Assembly: GCA_016929595.1 (NCBI GenBank)
Contig: JAFGIN010000198.1
Location: 1 to 33,621, forward strand
Length of the DNA: 33,621 bases
Direction of reading: 5' to 3'
DNA from: Chitinispirillaceae bacterium
GTDB lineage: Bacteria > Fibrobacterota > Chitinivibrionia > Chitinivibrionales > Chitinispirillaceae
Shown: in pieces, positions 1 to 33,621 of the stretch
Numbering within the stretch: position 1 is the first letter of the stretch
How the letters are laid out: each line of letters begins with the position of its first letter
Position numbers and translations under genes: made by a program
Notes under the pieces: generated by a model
What the model saw: only the letters and a program-made list of their open reading frames with translations
The model's database searches: none
Told to the model about the DNA's origin: nothing

Positions 1-50
1 CATCCTTCCCCCGTTAACGGGGGAAGGTGCCGAAGGCGGATGGGGGAAAA
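1..50. repeat. GC-rich palindromic (REP-like) element at left edge
   Basis: Positions 4-27 form a perfect 24-base palindrome (half-site CCTTCCCCCGTT). It is followed by a GC-rich tail containing CGAAGGCGGATGGGGG. The composition contrasts sharply with the AT-rich flanks. Elements of this look are often dispersed intergenic repeats in bacterial genomes, but no second copy occurs in this window, so the repeat status is inferred. The element may extend beyond the left edge. Confidence 0.45.
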
Positions 51-159
51 TCAGATCTATTCGCGATATACTATGTCGCTATGTATAGACAGCTCAAAAA
101 ACTCTATTTCGGAATTTTCTTTTAATAAATCTTGGTAGATAAGCTTTTATTTTATACAA

Positions 160-183
160 CGGGATGAATACAGCTTCATCCCG
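160..183 (-). terminator. Hairpin after the DUF4861-like gene, probable terminator
   Basis: CGGGATGAA and TTCATCCCG form a perfect 9-base-pair stem around a 6-base loop. The hairpin starts about 25 bases past the stop codon at 209 on the minus strand. On that strand it is followed by a T/A-rich stretch rather than a clean T run. It is therefore a plausible but not textbook intrinsic terminator. Confidence 0.5.
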
Positions 184-208
184 CTACGAAAGATACGGTT
201 TGTAAATA

Positions 209-1357
209 TCAACGGGTACTTCCGTCAAACCTTTTTTTTGCTATTTCAATTCCATCACCAGATTTTAAAATGTACACACCTCTGGCTTTTTTGTATAATG
301 AACCATCCTGAGCTTGTATGCCGCTGACAGTTCTTCCGGATAGAGAAAAAAACGCTCCTGGATTACATTTTAAGTTTGTTGGTTTCTCAGAGATATGCAA
401 CGGAGCAGGTTTTTGCAATATTGCGTTTATATCAGTTGTAGCTACAAGAGTCTTTTTCCAGTCAGAATTCCTGAACAACGGGTTGTCTTCCCGTGCCCAA
501 CTATAAACCATTGACCAGCGAACTTTCATCTGTTCATCAGGCTTGAGAACCATACCATAATTGACCGTTCTATCTTTAACAAATGAATCGAAAAAAGGTT
601 TTTCAGTATATATTGCCATCAACAGGGTGTCAGCAAACCCTTCCTGCAACCCACCCTGTTTTCCCAGTGTAGCCAGAAGTGGAGGATCCTGCTGTTCGGT
701 GAGTTGTATAGTGTTTCTATTGGGATTACTGGTATTGTCACGGTGATTGGTCATTCCAACCACCACCTTTCCTGTATAATTCCCTGTAATAGCAACTTCG
801 CAATGCGTAGGACGTTCATTAACATTTGTAGTGATTGTCCATGAAACCGTAATTTTATTTCCATTTCCGATATTCCATCCATGATATCTCACCTGCACTT
901 TGGGTGTCTGTACTGATGAATCCAGAATCGTAACCACAAGACTGTCAAGGTTTTCCGGCAACTGTGGGTTTAGCCAGCTATTATTATTTAAAAGACGAAA
1001 TGAACCAAGTCCCATAGATGAACCAATTTTCAGAATATCTGTTCCCCATGGATAATCTGTATGTTCATCAACAGATGGATCAACGAAATGTTGCAGAATT
1101 GCACCATCATTTTTCTTTCCAATTACATCAACGGCATTCCGATCGCCATTGTCAACATAAAAACGGTACGCACTATACTTGTTTTCCCATGCGGGTCCTT
1201 CGAGATAGCCGAAATAGTGATGTTCAGCAGTTGTTGGAACCTTGTGGTAACCAAGTCTTTTTCCATTTTGATAAAGTACCGCTCCGTTTGGATCTGCAAA
1301 CGAAACCAGGTATCCAGACAACATAACTGTAGAAAACCATAGACTCAACTTGTTCAC
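209..1357 (-). CDS. Secreted DUF4861-like protein with T9SS-type C-terminal sorting tail
   Basis: A 382-residue exported protein. Residues 1 to about 21 form a signal peptide. The body contains YFGYLEGPAWENKYSAYRFY, followed by an RNAVDVIGKK segment and a WGTDILKIGSSMGLGS segment. This pattern recalls DUF4861 proteins, often found beside polysaccharide-degrading enzymes, so a carbohydrate-related periplasmic or surface role is likely but unproven. The last 45 residues (FFSLSGRTVSG, then GVYILKSGDG and KKRF) resemble the Por secretion tail that directs substrates to the type IX system. The start is GTG (minus strand), chosen because GGGGGAA lies 6 bases upstream and the signal peptide follows at once. 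No neighbour suggests a substrate. The DUF4861 match is from memory; the tail is more certain. Confidence 0.7.
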   Translation of the reverse strand: MNKLSLWFSTVMLSGYLVSFADPNGAVLYQNGKRLGYHKVPTTAEHHYFGYLEGPAWENKYSAYRFYVDNGDRNAVDVIGKKNDGAILQHFVDPSVDEHTDYPWGTDILKIGSSMGLGSFRLLNNNSWLNPQLPENLDSLVVTILDSSVQTPKVQVRYHGWNIGNGNKITVSWTITTNVNERPTHCEVAITGNYTGKVVVGMTNHRDNTSNPNRNTIQLTEQQDPPLLATLGKQGGLQEGFADTLLMAIYTEKPFFDSFVKDRTVNYGMVLKPDEQMKVRWSMVYSWAREDNPLFRNSDWKKTLVATTDINAILQKPAPLHISEKPTNLKCNPGAFFSLSGRTVSGIQAQDGSLYKKARGVYILKSGDGIEIAKKRFDGSTR

Positions 1358-1750
1358 GAATTTCCCCCTGAAAAAAAGACACCTTATAGAAGTTAATTGC
1401 TAAACCATCTCGTAATTATCACCCTTAACCAGAATACTCAGAATGGAACAATCAGATTACCGCTCAACCTGTTGCCGAACCAGTAATGAATTACTACAGA
1501 CTTTCGCAAACTACGACTATTAATATAAATCTAACCATAGTCAAATTGCATATATCATCAAAAATACTCTTCGCATCTTTCCCCCTGCCACATTGCCACT
1601 CGCCAGAATTAGCTCCTATAGAAAATATATTATTGCTTGTATTTATGGTATCTAAAGCGAGGGCAACGGTTTATCCAGGGTGAAAATATTCACAGGCCCT
1701 AACTTCCATGCTTTTTTTAATGCCCGATTTTTTAAAACAGGGTATAATTT

Positions 1751-1774
1751 AATCCGGTATTAAAATTCCGGATT
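1751..1774. promoter_or_regulatory. Inverted repeat, candidate activator (enhancer-binding protein) site
   Basis: AATCCGG at 1751-1757 and CCGGATT at 1768-1774 are perfect 7-base inverted arms separated by 10 AT-rich bases. The site lies about 65-90 bases upstream of the -24 element at 1840. That is within the usual range for sigma-54 activator sites. The assignment is positional inference. Confidence 0.35.
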
Positions 1775-1839
1775 TCAAAGTCCCCAGTCATCTTCCTTTC
1801 CTTCAACAGAGATAGCTGAGTACTTTGAAAAAAAACGAG

Positions 1840-1854
1840 TGGCATACAAATTGC
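1840..1854 (+). promoter_or_regulatory. Sigma-54 (RpoN) -24/-12 promoter for the VOC gene
   Basis: The sequence TGGCATACAAATTGC matches the sigma-54 consensus TGGCAYR-N4-TTGC at every fixed position, with GG and GC 10 bases apart, and a T run follows. Transcription would begin near 1866, leaving a leader of about 40 bases before the ATG at 1907. The location directly upstream of a correctly oriented gene adds support. Confidence 0.65.
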
Positions 1855-1906
1855 TTTTTTTAATAAAGTTTTAAATCATTATGGGTTACATTTTGTCGGA
1901 GCGTTT

Positions 1907-2320
1907 ATGATCTCATACTATAAAAATCCTGTTGTCTGGTTTGAAATTCCTGTAACAGACATCAGGCGTGCAAGCTCATTTTATGAAAATGTTTTTGGAT
2001 ACACAATCTCCTATAAAGAAGATACAACAGTTAAAATGGGTACCTTCTCGATGTTTAATGCTCCAGGTATTTCTGGTGCACTTATACAGGTAGACGGGTA
2101 CATTCCACATCATTCTGGAACGGTCGTATACTTTTCCGTTCTGGATATCGCAAATACGCTTGAAAAAGTCAGTGAGAATGGCGGCAGAGTGCTGATTCCA
2201 AAGACATTCACTAATGACGGGTTTATTGCTCATTTTGAGGATTCAGAAGGAAATCAGATCGGAGTTTACTCATCAAGTCTAACCAGAACAGATATAGAGA
2301 CACTATCAAAAACAGCATGA
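1907..2320 (+). CDS. VOC family (glyoxalase/bleomycin-resistance fold) protein
   Basis: A 137-residue cytoplasmic protein of the vicinal oxygen chelate superfamily. The N-terminus VWFEIPVTDIRRASSFYENV is the typical first beta-alpha module of this fold, and FIAHFEDSEGNQIGVYSS is the typical closing strand. Two beta-alpha-beta modules fit the length. The first metal-ligand position carries Glu (WFEIP) rather than the His of glyoxalase I, so lactoylglutathione lyase activity should not be assumed. Members of this subgroup are mostly uncharacterised. A GGAG Shine-Dalgarno lies about 8 bases before the ATG. The gene stands alone behind a consensus sigma-54 promoter, suggesting activation by an enhancer-binding protein under some stress or nutrient signal (inference). 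Confidence 0.85.
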   Translation: MISYYKNPVVWFEIPVTDIRRASSFYENVFGYTISYKEDTTVKMGTFSMFNAPGISGALIQVDGYIPHHSGTVVYFSVLDIANTLEKVSENGGRVLIPKTFTNDGFIAHFEDSEGNQIGVYSSSLTRTDIETLSKTA

Positions 2321-2524
2321 TTAAAAACTCTGCAACGCTAAAAGCCTCATATTCACTAAGTTATATAAAATGGCTATCAACATACTTGTAAAACGTTGAG
2401 TTAAAATGGTATTTTAACAACGGAAATTTGAAGTATCGAATATCGGGAGTTCCCATATAATTCCCTGAGTGCTCACATTTCAGTTTTATCAATAATCAAT
2501 AAAACAATAAAGGTCTGTAAAACA

Positions 2525-3280
2525 ATGAAGGTAATAATACTTGTAGCTGGTTACAACACCCGACTCCTCAAGCTTACCAATAATGTTCCGAAAGCACTTC
2601 TGCGGATTGCCGGAACTCCCATTATTGAAAAAATTCTTGAGAAAGCATTACAAGTAGAAAGTCTTACAGAGGTATTTCTTGTCAGTAACTCAAAATTTTA
2701 TCCACAATTCGATGAATGGCTGAAACGGTTTATCTCTTCCAACCCGGGGTTACCCCCGATTTCGCTGATAGATGATGGTACATCATCAAACGAAACCAGG
2801 CTCGGAGCTGTTGGCGACGTTGTTTTCGTTCTTCAAAAGAAGATGATCGATGAAGACATTATGCTGTTTGCTTGTGATAATCTTTTTGAAGCAGATCTCA
2901 ACGCTTTCTATACTCTGAGCCGGGAGAAAAGTGCATCAATCGTTGCCGGCTATCGATTTGACTCCATTGACGATGTAAGGAATAAATTTGGAGTGATGCA
3001 GATAGCTGAGGACGGCCGCGTTTTAGCCTTTCAGGAAAAACCTGAAAATCCGCTTTCGTCAATTGCGGCAACCGCAATGTACGTTTTCAGAAAAGAGCAC
3101 CTGTCACACATTCTCTCTTTAGGAACCCGAAAAAGCGAAAAAGAGATCAACCTTGGAGAGACTATTATTCATCTTCTTGCCAGTGATGCACGTATTTATT
3201 GTGACTTTGTTGATTCATGGTTTGACATTGGCTCTCCGGATGATCTTAAAAAGGCCGAGGAGTATTTTCGGTTAGCCTGA
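2525..3280 (+). CDS. Sugar-phosphate nucleotidyltransferase
   Basis: A 251-residue GT-A-fold nucleotidyltransferase of the RmlA/GlmU N-terminal type, which makes NDP-sugars from NTP and sugar 1-phosphate. The N-terminal signature is LVAGYNTRLLKLTNNVPKAL; the usual GxGTR...PK motif is present with Asn in place of the second Gly, as in AGYATRL-type relatives. Further support comes from ACDNLFEADL near residue 118 (metal-binding Asp) and FGVMQIAEDGRVLAFQEKPE (substrate loop). The C-terminal part is short and lacks a left-handed beta-helix, so it is not bifunctional. The sugar specificity cannot be read. It converges on rfbD, which acts on dTDP-sugars, making a dTDP- or CDP-sugar role attractive but unproven. 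Confidence 0.85.
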   Translation: MKVIILVAGYNTRLLKLTNNVPKALLRIAGTPIIEKILEKALQVESLTEVFLVSNSKFYPQFDEWLKRFISSNPGLPPISLIDDGTSSNETRLGAVGDVVFVLQKKMIDEDIMLFACDNLFEADLNAFYTLSREKSASIVAGYRFDSIDDVRNKFGVMQIAEDGRVLAFQEKPENPLSSIAATAMYVFRKEHLSHILSLGTRKSEKEINLGETIIHLLASDARIYCDFVDSWFDIGSPDDLKKAEEYFRLA

Positions 3281-3357
3281 GTAACCCGGATAAAAGTCCT
3301 GTGGATCAGATTGATGTTACTTCCTCAATATTTCAGCAACAGCAACGTTTTGCCACA

Positions 3358-4233
3358 TTATGCCCTTTTGAGGAGATACTCCTTCACACTTGTGCGCCAG
3401 TCAGGAATTTTATATCCAAGCGCTGACTGAATTTTCTCATTTGACATGACGGTAAATGATGCACGTTTCGCTGCGGTTTTAAAAGTTGACATAGGCACAG
3501 GGATTATAATATTGTCTTTTTCAAGAGTCTCCATTACAAATCGACACCACTCATACCGTGAGCAGTAGTTTGAATTGGTGAGATGAAATAATCCGCTCTC
3601 ATTCTTTTCCAACAGTGTCAATGTTGCCTTAACCATCTCTTTTACACTTGTAGGCACTGATGCTTCATCACTGCTGATTTTAAGTATCCTGTTCTTTTCA
3701 GACCATCCAAGCAGTTTATAGATAAAATTCTGTGTACCATCTCCATATACCCAACTTGTTCGCAGTACCAGTGATTTGCATCCGGAATCAAGCACCGCCT
3801 GCTCTCCGGCCGCTTTTGACATTCCATATACATTCAACGGATCCGGCTTATCAGTTTCTCTGTACAGATCCTCTTTTTTACCATTAAAAACATAATCGGT
3901 ACCGTAATGAACGATACGGCAGTTCCTTGTTTTACAGATATCTGCCATGTTTTTAACAGATTTATGGTTTACAAGATCGGCGATTTCCTGATTAGTTTCG
4001 GCATCATCAACAGCGTTATACGCAGCACAGTTAATGACTATTGATGGCTCAAGAGAATCAATGGTTTTTGCAATCGAATCAAATTGAGTGATATTACAAT
4101 CTTTCTCATCAGGCGCAAAAAAGTTGATATCTCTTTGGGCCAGTTCGTACTGAAAGGCTTTTCCCAATTGACCGGCAGAACCTGCTATTAAGATTTTTTC
4201 CCTCTTAAGGTTCTCAAATGTCTGAATTTCCAT
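3358..4233 (-). CDS. rfbD: dTDP-4-dehydrorhamnose reductase (RmlD/RfbD family)
   Basis: A 291-residue extended short-chain dehydrogenase that reduces dTDP-4-dehydro-L-rhamnose to dTDP-L-rhamnose with NAD(P)H for cell-envelope glycans. It shows the Rossmann motif GSAGQLG (about residues 18-24), then NCAAYNAVDDAE, the RmlD block TDYVFNG, and the catalytic YGMSK tyrosine/lysine pair near residue 140. The open frame extends upstream to 4437 but that part overlaps the SemiSWEET gene antiframe; the ATG at 4233 is chosen because GGAG lies 8 bases upstream and family homology begins there. It follows the SemiSWEET gene after 26 bases and is probably co-transcribed. The rmlA, rmlB and rmlC genes are not adjacent, except for the convergent nucleotidyltransferase, so exact substrate is inferred. 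Confidence 0.85.
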   Translation of the reverse strand: MEIQTFENLKREKILIAGSAGQLGKAFQYELAQRDINFFAPDEKDCNITQFDSIAKTIDSLEPSIVINCAAYNAVDDAETNQEIADLVNHKSVKNMADICKTRNCRIVHYGTDYVFNGKKEDLYRETDKPDPLNVYGMSKAAGEQAVLDSGCKSLVLRTSWVYGDGTQNFIYKLLGWSEKNRILKISSDEASVPTSVKEMVKATLTLLEKNESGLFHLTNSNYCSRYEWCRFVMETLEKDNIIIPVPMSTFKTAAKRASFTVMSNEKIQSALGYKIPDWRTSVKEYLLKRA

Positions 4234-4259
4234 GCAGTATCTCCGAAAAAAGTGAAACT

Positions 4260-4514
4260 TTATTTGTAAATTGCTTTGAACACCAGTATGGTGCATGCAA
4301 ATATCAGAGTCATTCCATTGGCTATTATCACGGGCCACTCTTTTATCATGAGACCGTAGACCAGCCAGAACAGGACACCTATTGTAAAGAGCACAAACAT
4401 ACCCAGTGAAATATCTTTTGTAGAGCGGGTTTTCCAAACCTGGATAACCTGTGGTAGAAAAGATATTGTGGTGAATGTGCCCCCAATCAATCCAAATAAT
4501 GAAACAAGTTTCAT
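4260..4514 (-). CDS. SemiSWEET-type small sugar transporter (PQ-loop)
   Basis: An 84-residue integral membrane protein with three hydrophobic helices (about residues 5-22, 36-54 and 60-80). The first helix ends in the PQ-loop signature FLPQV and continues QVWKTRSTKDISLGMF, typical of bacterial SemiSWEETs. These assemble as dimers and passively carry small sugars across the inner membrane. Length is normal for the family (about 85-95 residues). The ATG at 4514 is preferred over a longer frame from 4547 because AGGAA sits upstream and the extra 11 residues are polar. It lies just upstream of rfbD on the same strand. Sugar specificity is unknown. Confidence 0.85.
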   Translation of the reverse strand: MKLVSLFGLIGGTFTTISFLPQVIQVWKTRSTKDISLGMFVLFTIGVLFWLVYGLMIKEWPVIIANGMTLIFACTILVFKAIYK

Positions 4515-4615
4515 AAAGTAACTATTCCTGTTTAATGAGAGTAGCAAAACGACTTCGAATTAAATATCTGTCGATCAATATACTTTATGCCTGTATTCCA
4601 ATGACAGTTTGTGTA

Positions 4616-5644
4616 TCACACACCTCCTGCGCATTTGTAGCATATTTCATTTCGCAGCTCATTGTCCTCAAAAAAAAGCCGCACATTTTCCAGGGTCGTA
4701 TTCACAATACTCTCAAGCGCTTCCCGGGTAAAAAAAGCCTGGTGAGAGGTAACGATTACATTGGGAAATGTCATTAGACGTGCAAGAACATCATCACCGA
4801 TCGGTTCAGCAGAAAAATCTTCAAAGAAAAAATCACCCTCCTCCTCATACACATCAAGACCGGCAGAACCAACGCTATGATTTTTCAACCCCTCTATAAG
4901 CGCCCTTGTATTTATCAGTTTGCCGCGCCCTGTGTTAATGATCATCACCCCTTTTTTCAGCCGGGAAATAGAATCGTTATTTATCATATGAACATTTTCG
5001 GGTGTAAGGGGGCAGTGAAGTGAAATAATGTCAGACTCCCGGTACAAATATTCGAGATCAACATACTCAATACCCTCTTTTGATTCAAAATTACGATCGG
5101 GATAGAGATCAAATGCAAGTACCTTCATACCAAAACCCTTCATGATACCTGCCAAAGCCTTTCCGATCTTACCAGTACCTATAATTCCAATAGTCTTACC
5201 ATACATGTCAAATCCAAGCAAACCGCTAATCGCGAAGTTATTATCCCGTGTTCTGAAATATGCGCGGTGGGTTTTTCTGTTCAATGCCATCATTAACGCA
5301 ACCGCATGTTCTGCTACTGCATGCGGTGAATAAGCCGGAACTCTGACGACATGAATTTTCTGGAAAACCGATCTGAGATCGACATTATTGAATCCTGCCG
5401 AACGTAACGCCAGAAGTTTTACACGGTTTTCAACGAGAATCGATGCAACTTCAGGCGTAACTATATCATTAACAAAAACACAAACCGCATCAAACCCTTT
5501 AGTGAGCTGTGCTGTGTCTTCAGTAAGATGTGGTGCAAAATAGTGAATATCAAAATTGAACTTTTTCTCATTGGCATTAATTCTTTCAAAATACTCTCGA
5601 TCATATGGTTTTGAATCAAACATGGCAATTTTTATTCTTTTCAT
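4616..5644 (-). CDS. ldhA: D-lactate dehydrogenase (LdhA-type 2-hydroxyacid dehydrogenase)
   Basis: A 342-residue NAD-dependent D-2-hydroxyacid dehydrogenase that reduces pyruvate to D-lactate during fermentation. Visible parts are the NAD-binding IGIIGTGKIGKALAGI (about residues 145-160), the catalytic Arg in INTGRGK, the catalytic Glu within LDVYEEEGDFFFEDFS, and the catalytic His in TSHQAFFT. The VYEEEGDFFFED block is the hallmark of fermentative LdhA rather than phosphoglycerate dehydrogenase. The start at 5644 is chosen over the longer frame (5686) because GGAGGGG lies immediately upstream. It is divergent from a Crp/Fnr-type regulator across 229 bases, which contain a degenerate FNR-like box at 5772-5785. 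This suggests oxygen- or redox-linked control (inference). Confidence 0.92.
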   Translation of the reverse strand: MKRIKIAMFDSKPYDREYFERINANEKKFNFDIHYFAPHLTEDTAQLTKGFDAVCVFVNDIVTPEVASILVENRVKLLALRSAGFNNVDLRSVFQKIHVVRVPAYSPHAVAEHAVALMMALNRKTHRAYFRTRDNNFAISGLLGFDMYGKTIGIIGTGKIGKALAGIMKGFGMKVLAFDLYPDRNFESKEGIEYVDLEYLYRESDIISLHCPLTPENVHMINNDSISRLKKGVMIINTGRGKLINTRALIEGLKNHSVGSAGLDVYEEEGDFFFEDFSAEPIGDDVLARLMTFPNVIVTSHQAFFTREALESIVNTTLENVRLFFEDNELRNEICYKCAGGV

Positions 5645-5771
5645 AACTCCCCTCCGACTAATTTGTTTCAAAAATAACTCAGACAAATATACGCAACTTT
5701 AATACCCTATTGAAAATTTCACCAGTTTCAAGAATATTTCGTTACTCTTAATAAAATGGTTAATTTTTCTA

Positions 5772-5785
5772 TTGATCTGAATACA
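5772..5785. promoter_or_regulatory. Degenerate Crp/Fnr-type box between ldhA and its divergent regulator
   Basis: TTGAT-CTGA-ATACA matches 8 of 10 fixed positions of the FNR-type site TTGAT-N4-ATCAA. It lies near the middle of the 229-base divergent region. A second inverted pair, TTGAAA (5710-5715) and TTTCAA (5726-5731), lies closer to ldhA. Chance matches of this quality are possible in AT-rich DNA. Confidence 0.3.
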
Positions 5786-5873
5786 GTTTTACAACTAATT
5801 TCACAAATGCTTTTGAAACTTTTTAAAATGGGGTTGCTATGAAGGCTTAAATTGAGTATTTCTTTAGTTATAC

Positions 5874-6515
5874 ATGGATATACTCAAATTTATAGAACAT
5901 GCGGATTTTTTTGAAAGCGCATCTGATTCAAGTAAAAAAATGCTTGCAGAGATCTGTATTCCAAAACCGATTACCAAAAAGATGGTAATCTTTACTGAGG
6001 GCGAGTTCGGGTCGGCATTCTATCTTCTGGCTACCGGAAGTGTCTCCCTGCACAAAAACGCGCCATCAGGGAAAGAGATTATGCTCAAAATAGTCCAACC
6101 CGGGGAAATTTTCGCGGAAGTTATACTTTTTGAACAAAATAGTTATCCCGTTACAGCAGTCTGTGTTAAGTCGGGAGTACTGTTCTCCATTCCGAAGCAT
6201 CAGTTCTACTGTTTACTCAATAACGAGGTATTTCGAAATGACTTTCTTTCGATGTTAATGAGAAAACAGCGTTATCTTACAGAAAAAATAAGATATCTCA
6301 CGATGCATGATGTTGAGGACAGGTTTTTCCAGTTTTTTAACGAGCATTATGGAAGTGAAAAGAAAATCAGATTAACATTTTCAAAGAAAGATATAGCATC
6401 TGCAATAGGTGCAACACCAGAAACATTTTCCCGTTTGCTTAACCGTTTGACCAACGAAGGGAAAATTACCATTGACGATACCTATCTTCTCATCAACATC
6501 AATCAAAACACCTGA
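5874..6515 (+). CDS. Crp/Fnr family transcriptional regulator
   Basis: A 213-residue regulator with an N-terminal cyclic-nucleotide-binding-like beta-barrel (about residues 10-125), a dimerisation helix, and a C-terminal winged helix-turn-helix whose recognition part reads KDIASAIGATPETFSRLLNR (about residues 167-186). The effector site differs from Crp: the phosphate-binding Arg of the RSA motif is replaced in NSYPVTAVC, so cAMP binding is unlikely. There is no N-terminal cysteine cluster, so it is not an FNR with a 4Fe-4S cluster. It is closer in style to Dnr/Nnr-type or orphan members. Its divergence from ldhA suggests that it controls fermentation genes and perhaps itself. The ligand is unknown. 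Confidence 0.88.
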   Translation: MDILKFIEHADFFESASDSSKKMLAEICIPKPITKKMVIFTEGEFGSAFYLLATGSVSLHKNAPSGKEIMLKIVQPGEIFAEVILFEQNSYPVTAVCVKSGVLFSIPKHQFYCLLNNEVFRNDFLSMLMRKQRYLTEKIRYLTMHDVEDRFFQFFNEHYGSEKKIRLTFSKKDIASAIGATPETFSRLLNRLTNEGKITIDDTYLLININQNT

Positions 6516-6641
6516 CCGTCCATCCTGAAAAAAAGGAATTACAACAACTGGACGAAATAGTATAATTAGACTTTAATGCAATGATTTTAAACGAATAAAA
6601 CAACTGTGAAAATCCTGAAATCACTATGAAAGGAAACTATC

Positions 6642-8810
6642 GTGAAGCAGATGTTTCGATTACCTTTTTTTCTGCTCCCTGCTATACTGATGTGTATGTT
6701 TTATATGAAGTGTGCCAATCCTGTTGATGATCCTCCACTTCAGTGGGAAACAAAAACGCAGGTTCCTGTATCAAATAAATCATTCTTTCTCAGAGAAGAA
6801 TTTGATAATCTTTTTGACTGGGATAGTATGAGCGTTGCTGATCCGCGTCCTGATGAGAAAGATACTCTTGATACACTGGTCTTTTCCATCGAACGGTTCA
6901 CCACAAATCTATTTGAGACAAGCCAGGAAGCTTTAAAGAATAATAGAATAAAAAAAGTTCTGGGACCTCTTGCAATAGTAAATTCACCACCATTTACGTT
7001 AAGTTCTCCGGTTCCTTCAAACCCAGGACAAATTTCTATTCCTTTTACCGCAAAACTGGACAGCATTTATAATGTTACCTTCTATGATACTGCAACAAAC
7101 ATACTGGCTGTGACAATTTCCAACACTTCAACAGCGACTTTAACCAACATAATAATTTCCACATCCACTCTTGGTTCGGATACTATTACGAATATTCCGC
7201 CCGGTTCTACCGCAAACGCTGAACTTCATGTCAGGGGAAAGAGCACCGGTCATACCTTCAGTATAACTCTTTCAGCCTCTAAGACAGCTGGAGCTGGAGT
7301 GGTATCATTACGAATGAGTGTTACCAACCTGACAGCATCATCAATTAAAGCGATTGATCACCTTCTCCAGTTCAAACGGGAATATAATTCCAGTTACGAA
7401 TTAACAGATACTGTTGCAATTGACTATATCGATCTGGCGGATGGTTTCTTTTTCTATGAATTTTCAAACAGTACCGATATACCTTTTATGGCCAGCCGCG
7501 AACATTACCACATGTGGATAGCACCATTTTGTAAAGGTAAAGGGATCGACAGCGTCAAAAATCTAAGTGGGGTTTCACATCTTGATTCACTTGAATCCTA
7601 TTATGGTAAGCTCAAAAATAATGGTATTACCGTTCAACCAAATACCAGTCTGGAGATGGCCCAGAGTAATCTCAGCAGCACACGTTTATTTACATTCTGG
7701 GATCCAGTTCTTAAAAAAACTGTAACGAAGGTCAGGTACATTATCGAAACCATGCCACCTCATGGTGACACTGTAACACTTCAGGCTACTGATTCTGTGT
7801 CCTTTTTGATAAGGGCTACCCATTTTAAATTTGAAGAACTTGTTGGAACTGTTATGGAACCATACGTTCGCTCAGGTGATACGCAGAAAGTATTTCTTGA
7901 TGTTCCGTGGAACCGCTCGTCACTGGATTCTCTCCGTGGCCGCTTTTTACTTCAAAGAGTGTCTGGCGAAATCACTGCCGATCCACAGCTCTCCGATAGT
8001 TTATCATATATAGACAGCATGAAAGTAAACTTTGTCATTTATTCTCCGGAATCACTTGCGGTTAAAGACTCCGCTTCATCCACATTTACGCATGTCTGCA
8101 ACGATTCCATATTCAAACGTTCTATTGACATTACAAATGTCACTAATATATTTCCCGACACAATTTGCATTGTATCAAAAATGATTATTCCATCTGGCAC
8201 AAAAATGAGAATACGCAATGATCTGTCATCATCCGATCCCGATGGCTCAAAATATATTGGACGGATGCGTATCCGACTTGATAACAAATATTTCCTTAAT
8301 TCAGATCTGGACTGGATTGTTAAAGATACGGTTATCATGGATCTGGGGTCCGGCACCTTCGAAGTGCCCGATGTATTACGATTTATTAAAAAGCTTGACG
8401 ATGCAAAAGCTTGGTTTAACGCTCTAATTGCAAATCAAACGAACCTTAACATGTATCTTCATGCATTACTGGCCCCCCGGTCAAAGATGGATGAACTGGA
8501 TTCTATCGATGCTAATCGTTTTACATTCCTTCTTAACAATCCCGACAGCGCCAGAGCCAGTGGTTTTATACATTTTCTTGGGACAGAGGGTATTTACATC
8601 CCGAAACGTGATTCTACATACGCCAATGAGGTTTTCTGGGACACCCCCGCTCTGGACAGCATAGTTTCATCAGACTCATGCAAATGGCGATGGCAGTTAC
8701 GATTTGTCCCTGGAAGCAGGGATGCTCTGCGTGATGTTGATTACCTCAAAATCAACTCATCATTGCGCGTAAGTGGAATAAACAATATGGATTCGTTATT
8801 AATATGGTAA
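6642..8810 (+). CDS. Large exported protein of unknown function paired with the OmpA porin
   Basis: A 722-residue protein not recognised as a named family. The N-terminus has a hydrophobic segment (residues 6-22) followed by Cys-24 in FYMKCANP, so it may be a lipoprotein, although the -1 Lys does not fit the canonical lipobox. The rest is rich in Ser, Thr, Asp and beta-strand-like segments, with no recognisable catalytic motif, consistent with stacked beta-sandwich domains on the periplasmic or cell-surface side. A GTG start is chosen because AGGA lies 7 bases upstream; an ATG at 6651 has poorer spacing. Its stop is 23 bases before the OmpA start, so the two are almost certainly co-transcribed and may act together in the outer membrane. 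Confidence 0.75.
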   Translation: MKQMFRLPFFLLPAILMCMFYMKCANPVDDPPLQWETKTQVPVSNKSFFLREEFDNLFDWDSMSVADPRPDEKDTLDTLVFSIERFTTNLFETSQEALKNNRIKKVLGPLAIVNSPPFTLSSPVPSNPGQISIPFTAKLDSIYNVTFYDTATNILAVTISNTSTATLTNIIISTSTLGSDTITNIPPGSTANAELHVRGKSTGHTFSITLSASKTAGAGVVSLRMSVTNLTASSIKAIDHLLQFKREYNSSYELTDTVAIDYIDLADGFFFYEFSNSTDIPFMASREHYHMWIAPFCKGKGIDSVKNLSGVSHLDSLESYYGKLKNNGITVQPNTSLEMAQSNLSSTRLFTFWDPVLKKTVTKVRYIIETMPPHGDTVTLQATDSVSFLIRATHFKFEELVGTVMEPYVRSGDTQKVFLDVPWNRSSLDSLRGRFLLQRVSGEITADPQLSDSLSYIDSMKVNFVIYSPESLAVKDSASSTFTHVCNDSIFKRSIDITNVTNIFPDTICIVSKMIIPSGTKMRIRNDLSSSDPDGSKYIGRMRIRLDNKYFLNSDLDWIVKDTVIMDLGSGTFEVPDVLRFIKKLDDAKAWFNALIANQTNLNMYLHALLAPRSKMDELDSIDANRFTFLLNNPDSARASGFIHFLGTEGIYIPKRDSTYANEVFWDTPALDSIVSSDSCKWRWQLRFVPGSRDALRDVDYLKINSSLRVSGINNMDSLLIW

Positions 8811-8833
8811 AGATTAGTTTAAGGATATATCTG

Positions 8834-11290
8834 ATGATTAGAAAAAAATTAACACTACTTTTATGCATGCTTTCGATTTCCGCGCTGGCTGAAGTCGACA
8901 ATAATCCCATAAACGCCGGTACTACTCAAGCCCGTAATTGTCTGGGACGTGCTCATGAAGCAACGCACCACAACCCGGCACTTCTTGGTGTTGACCGGGC
9001 TCCAAGAATATCTTTGACTCCGGGTCTTCAACTCGGAGTCGCCGCATGGAGCGATAAACTTAATTTGTCTATTACCAACAGATACTGGGTAGACAGTCTG
9101 AAAGAGGCTTCAGCACTCTCTTCAAAAATTCTCAGGCGAAGTTTCGATCTGGAAGGACTCTCTCCTGCTGAGGTTTCCGATAAACTTACCAAAGAGTTTG
9201 AAGGCGGTGTAAAAGTTTACTATGGGTATCACCACACGCTGCTCAGTATGGGTTTTAATCGTATCGGATTCGACATTACAACTCATATCGATGAAGAAAT
9301 GCACATTCCCGAAGCACCGCTGATGATGCTTTTTTCCCGAAATAAAGGTCTTTTGCCGGGAAACACCCTTGATTTTAATGATCTCAGACAGAATGCAATC
9401 TGGGCAACCGATTTTACATTCAGTATCGGACTACCGGTAAATGTTCCGGTACTTAACAATTTTTTCAATCTCCGTTATGGCGCAGGTGGACTCGGAGTTA
9501 AATATGTCATGGGGCATTCCATTTTAAAAGCACAGACCGAAGATGGGACGTTACACTACAACCAGACCACAAACAGCCTTGATGTCAATGCAAAAGTTCA
9601 CATTCAAACTGCCGGAATGGGTTTTCATGGTGCCTGGAATTTCGATAATCCGTTTGAAAACGGACTTCCTGTTTCCGGTCATGGAATCGGATTTGACCTC
9701 GGAGGAATCCTGTATGATAAAAACGGTACATTCTCGATTAATTTCAATAATATAGGAGTACTATTCTGGACCAATAATATCAATGAAGCTACATACCAGA
9801 TAAAAAAAGATGGTCTTGACGCATATGATATCGTCGATGGAATTGAGATTGGTGATGACCAGGACAGAAACGCACGTCTTGTAATATTTAATCGTGACGA
9901 AGGTGAATACCTGTCAATGGAAGATGATTCACTGAAAAAGGGTGATGGTTTTGTAACACCACTACCATTGGCATTAAATATCGGATACTCTTATATGTGG
10001 GACTTTTCAAAAAGCGAAAATCAGGATCGTCGATGGCTTGCTGAGTATATTAACGCCGGCGCAAATTACCGTCAGCAGTTTACGAAAAATGCAGGCCAGT
10101 CCCCTGTACCACGTCTTTCACTTGGCGCTGAAGCGGGAGTGCTTCAGGGATATTTTCCCGTCCGACTTGGATTTGTTTTTGGTGGACCGGAACGCATGGC
10201 ATCAGCAATTGGTGCCGGGCTTAATTTTAAATACGTAAGTATCAATGCTTCCTACAAAGCTGTGGGTACACCGGTATTAATTGCTAAACGCGGATGGGAA
10301 CTTGCCGGGAACATTCAGATAAACTTGGGGCTCACCGTTGATTCAGATAAAGATGGTATTGATGACAAAGATGATAACTGTCCCGAAAATCCTGAGGATA
10401 AAGATGGTTTTCAGGATGATGACGGATGTCCTGAAGATGACAATGATCAGGATGGGATCCCGGATAATGCTGACAGTTGCAAAAACATTCCCGAAGACCT
10501 CGATGGTTTCCAGGATACTGATGGGTGTCCGGACTATGATAATGATCAGGACGGCATTGCCGACAGCCTGGATACATGTCCGATGGAACCTGAGGATAAA
10601 GACAATTTCCGTGATGATGACGGATGTCCGGACCCTGACAATGATGGTGATGGAGTACCCGATGGTGATGACAAGTGCCCGCTGCTTGCTGAAGACATCG
10701 ATATGTTTGAAGATACTGACGGATGCCCGGAATTTGACAACGATAAAGATGGAGTTCCCGACTCTTTAGACAATTGCATGAATGAACCGGAGGTTTTCAA
10801 TGGATATAAAGATGATGACGGGTGCCCCGATACCCTTGTCAAGCCAACAGAAAAGGAAACGATAAAACTCAATACAAAATTACGTTCTATAAATTTTAAA
10901 ACAGGAAGCGCACAACTTATCAGTTCATCATTTGCTGCACTCGATTATATTGTTGGATTCCTTAAACAGTATCCTCACCTTCGTTATGAGATACAGGGCC
11001 ATACCGATTCACAGGGCGCAGATGAAACCAATCTTTTATTGTCCGCTGCACGTGCCAATACAGTTCGGGATTATCTGCTTTCCAAAAATGTATCGGATTC
11101 AGGTCTTATAGCGATCGGTTATGGTGAAGCGGTGCCGGTTGCGGATAATAATACGGCAAATGGACGCGCACTTAACCGCAGGGTTCAGTTCCGTATTGTA
11201 GAAACCAATGATGAGTATAGTGCATTAAAGACTAATGAAACTCTTTTTCAGGAAAAAATCAGAGCAGCCAGAATAAAGGGATACAAGTAA
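8834..11290 (+). CDS. OmpA-family outer-membrane protein with thrombospondin type 3 repeats
   Basis: An 818-residue protein in three parts. Residues 1-19 are a signal peptide. Residues 20 to about 500 form a predicted beta-barrel; the start NNPINAGTTQARNCLGRAH and following HHNPALLG resemble DUF5723/FadL-like barrels. Residues 503-667 are five exact 33-residue thrombospondin type 3 units (DxDxDGxxD plus a DGCPD end), which bind calcium and form a rigid rod. Residues about 690-805 are an OmpA C-terminal domain with GHTDSQG, LLLSAARANTVRDYLL and GRALNRRVQF, which binds peptidoglycan. The ATG at 8834 is chosen over 8804 because AAGGA precedes it and the signal peptide begins there. It likely tethers the outer membrane to the wall and works with the upstream exported protein. 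Confidence 0.88.
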   Translation: MIRKKLTLLLCMLSISALAEVDNNPINAGTTQARNCLGRAHEATHHNPALLGVDRAPRISLTPGLQLGVAAWSDKLNLSITNRYWVDSLKEASALSSKILRRSFDLEGLSPAEVSDKLTKEFEGGVKVYYGYHHTLLSMGFNRIGFDITTHIDEEMHIPEAPLMMLFSRNKGLLPGNTLDFNDLRQNAIWATDFTFSIGLPVNVPVLNNFFNLRYGAGGLGVKYVMGHSILKAQTEDGTLHYNQTTNSLDVNAKVHIQTAGMGFHGAWNFDNPFENGLPVSGHGIGFDLGGILYDKNGTFSINFNNIGVLFWTNNINEATYQIKKDGLDAYDIVDGIEIGDDQDRNARLVIFNRDEGEYLSMEDDSLKKGDGFVTPLPLALNIGYSYMWDFSKSENQDRRWLAEYINAGANYRQQFTKNAGQSPVPRLSLGAEAGVLQGYFPVRLGFVFGGPERMASAIGAGLNFKYVSINASYKAVGTPVLIAKRGWELAGNIQINLGLTVDSDKDGIDDKDDNCPENPEDKDGFQDDDGCPEDDNDQDGIPDNADSCKNIPEDLDGFQDTDGCPDYDNDQDGIADSLDTCPMEPEDKDNFRDDDGCPDPDNDGDGVPDGDDKCPLLAEDIDMFEDTDGCPEFDNDKDGVPDSLDNCMNEPEVFNGYKDDDGCPDTLVKPTEKETIKLNTKLRSINFKTGSAQLISSSFAALDYIVGFLKQYPHLRYEIQGHTDSQGADETNLLLSAARANTVRDYLLSKNVSDSGLIAIGYGEAVPVADNNTANGRALNRRVQFRIVETNDEYSALKTNETLFQEKIRAARIKGYK
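10340..10834 (+). repeat. Five 99-base coding repeats (thrombospondin type 3 units)
   Basis: Five consecutive 33-codon units with no spacers. Each begins with a DxDxDGxxD calcium loop, has a Cys near position 14, and ends in a DGCP motif. The fifth is the most divergent, with EVFNGYKDDDGCPD. The units keep exact length although their nucleotide sequences have drifted, which suggests selection for rod geometry rather than recent duplication. Confidence 0.9.
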
Positions 11291-11302
11291 ACATTGAATA
11301 AT

Positions 11303-12127
11303 ATGAACCCGTTCTCTCAAAACAGCATTAGCGATGCAATCGACCGATTGCATTTCCCTTCCGATGCACACAGAAACGCAGCTCAGGAGTGTGCATCGTT
11401 TTTTGCCGCCTTCAAGGAAACTGAGGCAGTGCTTCTAACCTGTTCCTGTGCCAGAGGTAAAGCAGTCAGAGATAGTTGCGTTGACATCGCTATACTTTAT
11501 CATCCTAACACCAGCGCTGCTCTGATTCAGGAAATGCAAACGGCGTGGAATAATGAGTACTCTTCCAATGATGTGTACGCTCAATTGAAACGCATCGGTA
11601 AGTATTCCATGATCGATCTGGATTTCATCGATGGTGACATTAATGAAGGAACACACGAATGGACATCAGGTCCGGATTCATTCGAACTTGAGATCGGTAA
11701 TTATCTTTCATATTCCCGGCCGATATACACCAGCAGCACCTATTTCAATGAATTAAGATTGAAATGGGTCCCCTACTATAACGATATAATGCGAAGGCGC
11801 AGATTGTCGATGATAAAAGTGTTCTGTATCAATAACCTTCATCATATTCCTCTGTATGTTGAGCGAAAGCTTTACTTTCAGAGTTTCAACCGGCTCTATA
11901 ATGCAATGGGAGAATTCCTCCAGGCACTCTTTATAAAAAACCGCATCTATCCTATAGCATACGACAAATGGATTCATGAACAACTCAATGAGGTTCTTCA
12001 TTACCCCGAACTGTATACCGAGCTTGTAAAGCTCATGGAGTATCGGCAATTTGAAAGTGATGAGCATATTGCCAAAGCAGAACTACTCGAAAGATTGCTG
12101 CTGCATTATTGTGATGAAAGTGATTAA
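11303..12127 (+). CDS. Nucleotidyltransferase-fold protein with altered catalytic motif
   Basis: A 274-residue protein whose N-terminal domain (about residues 8-115) matches the polymerase-beta-type nucleotidyltransferase fold: LTCSCARGKAVRDSCVDIAI aligns with the usual GS-x-ARG-xxx-SDIDLxI motif. Two key residues differ: the Gly of GS and the first catalytic Asp of SDxD are both Cys. The second Asp and a later IDLDFID remain. The C-terminal helical half (KLYFQSFNRLYNAMGEFLQ, YPIAYDKWIHEQL) resembles DUF4037-like proteins. ATG at 11303 is used; a TTG at 11294 with AGGG 12 bases upstream is an alternative. It starts 12 bases after the OmpA gene, so may be in that operon. Substrate is unknown; catalysis may be lost. 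Confidence 0.72.
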   Translation: MNPFSQNSISDAIDRLHFPSDAHRNAAQECASFFAAFKETEAVLLTCSCARGKAVRDSCVDIAILYHPNTSAALIQEMQTAWNNEYSSNDVYAQLKRIGKYSMIDLDFIDGDINEGTHEWTSGPDSFELEIGNYLSYSRPIYTSSTYFNELRLKWVPYYNDIMRRRRLSMIKVFCINNLHHIPLYVERKLYFQSFNRLYNAMGEFLQALFIKNRIYPIAYDKWIHEQLNEVLHYPELYTELVKLMEYRQFESDEHIAKAELLERLLLHYCDESD

Positions 12128-12194
12128 TATGTTGCTTTCATCAGCAGAATCGAGTATTGTTCACTGTAATCAGCAAACCAATAATTGAGGAATT

Positions 12195-13430
12195 ATGAAA
12201 TTTTCAGACTACAATATCTCCGGTACTATCAAAGATAACTTAAAACAGCTCGGTTTCATTCGTCCGACCGATATACAGTTCAAAGCGATACCACCTGTTT
12301 TACGGGGTGAGGATGTGCTCGCAGTTGCTCAGACAGGCACCGGAAAAACTGCAGCATTTGCCATACCCGTAATCGATAAGATTCATCAGTACAAAACAAG
12401 CAAACGCTCAACAGGTATTAAATGTATCGTGATGGTACCCACCAGAGAACTTGCACTACAGATCGGGGGTGTTTTTACCTCACTTTCCTGCCATACTAAA
12501 GTGGTTACTTATACAGTACATGGGGGTATAGAGCAGGATATGCAGATAAAGAAGATTCAGGATGGTATCGATATTTTAATTGCTACACCCGGAAGAATGT
12601 TTGACTTGATTAACCAGAAGGTGATACGACTTGAAAAGGTCAGCACGCTTATCCTTGACGAAGCAGATCAGATGCTTGATCTGGGGTTCATCGAGGATAT
12701 AAAATATGTAAAAAAGATGCTTACATCAAAGCATCAGACCCTTTTCTTTTCGGCAACTATCAATCCGGAAATTAAGAAACTCGCGTTTTCGCAGGTGAAA
12801 ACCAGTGCAATCCGTATCCAGGTCTCTCCCGAAGATCCGGTCTCCAGAAATGTAACCCATTTTGTCATGTTTGTCGAGATGGATGACAAACGATTGTATC
12901 TTGAAAAATTTATCAACGATCATCCGGAGAGCAGGATCCTGGTATTTGTCCGGACAAAAGTGCGGGCAGAACGGGTAGCTAAAGCAATGGAACGTGTCAA
13001 AATTTCCACGCTGACCATCCACAGTGAGAAGGATCAGGCAGAGCGCAACGCTGCTATGACCGCGTTTAAAACCGGTAAAGTTCGAATACTAATAGCAACT
13101 GATATAAGTGCCCGTGGGATCGATATCCCCGATATTCATTTTGTAATAAATTATGATGTTCCAGAGAAGATCGAAAACTACGTTCACCGCATCGGAAGAA
13201 CAGGACGTGGGACAAAAAAAGGTAGCGCATTAACATTCTGCAGCACTGAAGAACGACCGTTACTTAAAGAAATCGAACAGTTAATCACAAAGAGAATTGA
13301 TGTAATTAAGACTGAGCGCAGTGAAGTACTTCCGGACGTTGCCGATCAGACAAAAAAGAAGAGCCTTGAAGAGCTGGTTGAAGAACATCGGGAATGGCTG
13401 AAGGGAAGGAAAAAGAGAAGAGTGAAGTAA
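12195..13430 (+). CDS. DEAD-box ATP-dependent RNA helicase (RhlE-like)
   Basis: A 411-residue RNA helicase that unwinds structured RNA during ribosome assembly, mRNA decay or cold adaptation. All core motifs are present: Q motif around GFIRPTDIQ (20-28), Walker A AQTGTGKT (45-52), PTRELA (82-87), TPGR (131-134), DEAD (155-158), SAT (186-188), ATDISARGIDIP (301-312) and HRIGRTGR (331-338). The C-terminal tail is short and ends in a basic stretch (GRKKRRVK), a likely RNA-binding tail as in RhlE-type enzymes. The stop codon lies inside the first copy of a 14-base tandem repeat, so the extreme C-terminus is encoded by repeat DNA. GAGG lies about 5 bases before the ATG. Confidence 0.95.
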   Translation: MKFSDYNISGTIKDNLKQLGFIRPTDIQFKAIPPVLRGEDVLAVAQTGTGKTAAFAIPVIDKIHQYKTSKRSTGIKCIVMVPTRELALQIGGVFTSLSCHTKVVTYTVHGGIEQDMQIKKIQDGIDILIATPGRMFDLINQKVIRLEKVSTLILDEADQMLDLGFIEDIKYVKKMLTSKHQTLFFSATINPEIKKLAFSQVKTSAIRIQVSPEDPVSRNVTHFVMFVEMDDKRLYLEKFINDHPESRILVFVRTKVRAERVAKAMERVKISTLTIHSEKDQAERNAAMTAFKTGKVRILIATDISARGIDIPDIHFVINYDVPEKIENYVHRIGRTGRGTKKGSALTFCSTEERPLLKEIEQLITKRIDVIKTERSEVLPDVADQTKKKSLEELVEEHREWLKGRKKRRVK

Positions 13431-13590
13431 GAAGAGTGAAGTAAGAAGAGTGAAGGGGGGAAAAAAAGAAGACTGATATTTTCTTCATTTCACACTTCAC
13501 ACTTTTCACTTCAAACTTCTGAATGAAGGGTGAAGGGTTAAATAAGAAGATTGATGTCGTTTTAAACATCACATTTCACTCTTCAAGCGT
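13417..13590. repeat. Low-complexity direct and inverted repeats after the helicase gene
   Basis: The unit GAAGAGTGAAGTAA (14 bases) occurs at 13417-13430 and 13431-13444, with a partial third copy at 13445-13455. Downstream, related words appear inverted (CACACTTCACACTTTTCACT near 13490-13510) and direct again (TGAAGGGTGAAGGG near 13525). The opposing words could pair into an imperfect hairpin at the end of the helicase transcript. No T run follows, so terminator function is uncertain. Confidence 0.7.
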
Positions 13591-13623
13591 ATATTGTTCT
13601 GAAAAAGGAGAAGGTCAATCTAT

Positions 13624-13893
13624 ATGTCTGGGGATCCTGAAAAGTGTAGTAACGATCCGCTTCATGGGGTAACGCTTGAGGCGCTGCTGAAGGAACTTGT
13701 GACGCAGCGCGGATGGGAATACATGGCTGATGCCGTTAGTATACGCTGTTTTAACAGTAATCCAAGTATTCAATCAAGCCTCAAGTTTCTTCGGAAAACG
13801 CCCTGGGCTCGCAGAAAAGTTGAATCGCTGTACCTTGATTACAAATGGGAATGTACGCTACTGGAAAGAGAACGCACAACAGGACCTCAATAG
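13624..13893 (+). CDS. VF530 family (DUF2132) small DNA-binding protein
   Basis: An 89-residue protein matching the VF530/DUF2132 family: [20 protein letters not shown] near the start and [20 protein letters not shown] in the middle are the family hallmarks. The solved family fold is a compact helical domain thought to bind DNA; the biological role is not established. The family is usually about 75-80 residues, so a complete domain with a short tail is present. AAGGAGAAGG lies upstream of the ATG. It is placed in a repeat-rich, accessory-looking patch and is followed in the same reading frame, after its TAG stop, by a remnant of an Rpn-type nuclease. Confidence 0.88.
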
Positions 13894-13935
13894 TGGGCAG
13901 TAATCTTTTATATTGAGAATAGCAACGCAGCAGAT

Positions 13936-14340
13936 ATGAGCAGAAACTGGAAAGAGTTGATCAGTCTGCTAAAGGGAGTGTTAGAAAAAGATGGTATTGA
14001 AATTATCCGGGCAATAATGGATCGTATATTTGAGATACATGAATTGCCCAAAAATTCAAAAACGATACAGCGAATCGAAGATTTAACTGAGGTGAAAAGT
14101 ATGCTTGAAACTAACACAAAAAACTGGGAAATTTCGGTATTCGAGAAGGGTATTGAGAAGGGTATTGAGAAGGGTATTGAGAAGGGTATTGAGAAGGGTA
14201 TTGAGAAGGGTATTGAGAAGGGTATTGAGAAGATGGTCATTAAAATGGCTCAAAATGGCATGAGCAATGCCAATATCCGAAAAATCACCGGGCTTTCACT
14301 TCAAAAGATCGCGCAGATATTAAAGAATGTGAAACTATAG
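13936..14340 (+). pseudogene. C-terminal remnant of an Rpn-family (PD-(D/E)XK) nuclease/transposase
   Basis: The 134-residue frame matches only the C-terminal third of the Rpn/PDDEXK-transposase family: a helical stretch, then a charged (KGIE)n tail and a helix-turn-helix-like end (GMSNANIRKITGLSLQKIAQ). The nuclease core found in full-length members (usually near 300 residues) is absent. The frame remains open back to 13894, directly behind the VF530 TAG stop, but that extension adds only 14 residues. No clear Shine-Dalgarno precedes the ATG. Such proteins promote recombination and spread between genomes. This copy is probably a decayed fragment, though a small expressed protein cannot be excluded. 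Confidence 0.6.
14149..14232 (+). repeat. Seven exact tandem copies of a 12-base unit
   Basis: The unit GGTATTGAGAAG is repeated seven times without change from 14149 to 14232, preceded by one degenerate copy (TATTCGAGAAG). It encodes (KGIE)7 in the Rpn remnant. The unit is a multiple of three, so copy-number change would alter protein length without a frameshift. Exact identity points to recent slippage or recombination. Confidence 0.97.
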
Positions 14341-14543
14341 TATTTTTCTAAATGTAATAGTCTCCCCACTATTCCATGAATGAGTCGTGACAGGATTTAG
14401 CCATATTATGATGGATTAATTACTAAAGAAGCGCTTAAGATAATGCATCTCTCCGTGACTCCGAGGGAGAGGTTGCGATGTGATAACGGCCGGGTGAGGT
14501 TTGAGACGCTAGAACAAATGATTGGTTACTCGTAAACCATCGA
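14341..14543. other. Short intergenic region with a possible gene-tail remnant
   Basis: Between the Rpn remnant and the tamA stop. A 45-codon open frame at 14401-14535 (plus strand) ends NGRVRFETLEQMIGYS and reads like coding sequence but lacks a start signal and was not recognised. A weak hairpin at 14523-14539 (5-base-pair stem) could end the tamB-tamA transcript. Confidence 0.3.
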
Positions 14544-16343
14544 CTAAAAAGAGTTACCAATATCAATATGAACGACAGCCAGTTGTTCTCTTCTTTTTTT
14601 GTTCAATTTTAACCCGACATCGCACCGAAGCACTGCAACCGGTGTATTAATCCGTATTCCCGGTCCTGCACTCCAGCGGATATCACGTATGACAGTTTCC
14701 GGCGAAAACGGATCTGGATGTTCATTATCTCTTATCCAGATATAACCGGCATCAGCAAACAGTGCTCCTTCAACCCACCAGAACAGTGGAATCTTTACTT
14801 CAAGAAGATGCGCGATTACACTGACATTTCCACTCAGGTTATCCCCGGCAGCATGACGCAGTCCGCTTTCAGGAAAACCTCGAATCGATTGTGACCCTCC
14901 ACCATAAAAACGCTCCTGAAGAGGTAATGAGTCGGTTTTTCCGTATGGTTCCCCCCAACCAAGTTGCAGTGATGAGGCCCACCTCACTTTTCCTGTTTTC
15001 CAGTATACACGATGATCGGTGGTGATTTTGAAAAATTCACGTGATCGCTTATCGGACAAACCGGCTACCTGAAACTGGAATTCATTATAGAACCCGCGAA
15101 CAGGATTTATCAGATCATTTCTTGTATCCCACGCCAGATCAAGACCAATACTCTGTGTGGCATTAGCATTTACATTTTTTAAAAAATCCTCCCATCGGAA
15201 TCGTAACTGGTAAGCGAATGTTGTAAAGGCCTGCTGTCCGGCAGTGATTTCGAAACGCCGGGTAAGTCCCGAATAGGTACTGGTATCGGTTCTGTTTGCA
15301 AGATATCCCGCACCATCAACTCGTAATGGAACAAGAAAGAGCCACGGAACACCATACCGTATCTCAGCATTCTGTATTCTTTGTGAAAGATTTCCAGTGA
15401 GAGTTATTTTATGTCCGATACTGAAAAGATTACCATAACTTGTCACTAAATATCCTCGGAACTTATCTGCCGTACTATACCCGGCACCAGCCTCAATACG
15501 GAAAAAGTCTATCTCATCAACAGTAACTGTCGCCGCAACTGATGTATCCTGTGCAGTACTGATTTTTGCAACTGAATCTGATAACACAGACTCAACTTTC
15601 ACATAACTGAGCAGATTTGTGCGGTAAAGACGTTTTTCGGTTTTTCTGATCTTGTTTACAGAAAGAGTATCGCCTTCTGCAAAATCGAGCTCCCGTTCAA
15701 TTATCCGGTCTTTCAACCCCTTGTTTCCTTTTACGATCACAGAATCGACTATAATACGTGGTCCCTCATTTATATTGAATTGCACAGCGACCTGGTGTCT
15801 TGTAGTATCGATATCAAGTGTGTAGGTAACAGAAACTTTTAATTTTCCTTTTTTCATAAATAGTTCACGAATTTTATCAACATCTCGAAGCAGAGCTGAA
15901 CTTAGAAGTGGTTTTTCTTTCTTTGTATTCAGCAAATTAATATCTGATGAATCGATGCATTCGTTTTTGACCTGTACCTCCTGAACAAGATATTGATCGC
16001 CTTCGGAAATTACGATTTCTATATCAACATTTCTCTCTGAAGAATCTTTGAAAACTTTGTTTTTTTCAGCAACTACATCTAAAAATCCCAACGAGTTGTA
16101 AAACCTTTCAATCGCATTAAGATCTGAATTTAGCTTGTATTCAGTAAAAAGTGTCGAAGAGAACAGTCGTGAAGGTTTCAATTCCATAACGGAGATAAGT
16201 GTCGATTTTTTATACGATTTATTTCCTATAAATGTGATATCATCAACTTTCCATCTCTTTTCTTTTGCAGATATACCAACAGCTGACAGGAGAATACCAG
16301 TGATGATAAAAATAAGAACGTTGGGAAAAGTTGATTTCATCAT
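14544..16343 (-). CDS. tamA: BamA/TamA family outer-membrane assembly protein (Omp85)
   Basis: A 599-residue Omp85 protein. Residues 1-27 are a signal peptide. About residues 28-270 hold three POTRA domains (the first starts WKVDDITFIGNKSYKK, the third contains DSVIVKGNKGLKDRIIEREL). The remainder is a 16-strand beta-barrel of the surface-antigen D15 type, with the loop-6 signature RFYGGGSQSIRGFPESG near residue 485 and a terminal Phe. Three POTRAs rather than five, and the TamB gene 3 bases upstream, favour TamA over BamA. Together TamA and TamB form an envelope-spanning complex for outer-membrane protein insertion or phospholipid transport. The start offers two adjacent ATGs with a weak Shine-Dalgarno, which suggests translational coupling to tamB. 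Confidence 0.88.
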   Translation of the reverse strand: MMKSTFPNVLIFIITGILLSAVGISAKEKRWKVDDITFIGNKSYKKSTLISVMELKPSRLFSSTLFTEYKLNSDLNAIERFYNSLGFLDVVAEKNKVFKDSSERNVDIEIVISEGDQYLVQEVQVKNECIDSSDINLLNTKKEKPLLSSALLRDVDKIRELFMKKGKLKVSVTYTLDIDTTRHQVAVQFNINEGPRIIVDSVIVKGNKGLKDRIIERELDFAEGDTLSVNKIRKTEKRLYRTNLLSYVKVESVLSDSVAKISTAQDTSVAATVTVDEIDFFRIEAGAGYSTADKFRGYLVTSYGNLFSIGHKITLTGNLSQRIQNAEIRYGVPWLFLVPLRVDGAGYLANRTDTSTYSGLTRRFEITAGQQAFTTFAYQLRFRWEDFLKNVNANATQSIGLDLAWDTRNDLINPVRGFYNEFQFQVAGLSDKRSREFFKITTDHRVYWKTGKVRWASSLQLGWGEPYGKTDSLPLQERFYGGGSQSIRGFPESGLRHAAGDNLSGNVSVIAHLLEVKIPLFWWVEGALFADAGYIWIRDNEHPDPFSPETVIRDIRWSAGPGIRINTPVAVLRCDVGLKLNKKRREQLAVVHIDIGNSF

Positions 16344-16346
16344 AAT

Positions 16347-19300
16347 TTACTTTGAATACTTAAAAATAAAATCCAGGCCATAATCATCATTATCTGCATT
16401 ACCCTTTATAAAAAACTTTCTGGTCAGTCTGAAAAGAGCTGATACTCTTCGACGGGTAAGGTCACCCAGCACTGTCTCGTAGGTTAATAATAACCGGGGA
16501 CTTATTCGTTTGGACAGAGTCAGAGTCGGTGTACTTTTAGAATCAGTATCATTCTGCCCCAGTTTGAAAATGTCACCCTGAATATCAATTCTGTCCAATC
16601 TCAGTGCCTGTTCGAGTTTCCTTGTCCCGAAGCCCAGAACACTTTGCCCGGCAAACGCTCTGAGACGTTCCCCAAGATCACCTCCAACAGATCCCAGCGG
16701 CTGTCCGAATGTCAAAATACTTATTATATCCCCCTCACTCATCATCCCCCCTTCTTCGGAGAATCTTAAAACCGGTTTATTAAGGGTACCACTTAATTCC
16801 ATATAAACAGTGTAGGTCCTGGTGTTTTCCGCTTCTTCACTTCCACCAATACCGAACACTTCAGTTTCAGCTTTCAAATTCAATAGGGGATTAAGTTCGC
16901 CGGGTTCATAGTTTCTGAATGTTCCTTCGGTAACCTCAAATCTTCTGTCAAGATAAACAACTTCACCATTATTAATGGTGACTTCACCAATGAAAGATGG
17001 ATTCTGTAGATCACCGGTTATAGAAATATCGGAACCGATTTCAAAGTATCCCAGATTCATATCCACAATCATATCCTCAAGCAAATTCACTTTTACCTGA
17101 AGTCCTATGCTTTTAAGCAATGAATCTGTCTGCTCTTTTTTGTACTGAGCAGTACTCCTGTCCTGAATAAAATCAGCTATCTTTATATCCCGATAGAATC
17201 TTCCAGCTCCAACATCAACACTTCCCTTTAGAATGTACTTTTGATTCTGTTTTAAAAAAGAGAGGTTAAATTCAGGAATGTCAGCTTCCAAAATATCAAC
17301 AACTTCGATATCGGTATTTTTTCCCTTAAAATTCAACACACAATTCTCAAGACCATTATAGTCCCATACGAGATGACCATTACCATTTATTTTACCTCTC
17401 CCCCATTTGCCATTAATTTTTTTCACCAGTACAGAATCATTTTTTAAGGCAACGTTTATGAATAACGGACCAATTTCAGGCACTATGCCCTCCGGTGCAA
17501 TAACCAGAGTATCTACACTCAAATATCCATCGAAAATCGGTAGCCCATTTCCGATTTCTATGGATCCTTTTCCATGTGCAACTCCATTTTTTATCATATT
17601 CTCCGGAAAAAAGTCAGCGACAAGTTTCAGTGGAAATTTTACAATTACGAAATTAATCCTGAGTCCTGGTTTTAACAGCAGCGAGTCGGCCTGGTCAACC
17701 GGTATTACTCCGCTTAAACTCAGCAACCCGCCGTGTGGAAGAGAGATACGGGCACTTTCACAATTGATACTATCGGCTGTTACATCTCCGATAAAAAAAG
17801 TGCTGTCTATGATACTGTTGTGATACTCTATTCTCTCTGTTGTACAGTAGTAATTTATAGAAGGTAAATTCAATCTACCTCTGATATTGGCAGTAGCATG
17901 AATGTCCTCCGCTGATATTTTTTCTTTATCATTCTTAACATGGTCTGCATCAACATTCACTTTTGCGTTAATTCTCAACCCCTTACCTCTGTCCCTTATC
18001 TCTGCGATACCATTAACAGTTCCACCCGCCTCCCATGTGCTATCGAGTACCGATGCCAATAGAGATCCAAGGTCGATCTCCTCTGCATTGAATTTCATGA
18101 TAAGCGGCCTTGAAGGACTCGCTTCGGTTGTCCAGTTATTTTTTCTTGTCAGAGGTATTGAAACACTACCTTGTATCGAATCGGATTTTCTGTGATTCAG
18201 TAAAAGAGATGCATCTGCGGTAATCAAAGAATCTGCCAGTGCAAAATACGCATTGATACTTTTAAAATTCATCTTATTATATGATGGGTGTTGTATAGAC
18301 AATTGAAGTGAACCATCAGGATTATTGAGTGCAGAACCAATATTTGCCGTTATATCCATTGTTCCCTGCAACGAATCAATTCCGGGAATCCAGCCATTTA
18401 ACAGCGACAGATCAATTGATTTCCCGTTTGCAATTAAAGAAATTGAATCATCCTGCAAACCCCCGGCTATATCAATAGTACCAGTATCTCTCCAGACATT
18501 GTTTCTATAGTGCTGAACTATGAGATTGATGTCAACGTGTTTCCTGCTTAAAATTACCTCACCATGACTCTCAAGACCGGTAGTTCCTTTAAACAGCTGC
18601 AAAATGTCGACATATATTGAATCGAGCCTGTCGATATAGAGTGTTCCTTTGATAGAATCGGCACTGTACGATGAATACACGGGGTCATATACACTTAGAG
18701 ATGCTTTAACTGCGGGTGATTTCACATCCCCGGTGAACATCAACTCACCGGTGAAATCACCCCCGAAATCGGTTGTTTTCAGAAACGATGCTATTGAATC
18801 CAATCCGGCTTGTAATGTAACTGATGAAGAATCGAAAAAATAATCATGTCCACTTTTTTCAAGAGCTATAGCAATGGAACTGCCCGATACAGTTCTCCAT
18901 GACAAAGAATCGCTTTTAACAAATAAAGAGAAGTCGGGATTTGCAATCTTTCCATTTACCGCTATATCAGCAGAAAGTGATCCGTTCACTGTTTCGTTCG
19001 AAATAATTGTACTGATAAGAGCCAGATCATTTACCACTACGTTGCCGACCCCTTTCAGATGAGTGTTATTTGTCAAATCCCCCTGTGCTCTCATCCGGTT
19101 ATTTCCAAAAAGGGCTGAAATGTTCCAGTTTTTCCGTACCAGTGATGCATCCACTGATAATGCATCGAGACCATCAGGTGTTGTATCAAAAACTACACGT
19201 GCGTCTATGGAGTCTGGAAAGCCGGTAAACGTGCAGCTTTTAACATGCACGACAGCATCCCCATTCTCCCATACCATATATTTATTAATGTTCTCCGGTA

Positions 19301-20456
19301 GTGTAATCTCTTTCAACCGTATATCATCAATATCCAGAGCAGCGCGATACTCATTGAATTGAGGTCTTGAAAACAGACGTTCAGCATGAACACTTCCCGA
19401 ACAGCTGACCCGCCCCAGATCTGTAATCGCAGAGAGTCCAAAAGACAGCAGCGAATCTCCATCATAGGAACCATCAGCGTATAATGTCGGTATATTGAAA
19501 TAAGTACTTTTCCAATCATTCCCAGTAGCCTGAAATTTGAGGACTGGTTGTTTCAATGTCCCATTCCAGGAGGCAGTTGCATGTACCCTGCCTTTATCAG
19601 TCAAAAGTGATGGAATGTATCCATATACAGCTTTGGCCGGCTTAACATCAGTAGTAATTTCTGCTGCCAAATGCCAGAAACCCTTTCTTGTAAAAGGAAT
19701 TTTTCCTCCACCGGTGATTCTGGTTGATGATCCATCGATAAAAGCATCATCTATGGTCATTCCTTTTAATGTCAACACGCCACTGGATCCGATAGTATCA
19801 ATTTTTCCTGTCCACCATGGGCTTTCATACGAGCCGTCACGTACTTCCAGATGCAGATTCATGGAATCGATCCGATGTATTTCTGCAAAAGCAACAGAGT
19901 TTCGAATCTTTCCAACAAATGTGTTCTGACTATCACTGTACGTGGCGTTGATATTGTTTACCCGTGCCGATCCGATATACAATTGCCAGTTTCCTGGCTG
20001 TTCCTTCTTTTTTTTCTTTTTTTTCTTTTGTTTGAGGGACTGAAGAAACATCGAATCGGGCATCGCAGGAATCATCAATTTTCCTGTTGGTGCAACAGTA
20101 AGAAACGCATCAATACGATTAATCCTTGCCTTATTTATAACTATTTTTTTATTAAATAAGGAAAGCAATGAAAATTTGGCGCGAACAGAATGTACGAATA
20201 TCGAATCACCATGCCCTGAGCGATCTTTTAAAACTATATTGTCAACCCGTGCGTAGGATACAAAATTCGTTGTAAATGATTCAATCGAACAATCACCTGT
20301 AAGTACACGCTCAACCTGTTCTTCAGCAAAATCAAGTATATACCTTTGTGTAAAAGGCAATGACAGTATGAGCCATAAAAGGCCAAACACAACCAGTGGC
20401 AGCATAAACAATACTGCGATTGTTCTGAGAGTGTATTTTATAAATCTATTACGCAT
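16347..20456 (-). CDS. tamB: TamB-like AsmA-family envelope-spanning protein
   Basis: A 1369-residue protein anchored by one N-terminal membrane helix (about residues 9-34) with an AsmA-like start (RVDNIVLKDRSG, INKARINRIDAFL). The long middle is beta-repeat sequence of the kind that builds a hydrophobic groove across the periplasm. The C-terminal 300 residues fit the TamB (DUF490) domain, including a GDLQNPSFIGEVTINNGEVV segment, the ILTFGQPLG segment and a closing LTYETVLGDLTRRRVSALF. It partners TamA, encoded 3 bases downstream. Its length is close to that of E. coli TamB (about 1259). An unusual run of eight lysines lies at residues 144-151, encoded by two A8 runs. Gene order is tamB then tamA, reversed from E. 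coli. Confidence 0.9.
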   Translation of the reverse strand: MRNRFIKYTLRTIAVLFMLPLVVFGLLWLILSLPFTQRYILDFAEEQVERVLTGDCSIESFTTNFVSYARVDNIVLKDRSGHGDSIFVHSVRAKFSLLSLFNKKIVINKARINRIDAFLTVAPTGKLMIPAMPDSMFLQSLKQKKKKKKKKEQPGNWQLYIGSARVNNINATYSDSQNTFVGKIRNSVAFAEIHRIDSMNLHLEVRDGSYESPWWTGKIDTIGSSGVLTLKGMTIDDAFIDGSSTRITGGGKIPFTRKGFWHLAAEITTDVKPAKAVYGYIPSLLTDKGRVHATASWNGTLKQPVLKFQATGNDWKSTYFNIPTLYADGSYDGDSLLSFGLSAITDLGRVSCSGSVHAERLFSRPQFNEYRAALDIDDIRLKEITLPENINKYMVWENGDAVVHVKSCTFTGFPDSIDARVVFDTTPDGLDALSVDASLVRKNWNISALFGNNRMRAQGDLTNNTHLKGVGNVVVNDLALISTIISNETVNGSLSADIAVNGKIANPDFSLFVKSDSLSWRTVSGSSIAIALEKSGHDYFFDSSSVTLQAGLDSIASFLKTTDFGGDFTGELMFTGDVKSPAVKASLSVYDPVYSSYSADSIKGTLYIDRLDSIYVDILQLFKGTTGLESHGEVILSRKHVDINLIVQHYRNNVWRDTGTIDIAGGLQDDSISLIANGKSIDLSLLNGWIPGIDSLQGTMDITANIGSALNNPDGSLQLSIQHPSYNKMNFKSINAYFALADSLITADASLLLNHRKSDSIQGSVSIPLTRKNNWTTEASPSRPLIMKFNAEEIDLGSLLASVLDSTWEAGGTVNGIAEIRDRGKGLRINAKVNVDADHVKNDKEKISAEDIHATANIRGRLNLPSINYYCTTERIEYHNSIIDSTFFIGDVTADSINCESARISLPHGGLLSLSGVIPVDQADSLLLKPGLRINFVIVKFPLKLVADFFPENMIKNGVAHGKGSIEIGNGLPIFDGYLSVDTLVIAPEGIVPEIGPLFINVALKNDSVLVKKINGKWGRGKINGNGHLVWDYNGLENCVLNFKGKNTDIEVVDILEADIPEFNLSFLKQNQKYILKGSVDVGAGRFYRDIKIADFIQDRSTAQYKKEQTDSLLKSIGLQVKVNLLEDMIVDMNLGYFEIGSDISITGDLQNPSFIGEVTINNGEVVYLDRRFEVTEGTFRNYEPGELNPLLNLKAETEVFGIGGSEEAENTRTYTVYMELSGTLNKPVLRFSEEGGMMSEGDIISILTFGQPLGSVGGDLGERLRAFAGQSVLGFGTRKLEQALRLDRIDIQGDIFKLGQNDTDSKSTPTLTLSKRISPRLLLTYETVLGDLTRRRVSALFRLTRKFFIKGNADNDDYGLDFIFKYSK

Positions 20457-20603
20457 GTAATGACATAACGCCGATTTTAATCTGTTTCTGTTGAGAATTC
20501 CCGGTCAGATTTCAGCATTTTTCATTCAACCGCAGTTATCATCAGAACTCCAAATACAGTCCATAATAAACCATAGAAAATATCATTTATGGAAGCAATA
20601 AAC

Positions 20604-20654
20604 ATGAATGATTTTTATAACTGCAATCAGAAAGTATATTTCAGACATGTTTAA
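20604..20654 (+). other. Short upstream ORF overlapping the PHP-protein start
   Basis: ATG at 20604 has GGAAG spaced 8 bases upstream, the best Shine-Dalgarno in the region. It opens a 16-residue frame (MNDFYNCNQKVYFRHV) that stops at 20654, overlapping the alternative PHP-protein start at 20647 by 8 bases. This arrangement could couple translation. It may equally be chance. Confidence 0.25.
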
Positions 20655-22269
20655 TTTAGAAAATGTTCCGCTCATGATACTGTACGCCGAGATTCACTTT
20701 AAATTTTTCCCTCTTTTTCCCAGTTTTTTATTTCGGAAACAGCCCGAAATACTCTTTGATTGCCCACGCAGAATCGGGCCGGGAATGGATCTTCCTGTTT
20801 CACTGATCATCCATGATATCTCCCGCTTTCCAGTCGAACTCACTGAGGTTTCCATTACTGTATCCGGTCCCTCATTTCCGGTTAAGGTTTTCACCTTTAA
20901 TAACTTAAATGATTATGAATTAAAACACCCTCTCCAACATAATTTACGCGCATTTCTGTTTTCGATTCTCCGTGAAAAACTTCCTGATGGAGATATTCAT
21001 ATAAACGCCAAACTTGTGTTTAAAGACTACAAAAAAAGATCTTACTTTGTTCTTAATGATAATATTCCAACAAGTTCAAAGCTTTCATTTCACTGTAGAG
21101 TCAGTTCTGAAACTCTCCCTGGGAGTGAGATCTGCAGTTATGGTGATTTTCATGTTCATTCATCATATACTGAAAGCCATGTTGAATTCGGTCCCCCCAT
21201 GGAGTTGATCTGTCAGACAGCCACCGCATGTGGGTTGGATTTTGTTAACATAACAGACCATTCGTATGATCTGGCCTGTTTACCAGAGAATTATCTCATG
21301 AGCGATCCATCACTTAAACGGTGGCATATCTTTCAGAATGAATCGGTGAAAAAGTACCCTGCAATACTTCTTCGCGGAGAAGAAGTATCCTGCCTTAACA
21401 GCAGAAATCAGGTGGTTCATCTCTGTGGCGCCGACCTCACCCGTTTTATTCCCGGATCACTTGATGGAGCACGCGGGGGCTGCAAAAAAACACAACAATT
21501 GACAATACGGGAAACAATCTCTGAAATACATAATCAGAGTGGAATCGCATTCGCGGCTCATCCCGGATCACGAAAAACTCTCATGCAATCGCTGTTCCTC
21601 AGACGCGGGCACTGGGAGGAATCTGATTGCAGTGAAAATCTTGATGGATTTCAGGCGTACAATGGTTCATTCAGCTATGCCTGGCAACGTGGACTCTCCC
21701 TCTGGATTGACATGCTAAAAAAAGGGCATCGCGTTGCTCTTCTTGCCGGTAATGATGCACATGGAGATTTCAACCGATACCGTTCTATAAAAACACCTTT
21801 TTTCAGTATTTTCGAATCCGCAGAACGCTTTTTCGCTAATGGTAAAACCGGTATTTATACCCGATGCACCAACAAAGATGAGCTCATCAATGCAGTAAAG
21901 GCGGGAAAAACATTTGTAAGTGACGGGCCGTACTTATCGATTGATAATGATACCATAGCTGATTCAACAATTATAAAGCGCTCAGGAGTATCATTTTCAT
22001 CCACCCGTTTTTATGCACATTGCGTATCGAACCTGGAATTTGGAAGAATACACCATTTGACCATCTATGGCCTGAAGGTAGCAGAGGAGAAAGAACAGAT
22101 AATTTACAATAACAAGTTTCACGAACTTCTTTACAATTACAAAGAAGTGATTGAGTGGGAGCTGCCGGCAGAATATCGGTACATCAGAGCAGAACTTCAT
22201 ACCATCACTGAAAGAGGCATCGTTCACAAAGCCTTCACCAGCGGTTGTTTTAATAATCAGATTACATGA
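20608..22269 (+). CDS. PHP-domain metallohydrolase (CehA/McbA-like)
   Basis: A 553-residue protein with an N-terminal beta-sandwich-like domain (about residues 45-165) and a PHP (polymerase and histidinol phosphatase) domain. Metal-binding motifs are GDFHVHSSYT (179-188), NITDHSYD (about 214-221), LRGEEVSC, FAAHPGS and LAGNDAHGDFN. These are the expected His/Asp ligands for a two- or three-metal phosphoesterase, so it should be active. The architecture resembles CehA/McbA-type hydrolases; the substrate is unknown. No signal peptide is evident. The start is uncertain: 20608 gives the longest frame, 20647 is an alternative coupled to a short upstream ORF. Its last 8 bases overlap the convergent flgI gene. 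It is divergent from tamB. Confidence 0.85.
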   Translation: MIFITAIRKYISDMFNLENVPLMILYAEIHFKFFPLFPSFLFRKQPEILFDCPRRIGPGMDLPVSLIIHDISRFPVELTEVSITVSGPSFPVKVFTFNNLNDYELKHPLQHNLRAFLFSILREKLPDGDIHINAKLVFKDYKKRSYFVLNDNIPTSSKLSFHCRVSSETLPGSEICSYGDFHVHSSYTESHVEFGPPMELICQTATACGLDFVNITDHSYDLACLPENYLMSDPSLKRWHIFQNESVKKYPAILLRGEEVSCLNSRNQVVHLCGADLTRFIPGSLDGARGGCKKTQQLTIRETISEIHNQSGIAFAAHPGSRKTLMQSLFLRRGHWEESDCSENLDGFQAYNGSFSYAWQRGLSLWIDMLKKGHRVALLAGNDAHGDFNRYRSIKTPFFSIFESAERFFANGKTGIYTRCTNKDELINAVKAGKTFVSDGPYLSIDNDTIADSTIIKRSGVSFSSTRFYAHCVSNLEFGRIHHLTIYGLKVAEEKEQIIYNNKFHELLYNYKEVIEWELPAEYRYIRAELHTITERGIVHKAFTSGCFNNQIT

Positions 22270-23407
22270 TAATCAGATTTGCATGAAGCGCACCGGCTTC
22301 TTTTATGGCCTGTAATATGGCGATGACATCACGGGAAGCAACGCCAAGAGAATTGAGGGCGTGCGCAAGATCTGAAACCGTTGTTGTTCCATCAAGTACC
22401 ACCATCTCAGCATCTTTCTCCTCAACTACCATTTCTGGATTTGGAATCGTTTCGGTACGTCCAAGACTGAACGGCTGAGGCTGCACCACTTCCGGCAGAT
22501 TGACAACTTCTACTTTTACACCACCATGCGAAACCGCAACCTGCGAAATGCGCACTTCTCCACCGGCAACAATAGTCCCGGTCCGCTCATTGACAACGAC
22601 TCTTGCCTGTGAAGAAACGGTAAACATGCAGTTTTCAACACGGGAAATAAAGGAAACCAGATCGATATAATTTTTCAATGAATCCCTGGCGATCAGACGA
22701 TAATCCAGTGATACCGTAGCGGCATCAAGAGCTCTTGCAACAAACTGCGTTGCTGCATTTTTTTCGAACTCTCTGTTTACAGCATCAGCCAGAGAAAGTG
22801 CAGAGGTAAAATCGGGATTATTAAGCGACAGTGATATATCCCTACCATCGAGAACATTAAAGAGAAATTCTTTCTGAACGATAGCACCCCCCGGAATCCT
22901 TCCAACAAGAACATGGTTCTTTTTTATGTGTGTAAGACCCCGATCACGTATATCATATCCCCCGGTTGCAAGTGGTCCCTGCGCAGATGCATACACCACC
23001 CCTTCAGGTCCCTGAAGTGGTGTCAGTATGAGTGTTCCACCCTCAAGGCTTGCCGCATCACCCATTGATGAAACAGTAATATCAAACCGGGTACCTTTTC
23101 GCTTAAATGGTGCAAGTGTTCCTGTTACCATCACTGCAGCAACATTACGCACGCGCAAATGTCCCTCGGGAAGCTCGATTCCCATATTTTTCAGCATATT
23201 CCCTATAGTCTGCTCTGTAAAAACAGTTTGAGTACGATCACCAGTTCCACCAAGCCCTACAACCAGACCATAGCCATACAACTGTACGTCCTCAAGCCCG
23301 GTAATTGAAGCAACATCCTTGATCCTGACAATCTGCTGTGACCAGGTAAAAATTGACAATGCAAGGACAAGAGAACTGATTTTTCCTTTAAAGTAATCTG
23401 TTTTCAT
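22262..23407 (-). CDS. flgI: Flagellar basal-body P-ring protein FlgI
   Basis: A 381-residue periplasmic protein that forms the P ring around the flagellar rod in the peptidoglycan layer. The signal peptide (about residues 1-24) is followed by RIKDVASITGLEDVQLYGYG and LVVGLGGTGD, the classic FlgI N-terminus. The C-terminus (VSDLAHALNSLGVASRDVIA, ILQAIKEAGALHANLIIM) is also diagnostic. Length is normal (E. coli 365). The ATG at 23407 is chosen over a longer frame because AGGGATGG lies 5-6 bases upstream and the signal peptide starts there. It is last in the flgF-G-A-H-I set, 130 bases after flgH, a gap large enough for its own promoter. P-ring presence confirms a diderm-type flagellum. Confidence 0.96.
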   Translation of the reverse strand: MKTDYFKGKISSLVLALSIFTWSQQIVRIKDVASITGLEDVQLYGYGLVVGLGGTGDRTQTVFTEQTIGNMLKNMGIELPEGHLRVRNVAAVMVTGTLAPFKRKGTRFDITVSSMGDAASLEGGTLILTPLQGPEGVVYASAQGPLATGGYDIRDRGLTHIKKNHVLVGRIPGGAIVQKEFLFNVLDGRDISLSLNNPDFTSALSLADAVNREFEKNAATQFVARALDAATVSLDYRLIARDSLKNYIDLVSFISRVENCMFTVSSQARVVVNERTGTIVAGGEVRISQVAVSHGGVKVEVVNLPEVVQPQPFSLGRTETIPNPEMVVEEKDAEMVVLDGTTTVSDLAHALNSLGVASRDVIAILQAIKEAGALHANLIIM

Positions 23408-23537
23408 ATACCATCCCTGAAAATATAGTCTTGTTATCAATCAGCCAATTAACAATGATTCACTATTAACGTTCTTCATAATTTCCCTCATTTTTTTCGA
23501 TAATAGTTATCGGGATCTCTGTCGGCATGTGTAATAA

Positions 23538-24110
23538 TTAAAAAATCCAGTTTAAGAAACGGGCAAGAATGCCGGGCCGCCTTCCGTTGTTAACTTCTCC
23601 ACTACCCGTGTACGTAATCTGTGCATCGGCCAGACTTGATGAATAAACGATATTATTCTTCTGAATATCCTGAGGTCTAACCACTCCGGTCACCTTGATT
23701 ATCTCTTTCTCATCATTAATCTCCACAACCTTGCTTCCTTCAATAACCAGATTTCCATTGTCAAGTACTTTGACTACCCGGGCAGAAATTGTTGCTACAA
23801 GATTGCCCTGCCGTGATGTGCCACCCTTTCCATCATAGGCAACCGAATTACTCCCGGATACACCAAAACCGGGAACAAAACCGAGCGCGCCGGATCCACC
23901 TCCGCCCTTAAGCCCCATACTGTTTTCCTTACTCGTATTGGTCTTGCTCTCACTTCCTGCTTTTGCCTGTTCAACAATCATTACCGTAAGGATATCATCA
24001 TTACGCATCGCACGATGATCTGAGTAGAGATTGTAAATTGACGTCCCAGATGCAGAAACGTTCTGTATCACTACGCCGCAGAGCAAAAGTACTTTCAAAG
24101 ACCTGACCAT
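23538..24110 (-). CDS. flgH: Flagellar basal-body L-ring protein FlgH
   Basis: A 190-residue protein forming the L ring in the outer membrane. It shows the FlgH core YNLYSDHRAMRNDDILTVMI, then a Gly/Ser-rich loop, and KVLDNGNLVIEGSKVVEIN followed by VTGVVRPQDIQKNN and SSSLADAQITYTGSGEVN. It is shorter than the E. coli protein (232) mainly at the N-terminus. The start at 24110 is fixed by GGGAGG directly upstream and the signal peptide; a longer frame to 24332 overlaps flgA and is rejected. FlgH is usually a lipoprotein, but the only early Cys sits in LLLCGV, which is not a canonical lipobox, and a signal peptidase I site (VSA-SG) is more likely. Confidence 0.95.
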   Translation of the reverse strand: MVRSLKVLLLCGVVIQNVSASGTSIYNLYSDHRAMRNDDILTVMIVEQAKAGSESKTNTSKENSMGLKGGGGSGALGFVPGFGVSGSNSVAYDGKGGTSRQGNLVATISARVVKVLDNGNLVIEGSKVVEINDEKEIIKVTGVVRPQDIQKNNIVYSSSLADAQITYTGSGEVNNGRRPGILARFLNWIF

Positions 24111-24162
24111 ACTACCTCCCTGAGCTACATTTAACCTGAGCTCACCTGGTGCCGCGTTCATT

Positions 24163-25113
24163 TTAAACAATTTCAACGGTTCCTTTTTTGAGAATTTTGA
24201 CTCGCAATAACTGACGGGTTTCATTGTTCTGTACCCATATTTTATCACCCGTATGACCTGATTCGCGAGCCGTCCCCTGTACCGAACAGCGGATCCTTCC
24301 TTTATTGAACACGATTTCAACATTGTCACCATTTGTCACATCATGAATTCTGCATATCATCCGGTTCTGGATAATCGTTCCAGCGTTAAGGGTAATGACT
24401 GTTTTCAAACCGACCAGCTCACCCTTGTTTGTATAAAAACCCGGAGCATACGAGGTAATGTCACGGGTAATAATTTCGAGATCTTCTTCACAAAGCACAG
24501 TTCCTCTTTCAATATCACGAATCGCTGCACATATTTCTGTTGCCACTTTTATACGACATACTACGTTAATAGATGTTTTTTTTGTACCCTGAACGAATTG
24601 ACAACTCAGTGAAGTATTTCCTTTGGCATATCGTGACAGCAATCCGTCGATCGTTACAGTAAAAGGCGCATCATAGCCCCGCCACAGCTGATTTCCGTTT
24701 GCAATTTCAAATGACCACTCCCCATCCCGCCACAACAATGCAGTATCAAGATACTTTTCAATTTCCGGTCGTATCTCATTGATTGTACGGATATTGCATA
24801 GCGTACTGACCCTCACCCTTTTCGTACCTTCAGTGACAAACCTTACACCTGGAAACCGTGGTTTCACCCTGTACATTATCATATCATCAACGCCTAAAAG
24901 CCGGGAAAAACCTGGTGGAGCAGCATTACCAGCGATAACGCCAGAGAGTTCATTCACAAGTTTTTTATTATCACCACAAATCTGAGCAATCTCAGAAAGT
25001 GTAATGAGCGAATCATTTACCGATATGGCATCTGTAAAATTCAGGGTAATATCGTCTGCACCCAGTGCACCGGTTACAAACAGAGCCGCAATTACAATTT
25101 TCTTGGTAATCAT
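24163..25113 (-). CDS. flgA: Flagellar P-ring assembly chaperone FlgA
   Basis: A 316-residue periplasmic chaperone that helps FlgI assemble into the P ring. A signal peptide (MITKKIVIAALFVTGALGAD) leads the chain. The C-terminal half has the SAF-type beta-clip typical of FlgA, with DIERGTVLCEEDLEIITRDI and LVGLKTVITLNAGTIIQNRM, and closes with the GDNVEIVFNKGRIRCSVQGT segment. It is longer than E. coli FlgA (219) because of an extra N-terminal region (about residues 30-180), as in other non-enteric species. The ATG at 25113 is chosen for the signal peptide; the Shine-Dalgarno is weak, so coupling to flgG (stop 22 bases upstream) is likely. It lies between flgG and flgH. Confidence 0.92.
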   Translation of the reverse strand: MITKKIVIAALFVTGALGADDITLNFTDAISVNDSLITLSEIAQICGDNKKLVNELSGVIAGNAAPPGFSRLLGVDDMIMYRVKPRFPGVRFVTEGTKRVRVSTLCNIRTINEIRPEIEKYLDTALLWRDGEWSFEIANGNQLWRGYDAPFTVTIDGLLSRYAKGNTSLSCQFVQGTKKTSINVVCRIKVATEICAAIRDIERGTVLCEEDLEIITRDITSYAPGFYTNKGELVGLKTVITLNAGTIIQNRMICRIHDVTNGDNVEIVFNKGRIRCSVQGTARESGHTGDKIWVQNNETRQLLRVKILKKGTVEIV

Positions 25114-25135
25114 GTGATACAACTCATCAGTTTGA

Positions 25136-25924
25136 TCATCTCTTGAGGTTATTAGCAACCTGCATCATCTCTTCTGAGACCTGAATAGATTTTGATATTA
25201 TTTCAAAAGCCCTCTGAGCACTGATCATATTTACCATCTCTTCAACGATCTGTACATTCGATGATTCTGTGTATTTCTGAAGTATTGTTCCGGCACCCTC
25301 TTCACCGGGAGTTGATACAACCGGGTCTCCGCTGGCATCACTTTGAGTGTAAAGGTTACCTCCAAGAGATTTCAGCCCTGATGGATTTACAAAGCGTACA
25401 AGTTCCACCTGACCGATATCGGTTGATGTGTCTTCACCGGGAAGCCTTACAGAAACATGTCCGTCAGCAGAGACCGTGAGTTCCGAAGACTGCTCCGGTA
25501 TCGTCACCTGTGGATAGAGCATAAAACCCGATGATGAAACGATTGTACCATCACTTGATCGTTTGAATGCTCCATCTCTGGTATATGCCAGCGTACCATC
25601 GGGCAACATAATCTGATATAACCCCTCTCCCTGAACAGCCCAGTCCAGTTCGTTTTCTGTCCGGTTAAGCTGCCCCTGCTCAAATATTTTCTGTGTCGCT
25701 GATGGCTTGACACCTAATCCTGTCTCGATTCCAGACGGTGCCATCGAACCCTCAAAATTCCTTATCCCCGGTTCACGTAACGTCTGATACATCAGGTCCT
25801 GAAACTCCACCTTCGAACGTTTGAACGCAGTAGTATTGACGTTAGATAAATTATTGGAAATGGTATCCATGTACAATTGCTGTGCTTCCATCCCCGTTGC
25901 AGCTGTCATCATACATCTGATCAT
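25136..25924 (-). CDS. flgG: Flagellar distal rod protein FlgG
   Basis: A 262-residue distal rod subunit (E. coli 260). The N-terminus MIRCMMTAATGMEAQQLYMD and the basal-body rod signature NNLSNVNTTAFKRSKVEFQD are diagnostic, as is LYQIMLPDGTLAYTRDGAFK in the middle. The C-terminal EEMVNMISAQRAFEIISKSI is the conserved coiled-coil half of axial proteins. It is exported by the flagellar type III apparatus, so no signal peptide is expected. The ATG at 25924 (not the longer frame from 25942) matches the family start and has AGGTGG 7 bases upstream. It begins one base after the flgF stop, so the two are translationally coupled. Confidence 0.97.
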   Translation of the reverse strand: MIRCMMTAATGMEAQQLYMDTISNNLSNVNTTAFKRSKVEFQDLMYQTLREPGIRNFEGSMAPSGIETGLGVKPSATQKIFEQGQLNRTENELDWAVQGEGLYQIMLPDGTLAYTRDGAFKRSSDGTIVSSSGFMLYPQVTIPEQSSELTVSADGHVSVRLPGEDTSTDIGQVELVRFVNPSGLKSLGGNLYTQSDASGDPVVSTPGEEGAGTILQKYTESSNVQIVEEMVNMISAQRAFEIISKSIQVSEEMMQVANNLKR

Positions 25925-25925
25925 T

Positions 25926-26660
25926 TTACGCCACCTTTCCAACCTGATTTACCGCCTGTTCGAGCGTCTGATCCTGTGCCTGAAGCGCTTTCTGATCAGC
26001 TTCAAAGTTTCTGTGTGCTGAGATCATCGCAACCATATTTTTTATCATATCCACATTTGATGTCTCAAGATATCCCTGACGAACCACATAACCGGCAGAG
26101 CTCACTTCAGGGTTATCCGGTAGCTGCGGCCTGAAACGTCCTTCACCGCAACGCAACATCTTGTACGGTTTCTGAAAATCAACCACTTTCAGAAAACCCA
26201 TGCTCATGTTGTCCTGAAGTACTTCACCACGGTCAGAAATCGTTACAGGTAGATTTCGCTCGAGGCGAATGTACCCTTCCGTTCCCATCACCTTTGATCC
26301 ATCGGAGGCTACAATAAACCCTTCAGAATTCAACGCAAAACTTCCATTGCGTGTATACTGAACCCCATCACCTGTCATAACAGTAAGAAAGCCGCTTCCC
26401 TGGATACCTATATCAAATTGATTTTTAGTCTGTTTCATCGTTCCTTCAGAGTAGTCTATGTACACTTCATCTGCCTTGATTTCTCTGTTCACAAATGGCT
26501 GAAGCTGATCGTCTGCAACATACTTCTGATAACTTTTGATAAACAGTCCACTCTGCTTGAAACCTGTCGTGTTGACATTAGACAAATTGTTAGCTATCTG
26601 ATCCTGCTTCTGAAGAAGTGGAGTCATGCCCATCGATGCCGTGTAAATTCCCTGAATCAT
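25926..26660 (-). CDS. flgF: Flagellar basal-body rod protein FlgF
   Basis: A 244-residue proximal rod subunit (E. coli 251) and first gene of the flagellar set. It starts MIQGIYTASMGMTPLLQKQD with the rod signature NNLSNVNTTGFKQSG, then IGIQGSGFLTVMTGDGVQYT, and ends with the axial-protein coiled coil MIKNMVAMISAHRNFEADQK. FlgF and FlgG are close paralogues; order and the shorter middle favour FlgF, but a second FlgG-type rod protein is possible. GGGGAAG precedes the ATG at good spacing. A near-consensus sigma-54 promoter lies about 110 bases upstream, so transcription of the operon is probably RpoN-dependent. Confidence 0.88.
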   Translation of the reverse strand: MIQGIYTASMGMTPLLQKQDQIANNLSNVNTTGFKQSGLFIKSYQKYVADDQLQPFVNREIKADEVYIDYSEGTMKQTKNQFDIGIQGSGFLTVMTGDGVQYTRNGSFALNSEGFIVASDGSKVMGTEGYIRLERNLPVTISDRGEVLQDNMSMGFLKVVDFQKPYKMLRCGEGRFRPQLPDNPEVSSAGYVVRQGYLETSNVDMIKNMVAMISAHRNFEADQKALQAQDQTLEQAVNQVGKVA

Positions 26661-26768
26661 TTCTTCCCCGGTAATATTAGGTTAAGGTTGAGGTTGAGAG
26701 AGTTTGTACTCTTTTTCTTAACAATCGCCTCAATCGTTTCCTTTTCTAAAACAATCCTGCAAGAATAA

Positions 26769-26783
26769 GCATAAAACATGCCA
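26769..26783 (-). promoter_or_regulatory. Sigma-54 (RpoN) -24/-12 promoter of the flagellar operon
   Basis: On the minus strand the sequence TGGCATGTTTTATGC matches TGGCAYR-N4-TTGC with a single change (A for the first T of TTGC). GG and GC spacing is exact. It lies 109 bases before the flgF ATG in the correct orientation. Flagellar rod genes under sigma-54 are well known in several phyla. Confidence 0.6.
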
Positions 26784-26886
26784 GATGCAACAGTATTTTA
26801 TTCTATACAAATCTATGCATGTATCTTTACACATTGTGTAATGTGCAGTTACTGATGCAGTTGTAATCCAAAACAGATGCAACTGC
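26782..26886. promoter_or_regulatory. Cluster of repeats upstream of the flagellar promoter, candidate enhancer sites
   Basis: CAGATGCAAC occurs at 26782-26791 and again at 26874-26883. GCAGTTG (26857-26863) and CAACTGC (26880-26886) form an inverted pair, and TGCAGTT is also present at 26844-26850. CACATT-GTGT-AATGTG is a palindrome at 26830-26845. The cluster lies roughly 50-100 bases upstream of the -24 element on the minus strand, the usual place for a sigma-54 activator such as a FlrC/FlgR-type protein. Confidence 0.45.
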
Positions 26887-27083
26887 TTGATTTAAATAGA
26901 GCTGCAATTATCCATCTCATCTGCGGTCTGAAATCTGAATGTGTGGTGCGGAACTGGTGGGATGCTTCAGGAAACGATGGTCAGCATCCCGCAACTGATG
27001 TTAGTTCGATAGATTATATACGGGATGAAAGCCTGGGGAGAATAATTTTGCCTGTTATAACCGGCAGGTTTTTCCTGAAGCGA

Positions 27084-28229
27084 TCAACTCCGCTCAGTCC
27101 GGGACCATGCTGCACTTTTGATTCCGCGTACATACCGGAAAAGGCCGGCGATCAGAGCAATATTCATGATAAGAAAATAGAAGCTGTGACGTGTTAAACG
27201 GATCGGAATAACTCTGGAACCTAAACCGGCAATAATGAAGATGGTTCCGGTTGCAAAAAGCATTTTATAAAGAGATACGTCTATTGTAAATGCAAGAATC
27301 CCACAGGAAAAATACCCGGTAAAAAGTGCGACAGGAGAAAACCAGCGTGTAACTTTATGCGAAACATAACAGAACGATGGCCATCCTTTAAATGGGTTTA
27401 GAAAACGTAGCAGCCAGAAGAAAGCCTGGAAATTCCCCGCTCCAATACGAACACGACGTGCGTATTCCTGTGAAGTATCACCGGTGTTCTCCTCTTCTGA
27501 TATTGAACGAGGCTCATAAATGATGCGGTAGCCCTGACTGATAACATTCATCGGAATGATAACATCATCGTTGGAATAGGAGTTTTGAGGAATAGGTTTG
27601 AATAACGATTTCCTGATAGAGTAAAAACCGCCAAAAGCAGAGATCGTGCTGTGCAGGGATCCCTCGAGAAATTTCTGATGGGATTCAAATCTTCGATAAA
27701 AGTTCTCACCATACTCTTCTTCACCAGCACTTGCATGATTTATATGTCCTGCGACACCTCCAACAGTGGGGTCAGCATAATGTGCAGTCATATATTTCAG
27801 GCAGTCTTTCTGATGTATGGTATTAGCATCCGTGAAAAGTAGTATCTCTGCATCAATGAGCGGTGCCAGACCATTGAGTACACCTGTTTTCCCACCCCGT
27901 TTTTCAGCTATCCATAAGTGCACCCTGGGATCCAGAAAATCACGAACAATTTTTTCTGAATTATCCACAGAAGCATCGGATCCTACCCAGACAGATATCC
28001 TGTCAGCCGGATAATCAAGTGAAAGGATATTTTCTATCTTTCTACGGATGACTTTTTCTTCATTGTGACAGGGAACCAGTACACCCACTGATGGGTAGTA
28101 ATTTTCCTGCGATTTTACGGGGCGCGCAAACAGATGAGAAAATACTGACAGCAACAACGGATACACCGTATATGAATAAATGACAAATATAACAGATGCC
28201 CAGAATACGAAAACAAATAAAGCGGTCAT
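27084..28229 (-). CDS. Membrane-bound family 2 glycosyltransferase
   Basis: A 381-residue GT2 enzyme of the processive-type fold (BcsA/PgaC-like). One membrane helix (residues 3-25) precedes the GT-A domain, with SVGVLVPCHNEEKVIRRKIE, GSDASVDNS, RGGKTGVLNG, the DxD-like FTDANT and the acceptor-side SNDDVIIP. The RRVRIGAGN motif stands where the Q/RxxRW motif lies in processive enzymes. Two or three C-terminal helices (about residues 290-370) follow. It likely transfers a sugar from a nucleotide donor to a lipid or polymer at the inner membrane. Its ATG overlaps the radical SAM stop by 4 bases, so the two are translationally coupled and probably act on the same molecule. Confidence 0.88.
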   Translation of the reverse strand: MTALFVFVFWASVIFVIYSYTVYPLLLSVFSHLFARPVKSQENYYPSVGVLVPCHNEEKVIRRKIENILSLDYPADRISVWVGSDASVDNSEKIVRDFLDPRVHLWIAEKRGGKTGVLNGLAPLIDAEILLFTDANTIHQKDCLKYMTAHYADPTVGGVAGHINHASAGEEEYGENFYRRFESHQKFLEGSLHSTISAFGGFYSIRKSLFKPIPQNSYSNDDVIIPMNVISQGYRIIYEPRSISEEENTGDTSQEYARRVRIGAGNFQAFFWLLRFLNPFKGWPSFCYVSHKVTRWFSPVALFTGYFSCGILAFTIDVSLYKMLFATGTIFIIAGLGSRVIPIRLTRHSFYFLIMNIALIAGLFRYVRGIKSAAWSRTERS

Positions 28230-29713
28230 TTACAGGAGCACTCTTCTTTCGGAGATCGGGCAAACAGATATTTGAACAGACTCTTCCCCCCCATTACGAT
28301 CCTCTTGGATTCAGATGGATTGGAGAGCATCTGTATGATTTTGGATATCATATAAGAGGGACGAAGATAAAATTCACGTCGGGCCCTGTTGCAAAAATCT
28401 ACCAGATATTCATACGTAAGATCCGGGTTGGATACAACCGAAGAATGAAGACCATCATCAGTAAGCCACTTACGAAAATCCTTCGTAACAATCCACCCCT
28501 TCTCCTCAAACCAGGAGTAGTCGCTCGTGCCGGGATACACCATTATCGGATAGAACTGTGCAGTGTCAGGATTGAGTCTCTTTGCAAGAGCAAGCGTTTT
28601 TCCAAGAGTATCCCTTGTCTCACCTCTGTTACCAACCATAAAACACCCATGCACCATGATCTTTGCCTTCCTGGCATCTTTCACAAACGCATGTATTTTA
28701 TCAAGTGTCAGTGATTTCTGTATATTGTCGAGTATCTGCTGGTCACCGCTTTCAAATCCAACACAAAACAGACGACAGCCCGCTTTTTTCATGAGCCTCA
28801 TCGTTTCGTAATCGACTTCAGCTCTTGAATTTGCCGACCAGGGAATTGTTGTCAAACCCGCATCGATAAGAGCCTGCGAGAATTCTCTGCACCTTTTTTT
28901 ATCTGCGGTCAAAGTATCATCTTCAATCATGATCTCTTTAATATCAGGAAAATTGTCTTTTATATACCTGAACTCACCAACAATCGACTGAATCGAACGT
29001 TTCCGGTAACGGTGTCCCTGCAGGGTCTGCGGGACAACACAATAGGTACATTTAAACGGACAACCACGCCCGGTAACTATAACAACTATCGGATGACGGC
29101 TGTGCCCATAAAAATAGGGAGAAATATCGAGAAATTTTTTATAGACAGACGAAACAAACGGAATCTCATCGAGATTCTCGATATACGGTCGACGCTCATT
29201 GCGAACGATTGTGCCGGAACTGTCCCGGAAAGCAATCCCCCGAACTGTTTTGAAACCGGAATCACTGATATCGCCCTTTCCGAAAAGTGAAGAGAGCTCC
29301 ACAAGAGTTTCGTCGTACTCGCCAAAAGCAACAGCATCAATCTTACGGTTCAATTCCAGTGTCTCTTCAGGTAGTGCTGAAACATGTACACCAACCATCA
29401 CCAGATAGAGATTATCCAAAGCATCTTTAAGTTGTGCACCCACCTCCACATCACTGTAAATACTTGGTGTAGATGTATCGAGAACAGCTATTTCAGGCTT
29501 GAATGCTGTAACTTTCCCAACTACCTCCTCAACGCTTAAGCCTGAAGCTGGAGCATCAATAAGTAGAACTTCGTGTCCACATTTCTCAAGATATCCGGCT
29601 GCGTACGCAAGCCACATCGGATAATACAATGTACCACTCTTTGCAACTGCAGGAGAACGGGACTCTCGGGAAAACTTCGGAAGAAACGGCGGGTTCAGGG
29701 CAACAATGCGCAT
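28226..29713 (-). CDS. B12-binding-domain radical SAM enzyme, HpnJ-like
   Basis: A 495-residue enzyme with an N-terminal Rossmann, cobalamin-binding-like domain (residues 1-150, without the DxHxxG motif) and a radical SAM core. The cluster motif GCPFKCTYC places Cys-218, -222 and -225 as CxxxCxxC. Stretches such as LDTSTPSIYSDV, GHRYRKRS, VGFESGDQQILDNIQK and YPGTSDYSW recall, from memory, HpnJ, which acts after a glycosyltransferase in converting a hopanoid-linked amino sugar to a cyclitol ether. No hopanoid gene is present here, so the substrate is open. The C-terminus ends ECSCK, two cysteines that may be redox-active. It sits between thioredoxin (20 bases upstream) and a GT2 gene. Confidence 0.85.
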   Translation of the reverse strand: MRIVALNPPFLPKFSRESRSPAVAKSGTLYYPMWLAYAAGYLEKCGHEVLLIDAPASGLSVEEVVGKVTAFKPEIAVLDTSTPSIYSDVEVGAQLKDALDNLYLVMVGVHVSALPEETLELNRKIDAVAFGEYDETLVELSSLFGKGDISDSGFKTVRGIAFRDSSGTIVRNERRPYIENLDEIPFVSSVYKKFLDISPYFYGHSRHPIVVIVTGRGCPFKCTYCVVPQTLQGHRYRKRSIQSIVGEFRYIKDNFPDIKEIMIEDDTLTADKKRCREFSQALIDAGLTTIPWSANSRAEVDYETMRLMKKAGCRLFCVGFESGDQQILDNIQKSLTLDKIHAFVKDARKAKIMVHGCFMVGNRGETRDTLGKTLALAKRLNPDTAQFYPIMVYPGTSDYSWFEEKGWIVTKDFRKWLTDDGLHSSVVSNPDLTYEYLVDFCNRARREFYLRPSYMISKIIQMLSNPSESKRIVMGGKSLFKYLFARSPKEECSCK

Positions 29714-29733
29714 TACCTGATATCACTCCAGTC

Positions 29734-30063
29734 TTAGATTTGAAACACTTTGGAAATTTTAGTTTTCAACGGAGCTTTAGCCAGCAAACCAGTATGCTGT
29801 TCAATAATACTACCGTTTTTGAAAAACAGAAGTGTCGGAATACTGTTAATCGAATATTGGGCAGCCGTTTGAGGGTTTGAATCGATATTGAGCTTGTAGA
29901 CCGCTACTACCCCTTTTAATTCTGTTGCCAGTTCGGTAATAATCGGAGTAAGCATTTTGCAGGGACCACACCATTCGGCCCAGAAATCAACAATTACGGG
30001 TAATGGGTTGGAAAGTACTTCCGCTGAAAATGTCTGATCGGTAACTTCATTAATGTCTGCCAT
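29734..30063 (-). CDS. trxA: Thioredoxin
   Basis: A 109-residue cytoplasmic thioredoxin with the active site FWAEWCGPCKM, the conserved cis-proline in SIPTLLFF, and a full-length fold (E. coli 109). It reduces protein disulfides using electrons from thioredoxin reductase. The second of two adjacent ATGs (30063) is preferred because AAGGAG lies 6 bases upstream. Its start overlaps the stop of the upstream exported-protein gene, and the radical SAM gene follows after 20 bases. A dedicated role in reducing the radical SAM enzyme's C-terminal CSC pair is possible but is inference; it may be the housekeeping copy. Confidence 0.95.
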   Translation of the reverse strand: MADINEVTDQTFSAEVLSNPLPVIVDFWAEWCGPCKMLTPIITELATELKGVVAVYKLNIDSNPQTAAQYSINSIPTLLFFKNGSIIEQHTGLLAKAPLKTKISKVFQI

Positions 30064-30437
30064 CATTTGCTCCTTACGGGTTCCATTGTTTCAGGATTGT
30101 TATTAATTTTTGAAATAATTGTATCATTATTTCGATTATTTTCATACTCTGACAGTAACGTTTGAATCTTTTCGTGTATTTTTTTCCACTCATCCGGTTT
30201 ATTGTAGTAGCGTGAAGTAAAACTCTGTGCAGAATCTTTATTGATTCCGCATACCTCAACAAGCTCAGAATAACGCTGAGCTCTCTGCTGATCGGTCAGA
30301 TTATTTGTACTGTTAATTAAATATATTCCGGTAATAAATTTGACATAGGAAGAATCATGAGTTTTTTCGCTCCCGGCAACTGGAGAACCGGTTAAAAAAA
30401 TCAGTATTGAGATAATAGAGCTGAATGCAAAACTCAT
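30063..30437 (-). CDS. Small exported protein, DUF4296-like
   Basis: A 124-residue protein of unknown function. The first 20 or so residues are hydrophobic and end in PVAGSEK, a likely signal peptide without a lipobox Cys. The helical remainder (KFITGIYLINSTNNLTDQQR, ELVEVCGINKDSAQSFTSRY, YNKPDEWKKIHEKIQTLL) has the layout of DUF4296-type proteins of the FCB group: a helix, a 'gi..~F..s..yY' turn and a closing helix. That likeness is from memory and weak. It opens the four-gene operon with thioredoxin, radical SAM and glycosyltransferase, and its TGA overlaps the first thioredoxin ATG. No clear promoter was recognised upstream. Confidence 0.6.
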   Translation of the reverse strand: MSFAFSSIISILIFLTGSPVAGSEKTHDSSYVKFITGIYLINSTNNLTDQQRAQRYSELVEVCGINKDSAQSFTSRYYNKPDEWKKIHEKIQTLLSEYENNRNNDTIISKINNNPETMEPVRSK

Positions 30438-30949
30438 ACGTAATTTCCCATCGACAGAATCCCAGTCCTGTGCAGAATAAACAGTCCGGTCAATTTAAAT
30501 CGCTCAATCTTACGAAGTTTAAAACTGATACTTGTAACTATCGCGATAATTTGGGAAATTCTCATTAGTACCTTTAACTTTAAAAGGACCAGTTATTACA
30601 GCTCAATCCTCACAGGAAGTAACCAGAACAAAACAATATAAAAATAGTTGATGATTCAAGCTGGCGGAGAATTATTCTCAACCGGTATAAAGAATTATAC
30701 ATTTTTATATCATGAGCGTAATCGGAAATTAATTTATGGTATCCCTTCAAGTGTATGGAAATGTATATTAGAGTATCTTTCATGTGCGTTCCAGGAAATC
30801 AGATCGTTTTTCAGGTATTTTCGATTAACAACATACTGATACATACTATCACCATTAGTTTTTGTATTCTCTATAGTTCAGTCCCAGGCTTCAGACGAAA
30901 TCTTACTTATCCGTCCGAGGCTGAAATTTTATCCTAAGAGGTTTTTATT
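30438..30949. other. Divergent intergenic region
   Basis: The 512 bases lie between the divergent thioredoxin operon and the kinase gene, so they must hold both promoters. No clear sigma-70 or sigma-54 promoter, RNA gene or repeat was recognised. Short overlapping open frames near 30648-30937 have no homology features or good Shine-Dalgarno and are taken as chance. Confidence 0.4.
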
Positions 30950-32053
30950 ATGTCTGAAAGTACTCCAGAAAATTCAGCATCACAAACACTGAAAATCGAT
31001 GGCACAATCGAAAACCCTTATGAACCCAAACCGATTCCCATGCCGGTTGTTGGAGATAAAATCGGCCCAAATCGTGTGCAGGTACTTATTGGTGAAGGTG
31101 GAAGTGCCAATGTGTACAAAGTATGGCATGAAGGGCTCGAAGTAATAAGAGCCGTTAAAGTATTAAAAAAAGGCCATGAAAAGGAAACACGAGAACGGTT
31201 CCTTACCGAAGCGAAAATTCTTGCAGATCTCCATCATCCCAATATCGTGGAGATCCATAATATCGGTTACTACAATCAGAATATACCATTTATAGAAATG
31301 GAATTCGTTGATGGAACATCTTTAAAAAGCCTCATATCCCAACAAACCAGCCTTCCACTTACTGTTGCAATAAGTGTAGTTTATTTTATCTGCCAGGCAC
31401 TGCAATACGCACATATAAAAGATTACACCCTTTATGGAAAAGTATATAAAGGACTGATTCACCGTGATATAAAACCGGACAACATCATACTTTCCAAAGA
31501 TGGTATCATTAAACTCATGGATTTTGGGATCGCGCGTCCCAGCGAAGTAAGCCTCCATACTATTGGGCAGAAAATTATGGGGACACTGGTCTATCTCAGT
31601 CCGGAGCAGCTTAACGGAAAAACACTCGATCATCGTACCGACATATTTTCCCTTGGAACCGTATTATATGAGTTGATTACTGGTCAGAGAGCTTTTCCTC
31701 AAAAAACATTAAGTGAACTTGTTCAAAAGAAAACAAAAGGCATCTATAAGAGTCTGGATAGTTACCCAATCGATATGCCGCCCAAATTAGTGGAAATTGT
31801 TGAAAAAAGCATGTCTCTCGAACCCGAAGATCGCTATGCACATATAAGCGATTTTGGACACGAGCTTTTTTCTATACTTACCAAGATGACAGATAGTTCA
31901 CCAAATGAAATATGCTCCCGTTTTGCAGCAAATCCATCCAGTATTACAAAGTGGAAGCCGACAATCCGGACAAACGGAAAACTTGTTATTATTTGCAGTG
32001 TGGCTGCAGGTTGTATAATTGGTGGCTTGATTCTTCTGAAAATCTTATTGTAG
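30950..32053 (+). CDS. Ser/Thr protein kinase with C-terminal membrane anchor
   Basis: A 367-residue Hanks-type kinase. The glycine loop GEGGSANVYKV (48-58), lysine of AVKVLKK (K70), glutamate of FLTEAKIL (E87), HRDIKPDN (171-178), DFG (191-193) and SPE (217-219) are all present, so it should be active. A disordered proline-containing extension (residues 1-40) precedes the domain. A single C-terminal helix (about 344-367) ends the chain with only one or two residues beyond it, so there is no external sensor domain such as PASTA. It would face the cytoplasm. AAGAGG lies upstream of the ATG. It converges on an M23 peptidase gene with a 9-base overlap. Substrates are unknown. Confidence 0.93.
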   Translation: MSESTPENSASQTLKIDGTIENPYEPKPIPMPVVGDKIGPNRVQVLIGEGGSANVYKVWHEGLEVIRAVKVLKKGHEKETRERFLTEAKILADLHHPNIVEIHNIGYYNQNIPFIEMEFVDGTSLKSLISQQTSLPLTVAISVVYFICQALQYAHIKDYTLYGKVYKGLIHRDIKPDNIILSKDGIIKLMDFGIARPSEVSLHTIGQKIMGTLVYLSPEQLNGKTLDHRTDIFSLGTVLYELITGQRAFPQKTLSELVQKKTKGIYKSLDSYPIDMPPKLVEIVEKSMSLEPEDRYAHISDFGHELFSILTKMTDSSPNEICSRFAANPSSITKWKPTIRTNGKLVIICSVAAGCIIGGLILLKILL

Positions 32054-32920
32054 AATAAGAGCTACTTTGCCTGCAATTGATGGATACATGTAGGCATACG
32101 GATCCAGCGGGTTACCATCAATACGAATTTCATAATGGAGATGTGGCCCCGAGCTTAAACCGGATGTACCAACAGTACCTATTATATCACCTCTGGAAAC
32201 TTTCTTACCCTTATTAACTTTATAAGAACCAAGGTGAGCAAAAATAGTTGTCAGCCCCTCACCATGCGAAATAACAATTCTTTTGCCCCATAAAGGATGA
32301 TTCTCTTCCTTCTCAATAACTCCTCCAGCTGTCGCGAAAACGTATGCCCCCTCTTCAGCGACAAAATCTATTCCATAATGCCACTTTTGAATTCCAGTAA
32401 AAGGATCTTCTGATGGACCATACTTTCTTGAAATTACATAAGGCTCCGAAACTGGAGCAATCACAGGAAGTATATCAAACAGGTTGTTGCCCTCTGATGC
32501 AGCAGCAATGAAATTTCTTAATCTCTTTTCTCTGCTTTGCACTAAGGTAATCAGCTCAGCTGTTTGCATTTTTGACATATCAATACGTTTTTTGATTGTA
32601 GTACCAACAGCAGAATCAGTAACTGGCTTACTTGAAACATTCGTTTTTTTCATCTCCAGACGCTCAACCTGTTCTTTAAGATTATTAAGCAACCGCAATG
32701 AAGTCAATATCTTCTGAAGAAGAGCGCTATTCTGCTCGGTGAGGTTCTTTTTTTGATTCTTCTCAATATCGCTGAGTGTTATTCGATTGAAGGGAATAAA
32801 ATATCCAATAAAACCAACACCAACTACGATCAAAAATATTATTACCACAGAGAGTCTGACCCGAATAGACTTTACAGGAACTCCCCGTGGTGGTACAATG
32901 AGAATAGTCTTTTTTTCCAT
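32045..32920 (-). CDS. M23 family (LytM) peptidoglycan endopeptidase
   Basis: A 291-residue inner-membrane-anchored protein. One helix (residues 22-42) is followed by a coiled coil (about 50-92) and a C-terminal M23 domain (about 158-285). The zinc ligands are all there: HYGID (H181, D185) and GPHLHYEI (H260, H262). The domain should therefore cut peptide cross-links in the cell wall rather than act only as an activator. The layout resembles MepM/YebA- and EnvC-type proteins that work in elongation or division. A partner coiled-coil gene lies 6 bases upstream and shares the operon. The last 9 bases overlap the convergent kinase gene. Confidence 0.93.
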   Translation of the reverse strand: MEKKTILIVPPRGVPVKSIRVRLSVVIIFLIVVGVGFIGYFIPFNRITLSDIEKNQKKNLTEQNSALLQKILTSLRLLNNLKEQVERLEMKKTNVSSKPVTDSAVGTTIKKRIDMSKMQTAELITLVQSREKRLRNFIAAASEGNNLFDILPVIAPVSEPYVISRKYGPSEDPFTGIQKWHYGIDFVAEEGAYVFATAGGVIEKEENHPLWGKRIVISHGEGLTTIFAHLGSYKVNKGKKVSRGDIIGTVGTSGLSSGPHLHYEIRIDGNPLDPYAYMYPSIAGKVALILQ

Positions 32921-32926
32921 TTTCCC

Positions 32927-33277
32927 TTAAATGCTGGTTATCTCTTCATCGTCAGAAACCTGGCCATCTTTTTTCTTCGCAGCCTCCTGAATTTCTTTAA
33001 TCTTTGCATCGATAGATGAAAGCTCCTCACGCAGCGCTACAATATTTTCAACTGACTTTTTTACTGAGAGATCATTTCCAAGATCTGAACTCTTCCCCTC
33101 TTCGATCATATCAAATACCCGCTCACCAATATCGGCATAGTTTCGTTCAATTTTCCTTTTAGCAGCAACTTCTTCAATTTTGAGCTTACCGATTTTACTG
33201 AACTCTTCAATCTTCTCCATCGAAACTGATGCCCCGTCCCGAAGCCCTTTTTTGATCTTTTCCCACACTGTATCCAT
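32927..33277 (-). CDS. Small cytoplasmic coiled-coil protein
   Basis: A 116-residue, highly charged protein without signal peptide, membrane helix or cysteine. Two heptad-like helices (about residues 20-60 and 68-100) predict a coiled-coil hairpin; the centre reads KIGKLKIEEVAAKRKIERNY. Similar small proteins occur in other Gram-negative phyla, but no function is known to me. AAGGAG lies 7 bases upstream of the ATG. It precedes the M23 peptidase by 6 bases, so a link to cell-wall metabolism is suggested by position only. Confidence 0.8.
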   Translation of the reverse strand: MDTVWEKIKKGLRDGASVSMEKIEEFSKIGKLKIEEVAAKRKIERNYADIGERVFDMIEEGKSSDLGNDLSVKKSVENIVALREELSSIDAKIKEIQEAAKKKDGQVSDDEEITSI

Positions 33278-33553
33278 ACACTCTCCTTTGGTTATGATGT
33301 TTCAAGGTTTGTTATTCACAACTTTTTGATACCTATATAATATGATTTCGGTACAAGAAATGAACCACAATTTATTCATAGTATTTTAAAAATAAATGAA
33401 TTGCACTATCCGTTTCAGTTTTTTTATTGCCTGTATGAAAACAATATGAGAAAACCCCAGACACATCTCAAAGAATTTCTTCCCGGAAACCTGCAGACTG
33501 GCGGACAGATTATCTAAGTTTATTGTTACTACTGAGGTACCAAAAACCGCGTT

Positions 33554-33600
33554 TCCGCTCATCATAGCAGCTTGTCGAAGGGTGAGCGGAGTGCGAAAAT
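33554..33600. repeat. Hairpin/REP-like sequence at right edge
   Basis: TCCGCTCA (33554-33561) and TGAGCGGA (33583-33590) are perfect 8-base inverted arms. The intervening and following words CTTGTCGAAGGGTGAGCGGA and GTGCGAAA resemble a widespread 'CTTCGAC...GAGCGGAGTCGAAG' type of intergenic repeat. No second copy is present in the window. A minus-strand open frame (33386-33616) runs through it and is not accepted as a gene. Confidence 0.35.
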
Positions 33601-33621
33601 CGCTCATGTTTCTCACGCCTC

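Follow-up and report, generated by a model that had tools for sequence, protein, structure and literature searches.

A radical SAM gene related to HpnJ, coupled with a GT2 glycosyltransferase gene, and its possible role in modifying lipid-linked envelope glycans

The closest described family to the radical SAM protein considered here is HpnJ (TIGR03471, bacteriohopanetetrol cyclitol ether synthase). HpnJ has a GT2 glycosyltransferase, HpnI, as partner, and the sugar on which HpnJ acts is glucosamine borne by a membrane lipid (PMC12583986; PMC8590665). The nearest solved structure is that of AprD4, the radical SAM 1,2-diol dehydratase of apramycin biosynthesis, which acts on an aminosugar glycoside and has been solved with the aminosugar paromamine. 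A further point of comparison is BchE (TIGR02026), the anaerobic Mg-protoporphyrin cyclase. Among glycosyltransferases, those most relevant are PgaC/IcaA along with other processive GT2 synthases, and also PcManGT (PDB 6yv7), an archaeal transmembrane GT2 from Pyrobaculum calidifontis whose mannosyltransferase function is experimentally unconfirmed (PMC8993221).

The locus lies within a stretch of 33,621 nucleotides, here called the window, from a Chitinispirillaceae bacterium (contig JAFGIN010000198.1, assembly GCA_016929595.1). Gene order, phylogeny, neighbours, predicted fold and residue conservation were computed here. Four genes, all on the minus strand and together spanning 27084-30437, form what the preliminary description took to be an operon, an arrangement that the ORF coordinates bear out. 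These genes are ORF124 (30437..30063), which encodes a small protein that, by eye, seems to carry a signal peptide; a thioredoxin of 110 aa (30066..29734); an HpnJ-like, B12-binding-domain radical SAM protein of 495 aa (29713..28226); and a GT2 membrane glycosyltransferase of 381 aa, of subfamily A (28229..27084). The first two overlap by 4 nt (ATGA), as do the last two (again 4 nt, ATGA), while 20 nt separate the thioredoxin gene from that of the radical SAM protein. Scans for promoters and terminators found sites that were no more numerous than in shuffled sequence. The thioredoxin has a WCGPC motif, and matches TIGR01068 at 123.8 bits (cut-off 96.8); the genome has five thioredoxin-like matches in all, this one included. 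ORF124 matched no family in profile searches; in several relatives the equivalent position holds a copy with 22-35% identity, and the gene is fast-evolving as well as operon-linked there.

The radical SAM protein consists of an N-terminal B12-binding (Rossmann) domain (residues 21-140, minus strand 29294..29653; PF02310, 61 bits) and a radical SAM core (residues 212-376, minus strand 28586..29080; PF04055, 70.6 bits), and together with its CxxxCxxC motif and a matching fold these place it among radical SAM proteins with a B12-binding domain. The motif itself, CPFKCTYC (minus strand 29039..29062), supplies Cys218/222/225 for a [4Fe-4S] cluster and is invariant in the window protein's clade, in HpnJ and in BchE. 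Invariant too is His110, found in the GxH motif of the B12-binding domain. About 25 residues set the clade apart from HpnJ, including two cysteines that are invariant in the clade, Cys357 (codon at 28643..28645, minus strand) and Cys441 (codon at 28391..28393, minus strand). The position of the former is Thr or Ala in HpnJ, though Cys357 is kept in both HpnJ-like paralogues of the same genome; the latter is missing from HpnJ, from BchE and from nearly all other relatives examined. At its C-terminus the window protein also has a Cys-Ser-Cys (residues 492-494; minus strand 28232..28240). It had been suggested that the thioredoxin serves this pair, an idea that we abandon: the tail is disordered in the model and is not conserved, and linkage to a thioredoxin is limited to one branch of Fibrobacterota.

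The likeness to HpnJ that the preliminary description pointed to stands. TIGR03471 is the best NCBIfam match, at 419.6 bits, and the protein aligns with true HpnJ over its full length and the same domain architecture at 38-39% identity. That score nonetheless is below the curated cut-off of 577.6 bits, as are those of other clade members (Lawsonia, 375.8; Nitrospirota, 394.4), whereas a true HpnJ from Brocadiaceae scores 745.5. Phylogenetically, the enzyme is placed beside HpnJ rather than in an unrelated radical SAM family. The window clade (support 100/98) is separate from the HpnJ clade (100/100) and, going by a joining branch supported at 88/30 only, is probably its sister. TIGR04072 and BchE are among the next-best matches. 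With BchE the protein shares its two domains, the GxH motif and many core residues, but it scores 175 versus 481 bits, is far off in the tree and has no chlorophyll context. The structure model (pLDDT 92.2) has AprD4 as best match in the PDB by fold (TM 0.70-0.73) and, among solved structures, by sequence profile as well (130.9 bits). Identity to AprD4 nevertheless is just 22-23%, the NF033070 score is 85.1 bits against a cut-off of 500, and no AprD3-type reductase was identified in the operon.

The GT2 has Glycos_transf_2 domains (PF00535) and a minimal cellulose-synthase-like fold. It was originally described as processive, of a polymer or lipid-linked type, and distinct from HpnI. Distinct it is, scoring 27.5 versus 310 bits, and tightly coupled to the radical SAM gene; a lipid-linked glycan substrate fits with neighbouring genes as well as with the GT2's fold. 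It is the processivity that fails. Particularly, in an alignment of 48 GT2s plus three HpnI, the position of the QxxRW of processive GT2s is instead RRVRI (minus strand 27444..27458), with R258, R261 and I262 (R..RI) invariant in aligned members of subfamily A, and a processive polymer synthase was rejected on that basis. While the protein thus shares with PgaC/IcaA a GT-A fold and C-terminal membrane helices, it scores 56.6 versus 422 bits. PcManGT is its nearest solved relative, by sequence (61.8 bits) and by fold (TM 0.72-0.73), with few membrane helices seen in both, though at 23% identity.

Relatives of the radical SAM protein were found in 91 of 101 related genomes searched, and the clade extends to well over a dozen bacterial phyla, to two archaeal MAGs, to a Lawsonia plasmid, and to almost every Fibrobacterota genome examined. 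At 39 of 65 informative clade loci, a GT2 gene, from either of two GT2 subfamilies, is directly downstream, often overlapping by 4-8 bases; co-occurrence with GT2 genes, which the preliminary description had proposed as a check, therefore is seen. Such pairs occur in Fibrobacterota, Nitrospirota, Thermodesulfobacteriota, Fermentibacterota, Elusimicrobiota, Stahlbacteria, WOR-3 and Riflebacteria, among others. The thioredoxin gene is just upstream in 19 of 21 Chitinispirillia-type loci (L047-L066, L071) and nowhere else in the clade. Since the order of thioredoxin, radical SAM and GT2 genes recurs in most Chitinispirillia-type loci, and that of radical SAM then GT2 in other phyla, this arrangement is not due to chance. 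The radical SAM gene is nearly universal both in Fibrobacter proper and in a family sister to it (f8, f11).

A further glycan-assembly gene is present within six genes at 34 of 67 clade loci, these including genes for GT9 heptosyltransferases (18 loci), bactoprenyl sugar transferases, epimerases and GT4. In three near relatives (L047, L048, L051) a GT9 gene is upstream of the same four-gene series, and the Lawsonia plasmid orthologue (47%) lies among SIS, HAD-IIIA, GHMP kinase, GalE, GT2 and methyltransferase genes. Recurrence within surface-glycan gene clusters across phyla suggests that surface glycans undergo a radical modification that has so far gone unrecognised. An open-access literature search found no paper tying an HpnJ-like radical SAM enzyme to LPS or O-antigen clusters, nor one linking the Lawsonia plasmid gene with LPS.

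Our main reading, to which we assign a probability of roughly 60%, is that the radical SAM enzyme alters one of the sugars in an envelope glycan that is lipid-linked, with the operon making or modifying part of that glycan. In the scheme that we infer, as to substrate, order of steps, chemistry and thioredoxin role, the GT2 would sit in the inner membrane and add a single sugar to an acceptor carried on a lipid. Its radical SAM partner, binding the cluster via the three motif cysteines, would then cleave SAM, and the resulting 5'-deoxyadenosyl radical would abstract hydrogen from one of the sugar carbons of the glycan or lipid-sugar, with resolution of that sugar radical giving rise to an altered sugar. 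The thioredoxin might re-reduce Cys357/Cys441 or instead be general housekeeping. A redox-neutral or thiol-assisted outcome is favoured because both cysteines are invariant in the clade and HpnJ lacks both. Epimerisation can be proposed tentatively, as the likeliest outcome though less probable than not, with ring contraction as in HpnJ close behind; dehydration or deoxygenation as in AprD4 is unlikely, and methylation more so. Supporting a glycan substrate, HpnJ as nearest family and AprD4 as nearest fold both act on sugars. Counting against it, no known sugar structure was matched, a glycosyltransferase is not directly beside the radical SAM gene at examined f8/f11 loci, and 21 of 65 loci have no GT2 within three genes, some of these through gene-calling misses (e.g., L055). 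Gene neighbours alone do not distinguish between a sugar, a lipid and a protein of the same pathway as substrate.

Might the protein be a true HpnJ, making a hopanoid cyclitol ether with the aid of genes elsewhere in the genome? Its best curated match and its probable sister clade would be in keeping with this. The absence of hopanoid genes that was noted for the window holds genome-wide, however: neither a squalene-hopene cyclase nor an HpnH above cut-off is present in the draft genome (95% complete), which makes a hopanoid enzyme very unlikely. None of the four operon proteins is an HpnK. The cyclase is missing as well from nearly all relatives, and 40 of 42 other clade-bearing genomes have none above 100 bits, though it is present in a Brocadiaceae control genome. 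Given also the sub-threshold score, the separate clade and a GT2 that is not HpnI, a hopanoid role was rejected and a true HpnJ is scarcely credible. It is highly improbable, too, that this is a loose neighbourhood, i.e., a general thioredoxin beside a radical SAM-GT2 pair with unrelated tasks. The restriction of thioredoxin and ORF124 linkage to Chitinispirillia-type genomes, and the genome's four other thioredoxin-like matches, would fit, but the radical SAM-GT2 coupling recurs in many phyla and the order of the three genes is kept across genera.

More substantial is the idea of a cobalamin-dependent radical SAM methyltransferase, methylating a surface glycan or its lipid, as the B12-binding domain with its invariant His110 would suggest. 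Cobalamin riboswitches occur in 57 of 61 genomes, which makes cobalamin use probable; the fold, moreover, also resembles the cobalamin methylases MgmA, TsrM, OxsB and CysS. Against this, HpnJ and BchE, in that order the closest in sequence, are not methyltransferases, nor is AprD4, which is the best match by fold and is not known to be a cobalamin enzyme, and methylation would leave the invariant Cys357/Cys441 without a reason, making this reading improbable. To be doubted to the same degree is that the enzyme, as ladderane-associated (TIGR04072) radical SAM proteins may do, acts not on a sugar but on the acyl or isoprenoid chain of the lipid carrier. Consistent with this are the TIGR04072 and BchE matches, genes of lipid A acyltransferase type near the radical SAM gene at six clade loci, and an LPG_synthase_TM protein nearby in f11 genomes. 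Neighbours mostly are sugar-handling, however, and sugars are what both HpnJ, the closest family, and AprD4, the best fold, work on.

A more specific version of the glycan reading, though a rather unlikely one, is that the members of this widespread, uncharacterised family, which probably is the sister of HpnJ, rearrange the ring of a sugar in lipid-linked envelope glycans, e.g., into a carbocycle, or invert one of its carbons. If so, then carbocyclic or radical-epimerised surface sugars would be common but unnoticed in many anaerobic phyla. We know of HpnJ only from hopanoids. Should the clade that is probably its sister work on surface glycans, then anaerobes would have an overlooked means of remodelling their envelope sugars by radical SAM chemistry, and HpnJ might in turn be an offshoot that was recruited out of glycan biosynthesis. 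Carriers in cultivation include Fibrobacter, Lawsonia and possibly Geobacter strains, making the role directly testable. In the genome studied here, the two other HpnJ-like paralogues also are found among glycosyltransferases, one of them adjoining an STT3-type oligosaccharyltransferase and a flippase.

Four minus-strand genes, in order ORF124 (30437-30063), a thioredoxin gene (30066-29734), the radical SAM gene (29713-28226) and a GT2 gene (28229-27084), all from an ORF reading of the window, are confirmed as the coupled set of the preliminary description: the first two and the last two each overlap by 4 bases, and 20 bases separate the thioredoxin gene from the radical SAM gene. A Ser/Thr kinase-like gene (30950-32053) diverges from this operon, and flagellar genes, as judged by eye, lie downstream. 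The genome is a 6.6-Mb draft of 95% completeness.

The radical SAM protein carries B12-binding and Radical_SAM domains by profile search, with HpnJ as its top NCBIfam match (419.6 bits) and BchE its second (174.6 bits). The initially suggested likeness to HpnJ thus holds as best match but falls short of the family cut-off of 577.6 bits. That cut-off is informative because a Brocadiaceae protein from the same scan, grouping in the tree with annotated HpnJ, scores 745.5 bits vs. 376-394 for Lawsonia and Nitrospirota members of the window protein's clade. In a maximum-likelihood tree of 72 rows this clade (50 rows, support 100/98) stands apart from HpnJ (100/100); the two are probably sister groups, though their join is weakly supported (88/30). 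The named records closest to the window protein in this tree are from Fibrobacterota, and no curated family dedicated to the clade was found in the libraries searched.

HpnJ itself has been described as a ring-contracting enzyme that makes the cyclitol ether after HpnI and HpnK (PMC8590665; PMC12583986). The absence of hopanoid genes, earlier noted for the window, extends genome-wide for squalene-hopene cyclase, while HpnH scores under its cut-off in this genome. Among 101 genomes (own plus relatives) the cyclase matches strongly in one only and weakly in two, and it exceeds 200 bits in just two of 42 other clade-bearing genomes; the Brocadiaceae genome with true HpnJ has a cyclase match at 488 bits.

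The radical SAM family is real and widely conserved. A match at E <= 1e-40 is seen in 91 of those 101 genomes, mostly as one orthologue of 46-74% identity, with a few possessing weaker paralogues only. A contig scan of genomes places orthologues (43-72% identical) as well in Nitrospirota, Thermodesulfobacteriota, CSSED10-310, Raymondbacteria, Stahlbacteria, WOR-3, Elusimicrobiota, Riflebacteria, Fermentibacterota, Planctomycetota, Nitrospinota and two Diapherotrites MAGs, and a plasmid search supplied one from Lawsonia (47%).

The AlphaFold2 model (pLDDT 92.2) has as its top PDB match AprD4 with the aminosugar paromamine, followed by MgmA, TsrM and other cobalamin methylases, and a sequence profile likewise ranks AprD4 first. 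AprD4 has been described as a radical SAM diol dehydratase with a reductase partner, AprD3 (PMC5461906). Cluster cysteines 218/222/225 are invariant, as across the clade are Cys357 and Cys441, neither of which is found in HpnJ; Cys357 is present also in both other paralogues of the window's genome, and Cys441 is nearly clade-specific. In radical SAM epimerases such as NeoN, a cysteine serves as hydrogen donor. The C-terminal CSC pair, which thioredoxin had been proposed to serve, is not conserved and lies in a segment of pLDDT <50, i.e., that proposal is not borne out. Of 21 Chitinispirillia-type loci, 19 have a thioredoxin gene immediately before the radical SAM gene, an arrangement seen at no other locus of the clade. 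The thioredoxin here is an ordinary one, among five thioredoxin-like matches in the genome; its reducing the invariant cysteines instead is possible but speculative.

Clade homologues do co-occur with GT2 genes: of the 65 informative loci, 39 have one as the next gene downstream and five more have one at +2 or +3, with overlaps of 4 or 8 bases in many. These GT2s form two subfamilies: A, of about 380 aa and RRxRI type (Fibrobacterota, Stahlbacteria, WOR-3 and further MAGs), and B, of about 330 aa (Nitrospirota, Thermodesulfobacteriota and others). Loci are not independent, subfamily-A cases being mostly from Fibrobacterota. The window's GT2 is closest among solved proteins, by sequence and fold, to PcManGT, which has a proposed role in lipid-linked N-glycan assembly, its mannosyltransferase function being stated as not experimentally confirmed (PMC8993221). 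RRVRI aligns where processive enzymes have QxxRW, though the fold is still cellulose-synthase-like; of the 'processive, polymer or lipid-linked' type first assigned, lipid-linked therefore fits better than polymer, the motif giving no support to a processive polymerase.

Of 67 loci, 34 have GT9 heptosyltransferase (18 loci), bactoprenyl sugar transferase, epimerase, GT4 or capsule genes no more than six genes away, and six have lipid A acyltransferase-type genes. With eight GT9 copies in the 6.6 Mb of the window's genome, a GT9 gene this close by chance is expected, by our estimate, in roughly 2% of loci. Near relatives (L047, L048) have flanking genes that match those of the operon in the window, plus one GT9 just upstream of ORF124, and the Lawsonia copy neighbours heptose-type sugar-activation, GT2 and methyltransferase genes. 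The main weakness of this argument is Fibrobacter itself, where the gene is kept but has no glycosyltransferase neighbour at the loci examined. Overall, the family is probably tied to surface-glycan assembly, and we would put at about 0.6 the probability of a glycan-modifying role.

Various individual loci may be described as well. On Lawsonia intracellularis plasmid 1 (L139:5151-19753), the orthologue shares a single run of genes with another radical SAM gene, genes for five class I methyltransferases and sugar genes of heptose type. Six Nitrospirota loci (L083, L084, L087, L089, L093, L103) share a fixed order of response-regulator-like gene, GT9, DUF362-ferredoxin protein, radical SAM and GT2, such that the DUF362 protein, directly preceding the radical SAM protein, could be an electron donor. 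An LPG_synthase_TM protein is encoded near the radical SAM gene in genomes of the family sister to Fibrobacter proper (L129:4725-5735; L130:4309-5319); as this kind of protein also adjoins HpnI/J/K in Burkholderiaceae, it may be a shared flippase-like partner. In the window's own genome, one HpnJ-like radical SAM paralogue (L136:4101-13612), which scores 354 bits against HpnJ and is 38% identical to the window protein, neighbours a GT4, GT2s, an oligosaccharyltransferase of the STT3/PglB type and a polysaccharide flippase, a context which suggests that a protein-linked glycan is modified by radical chemistry, and a second (L137:3514-8129) neighbours GT4, GT9 and GT2-like genes. Elsewhere in the window, a TamB-domain protein adjoins a TamA-like Omp85/POTRA protein (14544-20456), an ORF has EKGI tandem repeats with a 12-nt unit (13936-14340), and a large protein (8804-11290) displays, by eye, DxDxDG calcium-type repeats and an OmpA-like C-terminus.
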